Source: Methylophilaceae bacterium LSUCC0401 (lineage in GTDB: Bacteria > Pseudomonadota > Gammaproteobacteria > Burkholderiales > Methylophilaceae). From it: a DNA stretch of 64,000 nt. The notes under the pieces were generated by a model. The model was not told the origin of the DNA. It worked only from the letters and a program-made list of their open reading frames with translations, and ran no database searches. The position numbers and the translations under genes were made by a program. The DNA lies in NCBI GenBank assembly GCA_024919035.1, contig CP103442.1, positions 744,001 to 808,000 of the forward strand, given 5' to 3'. The first letter of the stretch is position 1, and each line of letters opens with the position of its first letter. This document shows, in pieces, positions 1 through 64,000 of this stretch.

Positions 1-1384
1 ATTACATGAATTAAATCCTCAACTTAAAATTCATATATATGAAAAGTTGCCCGCGTGTGGCCAGGAAAGTTCGGAAGTTTTAAACAATGCTGGAACCGGC
101 CATGCTGGAAATTGTGAACTAAATTATACTCCTGAAAAAAATGGGTTAATTGATATCAGTAAGGCAGTATCAATAAATGAAATGTTTGAGCTTTCTTTAC
201 AATTTTGGTCATATATTGTTAAAAAAAATAAAACAATCAAACCACAGGCATTCATATCAAAATCATCTCATGCAAGTTTTGTATGGGATAAAAAAAATGT
301 TGAATTTTTAAAGAAAAGATTTAATAAAATTAAAGAACAGCCTTTGTTCAAAGGAATCACCTTCACTGACAATTATGAAGAAATTAAAAAGAAATTTCCT
401 TTGTTAATTCGTGGAAGAAAAAAACTCGATGATATTGCTTTAACCAACTATGAAAATGGTACAGATGTAAATTTTGGAAACTTAACTAATATACTAATTT
501 CACAACTGAAAAAACAGAATAGCTTTAAGCTTCATTTGAACGAGCCTATACAAAAAATAACGAAAATAAAAGATGGGTACTTCATTAAATCAAAAACAGG
601 AACGCGGCTTACTAAATTTATATTTTTAGGCGCTGGTGGCAATTCAATTAAAATTCTTCAAAGCCTAAAAATAAAAGAATCATTTGGTTATGGTGGATTT
701 CCAATTAGTGGTAAATGGTTAATTTGTAACAATAAAAATATCGTCAAACAGCACCAAGGAAAAGTATATAGCCAAGCTGAAACTGGAGCACCTCCAATGT
801 CAGTTCCCCATCTTGATATTAGAAAAATTGGAAATCAGGACAGTTTACTTTTTGGTCCTTTTGCGGGATTTACTTTTAAATTTTTGAAAAACGGTTCTTT
901 TTTTGATTTTCCAAAATCGATCAAATTAACGAATTTCAAAGAAATTCTCTCTGTTTGTATAAAAAATTTAAATTTAGTAAATTACCTTTTTAAACAGATT
1001 ATTTTGACGCATGAAAAGCGCATGCATCACTTAAGAAAATTTTATCCAAATGCAAAATCAAATGATTGGAAGCTCATCGATGCAGGGCAAAGAGTGCAAA
1101 TTATTAAGCCATCAAAAGGATTTTCTGGAAAGCTTGAGTTTGGTACCGAAATAATTTATGACGATAAAAAAACATTAGCCGCTTTATTAGGTGCATCTCC
1201 AGGTGCATCAGTTTCTGCTGCCTCAATGTTGGAAATTATTGAAAAATGTTTTGCTCATGAAATACCTAATTTCAATAATAAAATTAGACGTATTTTTCCA
1301 AGCTATCAGATTGAATTAAATAAACAACCAAAAAAATTAGAAATAATTAGGAAAAACTACAGACGTCTTCTTAAACTATCCTAA
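1..1384 (+). CDS. mqo: Malate:quinone oxidoreductase, 5' truncated by window edge
   Basis: FAD-dependent membrane-associated enzyme that oxidises malate to oxaloacetate and passes electrons to quinone in the TCA cycle. The reading frame is open from base 2, so the start codon and the N-terminal FAD GxGxxG motif lie left of the window. The visible part begins with a family block (EKLPACGQESSEVLNNAGTG, then HAGNCELNYTP) that normally follows shortly after the FAD motif. The family is about 490 residues, so roughly 30 are missing. The C-terminal block GASPGASVSAASMLEII is also typical. The stop overlaps the convergent rlmB stop by 9 bp. Assignment is firm. Confidence 0.93.
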   Translation, partial: LHELNPQLKIHIYEKLPACGQESSEVLNNAGTGHAGNCELNYTPEKNGLIDISKAVSINEMFELSLQFWSYIVKKNKTIKPQAFISKSSHASFVWDKKNVEFLKKRFNKIKEQPLFKGITFTDNYEEIKKKFPLLIRGRKKLDDIALTNYENGTDVNFGNLTNILISQLKKQNSFKLHLNEPIQKITKIKDGYFIKSKTGTRLTKFIFLGAGGNSIKILQSLKIKESFGYGGFPISGKWLICNNKNIVKQHQGKVYSQAETGAPPMSVPHLDIRKIGNQDSLLFGPFAGFTFKFLKNGSFFDFPKSIKLTNFKEILSVCIKNLNLVNYLFKQIILTHEKRMHHLRKFYPNAKSNDWKLIDAGQRVQIIKPSKGFSGKLEFGTEIIYDDKKTLAALLGASPGASVSAASMLEIIEKCFAHEIPNFNNKIRRIFPSYQIELNKQPKKLEIIRKNYRRLLKLS

Positions 1385-2101
1385 TTTTCTTCTAATTTCT
1401 GAGACACAAATACCAGTTGCCACCGATACATTCAAACTCTCAATGGATCCTTGCATTGGAATTGAAAATGTTAAGTCACACTTATCTTTAGTCAGACGAC
1501 GAATACCCTTCCCTTCAGAGCCCATAACGAGCGAAACATTTCCAGAAAATTTTTCGTCATAAATTGAAACATCTGAATATCCATCTGCTGCATAAATAAA
1601 GAAATTATTTTCCTTCAATAAATCTAGAGTTCTTGAGAGGTTCGTCACTTGAAAGAAAGGAACATGATCAACAGCTCCACTGGCTACCTTTATGACCGCT
1701 GGTGTTATTCCGACCGAATTATTTTTTGGCGTAATGATCCCAGATAAATTGAATGCACTGGCAATTCTAAAACACGCACCAAGGTTATGAGGATCTTGAA
1801 CTTCATCCAAAATAAGAAAAAATAAATTATTATTGTTATTCTTTAAAAAATCTTCAAGATTTATTGTTTGAGAGGATTGTGGTAATAAATTTGCAGCTAC
1901 ACCTTGATGATTCACATCACCCAATTTATTTTCCAACCACCCAAGTTCAGCAAAAGTAACAGGAACTTTATTTTTTTGAGCTGCTTCGATAAGTTGATTC
2001 ACTTTATATGTTTGTCGATCCTTAAGTACATACAAATGGTCCACTTTTTTAGCATGGATAGCTGACTCAACCGAATGAATTCCATATACAAAATTAGGCA
2101 T
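1376..2101 (-). CDS. rlmB: 23S rRNA (guanosine-2'-O-)-methyltransferase RlmB
   Basis: SpoU/TrmH-family SAM-dependent methyltransferase that modifies G2251 of 23S rRNA. The protein has 241 residues, normal for the family. An N-terminal substrate-binding domain (about 1-75) precedes the SPOUT domain. The trefoil-knot motifs are visible: LDEVQDPHNLGACFRIA near residue 98, VMGSEGKGI near 192 and SIESLNVSVATGI near 218. It is the last gene of galU-hpt-rnr-rlmB and overlaps rnr by 8 bp. The rnr-rlmB pairing is common in beta- and gammaproteobacteria. TrmH-type tRNA methyltransferase is the alternative but is less likely given this context. Confidence 0.92.
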   Translation of the reverse strand: MPNFVYGIHSVESAIHAKKVDHLYVLKDRQTYKVNQLIEAAQKNKVPVTFAELGWLENKLGDVNHQGVAANLLPQSSQTINLEDFLKNNNNNLFFLILDEVQDPHNLGACFRIASAFNLSGIITPKNNSVGITPAVIKVASGAVDHVPFFQVTNLSRTLDLLKENNFFIYAADGYSDVSIYDEKFSGNVSLVMGSEGKGIRRLTKDKCDLTFSIPMQGSIESLNVSVATGICVSEIRRKLG

Positions 2102-4274
2102 CTTTGATCTTCTTAATTAATGTAAAGTCAATTTTACCTAACTCCAAATCAACTCGTATAAGTTTTACTAATAGCTCATCTCCCAGTCTGAATTTTTTCT
2201 TGGATTTTTCACCTTCAAGCAACTGCTTTTCTTTATTAAAAACAAAATAATCATTGCCCAATTCAGTAACATGTAACAGTCCTTCAATATGCAAATTTGG
2301 GATCTCAACAAACAGTCCAAAGTTTGTAACACTCGATGTGATCACTTCGAATTTTTCTCCAATTCGATCCTTCATAAAGAAACATTTAAGCCAATTTTCA
2401 ACATCTCGTGTTGCTTCATCAGCTCTTCTCTCTGTGGCTGAGCAATGATTAGCAATTGATTCAAGATTCTCAGTTTTAAACTTATGTTTTTTTAAAATTG
2501 ATTTAATAACTCTATGGACCACCAGATCTGGATAACGTCGAATAGGTGAAGTGAAGTGTGTATATTTTTCATAAGCTAACCCAAAATGACCTTTATTTTC
2601 AGAGCTATAATTCGCTTGCTGCATGGATCTCAAGACCATGGTTTGAAGCATCTGAAAGTTTTCTTTTTGTTTTATTTTTTCAAGTAATAGTCCATAATCT
2701 TTGACATCTGGTTTAATTCCCCCATCCATATAAACCTTAAAATCAGATAATACTGATTTTAATATTTCAATTTTTTCTTCTTTAGGTTTTTCATGGTTAC
2801 GAAAAAGTCCTAGGTCTTTTGTAAGAAGAAAATCAGCAGCACTCACATTTGCTGCAAGCATGCACTCTTCAATCAGCCTATGAGCTTCATTTCGTGCTAA
2901 GGGGACTACATTTTTAATTTTTCCCGATTCATCAAAAATTATTTGCGATTCTATACGATCAAATTCTATGGCATGTCGCTGTGTTCTTTGTTTACTAAGA
3001 GTCTGGTATACCTCTTTTAAAGTTAGTAATTTTTTAACAAGCTCTTTGGGATATTCTTTATTCGGTATCTCCTTAAAGATTAATTGATCAACAATGGTAT
3101 AAGTCAGTCTAAATTTTGAATTTATTATTCCAGGATAAAATTGATACGCATAAACATCCCCCGAGCTTGAAATCTTCATATCCGCAACCATAACCAAGCG
3201 ATCGACATTTGGATTTAATGAACACAATCCATTGGAAAGAATTTCAGGTAACATTGGGATCACTCTTCTTGGAAAATACACGGAGTTTCCACGATTAAAT
3301 GCTTCCTTATCAAGCTCGGTCCCTTCCTGAACATAATGACTTACATCAGCAATAGCCACCATTAAACGGTACCCATCACTTTCTTTTTCTGCATAAACCG
3401 CATCATCAAAATCTTTCGCAGTTTCTCCATCAATTGTGACAAACATCTGATTTCTTAAGTCGACACGATCATCAAGATCTTTATCACAGATATCTTTTAT
3501 TTTCGTTAACTCCTTATCAACCTTTTTATCAAAACGAAATGGGAGATTATGTTTTCTCAATGCAATTTCAATTTCAATACCACTGTCATCGAGTTTTCCA
3601 ATAATCTCTATGACTTGACCCATGGGTTTGATATTCATTGCTGGTTGTGTCGTAATTTCAACCTCAACAATGTCTCCAGGCACTGCATTTAAATCCTTGC
3701 CATAAGGAATAAGAATGTCTTGATTTATTCTTTTATCTTCTGCAGATACGATTGTGACCCCATGAGACTGAACAACTCTTCCGACCAAAACCTTATTATT
3801 TCTTTCAAGTATTTCAATTATGGTTCCCTCAGCTTTGCCTTTTCTATCCAAACCTGATATTTGAACCATTACTCGATCATTATGAAAAACTTTAGACATC
3901 TCTCGCTGACTAAGAAAAATATCGCTTTGTTTTGAATCATCTGGGATAAGAAATCCATAACCATCAGCATGTCCCTGAACTTTTCCAGGAATACAATTTA
4001 ATTTTTCTGCAACACAAAAAACATCTTTTCGGTTCTTCAGAATCTGACCATCTCTTCTCATCGCTTTTAACCGATGAGATAGTATTTCTTCTTCTTCTTC
4101 ATGAATACCCAATAATCGAATTAATTGGCTTTTTTTAATGGGCGTTCCGTGCTCTTTCATGATGTCGAGAATAAATTCTCGGCTGGGAATCGGGTTTTCA
4201 TATTTTTGTGACTCTCTTTTAAAAAAAGGGTCTTTTGATTTAGCCTTTACTTTAGGCTTGCGTATTTTTGACAT
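2094..4274 (-). CDS. rnr: Ribonuclease R
   Basis: 3'-5' processive exoribonuclease of the RNase II/R family, acting on structured RNA in decay and rRNA quality control. Its 726 residues follow the order N-terminal winged helix (about 20-90), cold-shock/OB domains (about 95-240), RNB catalytic domain (about 270-600) and S1 domain (about 640-722). The catalytic aspartate cluster is seen in TIDGETAKDFDDAVYAE. SENKGHFGLAYEKYTHFTSP is the conserved RNB C-terminal block. It is somewhat shorter than E. coli RNase R (813 aa), mainly at the basic C-terminal tail. The start lies inside the 3' end of hpt, a 23-bp overlap. Confidence 0.94.
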   Translation of the reverse strand: MSKIRKPKVKAKSKDPFFKRESQKYENPIPSREFILDIMKEHGTPIKKSQLIRLLGIHEEEEEILSHRLKAMRRDGQILKNRKDVFCVAEKLNCIPGKVQGHADGYGFLIPDDSKQSDIFLSQREMSKVFHNDRVMVQISGLDRKGKAEGTIIEILERNNKVLVGRVVQSHGVTIVSAEDKRINQDILIPYGKDLNAVPGDIVEVEITTQPAMNIKPMGQVIEIIGKLDDSGIEIEIALRKHNLPFRFDKKVDKELTKIKDICDKDLDDRVDLRNQMFVTIDGETAKDFDDAVYAEKESDGYRLMVAIADVSHYVQEGTELDKEAFNRGNSVYFPRRVIPMLPEILSNGLCSLNPNVDRLVMVADMKISSSGDVYAYQFYPGIINSKFRLTYTIVDQLIFKEIPNKEYPKELVKKLLTLKEVYQTLSKQRTQRHAIEFDRIESQIIFDESGKIKNVVPLARNEAHRLIEECMLAANVSAADFLLTKDLGLFRNHEKPKEEKIEILKSVLSDFKVYMDGGIKPDVKDYGLLLEKIKQKENFQMLQTMVLRSMQQANYSSENKGHFGLAYEKYTHFTSPIRRYPDLVVHRVIKSILKKHKFKTENLESIANHCSATERRADEATRDVENWLKCFFMKDRIGEKFEVITSSVTNFGLFVEIPNLHIEGLLHVTELGNDYFVFNKEKQLLEGEKSKKKFRLGDELLVKLIRVDLELGKIDFTLIKKIKDA

Positions 4275-4785
4275 ATAAGTTTAATTCATTCCTATGGAGC
4301 CCGGATTTATCTAGGCCAAAACCATAAACATACTCATTGGGCAATTCAAGCCCCTTGATATCGGCATCTATTATAGATTTCGTATTGGGTTTATAAAAAA
4401 GAACGCATGACAAAATGGTTTTTGCACCAAGTTTTTTCAGAATTTTTATGCACTCTTGTAATGTGTTACCTTGATCTAGAATATCATCAATTAATAGTAT
4501 GTGACGATTTACTAGTTCTTCTCTTTTTGGGAGGTATTGCCATTCACCGATATTTGAACCTTGATCACCTTTATATCGCGAGTAGTGAAGATAATTTACA
4601 GATAAATGCTGATGATTTAATAATGGAAGCAAATGCCCAGCAAAAACTAAAGATCCAGACATAACTGGACAAAAAATAACTTCTTTTGATTGTGTTTTTA
4701 AATTAATTTGTCGAGATATTCTATGAATTGCATCTAAAATTTGACCATAGGTATAAAGGCATTGATCTCCATTTGATAAGGTCAT
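4252..4785 (-). CDS. hpt: Hypoxanthine/guanine phosphoribosyltransferase
   Basis: Purine-salvage enzyme that converts hypoxanthine or guanine plus PRPP into IMP or GMP in the cytoplasm. The 177-residue protein carries the PRPP-binding signature ILLIDDILDQGNTL near residue 96 and the upstream FCPVMSGSLVFAG loop. It overlaps galU by 4 bp (translational coupling) and rnr by 23 bp. A hpt gene near galU and rnr fits betaproteobacterial gene order. Substrate preference (hypoxanthine, guanine or both) cannot be decided from the sequence. Confidence 0.88.
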   Translation of the reverse strand: MTLSNGDQCLYTYGQILDAIHRISRQINLKTQSKEVIFCPVMSGSLVFAGHLLPLLNHQHLSVNYLHYSRYKGDQGSNIGEWQYLPKREELVNRHILLIDDILDQGNTLQECIKILKKLGAKTILSCVLFYKPNTKSIIDADIKGLELPNEYVYGFGLDKSGLHRNELNLYVKNTQA

Positions 4786-5645
4786 ACTAAATCTTTAATG
4801 TAATTTCGTAATTCATCACCGAATTCTTTATTTTTTAATCCATAATCGATATTAGCCATTAAGTAGCCTAATTTTGACCCACAATCATAGCGTTTACCAG
4901 AAAATAAAAAAGCGTAAATACTTTCTTGCTTGAGCATAAGCTTTATACCATCAGTTAACTGAATTTCATGACCCGCCCCAAAGGTTGTTTTCTCGAGAAA
5001 GCTCATTAACGAATTAGTGAATATATAGCGCCCAACTACTCCTAAATCAGATGGAGCAAATTCTGGATCAGGTTTTTCTATAATATTCGATAACTTGACT
5101 AAATCACTGTCTAGATTATTAGAATCTATCATCCCATATTTTTTTGATTCGGATTGGTCCACCTTTTGCACCGCGATAATAGAGCTTTGCTGTTCATTAA
5201 ACTGCTCAACAAGTTGCTTTAAGACACCAGGTTCCGAATCAATCAAATCATCAGCTAGGGAAACTGCAAAGGGTTCATTACCCACAACAGGCTTAGCTTG
5301 CAAGATGGCATGACCCAAACCCAAGGGTTCACCTTGTCGAATATAAATACATGAAACACCTTTGGGAACTATTTGGTTCATTTCATCCAATAACTTAGCT
5401 TTTTTATCATCAACATTTGAAAATCGCTCTAATGTTGAATCAAAATGATCAGTGATAGCTCTTTTTGATTTACCAGTAATAAATATGAGATCTTTAAATC
5501 CAGCTTCGATTGCCTCTTCTACGGCATATTGGATAAGTGGTTTATCAACGATCGGTAGCATCTCTTTTGGAGTGGCTTTAGTTGCCGGAAGAAATCTAGA
5601 TCCAAGACCAGCTACAGGGAATATTATTTTTCTAAGTTGTTGCAT
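4782..5645 (-). CDS. galU: UTP-glucose-1-phosphate uridylyltransferase
   Basis: Makes UDP-glucose for cell-envelope polysaccharides. I chose the ATG at 5645 (287 aa, starting MQQLRKIIFPVAGLGSRF). An in-frame TTG at 5672 would add nine residues, but an extended -10 box at 5677-5685 puts the transcript start near 5670. The nucleotide-binding motif GLGSRFLPATKATPKEMLP, the VDKPLIQYAVEEA block and the FSGKRYDCGSKLGY motif are all present. Length matches the family (about 290 aa). It is the first gene of galU-hpt-rnr-rlmB. Confidence 0.94.
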   Translation of the reverse strand: MQQLRKIIFPVAGLGSRFLPATKATPKEMLPIVDKPLIQYAVEEAIEAGFKDLIFITGKSKRAITDHFDSTLERFSNVDDKKAKLLDEMNQIVPKGVSCIYIRQGEPLGLGHAILQAKPVVGNEPFAVSLADDLIDSEPGVLKQLVEQFNEQQSSIIAVQKVDQSESKKYGMIDSNNLDSDLVKLSNIIEKPDPEFAPSDLGVVGRYIFTNSLMSFLEKTTFGAGHEIQLTDGIKLMLKQESIYAFLFSGKRYDCGSKLGYLMANIDYGLKNKEFGDELRNYIKDLV

Positions 5646-5676
5646 ACTAATTATCAGTTTCCTTATTATCAATCAT

Positions 5677-5685
5677 AGTATAGCA
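5677..5685 (-). promoter_or_regulatory. Extended -10 promoter of galU
   Basis: On the minus strand this reads TGCTATACT, a textbook extended -10 element (TGnTATACT). No convincing -35 hexamer precedes it, as is usual for extended -10 promoters. Predicted initiation is around 5670, giving a leader of about 25 nt to the ATG at 5645 with AAGGAAA in between. Confidence 0.55.
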
Positions 5686-5708
5686 ATACATTTTTTTAAG
5701 GCACACAT

Positions 5709-5736
5709 TAAAAATAAAAAATTTCTAATTAAGAAA
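5709..5736 (-). terminator. Possible weak terminator after moaE
   Basis: On the minus strand a 5-bp A/T-rich stem (TTTCT / AGAAA) is followed by TTTTTTATTTTT. It lies in the 155-nt gap between the moaE stop and the galU start, and would separate the cysB-moaE transcript from galU. The stem is short, so support is weak. Apart from this and the galU promoter I see nothing in the gap. Confidence 0.35.
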
Positions 5737-5800
5737 CTCTTAATAGCAAATAAAAAAATCATAAAACTATTTAAATAAATAATATAAACATATGATTTAA

Positions 5801-6262
5801 TTACCATTTATTTTTTTTTTCAATATCACTGAGATTTAGATTAACCCAGTGAGATACCTTGCCATCAGACTCTTTTTTCCAAAATGGCGCATCTGTTTTT
5901 AAATAGTCAATAATATATTCACATGCACTAAAAGCCTCTGTTCTGTGTTCTGATGAAACTGCAACTAAAACGATTTGATCATTGATCTCTAATTTTCCAT
6001 ATCGATGAATAATCCTGATGTCACTTACCTTCCATTTTTGACGTGTTTGATTTTCAATTGCGATTAAAGATTTTTCAGTCATGCCTGGATAATGCTCAAT
6101 TTCCATAAAGGATTCTTTATCCTCCTCTGCAGCCTTTGATGTATTTGTAAAGTTTCTTACATACCCGATGAAACTTACAACAGCTCCCGTATTCGGATTT
6201 TTACGCAATTCCTCAATAACTTGCTGTAATAAAAAATCACTTTCTTGAACAATGACAGTCAT
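5801..6262 (-). CDS. moaE: Molybdopterin synthase catalytic subunit
   Basis: Large subunit of molybdopterin synthase, which inserts the dithiolene sulfurs into precursor Z in molybdenum cofactor synthesis. The 153-residue protein has the family blocks NTGAVVSFIGYVRN near residue 24, EHYPGMTEKSL near 77 and SSEHRTEAFSACEYIIDYLK near 104. The conserved lysine of the C-terminal PFWKKE motif is present. The gene follows moaD with no gap, as expected for subunits of one heterotetramer. It is the last gene of the minus-strand run beginning at cysB. Confidence 0.94.
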   Translation of the reverse strand: MTVIVQESDFLLQQVIEELRKNPNTGAVVSFIGYVRNFTNTSKAAEEDKESFMEIEHYPGMTEKSLIAIENQTRQKWKVSDIRIIHRYGKLEINDQIVLVAVSSEHRTEAFSACEYIIDYLKTDAPFWKKESDGKVSHWVNLNLSDIEKKNKW

Positions 6263-6514
6263 TTAACCTCCTGTAATTGGAGGAAAAAAAGCAATTTCAT
6301 CTCCATCTTGAACTGGAGTATTCCAATCAGACAATAATTCTTGGTTGAGTGCAGCTCTGATATTTTTTTCATCCTGAAGCCGTATAAATTGAAACTTCAT
6401 TTCCTCAAGTACTAACTTTACTGTGAGCGGCTTAACAAGTGAAGGTTGATATTGAATAATACCCTGCCCCACGACCTCTCTAAGGCGCGCAAAAAAAAGA
6501 ATGTTAATCATCAT
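6263..6514 (-). CDS. moaD: Molybdopterin synthase sulfur carrier subunit
   Basis: Ubiquitin-fold sulfur carrier of molybdopterin synthase. The 83-residue protein ends FFPPITGG. The C-terminal Gly-Gly is the thiocarboxylated end that delivers sulfur to MoaE. The DEIAFFPP block is typical of MoaD and ThiS proteins. Direct adjacency to moaE favours MoaD. The start overlaps the end of rmuC by 11 bp. No moaA, moaC, moeA or mogA is in the window. Confidence 0.92.
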   Translation of the reverse strand: MMINILFFARLREVVGQGIIQYQPSLVKPLTVKLVLEEMKFQFIRLQDEKNIRAALNQELLSDWNTPVQDGDEIAFFPPITGG

Positions 6515-7805
6515 GCTCGTCTTTTTGCTCTAATAAAGAATCCTCAAACTCTAAAAGATCATTTGGATTGTCTCTTAACTCAACTCTTTCGATTTGTGAA
6601 AATCGACGTGAAATTTTTTGTGATGTCACATGAACATCTTGGGCATTTTCATGCGCTAAACGAATATTGTCTGCTAGCTTTTTCATGCGCTGATCAAATC
6701 TCTCAAATTCTTTTCCTAGCTTTCCAAGTTCTGACTTAATTATATGCACTTGCTGTCTTGTTTCTACGTCTTTTAGGACAGTTCGAGCCATATTTAAAAC
6801 AGCCATTAAGGTCGTTGGGGAGACAATCCATACTTTCATATTCATTGATTCTTGAATGAGGTCAGAGTGGTAAGCATGAATTTCAGCGAAGACAGCCTCT
6901 GCTGGAACAAACATTACCGCTCCATCAGTAGTCTCTCCAGGAATGATATATTTTTTAGCAATATCATTAATATGTTTTTTTACATCTATTTTGAATTGTT
7001 TTTCTGCTTTTAATTTATCAACATCATTAAGTTTAATGTCGAACATTTTTTGATAATTTTCCATAGGAAATTTAGAATCAACTGCGACTGTTCCAGTGGG
7101 CTCAGGTAAAAAAAGAACACAATCTGCTCTTGAGCCGTCTTTAAAAGTATGTTGAAAGGAATACGAGTCTGGCGGTAAGATATTTTTAACTAAGCCCTCT
7201 AACTGAAGCTCGCCATAAGCCCCTCTTGATCTTTTGTCACCCAGAAGTTCATGGAGACTGACAACATTGGTGGTTAGTCCATCGATTTTTTTCTGGGCCT
7301 CGTCAATTGTTGCTAATCTTTCCATCACGCTCATAAAAGTTGCATTTGTTTTTTTAAAGCCCTCTTCAAGCCGCTCATGTACTTTTCCAGTAATTTCTTC
7401 AAGACGAGAATCTACCGATTTTGTTAATGCCTCGACTGAGGCCAAAAGCTGCATCGTTGTGTTCTTTAATGATGATTGGATTGATTCTTGTTGAATTTTT
7501 GCCTGATTACTTAAAGCCAAGTTTATTTTTTCAACAACCTCCGCTTTTAACTGATTGATACTTTCTTGTTGATTCATTTTTAAACTTTCTAAAACATCTC
7601 TATTGTATTTAAATTCTTCACTCACTAATTTATTGAAACGATCCGTCGCTTTATTTAAAGATTCGTTGAAGTCGAGTAAAATTTTCCTATGGTGATCATT
7701 TAGTTGAGCATCATTAATCGTTGAGCTCGATTTTTTTAAAAGAGTAAATATCATGAGGCCAAAAAGGAATATAACAATACCTATCCATACATATTCAGAC
7801 ATCAT
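6504..7805 (-). CDS. rmuC: RmuC-family DNA recombination protein
   Basis: RmuC proteins limit inversion at short inverted repeats and contain a PD-(D/E)XK-like nuclease fold; biochemical detail is limited. The 433-residue protein begins with one transmembrane helix (about residues 4-24). A long coiled coil follows (about 30-185), then the conserved RmuC domain with GDKRSRGAYGELQLE, FKDGSRADCVLFLPE and VAVDSKFPMENYQ. Length is normal. It overlaps both neighbours, yigZ and moaD. Nothing suggests a functional link to molybdopterin synthesis beyond shared transcription. Confidence 0.9.
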   Translation of the reverse strand: MMSEYVWIGIVIFLFGLMIFTLLKKSSSTINDAQLNDHHRKILLDFNESLNKATDRFNKLVSEEFKYNRDVLESLKMNQQESINQLKAEVVEKINLALSNQAKIQQESIQSSLKNTTMQLLASVEALTKSVDSRLEEITGKVHERLEEGFKKTNATFMSVMERLATIDEAQKKIDGLTTNVVSLHELLGDKRSRGAYGELQLEGLVKNILPPDSYSFQHTFKDGSRADCVLFLPEPTGTVAVDSKFPMENYQKMFDIKLNDVDKLKAEKQFKIDVKKHINDIAKKYIIPGETTDGAVMFVPAEAVFAEIHAYHSDLIQESMNMKVWIVSPTTLMAVLNMARTVLKDVETRQQVHIIKSELGKLGKEFERFDQRMKKLADNIRLAHENAQDVHVTSQKISRRFSQIERVELRDNPNDLLEFEDSLLEQKDEHDD

Positions 7806-8394
7806 TTAACTCCAGCTGGTTTGAGTCTACAAAGTTTTTTATATTTTTTTCCTGTCCCTTAGGTAAGCGAATTTTTAAAAGAATATCCTCTTCAAAACTA
7901 CGTTCCAAAACTTCACCATTTATACTATAAATTAAATTAATAAATTTATCTAACATATTGTATTTTAATAATATTTTATAATTATTATACTCAACATAGT
8001 GGATTAAATTAGCCTGATCAATTACCATCTGAGCCGCTTCACCATATGCTTTTACCAGTCCACCTGTACCTAGGTTTATTCCTCCATAGTATCTTATTAC
8101 TATTACTGCTGTATTGATAATTGATCTGCCTTCCAAAAGGGTTAATAATGGCTTTCCTGCTGTTCCTGAAGGCTCACCATCATCAGAAAAGTAAGGCTCA
8201 ATGACCTCATTCCTATTTTTAAATCTAACCGCATAAACAATATGGCTGGCATCACTAAACTCTGATTTCCATAAATCTTCAATCTTTAACTTCAACTCTT
8301 TTATGCTTGATGAAGTCAACATGAACCCAATAAATTTTGATTTATTTACACTAATCTCAGATTTTTTAGTGATTTCTGATGCTAAAACAAGCAT
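7795..8394 (-). CDS. yigZ: YigZ/IMPACT-family protein
   Basis: Member of UPF0029 (YigZ, related to eukaryotic IMPACT). The molecular role in bacteria is not settled; E. coli YigZ binds nucleic acid. The 199-residue protein has the N-terminal domain signature DASHIVYAVRF, FSDDGEPSGTAGKPLL and VIRYYGGINLGTGGLVKAYG (about residues 50-120). A small C-terminal ferredoxin-like DUF1949 domain follows. It starts exactly where fhs ends and overlaps rmuC by 11 bp, so it lies inside the cysB-fhs-...-moaE run. Confidence 0.9.
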   Translation of the reverse strand: MLVLASEITKKSEISVNKSKFIGFMLTSSSIKELKLKIEDLWKSEFSDASHIVYAVRFKNRNEVIEPYFSDDGEPSGTAGKPLLTLLEGRSIINTAVIVIRYYGGINLGTGGLVKAYGEAAQMVIDQANLIHYVEYNNYKILLKYNMLDKFINLIYSINGEVLERSFEEDILLKIRLPKGQEKNIKNFVDSNQLELNDV

Positions 8395-10043
8395 CAGAAT
8401 AGCCCTTCTAGGTCACCATTTGAATTAAGTTTAATTATTTCAGCAGCTGGTTTTAAAGGCAATCCTGGCATAGTCATGATAGGTCCACATATTGCAACAA
8501 TAAAGCCTGCGCCATTCTTTAAATCAATATCTTTTACCTCAAGGGTATGATTTAAAGCAGCCCCTAATTGTGAAGGGTCAGAAGAAAACGAAAATTGTGT
8601 TTTTGCAATACAGACCGGCATACTTTTAACTTTAGGCAGCCGTTCAAACTCTTTTAACTTGCGTTTAGCAATCGCAGAAAATCTTACCTTTTTTGCTTTA
8701 TAAAGCTTTGTGGCGATTGATTCTATTTTTTTGATAATAGAATCATTAATGTTGTATGCGTAATGAGACTTGTTTGGCATTTGTGCTAGTTTAACAACAC
8801 CTTTTGCCAAATTGACCGCCCCTTCTGCTCCTTTTTCCCAATGTTCACAAAGGTACATCTGGCAATCTTCTTCATCAATTAAATTCTTCAGGGTATTTAT
8901 TTCATCTTGAGTATCAAATTTGAATCGATTAACTGCAACTGCAACTTTTAATCCAAACTCTTTTTGACAGTTTTGAATATGTCTTTGAAGGTTTGCAAAT
9001 CCTGTTTTTAATGCGTCAATATTTTCTCGATTCAAGTATTTTTTTTCTACCCCACCGTGATATTTTAGCGCTCTTATAGAAGCAACAATTACAACTGCAT
9101 CAGGCTTTACCCCTAAAGCTCTTGATTTGATATCCATGAATTTTTCAGCGCCCAGATCAGCACCAAAACCAGCTTCAGTGACAACATAATCAGCAAGTTT
9201 TAGACCCATTTGAGTCGCTACAACACTATTACAGCCATGCGCTATATTAGCAAAAGGTCCGCCATGAATAAGTACAGGAGTTTCATAAAAGGATTGAACA
9301 AGATTTGGCTTGTAGGCATCTTTTATAAGAGCCGTCATTGCCCCATGAGCCTTAATTTGTTTTGCATATATCGGTTTTCCCTTTTGATCAAAAGCAATAA
9401 GAATTTCACCGAGCCTTTTTTTTAAATCGTCTAAATTTTTTGCTAAACAAAAAATTGCCATCACCTCTGAAGCAACAGAGATATCAAACTTTGATTCTCT
9501 GCTATATCGAATGCCATCTTGTGAAATATTCCTGAGAGATCGATCATTCATGTCAAGACACCTGCGAACTTGAATTTTCTTTAGGTCAATGCCTAACTTA
9601 TTGCCATGAAATATATGATTATCAATCATTGCAACCAGAAGATTATTCGCCGAAGTGATAGCATGAAAATCACCGGTAAAATGTAAATTAATCTCTTCCA
9701 TCGGAAGAGCTTGAGAATAACCACCTCCGGTTGCTCCCCCTTTCATTCCAAAAACAGGCCCTAATGATGGCTCTCTCAAACAAGCAATAGTTTTTTTTCC
9801 AATTTTTTGTAATGCATCTGATAAGCCGACTGTCGTTGTAGTTTTGCCCTCACCTGCAGGGGTCGGGCTCATGGCGGTCACTAAAATTAATTTCGCATTT
9901 TTTGTTCTTTTTGGGATGCTCTTAATTTTTGCGATATGCTCGCCATATAAAAACAAATCTGATTTCTTTAAACCAATTTTCTTCGCAATATCTGAAATAT
10001 TTTTGAGTTTTTTTTCTTGAGATATATGTAAATCTGATTTCAT
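8394..10043 (-). CDS. fhs: Formate-tetrahydrofolate ligase
   Basis: ATP-dependent synthesis of 10-formyl-tetrahydrofolate from formate, feeding purine and serine synthesis. In methylotrophs it links formate from C1 oxidation to assimilation. The 549-residue protein is near the family length (about 555). It has the P-loop TPAGEGKTTTTVGL near residue 60, EPSLGPVFGMKGGATGGGYS near 92, FTGDFHAITSANNLL near 127 and NIAHGCNSV near 268. It overlaps the upstream cysB-like gene by 4 bp, which couples a C1 enzyme to a sulfur regulator gene. Confidence 0.96.
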   Translation of the reverse strand: MKSDLHISQEKKLKNISDIAKKIGLKKSDLFLYGEHIAKIKSIPKRTKNAKLILVTAMSPTPAGEGKTTTTVGLSDALQKIGKKTIACLREPSLGPVFGMKGGATGGGYSQALPMEEINLHFTGDFHAITSANNLLVAMIDNHIFHGNKLGIDLKKIQVRRCLDMNDRSLRNISQDGIRYSRESKFDISVASEVMAIFCLAKNLDDLKKRLGEILIAFDQKGKPIYAKQIKAHGAMTALIKDAYKPNLVQSFYETPVLIHGGPFANIAHGCNSVVATQMGLKLADYVVTEAGFGADLGAEKFMDIKSRALGVKPDAVVIVASIRALKYHGGVEKKYLNRENIDALKTGFANLQRHIQNCQKEFGLKVAVAVNRFKFDTQDEINTLKNLIDEEDCQMYLCEHWEKGAEGAVNLAKGVVKLAQMPNKSHYAYNINDSIIKKIESIATKLYKAKKVRFSAIAKRKLKEFERLPKVKSMPVCIAKTQFSFSSDPSQLGAALNHTLEVKDIDLKNGAGFIVAICGPIMTMPGLPLKPAAEIIKLNSNGDLEGLF

Positions 10044-10966
10044 GTTCTATCCTTTAATTTTTCTCTTAAATGATCAGGGCTCATTCCTGTGAAACGCCCA
10101 ATAAAATCAAAAACAAACTCTCTTATGAAGAGGTCTTTTCTAATTCCCAATAGAGTTGTACTCGAAGGAAACAAATGACTCACACTTATGGGTGTTAAGT
10201 CTTGATCTTTATATTTATCGTATGCCATTTCCGCGATTAATCCAATACCTAAATTCAAGTTAACGTACGTCTTTATTACATCCGCATCAATTGCAGTTAA
10301 AACTATATTGGGGATAATGTGGGCTTGTTTGAAGACTTTTGACACACTTGTACTTCCGGTAAATGCATAGTCATAAGTTATTATTGGGTGTACTGATAAA
10401 TCCTCCAAAGAGATGAGTTTTTTTAAATTCATAAGTGGATGATTATGAGGGGCGACTAAAATGCGGTTCCATTGGTAACAGGGTAAGGTATAAATTTTTT
10501 CATTATGGCCAATAGACTCAGTAGCAATGCCAATATCTGCTTCTCCAGACTCGACTTGCTCTGTAACTTGTATAGGGTTACCCTGGTGAATATTAAGCTT
10601 AATATTTGGATATTTTTTTATAAACCATTCAACAGCTTCAGGAAGTTTGTATCTTGCCTGAGTATGTGTTGTAGCAATTGTAAACACTCCCTCTCCGGAT
10701 TTTGAATAATTATCTGAAATATGTTGTATATTTTTTTCTTTTTTTAATATGTCTGAAATGGCTTCATACACAAAACGACCTGGCTCTGTTAATCCAACTA
10801 ATCGCTTACCGTTTCTAACAAAAATCTTTACTTTCACTTCATCTTCTAATAACTGAATTTGTTTGCTGACCCCTGGTTGAGAAGTATGTAAGTTTTCGGC
10901 AGCATTGGACACATTAAAGTTACTATTCACAATTTCATAAACACATCTAAGTTGTTGTAATTTCAT
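10040..10966 (-). CDS. cysB: CysB/Cbl-family LysR-type regulator
   Basis: LysR-family transcription activator. The 308-residue protein has an N-terminal winged helix-turn-helix (about 1-60; MKLQQLRCVYEIVNSNFNVS and TSQPGVSKQIQLLEDE) and a CysB-type effector domain. GVFTIATTHTQARYKLPEAV near residue 92 and DYAFTGSTSV near 199 match CysB/Cbl proteins that sense O-acetylserine, N-acetylserine or APS. It is transcribed divergently from the sulfate-assimilation operon 90 bp away, strongly suggesting control of that operon. Telling CysB from Cbl or SsuR by sequence alone is not secure. Confidence 0.88.
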   Translation of the reverse strand: MKLQQLRCVYEIVNSNFNVSNAAENLHTSQPGVSKQIQLLEDEVKVKIFVRNGKRLVGLTEPGRFVYEAISDILKKEKNIQHISDNYSKSGEGVFTIATTHTQARYKLPEAVEWFIKKYPNIKLNIHQGNPIQVTEQVESGEADIGIATESIGHNEKIYTLPCYQWNRILVAPHNHPLMNLKKLISLEDLSVHPIITYDYAFTGSTSVSKVFKQAHIIPNIVLTAIDADVIKTYVNLNLGIGLIAEMAYDKYKDQDLTPISVSHLFPSSTTLLGIRKDLFIREFVFDFIGRFTGMSPDHLREKLKDRT

Positions 10967-11020
10967 ATAACTTTTTAATATATAATTAGTAATTAATATT
11001 ATTATTTTATATATAAATTC

Positions 11021-11029
11021 TGTTATAGT
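11021..11029 (+). promoter_or_regulatory. Extended -10 promoter of the sulfate-assimilation operon
   Basis: TGTTATAGT fits an extended -10 box (TGnTATAGT) about 28 bp before the ATG at 11057. No good -35 hexamer is present upstream; the intervening DNA is almost pure A/T. That suits a promoter needing an activator, here presumably the divergently encoded CysB-like protein. Its binding site cannot be pinpointed by eye. Confidence 0.5.
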
Positions 11030-11056
11030 TCAAGCTGTTTTTTTATATAAAATTAT

Positions 11057-11833
11057 ATGCTTCTTTCTATTTCTGGCTTTTTAATTGGCCTGCTTGTTGG
11101 TCTTACTGGTGTAGGTGGAGGATCCCTGATGACTCCATTACTAATACTTTTTTTTAAAGTCCCAGCAGCAATTGCTGTTGGAACAGATTTACTTTACGCA
11201 TCAATAACCAAGTCTTTTAGTTTATTCAATCATCAAAAATATGGCCATATTGAATGGTCCATAGTTAAATATTTACTTATGGGTAGCGCCCCAGCTGCTA
11301 TTGGGACTAGTTTTTTTCTCAGTTTTAATCTGTTGAATAGTAGCGATATGACTTCTTATATTAAAATATTTTTAGGCATAGCTCTAATTTTTACTTCGAT
11401 AGCTATTTTTTTCCAACCACTAATAATTAATAGAGCTCTAAAAAGACCATCCATCTCTTCAACAAACCGAAAAAAATATACAATATTATTAGGCATAATT
11501 TTGGGCTTTATTGTTACCTTAACCTCAGTTGGTGCAGGCGCAATCGGGGTCACGATGTTATTAATTCTATATCCAAGTTTATCAATAAAAAAAATTATAG
11601 GAACAGATATTGCTCATGCTGTGCCACTTACATTAATTAGTGGAATTGGGCATGCCTCAATTGGTACCGTAGACCCAAAATTACTCATGGTTTTATTAAT
11701 AGGCTCTATTCCAGGTGTCTGGATCGGTTCAAAGTTAAATGCCAAGGCCAATGAAAAATGGATCAGATTACTGTTAGTAATTATCCTTATTGGAATCGCG
11801 ATTAAATTAATAGGTAATAACATAAATGTATAA
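11057..11833 (+). CDS. TSUP (TauE/SafE) family sulfur-compound permease
   Basis: Integral inner-membrane protein of the TauE/SafE (TSUP, DUF81) family, whose members move sulfite, sulfoacetate, taurine-derived or other sulfur anions. The 258 residues form about eight hydrophobic segments in two homologous halves. Each half starts with the Gly-rich family motif (LLVGLTGVGGGSLMTPLL near residue 12 and IVTLTSVGAGAIGVTMLL near 154). It is first in the cys operon and overlaps the sulfite reductase gene by 8 bp. Position suggests sulfate uptake or sulfite export; direction and substrate are inference. No cysPTWA genes are in the window. Confidence 0.86.
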   Translation: MLLSISGFLIGLLVGLTGVGGGSLMTPLLILFFKVPAAIAVGTDLLYASITKSFSLFNHQKYGHIEWSIVKYLLMGSAPAAIGTSFFLSFNLLNSSDMTSYIKIFLGIALIFTSIAIFFQPLIINRALKRPSISSTNRKKYTILLGIILGFIVTLTSVGAGAIGVTMLLILYPSLSIKKIIGTDIAHAVPLTLISGIGHASIGTVDPKLLMVLLIGSIPGVWIGSKLNAKANEKWIRLLLVIILIGIAIKLIGNNINV

Positions 11834-13472
11834 ATATGATCATATAGATAACCAAATTGTTAATGAAAGAGTTAATCAATATCAAGATCAACTTAACCGT
11901 TTTCTAAAAAAAGACTTAACTGAGGAGGAATTCCGCCCACTTCGACTCCAAAATGGCTTATATATTCAACGACATGCCCCCATGCTTAGAGTGGCGATTC
12001 CTTATGGTCTTCTCTCATCCAGTCAACTAAGAACATTAGCTGATATCGCTGATCAATATGATCGAGGATATGGGCATTTCAGTACACGTCAAAATATTCA
12101 ATTTAATTGGCCTAAGCTTGAAGACACTCCTCATATATTGAGAAAATTAGCTGAATCTGAAATGCATGCTATTCAAACTTCAGGAAATTGCATTCGCAAT
12201 ATCACAACAGACCCCTATGCCGGGGTAACTCCTGATGAAATTATAGATACTCGATACGTTGCAGAAATTATAAGACAATGGAGCACATTTCACCCTGAAT
12301 TTGCTCTTCTTCCAAGAAAATTTAAGATTTCAATAAGCGGATCAAAACAAGATCGAGCATTAATCAAAACCCATGACATTGGCTTAGAGTTAATTCAAGA
12401 TAATGCACAAATCTTTGCCAATATTTATGTTGGTGGCGGATTAGGAAGAACCCCCATCATTGGTCAACTTATTAAAGAAAAACTTCCTATCGAAGATTTA
12501 TTAACTTATTGCGAATCTATCATTAGAGTTTATAACTTGTATGGTCGTCGAGATAACATGTACAAGGCAAGAATTAAGATACTGGTGAAATCTCTGGGTG
12601 TTGAGGAGTTTAGAAAACAAGTTGAAGAGGACTGGGAATATGGAGCTAATTCACCAAATAAAATTGATCAATCAGAAATAAACCGAATCAAAAAGTTTTT
12701 CACTGAACCAGATTACAAAGCGCTTTCTGCAATTGATTTTAAAAATACTTATAAAAGTGAACTCCATTTCTTGAAATGGATTGACCGGAATACTCGTCCT
12801 CACAAAATTCAAGGGTATCGATCCGTGACCATATCCCTCAAAGGGAAAAAACAACAAGCTCCAGGTGATATCCTTAGTGAACAGATGAGGGATGTAGCAG
12901 ATCTTGCAGACAAGTATTCATTCAGCGAAATTAGATCAACACATGAACAAAATTTGGTACTTGCTGATGTTGAAGAAAGTCATTTATTTGAGATTTACAA
13001 CCAACTTATTAAAACTAATTTAGCTGAGGCTAATATAGGTTTAATTACAGATATGATCTGCTGTCCAGGTGGCGATTTCTGTAGCTTAGCAAATGCAAAA
13101 AGTATTCCCATCGCTAAAAGTATTGAGCAACTTTTTGATGATTATGATTATCTTTATGAATTAGGCAGCATGACTCTAAATATTTCTGGGTGCATGAATG
13201 CATGTGGTCATCATCATGTTGGCAATATTGGTATTTTAGGCGTTGATAAGGATGGATCAGAATGGTACCAAGTTACCTTGGGCGGACAACAAGGCGTAGA
13301 TGCATCACTGGGTAAGGTTATTGGACCCTCTTTTTCGGCTGAAGAAATTCCCAATGTTATTGATTTAGTTCTAAAAACATATATAGAAGTGAGGCTTGAT
13401 GAGGAATTATTTATTGATTGCTTCAATAGAATTGGAATAGAACCTTTTAAAGAAAGGGTTTATCAGCATTGA
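11826..13472 (+). CDS. cysI: Sulfite reductase hemoprotein (nitrite/sulfite reductase family)
   Basis: Six-electron reductase with siroheme and a [4Fe-4S] cluster, reducing sulfite to sulfide. The 548-residue protein contains two siroheme-reductase repeats. Cluster ligands appear as C413-x5-C419 (in CCPGGDFCSLA) and C456-x3-C460 (in SGCMNACGHHHVG). The substrate-side arginine motif RHAPMLRVAIPYG and GHFSTRQNIQFNWP near residue 95 are present. The sequence resembles CysI-like proteins of beta/gammaproteobacteria paired with a DUF934 gene. No flavoprotein cysJ is adjacent, so a ferredoxin is the likely donor. Context (cysHDN) supports sulfite over nitrite. Confidence 0.92.
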   Translation: MYKYDHIDNQIVNERVNQYQDQLNRFLKKDLTEEEFRPLRLQNGLYIQRHAPMLRVAIPYGLLSSSQLRTLADIADQYDRGYGHFSTRQNIQFNWPKLEDTPHILRKLAESEMHAIQTSGNCIRNITTDPYAGVTPDEIIDTRYVAEIIRQWSTFHPEFALLPRKFKISISGSKQDRALIKTHDIGLELIQDNAQIFANIYVGGGLGRTPIIGQLIKEKLPIEDLLTYCESIIRVYNLYGRRDNMYKARIKILVKSLGVEEFRKQVEEDWEYGANSPNKIDQSEINRIKKFFTEPDYKALSAIDFKNTYKSELHFLKWIDRNTRPHKIQGYRSVTISLKGKKQQAPGDILSEQMRDVADLADKYSFSEIRSTHEQNLVLADVEESHLFEIYNQLIKTNLAEANIGLITDMICCPGGDFCSLANAKSIPIAKSIEQLFDDYDYLYELGSMTLNISGCMNACGHHHVGNIGILGVDKDGSEWYQVTLGGQQGVDASLGKVIGPSFSAEEIPNVIDLVLKTYIEVRLDEELFIDCFNRIGIEPFKERVYQH

Positions 13473-13474
13473 TC

Positions 13475-14062
13475 ATGAAAACACAATTAATAATAAATAA
13501 TGAGCTTATAAATAATGAATGGGCACTGGTAGTTCCAGAAATATCAATAGAAAATGTAAAAAAACAAGCTGGAAAAGTTGTGCAGTTTAAAACAACAGGA
13601 GAAGAAATCCCTAGCCATGAGGATATTGAAAAAACCATTCTTCCTGAGGCAAGCAAAGTTCTATTGCCACTCAAATTATATCTCCTCAAAAAGGTAGAAT
13701 TAAAAAAGAAATATAGCGAGATTGGGTTATGGATATACTCTCATGAAGAAATTAATTTATTTAAACAGCTTGACAAAGATATTAATGATTTTCCCGTTGT
13801 GGGCGTAATGATTGAAAAGTTTGCTGATGGAAGAATCTTCTCACTCGGTAATTTGATTAGAAGAAAACTAAAATATAAGAATGACATGAGAGCCCTGGGA
13901 GATATTTTAAAAGATCAGCTTTTTTTTCTCAAGCGTTCAGGCTTTACCAGCTTTTTAATCAAAGAAGGTCGCGATCCAATTGACGCTATAAAGGGTTTAA
14001 ATGATTTTACCTATTCATACCAAGGCACTCTTAATGAGCCCCCTCTCTGGAAGAAAAGATAA
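13475..14062 (+). CDS. DUF934 protein of sulfite reduction operon
   Basis: A 195-residue DUF934 protein, a family found almost always directly downstream of this type of sulfite reductase; biochemical role unproven. The ATG at 13475 follows the cysI stop by 2 nt. An in-frame TTG at 13469 is possible but less likely. The conserved C-terminal region ADGRIFSLGNLIRR, RALGDILKDQLFFLKRSGF and GRDPIDAIKGLNDF typifies the family. No signal peptide, membrane segment or cysteine cluster is seen. An accessory role in electron delivery or assembly of CysI is inference. Confidence 0.85.
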   Translation: MKTQLIINNELINNEWALVVPEISIENVKKQAGKVVQFKTTGEEIPSHEDIEKTILPEASKVLLPLKLYLLKKVELKKKYSEIGLWIYSHEEINLFKQLDKDINDFPVVGVMIEKFADGRIFSLGNLIRRKLKYKNDMRALGDILKDQLFFLKRSGFTSFLIKEGRDPIDAIKGLNDFTYSYQGTLNEPPLWKKR

Positions 14063-14063
14063 T

Positions 14064-14801
14064 ATGTCTATAACAACACCCTCAAAAAAAACTGAATCCA
14101 TATTATTAACAGATCAACTTAAAACTGATATTGCTGACAAATCAAAACAAGCTCAAAATCTTTTAAATCAATCATTTGATGATTATAAAAATATTTGTTT
14201 TGCTACAAGCATGGGTGCTGAAGATATGGTGATTTATGATTTAATAAATAAAATGCATAAGTCAATAGACATATTTACCCTAGATACGGGTCGCCTTCAT
14301 GCAGAAACTTATGAATTAATTTCTCATATAAATTCGAATTTTAAAAATAAAATTAAAATTTTTTTCCCTGATGCAAATGAGATTAAAAATTATGTGGATA
14401 CAAGAGGAATCAACGATTTTTATAACTCACTCGATTCAAGAAAAGAATGCTGCCGTATAAGAAAAATTGAACCATTAAAAAAAGCACTTCAAGGTCATGA
14501 TGCCTGGATCACAGGACTAAGAGCTGAACAATCCATAACACGGGTAAATCAAAAGCTTGTTGTAAGGGATGATAGTTTTGAGATTGATAAAATTAGCCCT
14601 CTTCTCAATTGGAAAGAAGATGAAATTTGGGCCTATATAAAAATAAATAATGTTGCCTACAATCCTCTCCATGATCAATTTTTCCCCAGCATTGGGTGTC
14701 AACCCTGCACAAGACCAATATCATTAGGTGAAGATATTCGCGCTGGAAGATGGTGGTGGGAAAATCCTGAACATAAAGAATGTGGTTTACATAAAAAATG
14801 A
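14064..14801 (+). CDS. cysH: Adenylylsulfate (APS) reductase, thioredoxin-dependent
   Basis: Reduces activated sulfate to sulfite with thioredoxin as donor. I use the ATG at 14064, directly after the DUF934 stop (245 aa); a longer frame from 14001 lies mostly inside the upstream gene. Four cysteines, C129-C130 (RKECCRIRK) and C212-x2-C215 (GCQPCTRP), are the [4Fe-4S] signature of APS reductases. PAPS-specific CysH lacks them. The nucleotophilic ECGLHKK tail is present. This fits the absence of an APS kinase gene (cysC) in the operon, so the route probably goes straight from APS. Confidence 0.93.
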   Translation: MSITTPSKKTESILLTDQLKTDIADKSKQAQNLLNQSFDDYKNICFATSMGAEDMVIYDLINKMHKSIDIFTLDTGRLHAETYELISHINSNFKNKIKIFFPDANEIKNYVDTRGINDFYNSLDSRKECCRIRKIEPLKKALQGHDAWITGLRAEQSITRVNQKLVVRDDSFEIDKISPLLNWKEDEIWAYIKINNVAYNPLHDQFFPSIGCQPCTRPISLGEDIRAGRWWWENPEHKECGLHKK

Positions 14802-14810
14802 GGTATAAGA

Positions 14811-15713
14811 ATGCAAAATGAATTATCACATTTGGATTGGCTTGAATCAGAAGCAATCCATATAATGCGAGAAGTCGCTGGTCAATGCAGCAACCCCGTC
14901 TTACTCTTTTCAGGTGGAAAAGACTCACTCTGTCTTTTAAGGATTGCAGAAAAAGCATTTAGGCCTGGTAAATTTCCCTTCCCATTAATGCATATTGACA
15001 CTGGTCATAATTATAAAGAGGTTATAGATTTTAGAGATAAAAAAACAAGTGATCTTGGCGAGCGCCTTATTGTTCGATCAGTCGAGGACTCAATGGCTCG
15101 AGGTACAGTAAAGTTAAATTATGAACTAGAACCAAGAAATAAATATCAGTCTATTACCCTTCTTGAAGCAATAGAAGAATTTGAATTTGATTGTTGTATT
15201 GGTGGTGCTCGCAGAGATGAGGAAAAAGCAAGAGCTAAAGAAAGAATTATGAGTTTTCGTGATGCATTTGGGCAGTGGGATCCAAAAAATCAAAGGCCTG
15301 AATTATGGGATCTTTACAATGCAATGACGCATAAGGGAGAAAATATTAGGGCATTTCCTATTTCCAATTGGACTGAGATGGATGTATGGCAATATATTGA
15401 AAGAGAAAATCTCGATCTTCCATCTATTTATTTTGCTCACCGAAGAGACATAATTCGCAGAAATGGATCTATCGTTCCAGTCACTGATGTCACGCCGCCA
15501 GAACAAAATGAGATGATAGAAAATATTATGGTAAGGTTTAGAACAGTTGGGGATATAACGTGTACGGCCCCTGTTGAGAGTGAAGCAGATACAGTAGAAA
15601 AAATAATTAAAGAAACAGCTGAAACAAGAATTTCTGAACGAGGCGCAACACGTCTTGATGATCAAATGTCTGAAGCGTCAATGGAACAAAGAAAAAAAGA
15701 AGGATATTTTTAA
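14811..15713 (+). CDS. cysD: Sulfate adenylyltransferase subunit 2
   Basis: Catalytic small subunit of ATP sulfurylase, which forms APS from sulfate and ATP; energy comes from GTP hydrolysis by CysN. The 300-residue protein has the PP-loop motif LLFSGGKDSLCLL near residue 32, GGARRDEEKARAKERI near 127 and the C-terminal ARLDDQMSEASMEQRKKEGYF-type ending. It overlaps cysN by one base (TAATG), indicating translational coupling. Length and gene order are normal. Confidence 0.96.
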   Translation: MQNELSHLDWLESEAIHIMREVAGQCSNPVLLFSGGKDSLCLLRIAEKAFRPGKFPFPLMHIDTGHNYKEVIDFRDKKTSDLGERLIVRSVEDSMARGTVKLNYELEPRNKYQSITLLEAIEEFEFDCCIGGARRDEEKARAKERIMSFRDAFGQWDPKNQRPELWDLYNAMTHKGENIRAFPISNWTEMDVWQYIERENLDLPSIYFAHRRDIIRRNGSIVPVTDVTPPEQNEMIENIMVRFRTVGDITCTAPVESEADTVEKIIKETAETRISERGATRLDDQMSEASMEQRKKEGYF

Positions 15714-16999
15714 TGAGAAAACAGTCAGATTCATTATTGAGATTTATTACATGCGGAAGTGTTGACGACGGGAAAAGCACATTAATTGGTCGCTTACTTT
15801 ACGACTCAAAAACAATATTATCTGACACATACAATCAAATTGAAAAAACATCTCAAAAAAGAGGGCTTAATGCAGTCGATTTATCGCTCTTAACAGATGG
15901 GCTTCAGGCTGAAAGAGAGCAAGGAATAACGATCGATGTAGCGTACCGTTATTTTTCCACACCCACACGAAAATACATCATTGCAGATACCCCGGGTCAT
16001 GAACAGTACACAAGAAATATGGTCACAGCGGCATCCACAGCTCAAGCTGCTATTATTTTGATTGATGCCCGCAAAGGTATTCTGACTCAAACCAAAAGAC
16101 ACACGTATCTTTGTAAATTACTAGGTATCAAACAATTTATAGTTGCAATCAACAAAATGGATTTGATTGAATATGATGAAAATAAATTTAATCTTATAAA
16201 AGATGAGTACCTAAAAATGTTTGAATCCATCCAAGTCAATAAAAATAGTCAATTTAATACCAAATTTATTCCCTTATCAGCTTTAAATGGAGACATGGTT
16301 GTTGAGCGTTTAAATAATATGAGCTGGTATGAAGATGAATCACTTCTTGAAGTATTAGAACTTGCAGAAACTCAATCATTAAATAGTACATTAGATTTTA
16401 GATTTCCCATCCAATATGTTTGTAGGCCAAGAGATTCAGAAAATAAAGATTTACATGATTTTAGAAGCTTCATGGGGCGAATTGAATCAGGAAAAATTAA
16501 AAAAGGCGATAAAATTAAATGCTTACCAAGTGATCAGCAAACAACCATTAAAGATATATTAATAGGCAATGAATCGGTAAATGAGGCTATAGCTCCTCAG
16601 TCTGTTTCAATACTTTTAAATGATGAAATTGATATATCAAGAGGTGATATGCTTGCAGACCCTCAAAACTTACCCAAAACTTCAAAAGACATTAATGCAA
16701 CTATTTGTTGGCTTTCCGAAGAAAAATTAAACCCAAGCAGAGTCTATAAAATTATGCATACAAGTAAGGTTGCAAAAGCCAAAATTGCCACAATTTTTGA
16801 TAAAATAGAAGTTAATACCTTAACATCAATTGCATCAAACGAAATAATAACAAATGATATAGCAAGGATTAATATTAAGCTTGCACAATCAATAATGGCT
16901 GATTGTTATTTTGAAAATAGAAAAACAGGGTCTTTTATTTTGATTGATGACAGCACAAATCATACCGTTGCTGCTGGAATGATAAACGAAATATTGTAA
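15713..16999 (+). CDS. cysN: Sulfate adenylyltransferase subunit 1 (GTPase)
   Basis: GTP-binding regulatory subunit of ATP sulfurylase, related to EF-Tu. The 428-residue protein has the G1 motif [19 protein letters not shown] near residue 16, [14 protein letters not shown], the G3 motif [12 protein letters not shown] and the G4 motif NKMD. Two beta-barrel domains follow. There is no C-terminal APS kinase (CysC) fusion, unlike many CysNC proteins. That agrees with the cluster-containing APS reductase encoded by cysH. The ferredoxin gene begins 10 nt downstream. Confidence 0.95.
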
Positions 17000-17009
17000 G
17001 AGGAAAAAA

Positions 17010-17336
17010 ATGACTTATGTAGTTACCGAAAATTGTATTCAATGTAAATATACTGACTGTGTAGATGTTTGTCCTGTCGATTGTTTTGTTGAAGGTCCAA
17101 ATTTTTTAGCGATTGATCCTGAAGAGTGCATTGATTGTACCTTATGTGTAGCCGAATGCCCTGCTGAAGCGATTTTTGCAGAAGATGATGTACCAGAGGA
17201 TCAGTTAGACTTTATTGAAATTAATGCAAAACTTGCAAAAGTATGGCCGATAATATCTGAAAGAAAAGATCCCCTACCTGACGCTGACTCCTTTAATGGA
17301 AAAAGCAGTAAAAGAGAGTTATTAATCGAGGAATAA
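17010..17336 (+). CDS. fdxA: FdxA-type 7Fe (3Fe-4S/4Fe-4S) ferredoxin
   Basis: Small cytoplasmic electron carrier, 108 residues. The N-terminal cysteine pattern ([18 protein letters not shown]) and the second group ([12 protein letters not shown]) match Azotobacter FdI-like ferredoxins carrying one [3Fe-4S] and one [4Fe-4S] cluster. The RBS AGAGGAAA precedes the ATG. It is the last gene of the sulfate operon, 10 nt after cysN, so it is the best candidate donor for CysI; this is inferred from position. Its 3' end overlaps the convergent MFS gene by 15 bp. Confidence 0.93.
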
Positions 17337-18515
17337 GCTCTTATCTCTCCAGGTTAAAGTTTTCATTATTGAAAATAAACCTAAAAGAAAAATCATAAAC
17401 ATACCTAATGCCAATGTTGCAGTTGATGACCAGGTAATAGGAACAATAATGCCAGCAATGATTGAAGAAACCAGCATCTGACTAAATGCTTGCCCTGATG
17501 CTGCAGTCCCCCTTGTTTTAGGAAAACAATCAAGCGCTTTAATTGAAATTAATGGCATGGCTGAAGCCATACCAATATTGTACAAAGCAATGAATAAAAT
17601 ATTTAACCAAATAAGAGTTTCAAAAAAAGTGCAAAAAATTAAGTTTGAAAAAGAAATGATAAACATCCAAGCATAGGAAAATTTCAGCATTTTTTCTGGA
17701 CTAATAATACCTGCCGTTTTTTTAGAAATCATTGAGCCCAAAATCATTCCTGTTACGGTTGGAACAAATAAAAACCCAAATTGAGATGGGTTTAGGTTTA
17801 AATGATTAATAAGAAAAATTGGGCTGGCTAGTACATACAAAAAGAATGCAGAGAAGTTAAAAGATACAGCTAAGATTAAAAAAATATAATTCTTATCTGC
17901 TAGTAAATTTTTGTACCTAGTGAATATTTCCAAAAAACTAAATGAAAGTCGATTCTCATTATTGATGGTCTCTGGGAGATATTTAACTGAAAAAAATGAA
18001 ATAATAATGGCATAAACCATTAAAAAAATAAATATGGACTGCCATCCAAATCCTAGCAATACTCCACCTACCATTGGTGCAATGGCTGGTGCAATTCCAA
18101 ATATTATTTGTATAGTTGCCATTACCTTTTGAGCAGTTGGACCACTGTATAAATCACGGACCATAGCGCGAGCAACTACATTGCCGGCACCTCCACCAAC
18201 CCCTTGAAGCAATCTGCTAAACCATAACATTTGAATTGATGTCGAAAACGCACAACCAATAGATCCAATAATAAATAAAATTAAACCAAATTTTATGGTT
18301 TTTATTCGACCAATTGAATCAGATATTGCACCATGAAATAATGTCATGAGTGTATAAGGGACTAAATAAAAAGTTAATGTTTGTTGAATAAATTTTGAAT
18401 TAGTATTTAACTCACTTTCCATGATATGAAATGCAGGAAGATAGGTATCAATTGCGAAAGGTGCAAGTGCAGTAAGCGAAGCTAAAATGAGTATCCGGGG
18501 GTTAAGAAAAAACAT
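17322..18515 (-). CDS. Bcr/CflA-family MFS drug-type exporter
   Basis: Inner-membrane major facilitator with about 12 predicted helices, 397 residues. The start resembles Bcr/CflA proteins ([20 protein letters not shown]). The MFS motif A region [20 protein letters not shown] and motif C-like [19 protein letters not shown] are present. Family members export bicyclomycin, chloramphenicol, sulfonamides or amino acids; the substrate here is unknown. It lies 14 nt downstream of pqqE in the same direction. Co-transcription with pqq genes and a role in exporting PQQ or an intermediate are possible but speculative. Confidence 0.88.
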
Positions 18516-18529
18516 AAGTTATTATAAGG

Positions 18530-19714
18530 CTAAGGTAGTGCTTTAAAATCTTTTAATCTTTCTTTATGTTCGCCTTGAATAATTTCTTTTGAATTTTTAT
18601 CAGTTCTAAAAATAATAGGTTGTGCTTGCAATCTTTCATTTTTAGAATCTTCGAGTGCTTGATCAATTAAATGTCTATGCGGTGATTTTGTGCATATTGG
18701 GTCAGCAGCTTCTGCGTCACCGGACAATAAAAATGCTTGGCAACGACATCCGCCCAAATCATTTTCTTTCTCTGAGCATGATCTGCATGGTTCTTTCATC
18801 CAATCATCACCTCTATACTTATTAAATGCTGTGGAGTCGTACCAAATTTCTTTTAAATCATTATTAGTAACATTAGGAAAATTCATATCAGGCAGAACTC
18901 GTGCTGAGTGGCAAGGAAGTACATCACCATTAGCCGTTACAATCATAAACACTTCGCCCCAACCATTCATACATTTTTTTGGTCGCTCTGCATAGTAATC
19001 AGGAACAACAAAAAATATTTTCATTTTATTGCCAATATACTCTCTAAACTCATTCGTAATTTTTTCAGCCTCATCAATCTGTTCTTTTGTTGGCATTAGT
19101 TGATTTCTATTAATAAGAGACCACCCATAATACTGAGTGTTAGCTAGCTCAACATAGTCTGCACCAAGTGCTTCAGCCATCTCTAAGATTTCTTTAATAT
19201 GTCCTATGTTATAACGATGGATAACCACATTTAAAACCATCGGATAGCCCCTATCTTTAATCATAGCGGCTACTTTTTGTTTGAGTTTAAAAGTTGAAGT
19301 ATCTGTTACAAAATTTGAAATTTCTTCAGTAATATCATGCATTGAAAGCTGAATATGATCTAAGCCACCAGATTTGAATGCATCAATTCTTTTTTCAGTA
19401 AGGCCAACGCCAGAAGTAATAAGATTAGAGTAATAACCTAAATGATTAGCTTCAACGACAATATCTTCAATATCGTCTCGAAGAAGCGGCTCCCCCCCTG
19501 AAATACCTAATTGTAATGCTCCTAATTTTCTAGCATCTCTTAATACTTTAATCCACTCATCCGTACCTAATTCATTTTTGGTGTAATCCGCATAATCTGT
19601 CGGGTTGTAACAAAAGGCACAATGCAATGGGCATCTGTAGGTTATTTCGGCAAGCAACCACAAGGGTTGAGTTTGTGTCACGTTTGATTCAACACCATTA
19701 TTAAGACTAGCCAT
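18530..19714 (-). CDS. pqqE: PQQ biosynthesis radical SAM enzyme PqqE
   Basis: Radical SAM enzyme that makes the Glu-Tyr carbon-carbon crosslink in the PqqA precursor peptide, working with the chaperone PqqD. The 394-residue protein carries the radical SAM CxxxCxxC motif (ITYRCPLHCAFCYNP, cysteines near 28, 32 and 35) and GISGGEPLLRDD near 75. A C-terminal SPASM region holds auxiliary cluster cysteines (KKCMNGWGEVFM, LPCHSARVLP, CRSCSEKENDLGGCRCQAF). pqqD ends one base upstream. Length and motifs are normal. Confidence 0.96.
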   Translation of the reverse strand: MASLNNGVESNVTQTQPLWLLAEITYRCPLHCAFCYNPTDYADYTKNELGTDEWIKVLRDARKLGALQLGISGGEPLLRDDIEDIVVEANHLGYYSNLITSGVGLTEKRIDAFKSGGLDHIQLSMHDITEEISNFVTDTSTFKLKQKVAAMIKDRGYPMVLNVVIHRYNIGHIKEILEMAEALGADYVELANTQYYGWSLINRNQLMPTKEQIDEAEKITNEFREYIGNKMKIFFVVPDYYAERPKKCMNGWGEVFMIVTANGDVLPCHSARVLPDMNFPNVTNNDLKEIWYDSTAFNKYRGDDWMKEPCRSCSEKENDLGGCRCQAFLLSGDAEAADPICTKSPHRHLIDQALEDSKNERLQAQPIIFRTDKNSKEIIQGEHKERLKDFKALP

Positions 19715-19715
19715 A

Positions 19716-19991
19716 TTAATCCTTAGTAATCCAAGCTTTTTCTAAAGCAAATTGAAACATCGAAATGATATCTTTATCAATATCTCCAGCATCTTTAAAT
19801 TTCTTTTTTAAAGACGTAATTACATCTAAAACCGTATTTTTTCCATCCACAAGGTTAAGTATTTCTCCAGCACTTGGGTTCAATTTAACCATTCCTTCTG
19901 GAAACAGAATTACGTAACAATTTTGAGCCTCTTCCCACTGAAATCGGTGGTGTGGAGAAATTTTATATACATCACCATGTTCTATATTCAT
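19716..19991 (-). CDS. pqqD: PQQ biosynthesis peptide chaperone PqqD
   Basis: Small RiPP-recognition-element protein that binds the PqqA precursor and presents it to PqqE. The 91-residue sequence shows the family pattern: basic N-terminal segment (SPHHRFQWEEAQ), GMVKLNPSAGEILNLVDGK near residue 33, and a helical C-terminal half. It sits between pqqC and pqqE with 1-nt spacing on each side, so co-translation is likely. Confidence 0.94.
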   Translation of the reverse strand: MNIEHGDVYKISPHHRFQWEEAQNCYVILFPEGMVKLNPSAGEILNLVDGKNTVLDVITSLKKKFKDAGDIDKDIISMFQFALEKAWITKD

Positions 19992-19992
19992 A

Positions 19993-20730
19993 TTAATATA
20001 CCGGTTGCCTTAAGTAATCTTTTCCATCCATAGTGATTTTAGTTGATTGCAACATTATCGAATCAGCAATCACCCAGAGAACATTTAATTTAAACTGTAG
20101 AATATCTAATGCTCTCTCTTGCATGTCCCTGCTTTGGCTAAAGTAGTCAAGTGTAACATTTAAACCCTGTTCAACATCACGTCTTGCTTCAGTTAATCTT
20201 TTTTTGAAGTATTTCAAACCAGCTTCATCAACCCATGGATACATTTCTGGCCATGAGCTAATTCTTTGTTGATGGATGTGTGGGGCAAATAACTCAGTTA
20301 GTGACGAACATACTGACTCTTGCCAAGGTCTTTGTTTGCAGAAATTAATATAAGCATCAACAGCAAATTTTACTCCTGGTGAGACATGTTTTAAAGAAAC
20401 AACATCCTCACGAGTTAAACCAACAGCTTTTCCAAGCTCAACCCAGGCTTCAATTCCACCATAAGGCTCCTCAGGCGTACCGTCATGATCTGTGATTCTT
20501 ACAATCCATTGTTTTCTCACTTCCACATCAGGGCAATTTGATAATATGGAAGCATCTTTCATTGGAATTCCTATCTGGTAATAGAAACGATTTAATACCC
20601 AAGCCTGGAGTTGCTCCTTAGAAAGTTTTCCCTCATACATTGCAACATGAAAAGGATGGTAAATATGATAACCCTGCCCTTTAGTTCTTAGCTTTTCTTC
20701 AAACTCTTTTCTTGACCATGGTGCCGTCAT
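19993..20730 (-). CDS. pqqC: Pyrroloquinoline-quinone synthase PqqC
   Basis: Cofactor-free oxidase catalysing the final ring closure and eight-electron oxidation to PQQ. The 245-residue helical-bundle protein has the blocks [33 protein letters not shown] and [20 protein letters not shown]84- and Y-containing segments such as [20 protein letters not shown] resemble the active site of known PqqC. Third-from-last in pqqBCDE and of normal length. Confidence 0.96.
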
Positions 20731-20747
20731 TTTTGTACCTTTCTAAA

Positions 20748-21662
20748 CTAAATAATAATATCCATTCCATCATAGGAAACCTCAATACCATGAGAATTTA
20801 AAACCTCTCTCTCAGGTGAGTCCTCACGAAGAATAGGATTAGTGTTATTTATATGAATTAGTATTTTTCTTGGTTTTTCAAGTGATGTAAGCGTATCAAT
20901 AATTCCGCCTTTGCTAGATTGATCAAGATGCCCCATCTCACTTGCTAATTTATCATTAATACCAAACCGGGACATTTCATCATTAGTCCAAACAGTGCCA
21001 TCAACAAGTATGACATCAGCGTTCTTCATAAAATCATAAACATGATCTTCAATCACACCTAAACCTGGCGCATAAAAAAGATTTTTACCCGTCTTTTTAT
21101 CTAAAACTCGGTAGCCAACATTGTCTCCCGGAACAGTGTTGTGACGGTGAGGTGAATATGGAGGAGCCTCACTTTTAAGGGGGACTGCTGTAAACTCTAG
21201 ATTTTCTGCTTTTGGAATTTCAAATGGCTTTAAATCTGTTTTCACTTCATGCCAATTAACACCTCTAAAATGTCCAAGAATATTAAAGATGGGAAAACCG
21301 GTAGTCATATCATCATGAACTGATTTTGTACAATAAATATCCCATGGCTTATCATGTTCCCTGAGAATAAGGAGGCCTGTGGTGTGATCAATTTGACCAT
21401 CGCAGATAATTATTGAGGCTATGCCAGTGTCTCTTACTTTCCTCGCTGGTTGCAGCGGAGGAAAAGATTCAATTTGAGCTCTAATATCAGGAGATGCATT
21501 AAATAAGATCCAGTCTTCCCCATTGCTACTAACAGTGATAGAAGATTGTGTTCTTGCAGATGACTTGATGTTGTGTTGACGCAAGCCTTTGCAATTTTCA
21601 CAATTACAATTCCATTGCGGAAAACCACCACCTGCTCCGGACCCTAAAACTCTTATGTGCAT
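20748..21662 (-). CDS. pqqB: PQQ biosynthesis protein PqqB
   Basis: Metallo-beta-lactamase-fold protein; proposed to hydroxylate the tyrosine part of the PQQ intermediate. The 304-residue sequence starts with [19 protein letters not shown] (cysteines of the structural zinc site) and includes [17 protein letters not shown], in which the usual HxHxDH is changed as in other PqqB. The RBS AAGGGG stands 5 nt before the ATG. It is first in the pqq run. No pqqA is found in the 100 bp upstream, so the precursor peptide gene must be elsewhere. Confidence 0.95.
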
Positions 21663-21731
21663 ATAAACCCCTTAATTAAACCAACGAAGAGTATGAATGA
21701 CTTTTAAGTTTATCCTAAGGCAAAAATATGC

Positions 21732-21758
21732 AAAAAAAACTCATGGAATTCATGAGTT
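21732..21758 (-). terminator. Intrinsic terminator downstream of the DAHP synthase gene
   Basis: On the minus strand AACTCATG and CATGAGTT form a perfect 8-bp stem around a 5-nt loop, followed at once by eight T residues. It starts 4 nt after the stop codon. It would end the gyrA-serC-pheA-hisC-aroF transcript and isolate the pqq genes, which then need their own promoter within about 70 bp. Confidence 0.82.
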
Positions 21759-21762
21759 AAGG

Positions 21763-22779
21763 CTATATTTTACGATTCAATATTGAAGCAATCTGACTCA
21801 ATTCTAACATTAGCTTTTTTAATTCTTCTGGATTGATAGCCTGGTCAGCATCACACCATGCTTCACATGGTGTTGGGTGCATCTCCACCAGCAATCCATC
21901 TGCTCCTGCAGCAATTGCGGCCCTTGCTAATGATGGGACCATCCAAGCTTTTCCACCAGCATGAGATGGATCAATAATGACAGGTAAATGCGTCTCTCTT
22001 TTTAATACTGGTACAGCCGTTACATCCATTACATTTCGATATGCTGTTTCAAAAGTTCTAATTCCTCTTTCACAAAAAATAATATTATGATTTCCTCCAG
22101 AGGCAATATATTCAGCTGCCATTAGCCATTCAGAAATAGTGGCCGAGAGACCTCTTTTCAAAATGACTGGGGTATGAATTTTACCAACTTCCTTAAGCAA
22201 TTCGAAATTTTGCATATTCCTAGTACCAATCTGAATAACATCAACTCCCTTTTCCAAGAATGTATCAAGGTGTCTAACATCAAGGAGTTCAGTTACAATC
22301 GGTAAATTTTCTTTACCCGCAGCCTCTTTAAACATATCAAGACCTTCAAATCCAATGCCTTGAAAAGAATATGGGCTAGTTCGAGGTTTAAATGCTCCAC
22401 CACGCATCATTCTGACGCCTGCGGCTTTTACAGCTGAAGCAGATGCAGCCATTTGAGATGGAGTTTCTACGGAACAAGGCCCTGAAATCACCTGAATGTT
22501 CTCACCACCGATTAAGTTACCCTTAATATTAATAATAGTGTCATCGCTATGCCATTCTCTTGCAACAATTTTATAAGGTTTAACAATATGCAGCGCCTGT
22601 TGAACCCCTGGAAGTGACTCTAATAACTCCGGGTCAAGTATTCTTTCATCGCCAATTGCACCAATAACAGTTTTCTCAATTCCTCTTGATACTGAAGCAT
22701 CAAGACCTTTATCTTTGATTTTTTCAATAACATTATCGATCTGCTGTTGTGTAGCAGATTTATCCATAACAATGATCAT
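21763..22779 (-). CDS. aroF: 3-deoxy-7-phosphoheptulonate (DAHP) synthase, type I-beta
   Basis: First enzyme of the shikimate pathway, condensing PEP and erythrose 4-phosphate. The 338-residue protein has the N-terminal ferredoxin-like regulatory domain of the I-beta class (about 1-70, MIIVMDKSATQQQIDNVIEK) and then the TIM barrel. Barrel motifs include VISGPCSVETPSQM, GGAFKPRTSPYSFQG, ILKRGLSATISEW and VIIDPSHAGGK. The extra domain suggests allosteric feedback by an aromatic product. It overlaps hisC by 4 bp at the end of the gyrA operon. Symbols aroF, aroG or aroA are used for this class. Confidence 0.93.
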   Translation of the reverse strand: MIIVMDKSATQQQIDNVIEKIKDKGLDASVSRGIEKTVIGAIGDERILDPELLESLPGVQQALHIVKPYKIVAREWHSDDTIINIKGNLIGGENIQVISGPCSVETPSQMAASASAVKAAGVRMMRGGAFKPRTSPYSFQGIGFEGLDMFKEAAGKENLPIVTELLDVRHLDTFLEKGVDVIQIGTRNMQNFELLKEVGKIHTPVILKRGLSATISEWLMAAEYIASGGNHNIIFCERGIRTFETAYRNVMDVTAVPVLKRETHLPVIIDPSHAGGKAWMVPSLARAAIAAGADGLLVEMHPTPCEAWCDADQAINPEELKKLMLELSQIASILNRKI

Positions 22780-23882
22780 TTAGTATTTCCTATAAATTCA
22801 GTCAATTTTTCAATAAAGATTTTATTCTCTTCCTCGGTACCAATACTTACTCTCAAAAAATCAGGCATTCCGTAATTGGAAATTGGACGTAATATGATAC
22901 CTTTATTTAATAAATATTCATAACATCGAAGTGCCGTGGATGGTGAGCCTAAAGAAAAACTAATAAAATTTCCATAACTTTTAATAAATAATAGATTTAA
23001 ATTATTAAAATTCTCCTCTAAGATTTTCTTTTGTTCATTATTTTTAATGGCACTTTCTTCAACAAACTTAAGGTCATTTAAAGATTCAATCGCAGCAATC
23101 TGAGCAAGTGAATTAACATTAAAAGGTTGTCTGATTTGGTTTATTTTTGATATAGTTTTTGAAGATCCTACACCAAAACCAACCCTTAATGCAGCAAGTC
23201 CATAAGCTTTAGAAAAACTTCTACTCACAATAATATTTTCAAACTCTTCAAGCCATAAAAAAACTTTAGATTTTAAATGCGCTTCTAAATACTCCTCATA
23301 AGCCTCATCGATAACAACCAGAATATTTGATGGTACTTTTTGAATAAACTCAAATAACTTTTGTTGATCAATTAATGTTCCTGTTGGGTTATTTGGATTA
23401 GCAATAAAAATTAGTTTTGTTTTCTTTGTAATTGCTTTGAAAAATCCATCCAAATCATGGTGAAAATCTAAAGCTGGAATAACTATTTCCTTTGCTCCAA
23501 CAGCCTTGGTTACGAGGCCATAGACTGCAAATGCATGCTCAGAAAATATAATCTCCGATTCGTGATTGGCGACCACTCGAGCACATAATTCTAAGATATC
23601 ATTGGAGCCATTCCCCAATACAATTTGATTAGGTTTTAGATTAAATACTTCAGATATTTTATTAACCAAATCAAATCCAGAGCCATCCGGATATAAAAAA
23701 TACTCCTCATATTCGCTAATGGCTTTATGAACTTTTTTACTTATGCCGTAAGGATTTTCATTTGAGGCAAGTTTAATAATTTGATCTTCAGGAATTCCAA
23801 TTTTTCGAGATAATTCCTGAATTGGCATTCCACCAACATAGGGTTCGATTTTTTCAAGGTTTTCGAGAAATGAAACTGACAT
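22776..23882 (-). CDS. hisC: Histidinol-phosphate aminotransferase (aromatic-amino-acid context)
   Basis: PLP-dependent fold-type I aminotransferase, 368 residues. FIANPNNPTGTLI near residue 162, VVIDEAYEEYL near 193 and the PLP lysine in VSRSFSKAYGLAALRVGFG near 220 match HisC. Placement after pheA and before a DAHP synthase suggests it (also) transaminates prephenate, phenylpyruvate or hydroxyphenylpyruvate, as HisC2-like enzymes do. Whether it is the only hisC of the genome cannot be judged here. It overlaps aroF by 4 bp. Confidence 0.9.
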   Translation of the reverse strand: MSVSFLENLEKIEPYVGGMPIQELSRKIGIPEDQIIKLASNENPYGISKKVHKAISEYEEYFLYPDGSGFDLVNKISEVFNLKPNQIVLGNGSNDILELCARVVANHESEIIFSEHAFAVYGLVTKAVGAKEIVIPALDFHHDLDGFFKAITKKTKLIFIANPNNPTGTLIDQQKLFEFIQKVPSNILVVIDEAYEEYLEAHLKSKVFLWLEEFENIIVSRSFSKAYGLAALRVGFGVGSSKTISKINQIRQPFNVNSLAQIAAIESLNDLKFVEESAIKNNEQKKILEENFNNLNLLFIKSYGNFISFSLGSPSTALRCYEYLLNKGIILRPISNYGMPDFLRVSIGTEEENKIFIEKLTEFIGNTK

Positions 23883-23888
23883 ATAAAT

Positions 23889-24947
23889 TTAATATCTTGG
23901 ATATGAGCCAAGATGTTTCAGAAAACTCGCTTTTGATTCAACTTCTAATAATGATCTTTTTATATTCATGTCTTCCTTATGTCCCTCGATATCAATAAAA
24001 AAGACATACTCCCACATTCCAATCTTTGCTGGACGTGACTCAAGTTTTGTCATACTTACTTTATTCTTTGCAAAAGGTTCAACAAGATCAGCAATTGCTC
24101 CAGGCTTATTCTTTGTTGCCACCACAATTGATGTTTTATCATGCCCACTTCTTTTTGTTTCTTGCGTTGAAAGCACTAAGAATCTTGTTGTATTTGATTT
24201 TTCATCTTCAATATTTTGTCTCAAAATATTTAATTTGAACAATTTTGAAGCCCTCTCGCTAGCTATTGCTGCCGCACCTTTTTCATTTTTTGACAATTTT
24301 GCCCCTTCTGCATTACTTAATACTGCTTGAGTTTCAACATTAGGAAGATTGTTCATAATCCAATTATGACACTGTGCGAGAGATTGGCCATGTGCATATA
24401 TTTTTTTAACAGATTTTATACTTTTACAACTTGAAATAAGATTGTGATGAACAGGAAGAATGATTTCACCACATATTTTTAAATCTGTATTGAGCATTAA
24501 ATCTAATGTTCGACTAACAGCGCCTTCTGTTGAGTTTTCAACAGGAACAACACCATACTGGCTCTCATCTGATTGAACATTATTAAAAACCTCATCAATA
24601 CTCAAAGTGGGTATAAATTCAATTTTATCCCCAAATTTTTTAATTGTTGCTTCCTCGCTAAATGTTCCAAAGGGTCCGAGAAAACTAACCGCTAATTTTT
24701 TTTCTAATGCTCTGCAATTTGATATTATTGATGAAAAAATTGATCGAATACTTTCGGCAGACAATGGCCCTTTATTATTATCAATAAGTTTTCGATATAT
24801 TTGAGCTTCCCTTTCTGGTTTATATATCACACCATCTTTTTTTAATGCTCCAATTTCTTTTGCGTATTTTGCTCGCTTTGAAATCAAATCCAAAACTTTA
24901 TTATCTATACTGTCAATTGCAATTCTAAGTTTGTCTAATTTTTTCAT
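23889..24947 (-). CDS. pheA: Bifunctional chorismate mutase/prephenate dehydratase (P-protein)
   Basis: Converts chorismate to prephenate and on to phenylpyruvate for phenylalanine synthesis. The 352 residues comprise an AroQ-type chorismate mutase domain (about 1-85), a prephenate dehydratase domain (about 90-265; VSFLGPFGTFSEEATIKKFG, GVVPVENSTEGAVSRTLD, NTTRFLVLS) and a C-terminal ACT domain for Phe feedback (about 275-350, with the ESRP motif in TKLESRPAK). It overlaps serC by 4 bp. Normal length. Confidence 0.95.
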   Translation of the reverse strand: MKKLDKLRIAIDSIDNKVLDLISKRAKYAKEIGALKKDGVIYKPEREAQIYRKLIDNNKGPLSAESIRSIFSSIISNCRALEKKLAVSFLGPFGTFSEEATIKKFGDKIEFIPTLSIDEVFNNVQSDESQYGVVPVENSTEGAVSRTLDLMLNTDLKICGEIILPVHHNLISSCKSIKSVKKIYAHGQSLAQCHNWIMNNLPNVETQAVLSNAEGAKLSKNEKGAAAIASERASKLFKLNILRQNIEDEKSNTTRFLVLSTQETKRSGHDKTSIVVATKNKPGAIADLVEPFAKNKVSMTKLESRPAKIGMWEYVFFIDIEGHKEDMNIKRSLLEVESKASFLKHLGSYPRY

Positions 24948-26044
24948 TTAAATTTAGTCTCAAATTCAATCATAAAATTAATTAATGCTTCAACACCCTC
25001 AATTGGCATTGCATTGTAAATAGAAGCTCTTAATCCACCAACAAGGCGATGCCCTTTTAATTGATACAGTCCAGCATTTTCTGCTTCTTCAACAAATTTC
25101 ATTGTTAAATCATCATTAATTATTCTAAATGGAATATTCATTCTTGAGCGATTTATTGGATCTATATCATTATAATAAAAGTTAGATTGATCAATAAATT
25201 CATAAAGTAATTTTGATTTTATTTTATTTTTTTCTTCAATAACCTTTAAACCACCCATTTTAAGAAGCCATTCAAAAACTAACCCAGCCATATAAATACT
25301 ATATGTAGTAGGTGTATTAATCATCGAATCATTTTCAGCTTGAATTTTCCAATTATGGGTTGTTGGAGTTTGTTTTTGATTAAGTCCCAATAAATCATCT
25401 CGAACTATTACAATTGTCAAACCTGCTGGTCCAATATTTTTTTGTGCTCCAGCATATATGACTCCGTATTTAGATATATCAATTTGCCGAGATAGAATTG
25501 TAGATGACATATCAACAACTACAGGTATATTGATTTTAGGGTCATCAAAATATTCAACGCCATGTATAGTTTCATTTTGACAAAAATGAATATAGCTATC
25601 ATCTTCCGAATATACCCATTCATTTTGATTAGGTGCTTTTATATAATTGTTAGACTCTGATGTTGCTGCTATTTTGATATTTTTAAAAACCTGAGCATCA
25701 TCATAGGTTCGTTTTGACCAATAGCCAGAGACAACATAAGATGCAGATTTATTCCCAAGTAAATTCATGGGCACCATAAAATTTTGTGTTATGGCACCTC
25801 CTTGAAGAAAAAGTATTTTGTAGTTACTGGGAACATGCAAAAGATCTCTAAGATTTTTTTCAACGTTTTTAAAGATACTCATGAATTCTTTACCACGATG
25901 TGACATCTCAAGAACTGACATCCCGGTATTATTCCAATTTAAAAACTCTTGATGTGCAATTGTCATAACCTCTTTTGGAAGCATCGACGGTCCTGCAGAG
26001 AAATTATATTTACAAGGATTTTTAACAGAATCTAAAGGATTCAT
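24944..26044 (-). CDS. serC: Phosphoserine aminotransferase
   Basis: PLP enzyme converting 3-phosphohydroxypyruvate to phosphoserine (serine pathway) and acting in pyridoxal phosphate synthesis. The 366-residue protein has the N-terminal [45 protein letters not shown] and the PLP lysine in [20 protein letters not shown]. The gyrA-serC-pheA order is widespread in betaproteobacteria. It overlaps both gyrA and pheA by 4 bp, so translation is likely coupled along the operon. Confidence 0.96.
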
Positions 26045-28602
26045 GAACCAGCATCCTCATCATCGTCATGTTCACTTTCAGCAACTTTTTCTAGTCCACG
26101 AAGTTTTTCATCAGGGCCTAAATTTATAAGTGTCACACCTTGGGTAGCTCTTCCTAGCTCACGAATTTCACTAACTCTTGTTCGGATTAATACCCCACCC
26201 GTTGTGATTAACATTAACTCATCATGATCCCCAACTAATTTAGCACCAACAACAGATCCATTTCTTTCGCTAACCTGTATTGCTTTAACACCCTGTGTCC
26301 CTCTTCCAGATCTTCTAAATTCAGATAGCTGTGTTCTTTTTCCATAGCCATTTTCAGTTGCAACCATAACAGACTGAGATTCATTTTCAGCAATCAATAA
26401 AGATAAAACTTCAGAGCCGTCACTGAGCTTCATACCTCGGACTCCCCTAGCATTTCTTCCCATACTTCTTACATCTGACTCTCCAAACCAGACTGCTTTA
26501 CCATTGTTGGAAACTAAGACAACATCATTCTCGCCCTTAGTAATAGCTGCACCAACTAAATAATCTCCATTATCAAGTTTTAAGGCAATGATTCCAGATT
26601 TTCTTGGATTAGAAAAATCAGATAATGGAGTTTTTTTCACCGTACCTTTTGCTGTCGCCATAAATATAAATTCATTATCAACAAATTCCTTAACAGTGAG
26701 AATCGTATTTATTTTTTCACCTGGCATTAGCGGAAAAAGATTAACAATAGGTTTTCCTCTGCTGATCCTACTTCCTTGAGGAACTTCGTATACTTTCAAC
26801 CAATACACTTGTCCGCGGCTTGAAAAACACAAGATATTATCATGAGAATTTGCCACAAACATCTGATCAATAAAATCATCATCTCTTGTAGCCGTTGCTT
26901 GCTTACCTCGACCGCCTCTCTTTTGCGCACGATAATCGTCTAATGCCTGAGCTTTTATATACCCAGTGTGAGATAACGTGACAACCATATCCTGAGGGGC
27001 TATTAAATCCTCAATAGATAAATCTTCTGCATTTTCAACAATTTCACTTCTTCGTTTATCACCGTATTCTTCTTTTATTTCTAGTAACTCATCTTTGATT
27101 ATTTGTGTTACCCGATCAGGTTTATTAAGAATATCAATTAAATTCGATATAACATCCATAATCTCTTTATATTCTGTAACAATTTTATCCTGTTCAAGCC
27201 CTGTTAATCTTTGCAGCCTCATCTGAAGAATTTCTTGAGCCTGAGTATCCGATAATTTATACCCTTTTTCTTTTAATCCATAGATAGAAAGTAAACCTTC
27301 TGGTTGGTATTGCTTTGGATCATCTTTTTTAAGCATAGACACAACCACATTTGAACTCCACTCTCTTTTCATTAACTCAAGTTTGGCGTCATTTGGCGAA
27401 GGTGAAGATTTAATAATTTTAATCATTTCATCAACATTTTCTAAGGCAACTGCCAGTCCTTCTAAAACATGGCCACGCTCTCTGGCTTTTCTTAATTCAA
27501 AAACTGTTCGTCTGGTAATTACTTCTCTTCGATGATTTAGAAATGCATCTAAAACCTGCTTAAGATTAAGCAACTTTGGTTGACCATCAATTAAAGCAAC
27601 CATATTTATTCCGAACGAATCCTGAAGCTGGGTTTGTTTGTATAGATTATTTAAAATAACATCAGGAATTTCGCCACGCTTTAACTCGATGACCACGCGC
27701 ATTCCGGATTTATCAGACTCATCCCTTAGATCGGAAATTCCTTCAAGCTTTTTGTCATTAACTAATTCTGCAATTTTCTCGAGTAGGTTTTTTTTATTTA
27801 CCTGATAAGGTAACTCATCAATAATAATTACCTCTTTATTCCCCTTTTCAGCCTCTTCAAAATGAGTTCTACCCCTCATCACCACTCTTCCACGACCAGT
27901 TTTATAGCCCTCTCTAATGCCAGAATTACCATGAATTATTCCAGCAGTTGGGAAATCTGGTCCAGGTATAAATTCCAGTAATTCATCAATTGTGATATTA
28001 GGATTATTTAAAACCTCGACGCAAGCATTGATAACTTCGGTGAGGTTATGTGGGGGTATATTTGTTGCCATCCCAACTGCAATTCCTGAACTTCCATTAA
28101 TCAATAAATTAGGAATTCTTGTCGGCATGATTAGAGGTTCATTTTCAGAACCATCATAATTAGGACCAAAATCTACTGTATCCTTATCAATATCAGCTAA
28201 AAGCTCATGTGATATTTTAGACATGCGAATTTCTGTATAACGCATTGCTGCAGCATTATCACCATCTATGGATCCAAAGTTACCTTGTCCATCAACTAAC
28301 ATGTATCTAAGACTAAAGTCTTGGGCCATGCGAACTATTGTGTCATATGCAGCTGTATCCCCATGAGGGTGATATTTACCAATTACATCACCAACAATTC
28401 TTGCAGATTTTTTATAAGGGCGATTATAGCTATTGCTTAGTTCATGCATTGCAAATAGGACACGTCTATGCACAGGTTTTAGTCCATCACGAACATCTGG
28501 AAGAGCTCTTCCCACAATCACGCTCATTGCGTAATCAAGGTAAGATTTCTTCATCTCATTTTCAAGACTTACGGGTATGGTTTCTTTGGCAAATTGAGTC
28601 AT
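26041..28602 (-). CDS. gyrA: DNA gyrase subunit A
   Basis: Breakage-reunion subunit of type II topoisomerase. The 853-residue protein has the winged-helix active site ([19 protein letters not shown], then [10 protein letters not shown] with the catalytic Tyr), a coiled-coil gate and a six-bladed C-terminal beta-pinwheel with the GyrA box QKRGGRGKQ near residue 563. The position equal to E. coli Ser83 is threonine and Asp87 is kept. The acidic C-terminal tail ends [10 protein letters not shown]. It is the first gene of the operon and has its own promoter region. Confidence 0.97.
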
Positions 28603-28624
28603 AATTTTTTTTGAAATTGCTATG

Positions 28625-28639
28625 AATGTAACTTACATT
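28625..28639. repeat. Perfect 15-bp palindrome at the gyrA transcription start
   Basis: AATGTAA, one central C, then TTACATT: a perfect 7+1+7 inverted repeat. It overlaps the last three bases of the proposed gyrA -10 box and covers the expected start site, a classic operator position. The binding protein, if any, is unknown, and it could also act as RNA hairpin at the 5' end. Confidence 0.5.
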
Positions 28640-28645
28640 TTAGCA
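28637..28645 (-). promoter_or_regulatory. Extended -10 promoter of gyrA
   Basis: On the minus strand TGCTAAAAT (TGnTAAAAT) lies about 35-43 nt before the gyrA ATG. No good -35 box is visible at 16-18 bp spacing. The region between the metZ stop and gyrA (28603-28691) holds only this, the palindrome and no gene. Confidence 0.5.
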
Positions 28646-28691
28646 TGGGTTAGCCTAATTATAGGGCTTAATGACAGTTTAAATATTAAAA

Positions 28692-29855
28692 TTAAAGCTT
28701 AAGATCTGTAATAATATCATTCACATTTTCAAGTCCAACAGCAATTCGAATTAAGCTGTCAGATATACCAGATTCATCCCTTTCAGCCTGAGTTAATCTT
28801 GAATGTGTAGTTGTTGCTGGATGGGTAATCGTAGATTTGGTATCGCCTAGATTTGCTGTGATTGATAACATTCGGGTTTTATTTATCAATGACCAAGCCT
28901 CTTTTTTGCCTCCTTTTAAACTAAAAGACAAAACCGCACCCCCCAAACTCTGCTGTTTTTTTGCGATACTATATTGAGAGTGGCTTTTTAGTCCTGGATA
29001 ATAAACTTTAGAAATATTTTTATTCTTTTCTAAATATAAAGCCAAAGCCAAGGCATTGCTTGATTGTTGTTCCATTCTAATTTTTAGAGTTTCTAGTCCT
29101 TTTAAAAAAATCCAAGCATTAAATGGGCTCAGAGATACTCCAGTATTTCTTAAAAAAGTAAAAATCTCTGACATGACATTTCTTTTTCCTAAAACCGCTC
29201 CGCCAAGACATCTTCCTTGACCATCAAGGTATTTTGTTGCCGAATGAATAATAATATCTGCTCCAAGTTTTAAGGGTAATTGTAATGCTGGGGTACAAAA
29301 GCAATTATCAACAATCAATTTTGCCTTTGCAAATTTAGCTAGCTCTGCCAATTTAGAAATATCAACTATTTCAGTAAGAGGGTTTGATGGGGTCTCGACG
29401 AAGAAAAGTTTTGTATTTTTTTTAATCGAATTCTTCCAAGATGCTAGATCAGATAAATTTACAAAAGAAATATCCAAACCCCATTTTGATAAAAAATTAT
29501 TAAATAATTGAACCGAAGTTCCAAAAATACTCTTAGAAACTATTACATGATCTCCAGGTTTACAAAGAGCCATGAAAGTTGCTAATATTGCCGACATTCC
29601 TGATGATGTAGCGATACACTGCTCGGCACCTTCAAGTGCAGCGAGTCTTTCTTCAAACATATTGACAGATGGATTGGTAAAGCGACTGTAAACATATCCT
29701 GGATCATCGCCAGAAAATCGACGAGCTGCCTCTTGGGCATTCTTAAAAACAAAACTAGATGTTAAAAACAATCCTTCAGAGTGTTCGCCAAATTGTGACC
29801 TTTCAGTTCCGGAGCGAACTGCATTAGTTTCGAATTTTTTATTATTTTTTTTCAT
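28692..29855 (-). CDS. metZ: O-succinylhomoserine sulfhydrylase
   Basis: PLP-dependent Cys/Met-metabolism enzyme that makes homocysteine directly from O-succinylhomoserine and sulfide, the product of the cys operon. The 387-residue protein has the motif YSRFTNPSVNMFEERLAALEG near residue 50, FVETPSNPLTEIVDI and the PLP lysine in IIHSATKYLDGQGRCLGGAV near 205. The N-terminal FETNAVRSGTERSQFGEHSE is characteristic of MetZ rather than MetB or MetC. It is monocistronic, with a probable SAM-II riboswitch in its leader. Confidence 0.92.
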   Translation of the reverse strand: MKKNNKKFETNAVRSGTERSQFGEHSEGLFLTSSFVFKNAQEAARRFSGDDPGYVYSRFTNPSVNMFEERLAALEGAEQCIATSSGMSAILATFMALCKPGDHVIVSKSIFGTSVQLFNNFLSKWGLDISFVNLSDLASWKNSIKKNTKLFFVETPSNPLTEIVDISKLAELAKFAKAKLIVDNCFCTPALQLPLKLGADIIIHSATKYLDGQGRCLGGAVLGKRNVMSEIFTFLRNTGVSLSPFNAWIFLKGLETLKIRMEQQSSNALALALYLEKNKNISKVYYPGLKSHSQYSIAKKQQSLGGAVLSFSLKGGKKEAWSLINKTRMLSITANLGDTKSTITHPATTTHSRLTQAERDESGISDSLIRIAVGLENVNDIITDLKL

Positions 29856-29859
29856 ATTA

Positions 29860-29875
29860 TCCTGACTGAATCAGG
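29860..29875 (-). promoter_or_regulatory. Hairpin occluding the metZ ribosome site
   Basis: CCTGA and TCAGG form a 5-bp stem around TTCAG just before metZ. The 3' arm runs into the Shine-Dalgarno AGGA (29860-29863), 4 nt from the ATG. The upstream segment ACTGA, at the 3' end of the riboswitch candidate, can pair instead with TCAGT in the loop/3' arm. Mutually exclusive structures controlling translation are therefore plausible. Confidence 0.45.
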
Positions 29876-29884
29876 TTTATTCCT

Positions 29885-29936
29885 CAGTTTAGCTAATAGT
29901 TATATGCGCTAGCAAGCTGGTGCAAATCCACGCGAA
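29885..29936 (-). promoter_or_regulatory. Probable SAM-II (SAM-alpha) riboswitch upstream of metZ
   Basis: The metZ leader contains, in order and with SAM-II-like spacing, CGCGTG-GATTTG (29934 down to 29923), CAGCTTGC-TAGCGCA (29919-29905) and AGCTAAA (29894-29888). GAUUU, CUUGC and GCUAAA are the best conserved pieces of the SAM-II pseudoknot known upstream of metA/metZ genes. The P1 pairing here is weak (about 4 bp with mismatched ends) and P2 pairing is imperfect, so a variant or SAM-V-like form is possible. The element lies about 30 nt before the start codon, consistent with translational control by S-adenosylmethionine. Confidence 0.62.
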
Positions 29937-29977
29937 GTCATTATGGATAAAAAAATTTAAATGGTCAACTCAGCTAC

Positions 29978-31531
29978 CTAAAGCTCAATAACATCGTCTA
30001 TAGTATTATTGTCTTCGCTTGTAATTAAATTCAAGTCTAATTGAGTAATAGAGTTTTGTGGTTTTGTGTGATTTACTGAGTCGGCACGAATAGACTCAAT
30101 CAGGTTCAAATAATTTTCATCAATATCTTGTGTAACATAATTACCATCAAAACATGATGCATCAAATTGATTTAATTTTTTATTTTCTTTAGTAATATTA
30201 GCTTTAAGATCATCTATATCCTGATAGACCACACCATCAGCACCGATATCCTTACAGATTTCCTCTACTGTTTTGTTGTGAGCAATCAGTTCATTTCTTG
30301 ATGGCATATCTATTCCATAAACATTAGGAAACTTTACTGGGGGTGCTGCTGATGCTAGAAAAACTTTTTTAGCACCCGCTTCTCTTGCCATCTCTACTAT
30401 TTCTTTTGAGGTTGTCCCTCGAACAATTGAGTCATCAATTAATAAAACATTTTTATTTTTAAATTCAATAGCAATTGGATTAAGTTTTTGGCGTACTGAC
30501 TTTTTACGTGTTGCCTGACCAGGCATAATAAATGTTCTTCCAATATAACGATTTTTTACAAACCCTTCTTTAAAATCTGTTTTTAACTGCAATGCAACTT
30601 GAAGTGCGGATGGCCTGCTGGTATCTGGAATTGGTATTACCACATCAATTTTTTCATTTTTAAATTTGTCTTTTATTTTTTTTGCTAGCGAATCACCCAT
30701 ATTTAATCTAGTTTGATAAACAGACACTCCATCTAAAACAGAATCAGGACGCGCTAGATAAACATATTCAAAGATACATGGGCTCATCTGCTTATTTTTA
30801 ACACATTTTTTTGAATAAAAATTTCCATTCAAGTCAATAAAAATAGCTTCACCGGGATCAACATCTCTTAACAGATCAAAACCCAGAACATCCAAAGCAA
30901 CACTCTCAGAAGCAACAACGTATTCAGGACCATCGCCTGTTTCTCTTTTGCCAATTACAAGAGGTCTTATTCCATGAGGGTCTCTAAAAGCGAGTAATCC
31001 AAAATTTGCAATCATCGAAACAACTGCAAAGGCTCCACTGCAGCGATGATAAAGTGATGTGGCTGCATCAAAAATTACATCCGTTGTAAGGACATTCTTT
31101 TTTGATGATTCTACTAATTCATGCGCAAGAACATTAATTAGTACTTCAGAATCAGAATTGGTATTAATATGTCGAAGATCTTGCTGAAACATTTCTTGTT
31201 TTAATTTTGCTGAATTTGTTAAATTTCCATTGTGTCCAAGAACAATTCCATAAGGTGAGTTTACATAAAATGGTTGAGCTTCAGCGGCAGAAGATGATCC
31301 TGCTGTAGGATAACGCACATGGGCTATTCCAGCATTTCCAATTAGATTTCGCATATGTCTGGTTTGAAAAACATCTTTAACCAGACCATTGTTTTTATGC
31401 ATATAAAAACGATTGCCATCAGTAGTCACAATGCCTGCAGCATCCTGACCTCTGTGTTGTAGAACCAACAATCCATCGTATAACATCTGGTTAACTGGAT
31501 TGTTTGAAACAATTCCAATAACTCCACACAT
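29978..31531 (-). CDS. purF: Amidophosphoribosyltransferase
   Basis: Commits PRPP to purine synthesis using glutamine. The 517-residue protein starts MCGVIGIV, so Cys2 becomes the N-terminal nucleophile of the glutaminase domain (about 2-235). The PRTase domain follows, with VLLIDDSIVRGTTSKEIV near residue 365. Other motifs are VRYPTAGSSSAAEAQPFYV and GIRPLVIGKR. It shares one base with cvpA, a pairing conserved in proteobacteria. It is the last gene of the long minus-strand run. A weak GGT/ACC hairpin plus T-run just after the stop might terminate it. Confidence 0.96.
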   Translation of the reverse strand: MCGVIGIVSNNPVNQMLYDGLLVLQHRGQDAAGIVTTDGNRFYMHKNNGLVKDVFQTRHMRNLIGNAGIAHVRYPTAGSSSAAEAQPFYVNSPYGIVLGHNGNLTNSAKLKQEMFQQDLRHINTNSDSEVLINVLAHELVESSKKNVLTTDVIFDAATSLYHRCSGAFAVVSMIANFGLLAFRDPHGIRPLVIGKRETGDGPEYVVASESVALDVLGFDLLRDVDPGEAIFIDLNGNFYSKKCVKNKQMSPCIFEYVYLARPDSVLDGVSVYQTRLNMGDSLAKKIKDKFKNEKIDVVIPIPDTSRPSALQVALQLKTDFKEGFVKNRYIGRTFIMPGQATRKKSVRQKLNPIAIEFKNKNVLLIDDSIVRGTTSKEIVEMAREAGAKKVFLASAAPPVKFPNVYGIDMPSRNELIAHNKTVEEICKDIGADGVVYQDIDDLKANITKENKKLNQFDASCFDGNYVTQDIDENYLNLIESIRADSVNHTKPQNSITQLDLNLITSEDNNTIDDVIEL

Positions 31532-32046
31532 TATATGTACTCCTTGGTTAAAACAGCATATTCATATTCTACATGGGTTACTTGATATTTTGGCAAATAG
31601 TCTAAGATAAATGAAAATATTGGATCCAAAAAAGGGAGTATTAAAGACTTATCTTGATTAATCAAACTTACAAAGGGTATCAATTGATTTAAATAGACTA
31701 AAATTAAAATAATAATTAAGCCTCTTGCTAAACCAAACATAAAACCAAAACACCGGTTCATTAGAGAAAGTCCAGCGAACCTTAAAACTTTATTCATCAA
31801 TTTGACAAAAAAAGAAGTTAACAGCAATGTACTTACAAAAATGATTATGAAAGCAACAACTATTATAATTTCTGTTTTATCTTGAACAGGAATTAAGCTT
31901 GCAATAGTGTCATCAAAAGTAGAAGCCAGATAAAATGAAAGCACTAAGCCAATTAATGAAAGAGATTCTTTTATAAAACCTCGAATTATTCCATACACCG
32001 AAGAAATTACTAATACAGTAATAATGAAATAATCAAACGAGGTCAT
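31531..32046 (-). CDS. cvpA: CvpA-family membrane protein
   Basis: Inner-membrane protein named for colicin V production; its actual role is unresolved, with links to envelope stress reported. The 171-residue protein has four hydrophobic segments, starting FDYFIITVLVISSVYGIIRG near residue 3, then ESLSLIGLVLSFYLAS, IIIVVAFIIIFVSTLLLTSFF and the GLARGLIIILILVYL region. It overlaps the SPOR protein gene by 4 bp and purF by 1 bp. Confidence 0.9.
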   Translation of the reverse strand: MTSFDYFIITVLVISSVYGIIRGFIKESLSLIGLVLSFYLASTFDDTIASLIPVQDKTEIIIVVAFIIIFVSTLLLTSFFVKLMNKVLRFAGLSLMNRCFGFMFGLARGLIIILILVYLNQLIPFVSLINQDKSLILPFLDPIFSFILDYLPKYQVTHVEYEYAVLTKEYI

Positions 32047-32501
32047 GAATTATTTTTTTTTATAATGCCGCTAAATTTATTATTTTTTAAAACATCAAGA
32101 GCTGCTTCAGCTTCGCTGTAATTATTATAGATTGTGGTTTTTACTAAATATAAATTTTGGTTATCTTTTGCAATCTCATCCATTAAACATTCAATGCCAA
32201 CAGATTTGATTTGAGAAATTAATTCATTCGATTTATTTTTATCTGAAAAAACACCTACTTGGATATAGTAATTATTAAAGGAAATTGTTTTAGATTCACT
32301 ATCAATGACCTCATCTAGAGAATCATTATGTTCATCAATAAAAGATATTTTTATATGCTGTTTGTCACCTATTGACCTATCATCTAAAAAAAAGTAAGAC
32401 AAGACCAATAAGATTACTAAAATAACTAAAGCTCCGAGTAATCTTTTTTTTGCTTTTTTTAACTGTATTGCTTCCGAAAAAGGATCTTCATTTGCCGCCA
32501 T
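32043..32501 (-). CDS. SPOR-domain membrane protein (DedD-like)
   Basis: Probable septal peptidoglycan-binding protein. I start it at the ATG at 32501 (152 aa), which has AAGGA 5 nt upstream; in-frame ATG 32507 and GTG 32522 are alternatives. A short cytoplasmic segment precedes one transmembrane helix (about residues 22-41, LLGALVILVILLVLSYFF). A linker and a C-terminal SPOR domain follow (about 78-150; YYIQVGVFSDKNKSNELI, LYLVKTTIYNNYSEAEAAL). The folC-SPOR-cvpA-purF order matches other beta/gammaproteobacteria, where it is called DedD. It overlaps folC by 14 bp. Confidence 0.86.
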   Translation of the reverse strand: MAANEDPFSEAIQLKKAKKRLLGALVILVILLVLSYFFLDDRSIGDKQHIKISFIDEHNDSLDEVIDSESKTISFNNYYIQVGVFSDKNKSNELISQIKSVGIECLMDEIAKDNQNLYLVKTTIYNNYSEAEAALDVLKNNKFSGIIKKNNS

Positions 32502-33711
32502 AGTCATCCTTAAAAATTTCACTAATCACATAAAAACTTCCAAACACAACTATTCTATCATTTTTTTGTGCATTGTTTATCGCTTGAATATAAGCATTTC
32601 TGATCGATAAAAAAGACGTAAACCGAAATTTATTTTGACTTAGAATTTTTGTTAATTGATCAATACTTTCTGTTCTTGGTGAGTTTAGGGGAGCTACAAA
32701 CCACTCTATTTGATTTTTTAACGTTTTAAAAAATCCTGCATACTCCTTAAAATTTTTATCTTTTAATATCGAGAAAACAAGAAAAGTTTTTTTTAAGTCA
32801 AGAGAGCTCAAAGTGTTTACCAAATTTTTTATGCTATCTTCATTATGGGCTACATCTATGATAATTTCTGGGTTCTTGGATATTTTTTGAAATCTTCCAA
32901 AAAATAGTTTATCAAAAAAATCTTGCCTATATACCAGTTGCCTTATTTCACTAAATCCAAATTTTTCAAGGGCATATACGGCACAGCATAAATTTTTCTT
33001 TTGAATAATAGATAAATCGAAGTTCGGGTTATCAGGAAATAAACTTTCGAAACTAAAGTCTTTATTATAAATATATAAATTTGATTTTTTAATCTTTGCT
33101 TGTTCAATAATTATTTCATTATGCAACTCCTCACCACAGACGCAAATTTTATTTTCACGCATTACGCCAGACTTTTCATATGCTATATGATTAAGGGTTG
33201 GGCCTAAATAATCAGTATGATCCAATCCAATTGAGGTAATAATAGAAATATCAGGCTCAAATGCATTAACAGCATCTAATCGACCGCCAAGACCAATCTC
33301 TAAAATAGCTATGTCAATATTTTTTTTATTAAAAATAAAAATTGCAGCGAGTGTGGTTATTTCAAAAAATGTTAAACATGATTCAGGGTCGTTGGCCAAT
33401 ACAAAATTAATTGCTGTGAGTAATTCTTCATCATTACATTTTTGATCATTAATCATGATTCTTTCGTTAAAGCTAAAAAAGTGTGGGGAAGTGTATAGGC
33501 CAACATTAAAATTTTGTGCTTTCATAAGAAGATGATTCAAATAGAAACAAACACTTCCTTTACCGTTTGTACCAGCGACTGAAATAATTTTAAATTTTGG
33601 AATTATATTTAATTTTTTTTTGATTTTAATAAGACGATCTAGGGATAAATCAATGACATTGCTGTGCCGATTCTCAAGCTTAGCTAGAAGTAAGTTGAGC
33701 TCGCTTATCAA
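32488..33711 (-). CDS. folC: Folylpolyglutamate/dihydrofolate synthase
   Basis: Adds glutamates to folates (and glutamate to dihydropteroate). The 407-residue Mur-ligase-like protein has the P-loop ISVAGTNGKGSVCFYLNHLL near residue 43, ILEIGLGGRLDAVNAFEP near 137 and SIGLDHTDYLG near 162. The start is a TTG at 33711, preceded by AGG 6 nt upstream (inside the accD stop region). No in-frame ATG exists before the P-loop, and homologous N-terminal sequence begins at this codon, so the unusual start is well supported. Confidence 0.93.
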   Translation of the reverse strand: MISELNLLLAKLENRHSNVIDLSLDRLIKIKKKLNIIPKFKIISVAGTNGKGSVCFYLNHLLMKAQNFNVGLYTSPHFFSFNERIMINDQKCNDEELLTAINFVLANDPESCLTFFEITTLAAIFIFNKKNIDIAILEIGLGGRLDAVNAFEPDISIITSIGLDHTDYLGPTLNHIAYEKSGVMRENKICVCGEELHNEIIIEQAKIKKSNLYIYNKDFSFESLFPDNPNFDLSIIQKKNLCCAVYALEKFGFSEIRQLVYRQDFFDKLFFGRFQKISKNPEIIIDVAHNEDSIKNLVNTLSSLDLKKTFLVFSILKDKNFKEYAGFFKTLKNQIEWFVAPLNSPRTESIDQLTKILSQNKFRFTSFLSIRNAYIQAINNAQKNDRIVVFGSFYVISEIFKDDYGGK

Positions 33712-33714
33712 GAA

Positions 33715-34566
33715 CTACCTATGAAGTTTTGAAATAATATTAACTAATGACTTTCGCATTTCACGTCGATCGACAATAAAATCAATCGCACCATGCGCGA
33801 GTAAAAACTCAGCCCTTTGAAATCCTTCAGGAAGCTTTTCTCGGACAGTTTGTTCTATTACTCTTGGACCAGCAAAACCTATTAATGCATTCGGTTCGGC
33901 AATGATAATATCTCCTAGCATGGCAAAACTTGCAGAAACACCTCCCATAGTTGGATCCGTTAAAACTGATATAAAAGGTAATTTTGCTTTACTTAATGCA
34001 GTCAATGCAGCACTTGTTTTTGCCATTTGCATTAATGAAAATAGGCCTTCTTGCATTCTTGCGCCACCACTTGCGGAAAAACATATCAAAGGAGTCTTAT
34101 TTTCAATAGCATACTCAACCGCCCTAACAAATTTTTCACCAACTGCTGAACCCATAGAGCCTCCCATAAAAGAAAACTCAAAAGCAGCAGCCGTAACTTT
34201 TAACGATTCTATTTTACCTGTAATGACAACAAGCGCCTCCCCAATTTTATGATGCTCTTGGGCTTCCGAAAGTTTTTCATGGTAGGGTTTAGAATCAATA
34301 AACTTTAAAGGGTCTTTTGGCAAAATATTCTGAAAAATTTCTTTTTGACCAATCGAGTCAAAAAGGAGCTTCAATCTTTCTCTAGCGGGCAATCGATGGT
34401 GATGATCGCATTTTGGACAAACATAAAGATTTTTTTCTAAATCACTATTGTAAAGTGCCGTTTTACAAGATATACATTTATGCCAAACGCCATCGGGAAC
34501 ACTTTTTTTTGCCGATCCGACAATTTTTTTAATTTTTGGGGGGAAAACATTTTTTAACCAACTCAT
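33715..34566 (-). CDS. accD: Acetyl-CoA carboxylase carboxyltransferase subunit beta
   Basis: Beta half of the carboxyltransferase that forms malonyl-CoA for fatty acid synthesis. The 283-residue protein has the N-terminal zinc ribbon (CISC near residue 33, CPKC near 52) and the crotonase-like core with [37 protein letters not shown] and [18 protein letters not shown]-like LTDPTMGGV. The trpA-accD-folC order is common in proteobacteria. Confidence 0.96.
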
Positions 34567-34567
34567 A

Positions 34568-35359
34568 TCAGATTACCTGCTTTATTGATCGTATGATCTT
34601 GTTAATGTTCTCAAGCATATTTGATTCATCAGAAGCTTCAATTTCTTGAATAATGCGACTACCTATAACAATTGCATCCGAAAATTTAGCAACATTTTTT
34701 GCTGTTTCTGGATCACGCACACCAAATCCAACGCCTATAGGAAGATCCGTTAAGGATTTAATTTCACCTACTCTGTTTTTGACTTGTTCAATATCAATGT
34801 TTTGCGCCCCTGTGACCCCTTTAAGTGATACATAATACAAAAAACCAGAAGCTTGTTTGATAATCTGCTCAATCCTCTTTTTTTCAGTTGTAGGAGCCAA
34901 TAAGAAAATTGCATCAATGTCATTTTGTTTTAATTTCTCTACATATGCTTTTGACTCTTCAGGAGGATAATCAACGGTAATAACACCATCAATATCAGAT
35001 GATTTGCATAATTTTAAAAATTCATCAATTCCTATCGCCTCTATAGGATTTGCATATCCCATTAAAATCAGAGGCGTAACTTGATTTTGCTTTCTAAACT
35101 CTTTTGCTATCTCCAAAGTTTTCCGAATACCTACATTTTTTGCAAGAGCTCTTTCACTAGCTCTTTGAATAATTGGGCCATCTGCCATTGGATCGGAAAA
35201 TGGAATGCCCAGCTCTATCATGTCAGCTCCAGATGTTACAAGCTGGTGAAGAATTTTAATTGTCATTTCTGGTGAAGGATCACCTGCAGTTACAAATGGT
35301 ATCAAAGCTTTTTGATTACTAATTTTTAAGGTATCAAAAGTTTTTCTTATTCTGCTCAT
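34568..35359 (-). CDS. trpA: Tryptophan synthase alpha subunit
   Basis: Cleaves indole-3-glycerol phosphate and channels indole to TrpB. The 263-residue TIM-barrel has the family signature [19 protein letters not shown] near residue 48, with the catalytic Glu and Asp. [27 protein letters not shown] and [15 protein letters not shown] follow. The gene lies directly after trpB (no gap) and one base from accD. Confidence 0.97.
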
Positions 35360-36562
35360 TTATATTTTTATCCCAGCAATACCAGCTACAGTATTAATAT
35401 CTTTATCACCACGACCAGACAAATTCACCAATATTGTTTTATCTTTTGATAGATCTCTTGCTAATTTTTCCGCATAGGCAATTGCATGACTTGTTTCAAG
35501 TGCGGGGATAATTCCTTCTGTTCTACATAAATTATGAAAAGCAGCTAAAGCCTCTTCGTCATTAATAGCAACATACTCTGCCCTTTTTGTGTCTTTAAGC
35601 CATGCATGCTCTGGACCAACACCGGGATAATCTAATCCAGCTGATACTGAATGAGTTTCAATAATTTGGCCCTCGTCATTTTGCATCATATAAGTTCTAT
35701 TTCCATGCAAAACCCCAACAGGACTATTTGCAGTTAAAGGAGCTGCATGTTTTCCAGTTTCAATTCCATGGCCAGCAGCTTCAACCCCTATTAATCTTGT
35801 ATTTTCATAAGGGATGTAGGGATAAAAAATTCCCATAGCATTTGATCCGCCTCCGACACACGCAATAACGGCATCCGGTTGTTTTCCGACTAATTCATCC
35901 ATTTGGACTATAGACTCTTTGCCCACAACTGAATTAAAGTCTCTGACCATCATTGGATAAGGGTGAGGGCCTGCAACAGTTCCAATAATATAAAATGTAT
36001 TACTTACATTAGTGACCCAGTCACGCAATGCCTCGTTTAAGGCATCTTTAAGAGTTTTTGATCCACTTTCTACAGGAACAACTTCTGCTCCCAAAAGTTT
36101 CATGCGGTAAACATTAGGGCTTTGACGCTTCACGTCTTCAGATCCCATATAAACCACACAATCCAAACCTAAGCGAGCTGCAATAGTGGCTGTTGCTACG
36201 CCGTGCTGGCCAGCTCCAGTCTCTGCAATCACTCTTGGTTTACCCATTTTTTTTGCAAGCAAAGCTTGTCCAACAGTATTGTTAACCTTGTGTGCACCAG
36301 TATGATTTAAATCTTCTCTTTTAAAATAAATCTGTGCGCCACCAATTTTTTTTGTTAAACGCTCAGCAAAATAAATTGGACTTGGTCTGCCAACAAAATG
36401 TTTTAGATCATGATGAAATTCATTTAAAAAGTCTTTATCGTCCTTGAATTGCTCATACATAACCTTTAACTCATCTAAAGCTTCAATAAGCGTTTCAGCA
36501 ACAAAAGTTCCGCCGTAAGGACCAAAATGGCCATTTTCATCTGGAAAATTATAATTTTGCAT
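35360..36562 (-). CDS. trpB: Tryptophan synthase beta subunit
   Basis: PLP enzyme joining indole and serine to make tryptophan. The 400-residue protein has the PLP lysine in [19 protein letters not shown] near residue 87, the [13 protein letters not shown] motif near 110 and the phosphate-binding [15 protein letters not shown] near 232. It overlaps trpF by 14 bp and abuts trpA. Length and motifs are normal. Confidence 0.97.
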
Positions 36563-37178
36563 TTTTTACAACCTTAATAAATGAATTTAATAGTTTATGG
36601 CATTTTACACCTTTGACGCCATCCTCTACACCCCCACTCACATCCACAGCATACGGTTTATAATGACTAACTAGTGATTGAATATTTTCAACATTCAAAC
36701 CGCCTGCAACTATGATAGGTTTTGCTATATCTTTGGGTATTAACGACCAATCAAATGATTTACCTGAACCGCCGTAATGTTTTGTATCAAAAGTATCAAG
36801 GAGAATTGAGCTTGCGTCAATAAATTCCTCGCTAATTTTAACAATATCCGTGCTTTTCTCAACAGGAATAACTTTAATAAATGGGAAATTAAATGATTTA
36901 CAAAAATCATTACTCTCATGTCCATGAAATTGAATTACATCAATTATGTTTTGATCAAGAATACCACGAATAAAACTTTTATCATGATTTACAAAAAGTC
37001 CAACTTTCGTTAAAAATGGTGGTGTTTTTTTACTGATTAACTTAGCCTTTTCTGGTGAACAGTATCTTTGGCTACCCTCATAAAAAACAAAACCAATTGC
37101 GTCAGCTCCTGCATCGGCTGATGCTAAAGCATCCTCTAAATTAGTAATTCCACAAATTTTTACCTTAATATCTCTCAT
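36549..37178 (-). CDS. trpF: Phosphoribosylanthranilate isomerase
   Basis: Third specific step of tryptophan synthesis (Amadori rearrangement of PRA to CdRP). The 209-residue TIM barrel has [20 protein letters not shown] near residue 6 (catalytic Cys), [30 protein letters not shown] and the C-terminal [15 protein letters not shown]. Stand-alone, not fused to trpC. It overlaps trpB by 14 bp and truA by 4 bp. trpF-trpB-trpA separated from trpE/G/D/C is usual in betaproteobacteria. Confidence 0.95.
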
Positions 37179-37951
37179 GCAAGTATTTTATTATTTAAAG
37201 TCGGTATATTAAATCTTTCATCATATACAATATTAGTTAAATAAAGTCCATTTGGTGAAAATGTATTTGATGCTTTAGACCTATCTTTAACATCAAATAA
37301 ATAATCAATGTAATTAATTTCTCTTTTTTCATTGGCTATATCCAAAATCACACTCATCATATTTCTAATTTGATGATGCAAAAAACCATCGGCTACAAAT
37401 TTAAAAATTAAAAAGTTATCTTTTTTTGAATATCCGATTTCATAAATTTCTTTGATTGGTTTTTTAGATTGACATTCGCTCGATCTAAAACTGCTGAAAT
37501 CGTGTGTACCTATAAATTTGGATAAAATTGAGTCCAATAAATCCAATTTTATATGATATGGGTATAAACCACAGTGTTTATCCCATATAGCTGATCGGCT
37601 CTGACTGCAATATAATAAGTATTGATATTCTCTGCGAACTGCACAAAATCTTGCATGAAAATCATCGCTAGCTTGAGAGGCCCACTTAATTACAATATCT
37701 TTAGGTAATAGAGAATTTACACCTTTGATCCATGAATGATTAGCTCTTACTGATGTTGTGTCAAAGTGAAAAACTTGACCCAAAGCATGTACTCCAGCAT
37801 CTGTGCGCCCGGCCGCTTCTATTTTTACATTATGATTTGCTACTTCTGACAATGCTGCTTCCAAATACTGCTGGATAGTTTTTACATTGGGTTGTATTTG
37901 AAAGCCACAATAATCTGTTCCTAAATACTCAACTATCGCTGCAATTCTCAT
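37175..37951 (-). CDS. truA: tRNA pseudouridine(38-40) synthase TruA
   Basis: Isomerises uridines 38-40 in the anticodon stem of tRNAs. The 258-residue protein has the catalytic Asp in EAAGRTDAGVHALGQVFHFD near residue 45-65. DFHARFCAVRREYQYLLYCS and GFLHHQIRNMMSVI near 190 are further family blocks. It overlaps the EcfT-like gene and trpF by 4 bp each. The fimV-...-truA-trpF order resembles Pseudomonas and betaproteobacterial chromosomes. Confidence 0.95.
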   Translation of the reverse strand: MRIAAIVEYLGTDYCGFQIQPNVKTIQQYLEAALSEVANHNVKIEAAGRTDAGVHALGQVFHFDTTSVRANHSWIKGVNSLLPKDIVIKWASQASDDFHARFCAVRREYQYLLYCSQSRSAIWDKHCGLYPYHIKLDLLDSILSKFIGTHDFSSFRSSECQSKKPIKEIYEIGYSKKDNFLIFKFVADGFLHHQIRNMMSVILDIANEKREINYIDYLFDVKDRSKASNTFSPNGLYLTNIVYDERFNIPTLNNKILA

Positions 37952-38544
37952 AATAATATTAAAGATCCAATATATAAAAAAATGAAGAAATAACCCATCG
38001 GATTTACTGAGAATTTAGTATATCGAATTTTAATTTGTGTTTTATTTTCTAATAACTTTTTTAATGAAATTATTGGTTCTCTAAAATTAAAACTTTTTTT
38101 TGAGAAATTATCAAAATAAGTAAAAGTTAATAACATTATTTTATGAAGTCTTAAAACATTAAAAGAAAAAAATTTTAATGGGTATACAAAATACATTAAA
38201 GAATTAATTACGGAATAAGATGATGTTGAAATCAAATAGAGCTTAGCAACCAAAAAAAAATTTAACAACCTGATACACTGCTCGGAACCAGAAATAAATC
38301 CTTCCAAAGTAAAATTTAAATTCATTACATTTATTATAATTTCACCAGGGATTGATAAGGGATAGATGATAAAGATACTTAATAAAAAATACTGCAATTT
38401 AAAAATTAATTTAATTGGATTTAATTTTACTAAACAGCAAACTAATAATAAAAGAAAGAGTGCTAATCCGTTACTATAAAATGAAAATATGTGAATAAAC
38501 TTGAGACAAACTAATACAATTAGGAGTTTTAAAAGCTCAATCAC
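37948..38544 (-). CDS. EcfT/CbiQ-like membrane protein of unknown role
   Basis: A 198-residue integral membrane protein, very rich in Leu, Ile, Phe and Lys, between fimV and truA. Five or so hydrophobic stretches are visible: about 3-20, 23-38, 48-66, 95-115 and 182-198. The middle section, GSEQCIRLLNFFLVAKLYLI followed by STSSYSVINSLMYFVYPLKF, resembles the TTSP-dL..L..ll.Pl segment of ECF transporter T components (EcfT, CbiQ, BioN). No ECF ATPase or S component is encoded nearby, and the Ala-Arg-Gly coupling motifs are not clear. I would treat it as a divergent EcfT-like or unknown membrane protein. Confidence 0.6.
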   Translation of the reverse strand: MIELLKLLIVLVCLKFIHIFSFYSNGLALFLLLLVCCLVKLNPIKLIFKLQYFLLSIFIIYPLSIPGEIIINVMNLNFTLEGFISGSEQCIRLLNFFLVAKLYLISTSSYSVINSLMYFVYPLKFFSFNVLRLHKIMLLTFTYFDNFSKKSFNFREPIISLKKLLENKTQIKIRYTKFSVNPMGYFFIFLYIGSLILL

Positions 38545-39990
38545 TTAAAAATTATCTTTATTTTCACCTGATGTCGAAAGATCATTAATAATATCTCTCT
38601 GAATGTTTACCTCACCACTTGCTGAATTAAATAAAGATTTTTCACTTTTTCTCTTCACAGAAAAATAAAAAACGATTCCTGCAATAATAATAATCACAAA
38701 TAAAAGAATTAAAACAATTAGTAAATTATTTGTTTTATTCTCTTTGTCATCAATAATACTTTTTTTATCAAGTTCTGGTTCTAAAGAAATTGAGGAAGTA
38801 AAAACATCATTACTATTATTGGTATTGTTATCACTTAAATTAATTTGTTCAATTTCAAAACCATCAACAATATCAGATTGATTCATTGAATTATTTTTTT
38901 CTTTAGCCACCTCAGGATTTTTATTAGCCTGTTGTTTGATGTCAGATTGAGTTTCTGGTTTTATTTTTGACTCATTTTTAGGTTCTGATAATTGTTTTAA
39001 CTTTTTCTCAGCTTCAGCTAACTTACTTTCTAGCTCCTGAATTTTATTATTATCTAATTCAGTTGGCTGTTTTTTTTGGGCTACCTTAACCTCTGGACTA
39101 TTAAACTTTTCTTTCCACTCTTTATTTTGGGCTTTTAAAATTTTTCGGGCTTCCAGGTGACTTAATTCATCAAAAAATTCTCTTGAAGGTAATATAAGTA
39201 ATTCATTTTTATTTAAGCCATTAATATTTTCATCTTGAAAAGCCTGTTTGTTTTTCAGATATATGCCTACAACCATCTGTTCAAGGGTAACTCCTGAAAT
39301 ACTATTTTCTCGACCAATTTGGTACAAAGTTTTACCTGGAGTTGCTTTTACAGGTTTAGCTTCTGGTTTAGCTTCTGGTTTAGCTTCTGGTTTAGCTTCT
39401 GGTTTAGCTTCTGGTTTAGCTTCTGGTTTAGCTTCTGGTTTAGCTTCTGGTTTAGCTTCTGGTTTAGCTTCTGGTTTAGCTTCTGGTTTTTTTATATCAA
39501 CTTTTTTTCCTTCAGCGATTGCCTTGGAAGGATCTTTTATTTCATTTTTTGGAGAAGCTTCTTTTTCAAGCGTCTCATTTATCATTTTATCCATTGGATC
39601 AGGTGGGTCCAAAAGAACTGTGTATTCTCTGTAGTTTCTTCCCTTAGGTGAATCAATTTGAATTAAAAGATCAAGAAAAGGATCTTTAACAGGGTTTGAA
39701 CTTTTTAATTTTAAATAAATTTTTCCTTCAGAATTTTTAACAAAATTTGCATTAATATTTGCGTGTACAGGCAGCCTCTCAATTCCTTGAGACTCAAAAT
39801 CCTCTTTAGAAGCGATGCTTGGGACTAACTCAGTTACATCATCAGCTTTGGTGAGAATAACTTCAATGTCAGCGTTTAAAGGTTGTTCTTGTTTAGAATT
39901 AACAGAAATTTTTCCAAGTTGAAGAGCATTTACTGTTAAAGCATTAAAAAGAAAAATGATAAATAGTAGATTTTTAAAAAGTGTTTTCAT
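38545..39990 (-). CDS. fimV: FimV-like polar peptidoglycan-binding protein with PEAK repeats
   Basis: FimV proteins organise cell poles and type IV pili or secretion. The 481-residue protein has a signal-like hydrophobic N-terminus (about 1-22), the FimV N-terminal domain (about 23-125; LQLGKISVNSKQEQPLNADI and IQIDSPKGRNYREYTVLLDP) and eleven tandem PEAK repeats (about 169-212). A LysM-like FimV motif follows (TPGKTLYQIGREN near 216), then a coiled coil (about 318-340), one transmembrane helix (about 421-444) and a short tail. It is half the length of Pseudomonas FimV and lacks the TPR-rich cytoplasmic part. It overlaps asd by 4 bp. Confidence 0.87.
   Translation of the reverse strand: MKTLFKNLLFIIFLFNALTVNALQLGKISVNSKQEQPLNADIEVILTKADDVTELVPSIASKEDFESQGIERLPVHANINANFVKNSEGKIYLKLKSSNPVKDPFLDLLIQIDSPKGRNYREYTVLLDPPDPMDKMINETLEKEASPKNEIKDPSKAIAEGKKVDIKKPEAKPEAKPEAKPEAKPEAKPEAKPEAKPEAKPEAKPEAKPEAKPVKATPGKTLYQIGRENSISGVTLEQMVVGIYLKNKQAFQDENINGLNKNELLILPSREFFDELSHLEARKILKAQNKEWKEKFNSPEVKVAQKKQPTELDNNKIQELESKLAEAEKKLKQLSEPKNESKIKPETQSDIKQQANKNPEVAKEKNNSMNQSDIVDGFEIEQINLSDNNTNNSNDVFTSSISLEPELDKKSIIDDKENKTNNLLIVLILLFVIIIIAGIVFYFSVKRKSEKSLFNSASGEVNIQRDIINDLSTSGENKDNF
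39355..39486 (-). repeat. Eleven perfect 12-bp tandem repeats inside fimV
   Basis: The plus-strand unit TTTAGCTTCTGG occurs eleven times without a mismatch (132 bp); on the coding strand each unit gives Pro-Glu-Ala-Lys. Because the unit is a multiple of three, gain or loss of copies keeps the frame and only changes the length of a periplasmic linker. Perfect identity at the DNA level suggests recent slippage-driven expansion. Confidence 0.95.
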
Positions 39991-41105
39991 TTAACAGTTA
40001 TTATACTTAAGATTCTTCTTAATGGTTCGGCAGCGCCCCATAATAATTGATCGCCTATGGTAAATAATGAAACGATATTTTCATCTAATTTCAATTTTCT
40101 AACTCTTCCAACCAAAATATCTAATTTTCCAGAAACTTTTGCAGGTGATAAATTTTGTATTGTTTCATCTCTGTTATTTGAAATAACCTTTACCCATTCA
40201 TTTCCATTGGAAATCTTATCCAAAATATCGTCTTCTGATAAATTTTGATTTAATTTAATTGTTAAAGCCTGACTATGACATCTCATGGTCCCAATACGTA
40301 CACATAAACCATCAACTTTAATTGGATCATAATGGTGATCAAGAATTTTTAATGTTTCATTATGACCCTTCCATTCTTCTTTACTTAAGCCTCCACCTAG
40401 ATCACTATCAATCCAGGGGATGAGACTTCCAGCGAGAGGAACTAAAAAATTTTCTTTTGGAAAAGATTGATCTTGAAAGGTATTGGTAATGGTTTGATCA
40501 ATTTCAAGAATAGAGCCATTTTTATCTTCAAGAAGATCCGATACAGTCTGGTGCAGATATCCCATTTGCTTGAGCAACTCTCTCATATTATTTGCCCCAG
40601 CACCACTCGCAGCTTGATAAGTCATTGATGAAACCCATTCAACAATATTCTCTTTAATAAGCCCGTTGATGGCTAATAGCATAAGGGATACAGTACAATT
40701 TCCTCCCACCCACGTCTTGTTTCCAGTCTCTAATTTTTTATCTATCAAATTTCGATTGATGGGATCTAAAATAATTACAGAATCCTCATTCATTCGTAAG
40801 AAAGAAGCTGCATCAATCCAATGACCCTGCCAAGAATGATCTCTTAATTTTGGGTAAACTTTTTCAGTAAAGTCACTGCCCTGGCATGTCAAAATAATAT
40901 CCATTTTTTTTAAGTCATCTAAATTGTTAGCATCTAATAATTTATTTGATTCAGAAAATCTAAAAGGGCAATCATCACCAGCTTGTGACGTTGAGAAAAA
41001 AAATGTTGAAAATTTTTCAAAATCTTTTTCTTCAATCATTCGTTTTATGAGAACCGAACCAACCATTCCTCGCCAGCCAACAATACCTACTTTATGCTTA
41101 TTCAT
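39987..41105 (-). CDS. asd: Aspartate-semialdehyde dehydrogenase
   Basis: Reduces aspartyl phosphate to aspartate semialdehyde for lysine, diaminopimelate, methionine and threonine. The 372-residue protein has the NADP-binding [18 protein letters not shown] near residue 6, the catalytic Cys in [19 protein letters not shown] near 132 and [16 protein letters not shown] near 166. This is the gammaproteobacterial-type (long) Asd. It overlaps leuB by 8 bp and fimV by 4 bp; leuCDB-asd-fimV-truA is a known order in beta/gammaproteobacteria. Confidence 0.95.
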
Positions 41106-42162
41106 TAAATAAATTTCCTAAAATTAAATCGCCCATCTCTTCACAGCCAACTTCAATAGATTGTTTGCTCATAATATCTTTTGTTCTGAAGCCTTGTGCT
41201 AAAGTTTTTTCAATTGCTTTTTCAATTAAATCTGATTTATCTGATTGATTTAAAGAATATTTATACATCATTGCTGCTGACATAATTGTCGCAATAGGGT
41301 TTGCTAAATCTTTACCTGCAATATCTGGTGCAGATCCATGACTAGGTTCAAATAAACCTTTATTATTTTTATCTAATGAGGCTGAAGGAAGCATACCAAT
41401 TGATCCTGTTAACATTGATGCCTCATCAGATAAAATATCCCCAAAGATATTCCCTGTAACTAGAACATCAAATTGTTTTGGATCTTTAACTAACTGCATA
41501 GCGGCATTATCAACATACATGTGAGATAAGGTTACATCAGGATAGTCTTGTGATGTCTCTATCATGACCTCCCGCCATAACTCAGTTGCCTCCAAGACAT
41601 TGGCTTTATCTACAGAACATAATCTTCTTTTTCTTAAACGAGCTAATTGAAATGCGACATCTCCAATTCTCCTAATTTCATTTTCAGAGTAGCGCATTGT
41701 GTTGAAACCTTCTCGCTGATCTTTATTATTTCTGTGAATTCCTCGTGGCTCGCCAAAATAAATATCCCCCGTTAATTCTCGAACAATTAAAATATCTAAT
41801 CCTGAGACTATTTCAGGTTTGAGTGAAGAAGCATTAACAAGATCATCAAATAACATAGCTGGTCTTAAATTAGCAAAAAGTTCTAATTCAGAGCGAATTC
41901 TTAATAAGCCTCTTTCTGGTCTTTTTTCTCTTGGAAGTTTGTCATATTTCCAATCTCCCACTGAACCCATAAGAATAGCATCGGCTTTGACAGCTTTATC
42001 TAAAGTGGTTTTAGGCAAGGGATCGCCATCTGCGTCATATCCAGCTCCACCAATCGGTGCTGAATCAATGATGATATCTGGTGAAAGAGCCTTAATAATC
42101 TTTGTAGCCTGTCTTACAATCTCCGGGCCAATACCATCACCTGGTAGGGTTAATAAATTCAT
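41098..42162 (-). CDS. leuB: 3-isopropylmalate dehydrogenase
   Basis: Oxidative decarboxylation step of leucine synthesis. I start at the ATG at 42162 (354 aa, [20 protein letters not shown]), where homologues begin. An in-frame ATG at 42192 adds ten residues and would overlap leuD. Motifs are the NAD-binding [31 protein letters not shown] near residue 133 and [40 protein letters not shown] near 240 is the metal-binding region. Confidence 0.95.
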
Positions 42163-42179
42163 TTTTTTATTTGTCTCGT

Positions 42180-42812
42180 TTATTTTAACCATGGGTAAAT
42201 ATCATAATAACCTTGTTCGAAATTTTTTATTTCTTGTGTTCTTTCAAGCGTAAGACCTATTTCATCCAGGCCATTGATCAGTGAGTTTTTTTTAAATTCG
42301 TCAATCTCGAATTCAAAAAATTTATCATTAAGAAAATTTATACGCTGATTAGGAAGATCGACTTCAATTTCAAGTTTTTGATTGCTCGATACTTTAAACA
42401 ACTCATCAATTTCATTATTTGACAGAGTAATGGGTAAAATACCATTCTTAAAGCAGTTGTTATAAAAAATATCAGCAAAACTTACTGCTACGATAGCTTT
42501 TATACCATAATCTAATAGAGCCCATGGAGCATGTTCACGACTGGATCCACATCCAAAATTTTCGCGAACTAGTAAAATGCTTGCATTTGTATACTCTGGT
42601 TTGTTCAATACGAAATCATAATTAAGAGGCCTTGCAGAGTTATCCATTCCTGGTTCGCCATGATCAAGGTATCTCCATTCATCAAACAAATTAGGACCGA
42701 ATCCTGAGCGTTTAATAGATTTTAAAAATTGCTTTGGAATAATTGCATCGGTATCAATATTAGATCGATCAAGAGGAATTGCTAGACTTTTTAATGTTAC
42801 AAATTTATCCAT
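42180..42812 (-). CDS. leuD: 3-isopropylmalate dehydratase small subunit
   Basis: Small (swivel-domain) subunit of isopropylmalate isomerase. The 210-residue protein has [20 protein letters not shown] near residue 12 and the substrate-binding [20 protein letters not shown] near 78. [15 protein letters not shown] is also typical. It shares its first base with the last base of leuC, so translation is probably coupled for 1:1 assembly. Confidence 0.96.
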
Positions 42813-44209
42813 TAATTGATCTCGCGAATGTCTACGAAATGGCCATGAACTGCTGCTGCTGCTGCCATAGCAGGACTAACAAGGTGGGTTCTTCCTCCTT
42901 TACCCTGTCTTCCTTCAAAATTTCTATTGGATGTAGAAGCACAACGCTCGCCGTCTTCAAGTCTATCTGCATTCATAGCAAGACACATAGAACAACCTGG
43001 TTCTCGCCATTCAAAACCAGACTCTATAAATATTTTATCTAATCCTTCTGATTCAGCTTGTTTTTTGACAATTCCAGATCCTGGAACAACCATTGCCAGC
43101 TTAATGGATGAATTAACTTTTTTTCCTTTAATAAATTTTGCTGCCTCTCTCAAGTCTTCTATACGAGAATTTGTACAAGAACCAATAAAAACTTTATCAA
43201 CACTGATATTGGATAGGGGGATATTTTCTTCTAAATCCATATACTTTAAAGCTCTTTGAAAGTCAGGTTGTTTTGAAATTTGTATATCTGTCAGCTTGGG
43301 AACTGATTGAGTAATTCCAGCAACCATTTCTGGCGAGGTCCCCCATGTGACTTGAGGTTCAATCTCTGAAGCATCGATGATGATTGTTTTGTCAAAACTT
43401 GCATCAGAATCTGATTTTAAGGTTTGCCATTCTTTAACTGCTAGTTCCCACATTTCCCCTTTAGGAGAAAATGGTTTATTTTTAAGATAATTTAGAGTGA
43501 TTTGGTCAACAGCAATCAATCCAGCACGGGCTCCTGCCTCAATAGCCATGTTACAAAGGGTCATTCTTCCCTCCATGGAGAGCGTTTCAACAGCATTACC
43601 GCAAAACTCGATCGCATGCCCTGTTCCACCGGCCGTGCCGATTTTACCGATAATAAACAAAGCCATATCTTTGGCAGTTACCAATGGGTGTAATTTTCCA
43701 GAAACTTGAATTTTAAATGTTTTGAGTTTTTTTTGAATTAAGCATTGTGTAGCCATGACGTGCTCAACTTCAGATGTGCCAATCCCCATCGCCAGAGCCC
43801 CGAATGCTCCATGAGTACTGGTATGAGAGTCTCCACATACAATAGTCATCCCAGGCAATGTTAAACCTTGCTCGGGGCCTATTACATGAACAATACCTTG
43901 TCTTTCATCACTCATCTTAAACTGAAGTAAATTATGAGTTTGACAATTTTCATTTAAAGTATCTACTTGAATCTTAGATACAGGATCTTTAATTCCCTCA
44001 TCTCTAGACATTGTTGGTACGTTATGATCAGGAACTGCAACAATAGATTCTTTTCTCCATAGTTGACGATTATTGATTTTTAAACCCTCAAATGCTTGAG
44101 GACTTGTTACTTCATGTATCAGATGTCGATCGATATAAATTAAATGTGTGTCATCAGAAGATAAGACTCGATGCTTATCAAAAATTTTTTCATATAAGGT
44201 TTTACCCAT
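42812..44209 (-). CDS. leuC: 3-isopropylmalate dehydratase large subunit
   Basis: Aconitase-family [4Fe-4S] subunit of isopropylmalate isomerase. The 465-residue protein has [20 protein letters not shown] near residue 125 and the cluster cysteines in [20 protein letters not shown] near 345 and [19 protein letters not shown] near 405. The C-terminal block [20 protein letters not shown] is normal for LeuC. It is the first of leuC-leuD-leuB. Confidence 0.97.
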
Positions 44210-44214
44210 AAAAT

Positions 44215-44709
44215 TTAATCTCTGAAATTTTCAAAGTTAAGTGGATAATCTGTAATTTGATTTTTTAAGAGAGCGATGGCTTCTTGCAAAACATCTCGCT
44301 TTGCCCCGGAAACTCTGACGGAGTCCCCCTGGATTGAACCTTGCACTTTTAACTTACTATCTTTAAGAAGTTTAATAATCTTTTTGCCTAGATCTTGATT
44401 AATACCATGAGTAATTGTTATATCTAATTTAACATTATTCCCAGATACAGATTCTAAAGTTTTATCTTCTAGACGCTTTGTTGAGTCAGGTTCTTTTTTT
44501 TCTAATGATGGATAAAGAATATCTTTAATTTGATTAATTTGAAAATCATTATCTCCATAAAGAGTGATAATCATATCCTTTTCATTAAATTCGATTTTTG
44601 CACTGGTATTTTTAAAGTCATAGCGGTTATCAATTTGTCTACTTACGACATCAATTGCATTGGCGAGATTGACTTTATCAGCAGAAGAGCTTACATCAAA
44701 ACTGGGCAT
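44215..44709 (-). CDS. yajQ: YajQ-family nucleotide-binding protein
   Basis: DUF520/YajQ protein, 164 residues. Members bind nucleotides or tRNA, and a Xanthomonas homologue binds cyclic di-GMP; the role here is unknown. The N-terminal [20 protein letters not shown] and the central [20 protein letters not shown]-like block ([20 protein letters not shown]) are nearly diagnostic. So is [19 protein letters not shown] near the C-terminus. It lies between argG and leuC with 2- and 5-nt gaps. Confidence 0.94.
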
Positions 44710-44711
44710 AA

Positions 44712-45926
44712 TTACTCCTTATTTTTTTTTCCTAAAATTTTAAGTCTTAGCGCATTTAGCTTAATAAATCCCTCGGCATCATATTGATTATAGGTTCCGC
44801 CATCGTCTTCAAATGTTGCAATATTTTCGTCAAATAAAGAGTGTGGGCTAGTTCTCCCAATAACTTGAACTGAACCTTTATAACACATGAGTTTGACATC
44901 GCCTGTCACATTTATTTGCGTATGGTCTATTAAAGTTTGCAGAGCATCTCTTTCTGGTGCAAACCAAAAACCGTTGTAAATTAACTGTGCATATCGTGGC
45001 ATTAATTCATCTTTCAAATGAGCCACTTCTCGATCCAAGGTAATTGATTCAATTGCTCGATGAGCCTTAAGAAGAATCGTGCCTCCAGGCGTTTCATAAC
45101 AACCCCTTGATTTCATACCAACGAATCTATTTTCAACCAAATCTAGTCGACCAATTCCATTTCTTGATCCAATTTCATTGAGCGTATGAAATATTTCATG
45201 AGCTTTTAATTTTTGATTATTAATTGCTACCGGATCCCCATTAACAAATGATAAAGTTAACAACTCCTCTTTGTCTGGAGCTTCCATAGGAGATTTTGTC
45301 CATCTCCACATTGACTCCTCAGGAGGATTATTTGGATTTTCTAAATGTCGACCTTCGTAAGAGATGTGCAATAAATTTGCGTCCATGCTATAGGGGCTTC
45401 CACCTTCTTTATGTTTCATGTCAACAGAAATTCCATGCTGTTCTGCAAAATTTAATAATTTTTCTCTGCTTAATAAATCCCATTCTCTCCAGGGAGCAAT
45501 CACTTTTATCTCTGGATTTAATGCATAAGCACTTAATTCAAACCTTACTTGATCATTGCCTTTACCAGTAGCTCCATGAGCAATTGCATCCGCTCCTGTT
45601 TGCTTAGCAATCTCAATCAGTCTTTTTGCAATCAATGGTCTGGCTATAGAGGTTCCAAGTAAATATTCACCCTCATAAAGTGTGTTTGCTCTAAACATCG
45701 GAAACACATAATTTTTTGCAAACTCTTCTTGAAGATTTTCAATAAAGATTTCTTTTACCCCGGCACTTTTAGCTTTTTCTCTGGCGGGTTCAATTTCTTC
45801 CCCTTGGCCAATATCCGCAGTAAATGTAACCACTTCGCAATTATATTTTTCTTTAAGCCATTTTAAAATTACTGACGTGTCTAAGCCACCTGAATATGCA
45901 AGAACAACTTTTTTGATCTGTTTCAT
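44712..45926 (-). CDS. argG: Argininosuccinate synthase
   Basis: ATP-dependent joining of citrulline and aspartate in arginine synthesis. The 404-residue protein has the PP-loop [20 protein letters not shown] near residue 7, [19 protein letters not shown] near 118, [20 protein letters not shown] near 260 and the C-terminal [12 protein letters not shown]. It is preceded by argF (4 nt). Confidence 0.97.
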
Positions 45927-45930
45927 TAAG

Positions 45931-46845
45931 CTATACCCTTCCTATCAAAAGCAATTCTAATAAAGCTTTTTGCACATGCAAACGATTTTCGGCCTCATCC
46001 CAAACAACCGATTGAGGGCCATCGATAACTTCTGCAGTAACCTCTTCACCCCGATGAGCTGGCAGGCAATGCATAAAAACTGCATCTTTGTCAGCTTCGT
46101 TCATCATCTCCTTATCCACTTGCCAATCTGCAAAAATTGATTTTCTCTCTTTTAATTCAGACTCATATCCCATACTCGTCCAAACATCTGTAGTGACTAA
46201 ATGTGCCCCTTTCGCTGCATCCATTGGATTTTCAAATTGTTCAAAATGTGAATCATCATATAAGCCAGCCCTTTCCACTTCAACCTCATATCCTTTAGGT
46301 GTGGAAACATGCATATTAAAATTTAACAATTCAGCTGCCTGAAGCCAGGTGTTGCATACATTATTAGAATCTCCAATCCATGCAACGGTTTTACCCTCAA
46401 TTGATCCTCTGTGTTCAATATAAGTATAAATATCAGCCAAAATCTGACAAGGATGATATTCATTAGTGAGTCCATTAATAACTGGGACTCTTGAATTTTC
46501 TGCGAATCTTTCAATTATTTCTTGTTCAAAGGTTCTAATCATAACGACATCACTCATTCTTGAAATAACTTGTGCAGCATCTTCAACTGGCTCCCCTCGA
46601 CCCAATTGAGAATCTTTGGTATTTAAGTAAATTGCTGATCCTCCTAATTGTTGCATTCCTGATTCAAAAGACAATCTAGTCCTGGTGCTTGCTTTTTCAA
46701 AAATCATCACTAGGGTTCTGTCCTCTAACGGCCAATATTTTTTATAATTTTTAAATTGATCTTTTAGCCACTTTGCACGCTGGAAAAGGTAATAGATATC
46801 ATCTTTACTTAAGTCATTAAATTGTAAAAAATGTTTTAATTTCAT
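45931..46845 (-). CDS. argF: Ornithine carbamoyltransferase
   Basis: Forms citrulline from ornithine and carbamoyl phosphate. The 304-residue protein has the carbamoyl phosphate motif [20 protein letters not shown] near residue 50, [20 protein letters not shown] near 123 with the conserved HPx[13 protein letters not shown] and the ornithine-loop [14 protein letters not shown] near 265. It sits 3 nt after argD; argD-argF-argG is a common betaproteobacterial string. Confidence 0.97.
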
Positions 46846-46848
46846 ACC

Positions 46849-48039
46849 TTATTTACTTCCAATAAATTCTTTTATCAAGAGAGTTAATTTTGCAACTAAA
46901 AAATCTGACTCGTTATCGTTAATTACTAATGGAGGAACAATTCTAATTACATTTCCAGAAGTCACGCTAATTAACAATCCATGCTTTAAACCTGTTGTCA
47001 TCAATTCAGTACAATTTTGGTTTAATTCAATTCCAATCATCAAACCTAAGTGCCTTACATCTTGAACTGCGATCAAATTTTTTAAATTTGTTCTCAACTC
47101 ATGAGCTATTTTTGCTCCCTGTATTGTGGCATTTAAAAGTAAATTTTCAGATTGAATAATATCTAAAGTTAAACACCCAGCACTACAAGCTAGTGGGTTA
47201 CCTCCAAAAGTTGAACCATGCTGGCCAGGTTTGATAATGTTTGTTATTTTGTTATTTACCAAGGTTGCTCCAATTGGAACCCCAGAACCTAACCCTTTGG
47301 CACTTGTTAGAACATCAGGCTTAATATCAGAATATTGATAAGCATATAATTTTCCTGTTCTACCAATTCCGGTTTGAACTTCATCGAGCATTAATAACCA
47401 ATTATTCTGTTCACAAATATTTTTTAGCTCATTTAAATAGAGGTTTAAATTTTCAGGCAATCTAACACCACCTTCGCCCTGAATTGGTTCTACAAATATC
47501 GCAACAACATTTTTATTTTGTTCTGCAATTTTTTTTACAGAATCTAAGTCATCAAAGGGAACTCTGATAAATCCTTTTAATAGGGGCTCAAAACCTGCTT
47601 GCACTTTCCTATTTCCTGTTGCTGATAAAGTAGCCATTGTCCTTCCATGGAAAGATTGTTCCATCACAATTATTTCTGGACTTTGAATTCCATGAGAGTG
47701 AGCATATAACCTTGCAAATTTAATTGCTGCTTCATTGGCTTCACAACCGGAGTTTGAAAAAAATACTGCATCAAGTCCAGTTAAGGCAGTTAATTTAGAT
47801 GAGAGATTTTCTTGCTCTTTTATATTTACGTAATTAGATACATGAATAAAGCAATCGAGCTGATTTTTAAGGCCTTCAATAAGAACAGGATGAGTATGCC
47901 CAACGGTATTAACAGCGACACCCGCAAGAGCATCTAAGTATCTATTTCCTTGTTTATCAAAAAGCCATACTCCAGATCCTTTTTCAAATGAAATAGGAAG
48001 TCTTCCGTATGTATTTAAAATTGATGTATTGGATTCCAT
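46849..48039 (-). CDS. argD: Acetylornithine aminotransferase
   Basis: PLP aminotransferase of arginine synthesis, 396 residues from the ATG at 48039 (MESNTSILNTYGRLPISFEK). An in-frame TTG at 48063 would add eight residues encoded inside an intrinsic terminator stem, so it is rejected. Motifs are FFSNSGCEANEAAIKFARLY near residue 95, the MDEVQTGIGRTG block near 218 and the PLP lysine in LTSAKGLGSGVPIGATLV near 247. The start codon lies directly after the T-run of the upstream terminator, leaving almost no leader. Confidence 0.94.
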   Translation of the reverse strand: MESNTSILNTYGRLPISFEKGSGVWLFDKQGNRYLDALAGVAVNTVGHTHPVLIEGLKNQLDCFIHVSNYVNIKEQENLSSKLTALTGLDAVFFSNSGCEANEAAIKFARLYAHSHGIQSPEIIVMEQSFHGRTMATLSATGNRKVQAGFEPLLKGFIRVPFDDLDSVKKIAEQNKNVVAIFVEPIQGEGGVRLPENLNLYLNELKNICEQNNWLLMLDEVQTGIGRTGKLYAYQYSDIKPDVLTSAKGLGSGVPIGATLVNNKITNIIKPGQHGSTFGGNPLACSAGCLTLDIIQSENLLLNATIQGAKIAHELRTNLKNLIAVQDVRHLGLMIGIELNQNCTELMTTGLKHGLLISVTSGNVIRIVPPLVINDNESDFLVAKLTLLIKEFIGSK

Positions 48040-48043
48040 TCCG

Positions 48044-48072
48044 AAAATAAAAAACGGCGGCAACTGCCGCCG
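48044..48072 (-). terminator. Strong intrinsic terminator between the PuuD-like gene and argD
   Basis: On the minus strand CGGCGGC and GCCGCCG form a perfect 7-bp G/C stem with a 4-nt loop, followed by TTTTTTATTTT. It ends the 48640-48732/48098-48595 transcript. The argD ATG follows within about 5 nt of the T-run, so genes downstream must rely on read-through or on an almost leaderless start. Confidence 0.9.
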
Positions 48073-48097
48073 AATTTCAAATATTGTTAAAGGTTAA

Positions 48098-48595
48098 TTA
48101 TAAACCAATTAGCCCTTTATGTGAAAGCCCATTGGTCATTAAAAATAACATCGGTATAGATAGCATAGTGTTAGTTCTTGATGCTAAAAAGGCAATTCGT
48201 CTTGCCGATGTTTTCTCAGAGTCTGAGGCTGGTTTCAAACCCAAGATTTTTTGTTGATTTGGCCAAATTAACACCCAAACGTTAAACAACATGATAGTAC
48301 CAAGCCATGAGCCAAGACCTATAGCCTCATAACCGCCACTTAAAGTAAAGGCAGGAACAAAATTTGCCCCAAGAAGAGCAGCTCCGGCAATCCATGTCGC
48401 GAGTGCAGCCCATCTAAACCAAAGCAAAGCAAGAGGAGCCACATGTTTGGTGATTCCAGAAGCCGTTCCATCGGCATTTGCATTTTTTAATGCTGGTACC
48501 TGAACAAAATTAAAATAATAAAGAAGTCCAATCCAAGCAACACCAACTATGACGTGAACACATCGAACTATTGCGGTAAAATAATCATATTCCAT
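48098..48595 (-). CDS. PuuD-like (urate hydroxylase N-domain type) membrane protein
   Basis: A 165-residue inner-membrane protein with four hydrophobic helices (about 10-30, 50-75, 90-115 and 140-160). It resembles the membrane domain of PuuD-type urate hydroxylases, which carry heme-ligand-like histidines and a C-terminal cytochrome c. Here His14 and His50 lie in helices one and two (IVRCVHVIVGVAWIGLLYYF; GITKHVAPLALLWFRWAALA), but no CxxCH cytochrome domain is present. Urate oxidation therefore cannot be assumed. A strong RBS (AGGAG, 6 nt spacing), a consensus -35 upstream and a strong terminator suggest high expression. Confidence 0.7.
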   Translation of the reverse strand: MEYDYFTAIVRCVHVIVGVAWIGLLYYFNFVQVPALKNANADGTASGITKHVAPLALLWFRWAALATWIAGAALLGANFVPAFTLSGGYEAIGLGSWLGTIMLFNVWVLIWPNQQKILGLKPASDSEKTSARRIAFLASRTNTMLSIPMLFLMTNGLSHKGLIGL

Positions 48596-48639
48596 TTCAA
48601 TCTCCTACAAATAAATAAATTAAGTAATACTCACACTAA

Positions 48640-48732
48640 TTAAAAAAAGTTTTTCAAGAGATATACGAAAACAATAGTAAGTATAACGCCTGCTACAATA
48701 GTGCCTAAAATTGAATCTAATGGGTTCTTCAT
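48640..48732 (-). CDS. 30-residue single-helix membrane peptide
   Basis: A short frame of 30 codons beginning MKNPLDSILGTIVAG and ending VYLLKNFF. Residues about 8-26 form one hydrophobic helix with a short polar N-terminus and a Lys-Asn near the C-terminus. GGAGG lies 8 nt before the ATG, a near-perfect ribosome site. It is located between a consensus -35 promoter and the PuuD-like gene 44 nt downstream, so both are probably co-transcribed. I do not recognise the family; a small subunit of the PuuD-like protein complex is one possibility. Its size means gene finders usually skip it. Confidence 0.72.
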   Translation of the reverse strand: MKNPLDSILGTIVAGVILTIVFVYLLKNFF

Positions 48733-48758
48733 AAATATAACCTCCGAAATTTAAGAAT

Positions 48759-48786
48759 AGACTATATTATTTAACAACATTGTCAA
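48759..48786 (-). promoter_or_regulatory. Promoter of the small-peptide/PuuD-like unit
   Basis: On the minus strand a perfect -35 hexamer TTGACA (48781-48786) is followed after 16 bp by TAGTCT (48759-48764) as -10. TATAGT at 14-bp spacing is an alternative. Few other genes in this window show a consensus -35. The -35 box touches the start codon of the divergent EamA gene. Confidence 0.55.
48763..48768 (+). promoter_or_regulatory. -10 box of the EamA permease gene
   Basis: TATATT lies 19 bp before the ATG at 48788, predicting a leader of about 12 nt without a clear Shine-Dalgarno. It overlaps the divergent promoter of the PuuD-like unit, so the two may compete. Confidence 0.35.
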
Positions 48787-48787
48787 G

Positions 48788-49663
48788 ATGAACAAATATA
48801 CCGATCATACAAAGAAATATAAAGGTTCCAAATACCAAAGCTTTCGATGGATGCTTGTCGCGACCATTTTTTTTAGCATAATGGGCTTATCTGTTAAATT
48901 ATGTTCCTCAGATTTTAATGAATACGAACTTGTTTTTTATAGATCATTTATAAGCTTAATAATCATTGTTGTGTTAATGCAAATGAACGGCGTTCATTAC
49001 CATACGAAATACAACATGCTACATTTCACAAGATCTTTTGTCGGCTTCTTAAGTTTGCTCTTATTTTTTTATGCAATCACTCAGCTTCCATTAGCTACCT
49101 CAATGACACTTAATTACACATCACCAATTTTTGTTGGACTGTTAATTCCATTATTGATGAAACAAAAATTTCAAGTAAATAAAATTTTTCTCATATTGAT
49201 AGGATTTGTTGGGATAACATTAATTTTAAAACCTGTATTTAATGATAACTTCTTAGCGGGTCTTCTGGGTGTTCTTTCAGGTTTTGGGGCAGCTATCGCA
49301 TACATAATGGTGGCAAAATTAGGTCAACTGAAAGAGGCTGGATTAAGAACTGTTTTTTACTTCACTTTTTTATCTACTGTGCTTTCTTTTGCGCTAATGC
49401 TTACTCAAAATATTCACCCTATTTCTTTTGATAAAAATTTGTTGTTTTTGTTAATCCTTGGATTCAGCGCAACAATTGCACAGCTGGCGGTTACACAGGC
49501 TTATAAAGAAGGGAAAACTATTAATAATGCCGCTTACTCATATATGACCGTGGCGTTCTCTGTGATTTGGGGTATTTTGATATTCAGGGAGGCATTAGCC
49601 ACAGAAACAATCTTGGGCATTATTCTAATTTTTATTTCTGGATTTTTTGTCAGCAAAAAATAA
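48788..49663 (+). CDS. EamA/DMT-family transporter
   Basis: Inner-membrane permease of the drug/metabolite superfamily, 291 residues with about ten predicted helices in two EamA repeats (about 22-145 and 155-288). Features are MLVATIFFSIMGLSVKLCSS at the start, FFYAITQLPLATSMTLNYTS near residue 95 and AYSYMTVAFSVIWGILIFRE near 252. Members export amino acids, nucleosides or other metabolites; the substrate here is unknown. The stop abuts the convergent response-regulator gene with no gap. Confidence 0.88.
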   Translation: MNKYTDHTKKYKGSKYQSFRWMLVATIFFSIMGLSVKLCSSDFNEYELVFYRSFISLIIIVVLMQMNGVHYHTKYNMLHFTRSFVGFLSLLLFFYAITQLPLATSMTLNYTSPIFVGLLIPLLMKQKFQVNKIFLILIGFVGITLILKPVFNDNFLAGLLGVLSGFGAAIAYIMVAKLGQLKEAGLRTVFYFTFLSTVLSFALMLTQNIHPISFDKNLLFLLILGFSATIAQLAVTQAYKEGKTINNAAYSYMTVAFSVIWGILIFREALATETILGIILIFISGFFVSKK

Positions 49664-50302
49664 TTATGGCTCAATTAAACCGCATCGAATAGCAATCAAT
49701 GCAATTTCTGCAGAGTTATTTGCGTTTAATTTTTGCTTAATATTATACAAATGTGTGCCCACTGTTCTCGGACTTAAACACATGGTATCTGCAATTTCGT
49801 TGGTACTTTTTCCCTTAGCAAGCGCAATAAATACCTCAAATTCACGATCAGATAAGATTTCAGTCGGGTCATTTTCTCCAGAAAGTTGAGTAATAGCTAA
49901 TTGCTGTGCTACAGATGATTCAATGTATTTTTTTCCTGATCCTACTGTTCTAATTGCACTTATTAGCTCCTCAGCAGCGCTTCTTTTTGTTAAATAACCA
50001 ATTGCTCCTGCACTGAGCACTCGCTTTGGGTGAACTGAATCTTCATGAGCAGATAAAACTAATATCTTTGCATTTTTATCTTTAGCTATAATGCGTTCAA
50101 TAGCTTCAAGACCACCTATACCAGGCATTGTGATGTCCATAACGGTAACATCCGGTTTCAATTCTTGATATTTTTGAATACCATCTTCACCTGTCTCCGA
50201 CTCAGCTATAACTTTCATATCCTTTTCAGAATCAATGAGCATTTTGAAGCCCATTCTAACGACCGAATGATCATCCACCAAAAGTACTTTTAGTTCTGCC
50301 AT
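49664..50302 (-). CDS. NarL/FixJ-family response regulator
   Basis: Two-component response regulator, 212 residues. The receiver domain (about 1-120) has the acidic DDHSVV, the phospho-acceptor Asp in PDVTVMDITMPGIGGLEAIE near residue 55 and the conserved Lys in YLTKRSAAEE near 105. The LuxR-type helix-turn-helix is about 145-205 (LSDREFEVFIALAKGKSTNE, MCLSPRTVGTHLYNIKQKL). It is the partner of the histidine kinase 14 nt upstream. Resembles UvrY/GacA and similar regulators; the target is unknown, the divergent acs being a candidate. Confidence 0.92.
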   Translation of the reverse strand: MAELKVLLVDDHSVVRMGFKMLIDSEKDMKVIAESETGEDGIQKYQELKPDVTVMDITMPGIGGLEAIERIIAKDKNAKILVLSAHEDSVHPKRVLSAGAIGYLTKRSAAEELISAIRTVGSGKKYIESSVAQQLAITQLSGENDPTEILSDREFEVFIALAKGKSTNEIADTMCLSPRTVGTHLYNIKQKLNANNSAEIALIAIRCGLIEP

Positions 50303-50316
50303 ATATTTCCTTAAAT

Positions 50317-52017
50317 TTAATTTTTAATAGGAATAGTCCCTAAAAGAAATGTCCCATCAGAATTTGATTGTAACTCAAACTTTCCATTTAAGCCCTGAAT
50401 TCTTTCTCGCATACCCACAATTCCAAATTGCCTCGAATATTTCAAGTTTTTGACATCAAATCCTTTACCGTTATCCCTAAAAGAAACCATTAATACTCTA
50501 TTTTTTAAAGACAAATGAATATCTACTTCAGAAGCATCAGCATGTTTTAAACAATTATTCATAGCTTCTTGAATAAATCGATAAATATTTATACTCACAT
50601 CCTCAGATAGTTTATCAACAGCAAAAGATTTAAAATTTATATGTAAATTTGGATATTGTATTTGCCATGTTGCTACTAAATCTTTCAAGGTTTCAACTAA
50701 ACCTAAATTATCTAGAGAGCCTGGCCTTAATTTACGAATAATATTATGCATTCCATCATAAATTTGATTAGCTGCAGAAGTTACTGATTCCGCACTATTT
50801 TTAATTACATCATTTGTTTTAGATTGGTTTTTAATATTTTGTGCAAATATTTTAATTGCTGAAACATATTGACCAAGTTCATCATGGAGTTCCCTGGCCA
50901 AACTGCGTCTCTCATCTTCAATTTTTTCCTGTATTAGAGACGTTAATTTTCGGCTCTGGTCTAATGCTTTTTTAGATTTTGCTGCTTTAATTTTTTCAGA
51001 GATATCTCTCATGCTCACAATATCTCCAATCACCTCCTTTTTTTCCGGATCGTACAGAGGCGAAATTGAAACAGATACATCAATGACTGATTTAGATTTA
51101 GTTAATCGTCTGGTTTCTAGATTTTGTATTTTTTTATTCTTATGTGTAAAGCTAATATTGGACTTTAACTCCGAAATTTTATTTTTTGGAACAATCATCT
51201 CGACTGTTTTTCCAATCACCTCCTTTTTTTTATATCCAAACATTAATTCTGCCGAATTATTCCAAAAGTTTATTTTCTGGTCTGAGTCTAATATCATGAT
51301 TGCATCAGCAGTTTGTTGCGAAATTAAGGCAAGCCTTTTGTTTTCACTTAAAAAATTATCTAAAGACTGGCCCATCTTATTAAAATTATCAGCAATACTT
51401 TGAAAGTCTGAAATTTTAAAAAAAGGTAATCGAGTTTTTAGCTTTCCTTGACCGAATTCCTCAATACCTTTTATTAAAATATTTATTGAGGATAACCATT
51501 TGCCTAACAGCCAGTAAATTAATGTATTGATCATTAAAAAAACGATTAGTGAAATATAAATCAAACTTTTGGTGTGAAACCAAGCTTCTCTGATAGCTCC
51601 GTCGGGAGAGGACTCCACAATAAGCCTGCCATATCTGATAATTTTTGCATTTAATTCTTTAGGGGGCGTCATATAACTCTTAAACCAATTAGGCGGATTA
51701 ATTTCTTTACGATAGGTTGATTCAGGGGTTTGATATAAAAGATGATTATTTAAATCATAAAGGGAAATAACATTACTCCTCACATGCCCCAATTCCATGA
51801 GAAAAGGTTGAATAACTTCGTGGGTGTAGCCCCATTCCGGATTTTGAACAGAACTAGTAATAAAAGTATCTAGTAGCTGTAGGGTAACTCGATGTGATGA
51901 TTCAACACCTTCTTCAATAGCTTTCTTTGATGATTTCATTAGCGTGATAGATAATCCTATCAAAAATAAAATCATAATAATGGTTATTAAAAGATTTAAT
52001 CGAAGCCTTAAACTCAT
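50317..52017 (-). CDS. Membrane sensor histidine kinase (HAMP-PAS-HisKA_3)
   Basis: NarX-type sensor kinase, 566 residues. Two transmembrane helices (about 7-27 and 151-172) flank a periplasmic sensor of about 120 residues. Then come a HAMP region (about 173-225), a PAS domain (about 232-345; AIMILDSDQKINFWNNSAEL), a HisKA_3 dimerisation domain with the phospho-acceptor His in LARELHDELGQYVSAI near residue 385, and an HATPase domain with FRDNGKGFDV and FGIVGMRERIQGLNG. It starts divergently from acs, with overlapping -10 boxes. The signal is unknown. Confidence 0.92.
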   Translation of the reverse strand: MSLRLRLNLLITIIMILFLIGLSITLMKSSKKAIEEGVESSHRVTLQLLDTFITSSVQNPEWGYTHEVIQPFLMELGHVRSNVISLYDLNNHLLYQTPESTYRKEINPPNWFKSYMTPPKELNAKIIRYGRLIVESSPDGAIREAWFHTKSLIYISLIVFLMINTLIYWLLGKWLSSINILIKGIEEFGQGKLKTRLPFFKISDFQSIADNFNKMGQSLDNFLSENKRLALISQQTADAIMILDSDQKINFWNNSAELMFGYKKKEVIGKTVEMIVPKNKISELKSNISFTHKNKKIQNLETRRLTKSKSVIDVSVSISPLYDPEKKEVIGDIVSMRDISEKIKAAKSKKALDQSRKLTSLIQEKIEDERRSLARELHDELGQYVSAIKIFAQNIKNQSKTNDVIKNSAESVTSAANQIYDGMHNIIRKLRPGSLDNLGLVETLKDLVATWQIQYPNLHINFKSFAVDKLSEDVSINIYRFIQEAMNNCLKHADASEVDIHLSLKNRVLMVSFRDNGKGFDVKNLKYSRQFGIVGMRERIQGLNGKFELQSNSDGTFLLGTIPIKN

Positions 52018-52064
52018 AAGTAAATATTAAATTTAAAAATTTGGGAAATCAAAAAAACACTTGT

Positions 52065-52072
52065 ATTATAGT
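52065..52072. promoter_or_regulatory. Overlapping divergent -10 boxes of the kinase gene and acs
   Basis: The 8 bp ATTATAGT give TATAAT on the minus strand (52065-52070, toward the kinase, leader about 40 nt) and TATAGT on the plus strand (52067-52072, toward acs, leader about 80 nt). Neither side has a consensus -35 box. RNA polymerase could occupy only one direction at a time. The rest of the 140-bp intergenic region holds no gene. Confidence 0.5.
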
Positions 52073-52157
52073 TCTTAAAAATGGATCACATTTAATTATA
52101 TCCACAATACCAAAATGACGTTGAACTAAAGTCAAAAAATTCAAAAGGGAGGTTTGA

Positions 52158-54131
52158 ATGGCTATTGAATCGGTAATGCATGAAAAAAGAATTTTTAACC
52201 CGCCAAAAACTCTAAGCGATCAAGCGTATGTAAAAAATCTAGATGAATATTACAATCTATGTAAACAAGCTGAAGAGAATTATGAAGATTTTTGGGCTGG
52301 ATTAGCTAAAGAACTCATTGATTGGAAAAAACCTTTTACTAAAATTTTAAATGCTGATAACGCTCCCTTTTATAAGTGGTTTGAAGATGGAGAATTAAAT
52401 GTTTCATATAACTGCCTCGATCGACACTTGCCCTCGAAGAAAGATAAAGTTGCCATTATTTTTGAGGCCGATAATGGAAAATCGACTCATTTAACATATC
52501 AAGAACTTTATGAAAGAGTTTGTCAGTTTGCTAACGGGCTCAAAACCCTTAACCTAGCTCTTGGTGATCGAGTAATAATTTACCTTCCCATGGGAATTGA
52601 AGCCATTGTTGCTATGCAAGCATGCGCTAGAATTGGTCTCACTCACTCGGTTGTATTTGGTGGCTTTTCTGCAAAAAGTATTCAAGAAAGAGTTATTGAT
52701 GCTGAAGCTAAATTAATCATCACAGCAGATTATCAAAACCGTGGTGGAAAGGAATTACCTCTCAAACAAGCAGTCGATGAGGCTTTACAGCTTGGCAAGT
52801 GTGAATCAATTGAAAAAGTTATTGTACTCAATCGAACAAATAAAAAATATGAGTTAAAGCCAAATGAGATTGATTGGCATGAATTATGTGAAAATCAAAT
52901 GAAAGTTTGTGACCCTGTATGGGTATCATCAGAACATCCTCTTTTTCTCCTTTATACCTCTGGATCAACCGGAAAGCCAAAAGGAGTTCAACATTCATCA
53001 AGTGGTTATCTTCTTCATGCCATGAACACGACTAAGTGGACTTTTGACTTAAAAGACGATGATATATTTTGGTGTACAGCTGATGTTGGTTGGATTACTG
53101 GGCACTCATATGTTGCCTATGGACCTCTTGCTCTGGGAGCCACACAAATTGTTTTTGAAGGTATTCCGACATTTCCGAATGCAGGAAGATTTTGGGATAT
53201 AGTTGAAAAACATAAAGCCACTATCTTTTATACAGCACCGACTGCCATTCGGGCACTTATAAAAGCATCGGAAATTGACCCTAGCGTACATCCAAAAAAT
53301 TACGACTTAAGTACTTTAAAAATTTTAGGGACGGTTGGTGAGCCGATAAATCCAGAAGCCTGGATTTGGTACCATGAAAATATTGGTAACTCCAACTGCC
53401 CTATAGCAGATACATTCTGGCAAACTGAAACAGGTGGTCATGTAATTACACCTCTTCCCGGGGCAACACCCCTAGTTCCTGGCTCATGCACCCTTCCCTT
53501 TCCAGGGATTGATATAGATGTTGTTGATGAAACCGGGAAAAAGTTAGATTGGGGTCAAGGTGGTTTATTGGTCATAAAAAAACCATGGCCATCCATGATC
53601 CGGACCATTTGGAATGATCCTGAGCGTTTTAAAACAAGTTATTTTCCTGATGAATTAGGAGGTCATATTTATCTTGCCGGTGATGGCGCGGTGAGGGATG
53701 AAAAGACTGGATATTTCACCATAATGGGAAGAATTGATGATGTGCTGAATGTTTCAGGACATCGACTAGGTACTATGGAAATTGAATCAGCTTTAGTATC
53801 AAATGATTTAGTTGCTGAAGCTGCTGTTGTAGGCCGACCTCATGATGTAAAAGGTGAATCAATTATTGCTTTTGTCGTTTTAAAGTCCGAAAGACCCTCG
53901 GCAGAAAACATTGCACCTATAGTCGAAAATTTAAGAGCTTGGGTTGGAAAAGAAATTGGCCCTATTGCCAAACCTGATGAAATAAGATTTGGTGATAACT
54001 TACCAAAAACAAGATCGGGAAAAATAATGCGACGCTTATTAAGAAGTATTGCAAAAGATGAAGAAATCACTGCAGATATCTCTACGCTTGAAAATCCAGC
54101 AATTCTGGATCAATTAAAGCAAAAAGTTTAG
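52158..54131 (+). CDS. acs: Acetyl-CoA synthetase
   Basis: AMP-forming ligase making acetyl-CoA from acetate, ATP and CoA. The 657-residue protein has the adenylate motif [20 protein letters not shown] near residue 264, [19 protein letters not shown] near 417, the hinge [20 protein letters not shown] near 507 and the lysine that is acetylated in homologues, in [14 protein letters not shown] near 620. The RBS GGGAGG lies 5 nt before the ATG. A propionyl-CoA synthetase is less likely given length and motifs. Confidence 0.95.
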
Positions 54132-54140
54132 AATACATGG

Positions 54141-57100
54141 ATGATTAGGTATATAAATGTTTTTATAAAAAATAAAAAATTTAAATATTTTTATTATGCT
54201 ATTTCATCAATTTTACTTTTAACTTTTTTTGCTGTTTTTTTTGGCTATCACTTTTTTTTAAAACCTAATATCGCTCTCATTAAATCTGATATTGAAACTT
54301 TTGTTTCTAAGGAAACTGGTGGTGTAGTCTCAATTGAAACGTTAAATGTTGATTGGAATATTACAAATCCAAGGTTTCAAATCAGAAACTTTTCAGTTAC
54401 CGATCGAGATAATAATAAAACCATCAATCTTCAGGCCATAGATTTTGAGTTATCCTGGCTCAGTATCTTCAAATTTAAACCCTTACTAAATCAAATTATC
54501 ATTAGCGATATTGATGTTTTGGTTGAAAGAACTGTTGATGATAAGTTAAAAATCGCGGGTATAGAAATTATTGAATCAAAAGATTCAAAATTATCTGACT
54601 GGTTGCTCAACCAAAAAGACATCAAAATTATTAATGGGCAAATTACTTGGCGAGATCATAAACGTGATGCGGCTGATTTAGTCTTACAGGAAATCAACTT
54701 TCACTTCACATCACCTACCTATCTTTCATATTTAGATCGACATAAATTTAAATTAAACACAAAAATTTCAACAGCTACAAAACAACGAATATCTATTAGT
54801 GGCTCTGTTGACTTAGGCTCCATTGATGAAATATCCAAAATAAAATCTGATGTAATGATAGATATCCCACAAGCATATATACCGGCGTTTAAACCATGGA
54901 TTGATTACCCTTTTGATATCAAACAAGGTTATGGTGATTTAAAACTTAAAGCTATTTACGCCAATAACTCGTTCCAGGAGATCAAGTCAATCTTCAACAT
55001 TGATAACTATATCGGCAATTTTAACGTGAATGAAAATAATTACATTAAAATTGATGAGCTTTCTGGATCAGCACTGTATCAAAAAAATAATTCTCAAATA
55101 AGAGTTATTGTTAATGATTTGAATTTTAATGCTAAAGATATAAAACTTAAAAAAAGTGCACTCGAAATTAGCGTAGAAGAAGATCAACCTGTTTTAGTAA
55201 AATTAAAAATGAATGAATTAAATATTGATGCTGCAGAAACACTCCTCAATCAAACTCCATTTTTTACGGAAATCAAAAATCAACTAAAAAATTATAATCC
55301 ATCAGGCCTAATAAAAAATCTTCAATTTTCATGGGAAAAAAATTCAAATTTTATTCTTTCTGGATCTTTTGTTAATTTTGGAATTTCAGAATATGAAAGT
55401 TGGCCAATGATTAACAATTTATCAGCAGTTGCAAATATTAAAAATAAAACTGGGACCCTAGAAATTAATAGCACAGATCTTGATATCAATCATAGTGTTT
55501 TTCTCCGATCAAAAATTCAATTTGATAGTTTAGGAGCAATGATAAGATGGGATGGTAACAACATTAATATCAAGAATGCAACATTACTAAACCAAGATCT
55601 CTTCAGTACCCTCGAAGCTACAGCTAATGTAGCTGATAGCAAAAATCCTGAGATTAATTTAACTGCTAATTTCAAAGCGGGTAATGTATCTCAATTAAAA
55701 AAATATTATCCAAAAAATACTGATCCAGAAATCTTAAGCTGGCTTGATACCTCCCTTTTGAATGGGAGTCTTGACAACTTTTCTATTAAATACAAAGGTC
55801 AACCAAGTAATTTTCCTTTTAATAAGAATAATGGTGAATTTAAAATTTCTGGTTTCTATAAAAATGTAAAGATTGAGTTTGCCACAGGTTATCCGGAAAT
55901 TGTAAATTCAAATTTTCATGTTGAAGTAAATAACAACTTAGTGAAAATGACTTCCACAGATGGAAAAATTGCAAACCAGAATATTCGCTCTCTTACAGTT
56001 GAAAGTGATCTGACCGACAGATCACAAAATATCAATGTAGATTGGATAATTGATGGGTCGGTAAGTGATTTTGTAAAAACAGTAAACAATACTCCCTTGT
56101 ATGAAGATACAGCTCAATTTACCAACCAATTGGTTTCAAGTGGTCAAGGAAGATTAAACCTTAAAATGATTTACCCGGTTTCATCCCCAGACGATCTTAC
56201 ATTTAATGCCTTTTATGAGTTAAATAACGCAAGTTTCGAAAATTTAAGAATTGGACTCCCTAAGATTGAGAATTTCAATGCAAGATTGAATATTAAAAAT
56301 AATTCGTATGGATTTAGTCAAGCCAAGGCAACTTTATTAAATATGCCAATCACTATAGATTTAAGCAACCAGGATGACAATACAAAAATCGTAGCTTATG
56401 GAAAAATAGACGAAGATTTCTTTATAAAAAACCTTGGGCCCACCTGGTTGGGAAGAGTTCAGGGATCATCAGATTGGATTCTAGAATCAAATATATCAAA
56501 ATTATCATCAAGCTTATCAATCACTTCAGATTTAAAAGGGCTTGCTATTGATGGTCCTAAGCCCTTTAAAAAACAAAAAAATGAAGTAAAACTATTATCG
56601 GTAGTAAAAAAACCAACAGTTAAAGGTAAAACAAATTTTGTATTAACGCTGGACAGTAGTATCAATGGAAAAGTTTATTTAGATGCTAAAAATAATCTAT
56701 CAGGTCAAATCAATATCTTAAATAATGAACCTTTTCGGGATAGGAATGGATTATCATTTTTTGCAAATTTTAAGGAAATTAATTTTAGCGACTTCGCATC
56801 ATTACTTAAAATAAATAATGATCAATCAAGTAATTTTAAATTCGATGAGTCAAAAATTAATTTTGAAAAACTGGTTATTGATGGTTTAAATCTTAATCGA
56901 CTTGAAGCAAAAATACTTCCCTCAAAAACAGGAATCAAATTGGCTCTATATTCCAATGAAATTAAAGGTAATATGCTGTGGGATATGAGTCAAAATAAGG
57001 TCATTGGACGCTTTAATAAGGTAATTATTAAAACAGAAGAGCAACCCGGACAACTCACCAAAAAAAATAATTTCAAAACGTTTGATGCATCATTAGAATT

Positions 57101-58004
57101 TGATTTCAAAATTGATCAAATTGTTCTTAATGAGAAAAATTATGGAAAAGTTGAATTGATAGCAGTGAATTCAGACAGTAAAACCTGGGATATTAAAAAT
57201 TTAACCATTATTAATGAGCACAATAGAATAATTGCAGATGGAAAATGGATTGCTGGTGAACAAAACAGTCAATCAAAAATGAACTTCAAATGGAAAATTG
57301 ATAATCTAGAAAAAACTCTTGAACAATTTAATTACCCAAATCTGGTCAAAAAAGGTAATGCAAGATTAAACGGTATCGCCAATTGGGAGGGAAGTCCCTT
57401 CGACTTCAGCCCAGAACTACTTTCGGGAAATTTTTCAATGGATGTACAAAAAGGTGAAATTCTTGAGGCTGAGCCTGGTATTGGAAGGCTATTTGGGCTA
57501 TTAACCTTACAGAATTTACCAAAAAGACTGAGCCTTGATTTTAGTGACCTATTCTCAAAAGGATTTATATTTGATTCTATTAACGCTGGTGTCAGAATGA
57601 ACCAAGGTATACTAAGCTCTAATAATTTTAAAATGATGGGGCCGGCAGCTGAAGTAAATATAGATGGAGAAGTGGATATGATTGCGGAAACACAAAACCT
57701 CCATGTGACTGTTAAGCCTTTTGTCAGCGACTCTTTATCATTAGCAGCTCTAGCAGGTGGTCCACTGGTTGGAGCCGCTGCATTCATTGCACAAAAGATT
57801 TTAAAAGACCCTTTCAATAAAGTTTTAACAGATGAGTATCAAATTACTGGAACCTGGGATGATCCAATTGAAACAGACAAACCAAAGTCTGAAGAATTAT
57901 CCAAACTTGTGGATGAAGAGGTTATTAAACCTTCGGAAAGTATTTTAAAAAAATTAAATATATTTAGCACCGATAAAGAAAAAGATAAAAAAAATGAACA
58001 ATGA
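54141..58004 (+). CDS. yhdP: YhdP-family AsmA-like envelope protein
   Basis: Very long AsmA-like/DUF3971 protein (TIGR02099 type), 1287 residues, close to E. coli YhdP (1266). Members of this group are bridge-like proteins implicated in phospholipid transport to the outer membrane. One N-terminal transmembrane helix (about 16-38) anchors it to the inner membrane; the rest is repetitive beta-structure in the periplasm. The C-terminal AsmA-like block is clear (ARLNGIANWEGSPFDFSPEL, GRLFGLLTLQNLPKRLSLDF, LAGGPLVGAAAFIAQKILKD). It begins 9 nt after acs and overlaps tldD by 11 bp; the yhdP-tldD pairing is conserved. Confidence 0.93.
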   Translation: MIRYINVFIKNKKFKYFYYAISSILLLTFFAVFFGYHFFLKPNIALIKSDIETFVSKETGGVVSIETLNVDWNITNPRFQIRNFSVTDRDNNKTINLQAIDFELSWLSIFKFKPLLNQIIISDIDVLVERTVDDKLKIAGIEIIESKDSKLSDWLLNQKDIKIINGQITWRDHKRDAADLVLQEINFHFTSPTYLSYLDRHKFKLNTKISTATKQRISISGSVDLGSIDEISKIKSDVMIDIPQAYIPAFKPWIDYPFDIKQGYGDLKLKAIYANNSFQEIKSIFNIDNYIGNFNVNENNYIKIDELSGSALYQKNNSQIRVIVNDLNFNAKDIKLKKSALEISVEEDQPVLVKLKMNELNIDAAETLLNQTPFFTEIKNQLKNYNPSGLIKNLQFSWEKNSNFILSGSFVNFGISEYESWPMINNLSAVANIKNKTGTLEINSTDLDINHSVFLRSKIQFDSLGAMIRWDGNNINIKNATLLNQDLFSTLEATANVADSKNPEINLTANFKAGNVSQLKKYYPKNTDPEILSWLDTSLLNGSLDNFSIKYKGQPSNFPFNKNNGEFKISGFYKNVKIEFATGYPEIVNSNFHVEVNNNLVKMTSTDGKIANQNIRSLTVESDLTDRSQNINVDWIIDGSVSDFVKTVNNTPLYEDTAQFTNQLVSSGQGRLNLKMIYPVSSPDDLTFNAFYELNNASFENLRIGLPKIENFNARLNIKNNSYGFSQAKATLLNMPITIDLSNQDDNTKIVAYGKIDEDFFIKNLGPTWLGRVQGSSDWILESNISKLSSSLSITSDLKGLAIDGPKPFKKQKNEVKLLSVVKKPTVKGKTNFVLTLDSSINGKVYLDAKNNLSGQINILNNEPFRDRNGLSFFANFKEINFSDFASLLKINNDQSSNFKFDESKINFEKLVIDGLNLNRLEAKILPSKTGIKLALYSNEIKGNMLWDMSQNKVIGRFNKVIIKTEEQPGQLTKKNNFKTFDASLEFDFKIDQIVLNEKNYGKVELIAVNSDSKTWDIKNLTIINEHNRIIADGKWIAGEQNSQSKMNFKWKIDNLEKTLEQFNYPNLVKKGNARLNGIANWEGSPFDFSPELLSGNFSMDVQKGEILEAEPGIGRLFGLLTLQNLPKRLSLDFSDLFSKGFIFDSINAGVRMNQGILSSNNFKMMGPAAEVNIDGEVDMIAETQNLHVTVKPFVSDSLSLAALAGGPLVGAAAFIAQKILKDPFNKVLTDEYQITGTWDDPIETDKPKSEELSKLVDEEVIKPSESILKKLNIFSTDKEKDKKNEQ

Positions 58005-59427
58005 AATTAATGATTTGATTTTAACTCCTGCAGAGTTGGATAAAAATGCAATTGATAAAATTTTGTTTCAACTTAACAGAGCTAATATTGACTATTATGA
58101 CCTGTATTTTCAATATTCAAAAAATGAATTCTATGCAATTGAAGACGGTCAAGTTAAAAATACATCTTTTAACATCGATAACGGTTGTGGAGTAAGGGCT
58201 ATTTCTGACGAAAAAACGGCTTATGCTTATACAGACGAAGTTAACTTCAGAACATTAATACAGTCTTGTGAGATTGTTAATGCTTTAAAATCTCAAGGTC
58301 AAGAAAAAAAAATTCCAGTTATTAGTTCACAAACAAAACATATGCTTTACCAACCAATTGATCCAGTTATTAACACCGGTAAGCAGAAAATTGAAATTTT
58401 AAAGAAAATCGAATCAATGGCTTTTGCGGTTGATCCCAGAATCAAAAAGGTAAATGCATCTATTGCTGCAGAGTATGATGCTATTTTAATTGTTAATCAA
58501 CAGTCAGAATTCAAAACAGATATTAGACCGCTAGTTCGTCTGTCGTTAAGTATTATTGTTGAGCATAAGGGAAGAAGAGAGCAAGGAACTGCAGGTGGTG
58601 GTGGTCGATTCAGTATTGATTATTTCAATGATCAAATATTAAAAGACTATGTGGATGAAGCTTACCATCAAGCGATTATAAATTTAGAGGCAACCCCATC
58701 ACCTGCAGGATTAATGACTGTAGTATTGGGGCCTGGCTGGCCAGGAATCTTGCTTCATGAAGCCATTGGGCATGGACTTGAAGGTGATTTTAATCGAAAA
58801 AAGACCTCAGCTTTTTCTAATCTTATGGGTGAACAAGTTGCCAATAAAAATATCACCATTGTAGATGATGGGACAATTGTTAACAGACGCGGCTCTTTAA
58901 ATATTGATGATGAAGGCAATCCAACACAAAGAACAACTTTAATTGAAAATGGCATTCTTAAAGGGTATCTCCAGGATACCCTGAATGCTAAATTAATGAA
59001 TATGCCTATCACAGGAAATGGAAGAAGAGAATCGTATGCACACATTCCTATGCCCAGAATGACTAACACGCTGATGACAAATGGAAAAGATAGTCCAGAT
59101 GAGATTATTCAATCAGTCAAAAAAGGCATTTATGCTCCAAATTTTGGTGGGGGCCAGGTTGATATTACTAGTGGAAAATTTGTATTCTCATCCTCACTTG
59201 CCTGGTTGATAGAAGATGGAAAAATAACAAAACCAATTAAGGGTGCGTCAATTGTTGGCAATGGTCCAGATATTCTAAAAAAAGTCTCTATGGTGGGTAA
59301 TGACTCTTCACTTGATAGTGGTGTGGGCACATGTGGAAAGGATGGACAAAGCGTACCGGTAGGCGTTGGGCAGCCAACGCTAAAGATTGACGAAATCCTG
59401 GTTGGCGGCTCTGACACTCAACATTAA
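57994..59427 (+). CDS. tldD: Metalloprotease TldD
   Basis: Zinc-peptidase subunit that with TldE (PmbA) processes modified peptides and unfolded proteins (microcin B17, CcdA in E. coli). The 477-residue protein has the HExxxH zinc motif ILLHEAIGHGLEGDFNRKKT near residue 253, TAGGGGRFSIDYFND near 200 and GGQVDITSGKFVFSSSLAWL near 388. Because PQQ-type peptide maturation also needs a protease in some bacteria (PqqF or TldD-like), a link to the PQQ pathway is conceivable but unproven. tldE is not in the window. Confidence 0.94.
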   Translation: MNNEINDLILTPAELDKNAIDKILFQLNRANIDYYDLYFQYSKNEFYAIEDGQVKNTSFNIDNGCGVRAISDEKTAYAYTDEVNFRTLIQSCEIVNALKSQGQEKKIPVISSQTKHMLYQPIDPVINTGKQKIEILKKIESMAFAVDPRIKKVNASIAAEYDAILIVNQQSEFKTDIRPLVRLSLSIIVEHKGRREQGTAGGGGRFSIDYFNDQILKDYVDEAYHQAIINLEATPSPAGLMTVVLGPGWPGILLHEAIGHGLEGDFNRKKTSAFSNLMGEQVANKNITIVDDGTIVNRRGSLNIDDEGNPTQRTTLIENGILKGYLQDTLNAKLMNMPITGNGRRESYAHIPMPRMTNTLMTNGKDSPDEIIQSVKKGIYAPNFGGGQVDITSGKFVFSSSLAWLIEDGKITKPIKGASIVGNGPDILKKVSMVGNDSSLDSGVGTCGKDGQSVPVGVGQPTLKIDEILVGGSDTQH

Positions 59428-59440
59428 AACTTTAATGTAA

Positions 59441-60004
59441 TTACTTATTTACTCGGTTTTTATATTCTAATGTACGGGTGTCGATCTCAATAAAATCACC
59501 TGTGTCACAAAATAATGGAACCATAAGTTCAAAACCTGTATTTAATTTAGCTGATTTCATAACCTTCCCAGAAGAAGTATCACCTTTAACGGCTGGTTCT
59601 GTGTAGGTGATTTCTCTGGTCACTGAGTTTGGTAACTCAACAGATATTGCCTTTCCTTCATAAAACACAACATCACAGGACATTCCATCCTCAAGGAACT
59701 TTAGCGCGTCTTCCATACTATCCGGGTCTACCTCGTATTGATTGTAATCTTCATCCATAAACACATAAGCGGGATCAGCAAAATAAGAGTAAGTTACTTC
59801 TTTTTTTTCTAAAACTACAATATCAAATTTATCAGAGGCATTAAAAACTGCTTCCATTGATGACTCGTTGAGAAGATTCTTTAATTTCATCTTCACAACA
59901 GCAGAATTACGGCCTGATTTATTATATTCACACTTTAATGCAACCATTGGGTTACCATCGACCATGATTACATTACCAATCCTAACTTCTTGTGCTGTTT
60001 TCAT
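59441..60004 (-). CDS. efp: Elongation factor P (Arg32 type)
   Basis: Relieves ribosome stalling at polyproline stretches. The 187 residues form three beta-barrel domains. The modified loop reads [18 protein letters not shown] with Arg at position 32, the site rhamnosylated by EarP, rather than the Lys34 of the EpmABC system. The sequence strongly resembles Neisseria and other betaproteobacterial EF-P ([20 protein letters not shown]). RBS AAGGG precedes the ATG. earP lies 41 nt upstream on the same strand. Confidence 0.96.
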
Positions 60005-60031
60005 TGCTGCCCTTATAAAAAAATTTTGTAA

Positions 60032-60037
60032 ATTATA
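60032..60037 (-). promoter_or_regulatory. -10 box of efp
   Basis: A perfect TATAAT on the minus strand, 28 nt before the efp ATG, with TTCATT at 18-bp spacing as a poor -35 inside the end of earP. It would allow efp to be transcribed apart from greB-earP. Confidence 0.5.
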
Positions 60038-60045
60038 CTAAATTA

Positions 60046-61023
60046 TTAAATAAATAATGAATAAATTTGTTCAACACCCGATCCTTTTTTTAAAAAATTT
60101 ACTTTGGATATAGAAAAGGTGTCCATTAATGAATTTAAATTATCAAAAATGTACTTCCAATGCTGTTTTAGAATTACTTTAGAATTCCAAAGCATAAATA
60201 TGTCTCTGAATTGATCAGGTAAGTCAATAAAATAAAGATCAATAAAAGCTTCAAGTTTCTTTAAATGTAAATTATCTAATTGATTATATGGTTGCCAAAT
60301 AAAAGGAACTCCTGACAAAATTGCCCTTATGAGACTGTCCTCTCCCCTAACAAAACTTATACTACTCTTTAAAAGCTGAGAATCAAAAGCATTAAAGCTC
60401 ATGAGGTTTTGAGTTCTATTTTTTAAATGAATATCTTGATAATTTGAATCAAATTGAACAATTGAAATATCTTTAAAATTACTGGTTAAATTATTAATGG
60501 ATTCGTGAATCTTGTCATTATAATATGAAAAAAATGTAACAACATTTGGAGTATTAAATTCTTTTTTTTTTTGAAAAAACTCTACGTCATTAATACTATA
60601 AATAGGCGCTCCCGCCTGCATTGAAATTCCAGGAAAATAGTTTATTTTTTTAAAAGATTTATTTAAGCTATGTTTGAGATGAAAACCATTAACCCATTCT
60701 TCGCAGGAAAAATACTCATAATTAATTACTAACGCATTAGGTGAGATATTTTTTTCATAATTTTTGGGAAATTTAGTGTCAAAAATTGTAATGATTCGAT
60801 CACTTGGTTTAGGTGAGAAATTGACCTGATGAAGATCGTATAAATTTATATTTTTATGTAGTCTATTGATTCGGAGGACCTCTGTAGAAAGGTCATTAAT
60901 TGATATAAATAGGTTTACTTTTTCTTTGTAGAGAGATGCTAGATCGTTAGCAAGGCGAATTGGAATTGTCAGATCCCCAAAATTGTCAATATATTCCGAA
61001 AATATATCAATCCCGGTATTCAT
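60046..61023 (-). CDS. earP: EF-P arginine rhamnosyltransferase EarP
   Basis: GT-B glycosyltransferase that transfers rhamnose from dTDP-beta-L-rhamnose to Arg32 of EF-P. The 325-residue protein keeps the N-terminal catalytic motif YIDNFGDLTIPIRLANDLA, with Asp13 and Asp17 matching the residues essential in other EarP. The donor-binding block SFVRGEDSLIRAILSGVPFI and WQPYNQLDNLHLKKLEAFID also match. It is shorter than the usual 370-380 residues. Adjacency to efp with Arg32 confirms the role. It overlaps greB by 4 bp. Confidence 0.93.
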   Translation of the reverse strand: MNTGIDIFSEYIDNFGDLTIPIRLANDLASLYKEKVNLFISINDLSTEVLRINRLHKNINLYDLHQVNFSPKPSDRIITIFDTKFPKNYEKNISPNALVINYEYFSCEEWVNGFHLKHSLNKSFKKINYFPGISMQAGAPIYSINDVEFFQKKKEFNTPNVVTFFSYYNDKIHESINNLTSNFKDISIVQFDSNYQDIHLKNRTQNLMSFNAFDSQLLKSSISFVRGEDSLIRAILSGVPFIWQPYNQLDNLHLKKLEAFIDLYFIDLPDQFRDIFMLWNSKVILKQHWKYIFDNLNSLMDTFSISKVNFLKKGSGVEQIYSLFI

Positions 61024-61502
61024 AAATACTTGATTGATAATATCTCAATTGTAATAATACCGGAGGGTGTTTCGTAAGATATGACATCCCCCTCTTCCTT
61101 CCCTAAAATTGCTTTTGATAGGGGGGATAACCAACTAATTTTTTTTTCATTTGGATTTATTTCTGGAACACCCACAATTTGTATTTGATTATGAGAGTTG
61201 TCTATCAGATTTAAATAATCAACAGTAGCGCCAAAAAAAATATGAGATCTATTTTCTTGTTCTTTTGGATCAATAATTTTAGAGTCCTCAATGGCTGTTA
61301 ATAAATATTTTACTCTTGAATCAATTTGCCTTAATCGTTTCTTCCCATAGATGTAATCCCCATTTTCAGAACGATCTCCATTACTTGCAGCCCATGAAAC
61401 GTCTCTTATAACTGAAGGTCTCTCAACCTTTAACAAATGGTTTAACTCCTGACGAAGTCTTAAAAAACCAGTTTTTGTAAGATAAGAAGTGTGCTCGCTC
61501 AT
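61020..61502 (-). CDS. greB: Transcription elongation factor GreB
   Basis: Rescues backtracked RNA polymerase by stimulating transcript cleavage. The 160-residue protein has the N-terminal coiled coil (about 1-80; YLTKTGFLRLRQELNHLLKV and SNGDRSENGDYIYGKKRLRQ with the acidic tip) and the C-terminal FKBP-like domain (WLSPLSKAILGKEEGDVISY). DRSENGDYIYGKKRLRQID is closer to GreB than GreA. It starts 27 bp from the divergent nuclease gene. Confidence 0.92.
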   Translation of the reverse strand: MSEHTSYLTKTGFLRLRQELNHLLKVERPSVIRDVSWAASNGDRSENGDYIYGKKRLRQIDSRVKYLLTAIEDSKIIDPKEQENRSHIFFGATVDYLNLIDNSHNQIQIVGVPEINPNEKKISWLSPLSKAILGKEEGDVISYETPSGIITIEILSIKYL

Positions 61503-61529
61503 AATAAATTTTTACTATAGAATCAAAAT

Positions 61530-64000
61530 GTGAAAAATATCATAACAACAATCTGCAAAAATGAAATTTACTACAATCGCTTCATAAAACAAAAGCACAG
61601 TCCAGTATTTAATACATTCACATTATATGAATATATTTCCCAAAAATTAGATACTTTTTATTTATTATCGCCCGAAACAAGTAAAAAAATAATAACTAAG
61701 TTTGAAGAATACCTGACACTTTCGAAAATTATTAATAATTTAATAAATGAAAATAAAAATAATGAATTATTAGATCGAGATTCTTTAATTAAAAATACTC
61801 AAAGTGCATTCTCAATGATTCAAGAATATTGTATTGATATTAATCATCCATTCTTTCAAAGCACGAATGAATCCAAATTATTAATAAAAATTTACAGTGA
61901 ATATTCAAAATTCATCCAAAAAAATAGTTATTTCACTTTTCATCAGGCAATAGATTTTTTTATTGATAATATTAAATGTGATGAAAAAATAGAGCTTATT
62001 GGCTTTCACCAAAAAACACCATTTAATTTAAAAATAAGAAATAAATTTAAATGTGAACTAAAAATAAAAGATTCAAAAACAGATTGGGAAATAAATGAAT
62101 ATTTAGATACACGCAATGAATTACTAAAAATTAGTAATGAAATATTAATGCATCTCAAAAATAACAAAAATATTGCTATTATTTCTTTTGATATATCAGC
62201 AATAGCCGATGATCTCCAATCCTCACTCAATAATCCAGCATTAAAAAATCAAGTTTTAAAAAATAACCAGAAAATAATTATTAATAGGAATCAACACAAT
62301 AGTCTAATCAAGCGACCTCTTATAAAATCATTAATAACTTACTTTAATATAATTAATAATCAAACAGTATCTCTGAGTGATTTAAAACTATTAATTTTTG
62401 TTGTGTATAACTCCAATATTGAATTACTAAATAAGTGTGAGCAAATCTTTTCGAAACTAAAATCAAGTGGAATAAAAATAATAAGTTATGCGCTTATTAT
62501 TAAAATAATTAGAAATGATATTCCAGAAATTGATATATTTAATAACGTTAATTTAATTGATATTGGAAAAAAACTATCTCTGTATTCATGGATAGTGACT
62601 GTTGAAAATCAATTTAATAAATCATTTATAACAAAAATGAATATGGATAAAGGACATCAGAGAGATCTGAGGCAACTTGAAACTGTATTTGCATCAATAA
62701 AAAAAATAAGAAATCAACATGAGTTAATCACTTTTGATATATTTCAACAACATTTATATAGCTTTTTAGATCAAACCCAAATCAAGTGTCAATATCATAA
62801 TTTATCGATTGATGCATATTCATTTACTGATGATATTATTGGATATTATGATCATATTTATCTTATTAACTTTATAGATAGAAATGACTTTCTGAAACAT
62901 CATAATTATTTGTTACCCTATCAATTTTTAAAACAGATAAATAGTACATCTTTAATAAAAGAATTTTCCCAACAACAATTAAATGCCCTCAATTTAAGCA
63001 CATCAAACTTTCACATATCTTATGCATTATCAACTGATGATATTGATAATTCAGCAAATATGTTGATTAAATTTTCGAAATTTAATCAATTACAATTTAT
63101 GGAAAATTATGACTACCTGGGTAAAAATATTACTAAAGCGATAGAAAATAATAATATTTTACCTATTCAACCCCATAAAATTTCAAATTTTAGAGGGCTT
63201 TTAGAACGCATGCAGAAGTCACCAAGATGGAGTTTTTTTTATGATGTAATTCACTGTTCAAAAGAATTAAATAATTCACCCGAAGAGCAAAATACAATTA
63301 ATCGTGGAATATTAATTCATTTGATACTGAATAAATTTTGGTCTGAAATTAATTCACATGATGAGCTCTGTGCCATAGAAATGCTTGATCACTATGTTGA
63401 AAAACTCGTCCTTGATTGTATTAATAATGATCTTAGATTTTCAAGATTAAAAGAATCAATTAAACAATTTGAAATTAAAAGATGTACTAATTTAATTTTA
63501 CAAATATTGGAAATTGAAAAATCACGCAAACCTTTCAAAATCAAATCATCCGAAAATAAACAAACATATAATTTAGAATCTTTTTCATTTGATCTTATCC
63601 GAGACCGAGAAGACCTAGAAGGTGAAATTCTGCATATTATTGATTACAAAACTGGAAAGCAGAATTCACATAACTCTTGGTTAAAAAGTCCTTTTGTAAA
63701 TTTTCAGTTTCCCTTATACCTTTTATTTTCAGAAAGTGATTGCATGACATTGATGATCTATGAAATTAATATTAAAGAGACTCAAATTCGTCAATTTGTC
63801 TTTACCGAAAGTAATATCGACAAGACTTCTTCAACTGATTTTATCCACATTACCGATACAAAAATGCAACTCAAGGAATTGAAAAAGTCTTGGCATAGAG
63901 AAATTAGTAACCATTTGAAACAATATCAGCGAGGTTACTTTCCCAATCTTTTTAATGATGAATCTGATCTACTCTTTTGTGACTGCAAAATCTTATTAAG
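61530..64000 (+). CDS. AddB-like PD-(D/E)XK nuclease, 3' truncated by window edge
   Basis: An open frame of 823 codons from a GTG at 61530 to the right edge; an in-frame stop at 61518 limits the start. It resembles the ~870-residue 'probable DNA repair protein' family related to AddB (TIGR03623 type). The RecB-family nuclease motifs are near the C-terminus: NRGILIHLIL (His597), RDREDLEGEILHIIDYKTGK (Asp705, Lys707) and NFQFPLYLLF. Near the edge FCDCKILL may be part of a Cys cluster. The N-terminal helicase-like half is poorly conserved, with no Walker A. Very rich in Asn, Ile and Lys. An addA-like helicase would be expected downstream. Confidence 0.8.
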   Translation, partial: MKNIITTICKNEIYYNRFIKQKHSPVFNTFTLYEYISQKLDTFYLLSPETSKKIITKFEEYLTLSKIINNLINENKNNELLDRDSLIKNTQSAFSMIQEYCIDINHPFFQSTNESKLLIKIYSEYSKFIQKNSYFTFHQAIDFFIDNIKCDEKIELIGFHQKTPFNLKIRNKFKCELKIKDSKTDWEINEYLDTRNELLKISNEILMHLKNNKNIAIISFDISAIADDLQSSLNNPALKNQVLKNNQKIIINRNQHNSLIKRPLIKSLITYFNIINNQTVSLSDLKLLIFVVYNSNIELLNKCEQIFSKLKSSGIKIISYALIIKIIRNDIPEIDIFNNVNLIDIGKKLSLYSWIVTVENQFNKSFITKMNMDKGHQRDLRQLETVFASIKKIRNQHELITFDIFQQHLYSFLDQTQIKCQYHNLSIDAYSFTDDIIGYYDHIYLINFIDRNDFLKHHNYLLPYQFLKQINSTSLIKEFSQQQLNALNLSTSNFHISYALSTDDIDNSANMLIKFSKFNQLQFMENYDYLGKNITKAIENNNILPIQPHKISNFRGLLERMQKSPRWSFFYDVIHCSKELNNSPEEQNTINRGILIHLILNKFWSEINSHDELCAIEMLDHYVEKLVLDCINNDLRFSRLKESIKQFEIKRCTNLILQILEIEKSRKPFKIKSSENKQTYNLESFSFDLIRDREDLEGEILHIIDYKTGKQNSHNSWLKSPFVNFQFPLYLLFSESDCMTLMIYEINIKETQIRQFVFTESNIDKTSSTDFIHITDTKMQLKELKKSWHREISNHLKQYQRGYFPNLFNDESDLLFCDCKILL

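Follow-up and report, generated by a model that had tools for sequence, protein, structure and literature searches.

Upstream of metZ, the minus strand of the 64-kb stretch of DNA analysed here (hereafter the window) carries short motifs known from SAM-II riboswitches, and the question is whether they belong to a SAM-II-type aptamer controlling this gene and how such an aptamer would act on it. The host is a small marine methanol-consuming bacterium of the OM43 type, and its genus is taken by us to be the OM43 clade on the basis of the names of the closest records and of genome size. The metZ product passes the equivalog cut-offs of two NCBIfam models, the one given in Table 1 and TIGR01325 (567.6 bits, cut-off 510), and the end of GCTAAA lies 32 nt upstream of its ATG at 29855. 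Promoters comparable to that listed in Table 1 precede the aptamer in the relatives as judged by eye, and the transcript start would fall near the 5′ strand of P1.

Table 1 Features of the metZ leader and gene in the window
Feature	Position	Strand	Basis or remark
sigma-70-type promoter TTGACC-17-CATAAT	29940..29968	-	10/12 consensus matches
P1 5′ strand GCGUG	29929..29933	-	pairs with 29906-29910; top pair G.A, next U.G
L1 loop GAUUUG, third strand of SAM-II triplex	29923..29928	-	pattern unique in window
P2 5′ strand CAGCUUGCUA (CAG, P2b; CUUGC, core)	29910..29919	-	sequence conservation
P1 3′ strand AGCGC	29906..29910	-	P1 pairing statistics
GCUAAA, P2 3′ strand and SAM-contact core	29888..29893	-	invariant in all aligned leaders
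P2b 3′ strand CUG	29885..29887	-	pairs with CAG 29917-29919; same in 8/8 clade members
GAGGA, likely metZ Shine-Dalgarno (SD), 3′ edge of aptamer	29881..29885	-	kept in 8/8 leaders
hairpin CCUGAUUCAGUCAGG between GAGGA and AUG	29861..29875	-	clade keeps position, not sequence
AGGA, second SD-like site, 3′ arm of hairpin	29860..29863	-	2/8 leaders only
metZ, O-succinylhomoserine sulfhydrylase, 387 aa	28692..29855	-	NF006003 654.8 bits (cut-off 522)

The earlier note had reported these motifs in SAM-II order, which was confirmed: GATTTG, CTTGC (29916-29912), AGCGC and GCTAAA follow one another on the minus strand with a GATTTG-to-GCTAAA span of 41 nt, and the pattern GATTTG-N4..14-CTTGC-N10..30-GCTAAA has a single match in the window, at the metZ leader, with 0.01 expected from shuffles. 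As in SAM-II, GAUUU, CUUGC and GCUAAA make up an ordered core and P1 encloses L1 and is supported by compensatory changes, although the top pair in the window is G.A; the weakness of P1 remarked on earlier is real, and of the seven distinct leaders in the clade five have U-A as this top pair, in place of C-G. The CUG strand of P2b overlaps the first G of GAGGA, the site with the best fit to the anti-SD in the leader (-6.0 kcal/mol), and the fold predicted for the free leader also contains P2 together with P2b.

Taken alone, the sequence is indecisive because its score with the Rfam SAM_alpha model (RF00521), 16.7 bits with an E-value of 0.65 in 1.3 kb, is far under the gathering cut-off of 36 bits, and its significance comes from the relatives. 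It ranks second among the SAM_alpha matches in its own genome; a 20.2-bit match considered as a chance rival was rejected as such, being a separate SAM-V-like element. The metZ leader of this genome gave no match at E 1 to RF01826, the model of SAM-V (Poiata 2009; Huang and Lilley 2018, PMC6061858). As both score tests failed, the element is filed under neither family.

RF00521 was run against 150 family genomes and matched elements located just upstream of metZ, over the cut-off in two genomes and in many cases scoring 24-32 bits; many of the relatives are incomplete MAGs. Within the window's genus, four types of metZ leader can be distinguished. Type A, which the other genera have as well, reads GCGCC-GAUUUGA-n-CAGCUUGCGGGCGC-n-CAGCUAAAGCGAGG and is followed by an intrinsic terminator. 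Type B, that of the window, is represented by eight genomes, has no terminator and reads GCUAAACUGAGGA; it is also carried by the closest named records, strain LSUCC0717 and MAG casp15-mb.134. Type C (GGGUGAAUUUAGUCCAACUUGCUCCACCC..GAAGCUAAAAAGGA) is followed by AUG, and in type D a type A aptamer and its terminator precede another aptamer, which is SAM-V-like, includes a small P3 hairpin and has AGGA behind its GCUAAA. A poly-T terminator, the downstream feature of the metXZ element discussed below, was found in 7/8 type A leaders of the genus and 4/4 of type D, and in 0/8 and 0/6 leaders of types B and C, respectively. All eight type B leaders have GAGGA immediately 3′ of GCUAAACU. The type A leaders L018, L023, L027 and L034 from other genera contain variable, partly self-complementary L1 inserts between GAUUUG and CAGCUUGC.

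The conservation expected of a functional aptamer was observed, with GAUUUG, CUUGC and GCUAAA kept in relatives and the core letters identical between the type B clade and its terminator-type relatives. Across 21 leaders of types A and B, GATTT is invariant, the final G of L1 is present in at least 90% and CAGCTTGC is invariant as well. In the alignment of the same leaders, P1 is 98% paired and shows two-sided changes at three of its five pairs, eight changes against 3.0 in shuffles, although kinship inflates such counts. The P2 core letters do not vary in these leaders, so they show no covariation and are uninformative on pairing. Covariation in P1, P2 and P3 was seen in a set of 16 SAM-V-like elements (16 two-sided changes vs 4.5), two of them from outside the family but within the order, and a GCUA/UAGC extension of P2 co-varies in the SAM-V-like relatives.

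Two covariance models without any type B sequence were used, R1 built from 30 type A metZ leaders of betaproteobacterial and gammaproteobacterial origin, and R2 built from types C and D and from elements located in genomic islands. R1 finds the window aptamer with 26.3 bits (E 5.3e-5 in 118 kb) and R2 with 23.8 bits (E 0.0015), both E-values being rough because of the short calibration, and the remaining type B leaders score 30-33 bits with R1. The idea that a SAM-II-type aptamer controls metZ is supported by these clade-excluding models, and 29878-29936 is, as judged by sequence comparison, a diverged SAM-II-type aptamer in the metZ leader.

The earlier note had also suggested that the element, as a betaproteobacterial copy, would be a variant or horizontally spread. 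It is indeed a variant; an unusual or horizontally spread copy was not supported, as terminator-type SAM-II precedes metZ throughout the family. A horizontal origin was rejected because type A is the rule in the family and type B forms one clade inside the genus. R1 at E 1e-4 matches 174 of 369 genomes of the class, and RF00521 exceeds its cut-off in 25 of the same 369; most betaproteobacterial and gammaproteobacterial copies are missed by the public SAM-II model. In the MetZ tree, types B, C and D each form one clade with a support of 100 (100/100 for B), with C and D as sister groups (99/98) and type A leaders found around all three. On the simplest reading of this tree, the leader type switched once for B and once, separately, for C and D together, the placement of B among the A rows being loose. 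The sister clade has solutions of its own, either a tandem of terminator-type SAM-II and a SAM-V-like aptamer or the SAM-V-like aptamer alone.

As for the mode of action, type A is predicted to have the usual attenuator layout, with CAGCUUGCGGG able to pair with CCCGUCAAGCUG of the terminator at -10 to -19 kcal/mol vs -8 to -12 for the terminator hairpin. Sequence comparison establishes the descent of the window aptamer from the terminator-bearing SAM-II element of the relatives. The terminator has been lost in the window clade, and control in this clade is therefore probably translational. Since the clade combines this loss with GAGGA kept directly after GCUAAACU, a translational, SAM-II-derived OFF switch is favoured, in which a SAM-stabilised P2/P2b closes GAGGA, and we regard this proposal as a whole as reasonably probable. 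SAM bound at L1 and P2 would fix the pseudoknot and with it P2b (CAG with CUG), which would take the first base of GAGGA and place the folded aptamer against it; the 30S subunit would be excluded and metZ translation would drop at high SAM, GAGGA being accessible without SAM. Because GAGGA stands 18-25 nt from AUG, beyond the normal spacing, it has to be assumed that the small hairpin bridges the two and shortens the initiation distance, which is a guess; the effective spacing would be from 1 to 10 nt depending on the stem chosen. Against the proposal stand the weak P1 of the window, the direct coverage of only one base of GAGGA by P2b, as read from the sequence, and the low Rfam score.

The hairpin itself was the basis of another mechanism suggested earlier, in which it masks the AGGA of its 3′ arm in the presence of SAM and is opened by an alternative pairing, ACUGA/UCAGU, in its absence. 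The hairpin CCTGATTCAGTCAGG exists (-6.5 kcal/mol, p 0.014 vs shuffles), its 3′ arm enters AGGA, the alternative pairing is also in the sequence, AGGA-UAAU-AUG would provide a normal SD spacing and the closest relative (G086) carries the same hairpin. However, the alternative pairing (-5.8 kcal/mol) is weaker than the hairpin, AGGA pairs with the anti-SD less well than GAGGA (-4.1 vs -6.0), and six of the eight clade leaders have neither the arm AGGA nor the alternative pairing, different hairpins occupying the same position in relatives. AGGA is masked in the unconstrained fold predicted for the free RNA too, so this switch would be off in both states; the mechanism is unlikely. A terminator-like site read on the plus strand at 29861-29875 was dismissed, being the same hairpin in reverse with no gene behind it. 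The metZ start is uncertain in one leader (L041, G114), whose hairpin contains a further in-frame ATG (ATGCCTAATATG).

SAM-V-like elements were also found outside metZ leaders. In the genome of the window, one of them (C1:410288-410347, minus strand; L201 6956-7348) stands directly before a 109-aa ORF with no family assigned and scores 55.8 bits with R2 and 27.4 bits, under the cut-off, with Rfam SAM_V; the island of this ORF contains tRNA-Arg, a tyrosine integrase, a C5 cytosine DNA methylase and an NgoPII-type endonuclease gene. Another genome (G147, L203 6840-9766) has two elements before 46-aa and 108-aa ORFs, adjoining a SinI-type endonuclease and a C5 methylase. Identity between the 108-aa and 109-aa proteins is 33%, and they are the sole two homologues among the 150 family genomes, each with a SAM-V-like element and a type II restriction-modification pair alongside. 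A link between the SAM level and restriction-modification is possible on this arrangement, with two cases and in islands that gather such genes anyway. Near-identical elements precede 46-62-aa ORFs at L202 7606-8109 (G074), L205 (G135), L268 6402 (G154), L204 (G098) and L206 (G129), with a Z1/ResIII ATPase gene close to the G074 element and ORFs resembling adenine methylases by eye close to the G154 element. In G659, from the same order and another family, two elements with GCCA/UGGC in P2 (L273, L274) are located upstream of a DUF3293-like protein and of a 117-aa ORF with a DUF3293 gene behind it. Relic elements without GCUAAA adjoin a tRNA gene at L233 1500-1560 (G155) and L267 (G074). Neither the island-element pattern nor relatives of the 109-aa ORF were found in viral contigs, and the small ORFs gave no reliable match in Pfam, PHROGs or PDB sequences.

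Two further explanations of the window leader have to be weighed against a working translational switch. It might be a decaying remnant whose aptamer drifts after terminator loss and no longer switches, as the weak P1 (G.A, U.G), the absent terminator and the low Rfam score could suggest, but this is improbable given that the core letters are unchanged in eight genomes despite MetZ identities to the window protein down to 78% and altered flanking leader sequence, and that U-A is kept atop P1 as described above. The ancestral SAM-II might instead have been replaced by SAM-V from marine alphaproteobacteria or by a SAM-V-like element of the same genus; the layout with the SD immediately 3′ of GCUAAA, the P2 extension UUGCUA/UAGCUAA, which type D and the island elements have too, and the weak R2 match agree with that. 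A P3 hairpin, present in type D and island elements, was looked for in type B and is absent, RF01826 has no match at metZ, type B shares GAUUUG and CAGCUUGC with type A, and its leaders score at least as well with R1 (26-33 bits) as with R2 (24-28), all of which makes a replacement very unlikely. A broader possibility, which we put forward tentatively as an idea with less than an even chance of being right, is that streamlined marine bacteria of a single genus are changing from SAM-II to SAM-V, and on at least two separate occasions: the window clade through terminator loss and the use of GAGG behind GCUAAA as SD, the sister clade through a tandem of SAM-II and a SAM-V-like aptamer, the latter being present in genomic islands as well. 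If true, SAM-V would be a recurrent translational state of SAM-II and not a separate class. The close relatives form a ladder in which the aptamer core is kept and the output appears to shift from transcription to translation within one genus, so the origin of SAM-V-type switches would be directly testable with a few short RNAs.

Concerning known systems, SAM-II in Betaproteobacteria was already published: it was listed in Bordetella by Corbino 2005 (PMC1273637), and SAM-II terminators in beta-Proteobacteria were reported by Barrick and Breaker 2007 (PMC2258182). SAM-II before metZ is the rule in the family, and what is new is the terminator-less variant of the clade. The window element shares with SAM-II (RF00521; PMC1273637) the order, spacing and letters of the core, the P1/P2 H-type pseudoknot and the position before a homocysteine-synthesis gene, and differs in the score, the missing terminator and the weakened P1. 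The betaproteobacterial metXZ RNA element of Leyn 2014 (PMC4239095) likewise precedes metZ in Methylophilales and has a pseudoknot with conserved blocks, with a terminator downstream that is lacking in the window form; that paper names no ligand for it and did not identify it as SAM-II. It is almost certainly type A, the match being in genes, taxa and layout, which ties an RNA element described without a ligand to SAM-II. A survey of an OM43 strain listed a single (cobalamin) riboswitch (PMC9004378), and the present predictions suggest that OM43 genomes hold more.

SAM-V acts on translation through a short helix that bears the SD, and in rare translational metX SAM-II and SAM-V the SD is sequestered likewise (PMC6061858). 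In the window leader, too, the likely SD stands at the 3′ edge of the aptamer, as in a translational switch, and a putative short helix, CAG/CUG, ends in sequence at the first base of GAGGA, but the leader has other P1 and P2 lengths, neither P3 nor a model match, and a hairpin between SD and AUG. In S. meliloti metA, the SD of SAM-II acts on an AUG 74 nt away (PMC9373788); closing of the SD at a distance from AUG would be common to both, with a terminator and 74 nt intervening there and 25 nt with a hairpin in the window. Of the tandem SAM-II/SAM-V arrangements, 149 cases are known (PMC9481103), and type D, a terminator-type SAM-II followed by a SAM-V-like aptamer, corresponds to them, although its pair belongs to a betaproteobacterial metZ leader. 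The window leader has retained a single aptamer, which by its sequence descends from SAM-II and would work like it.
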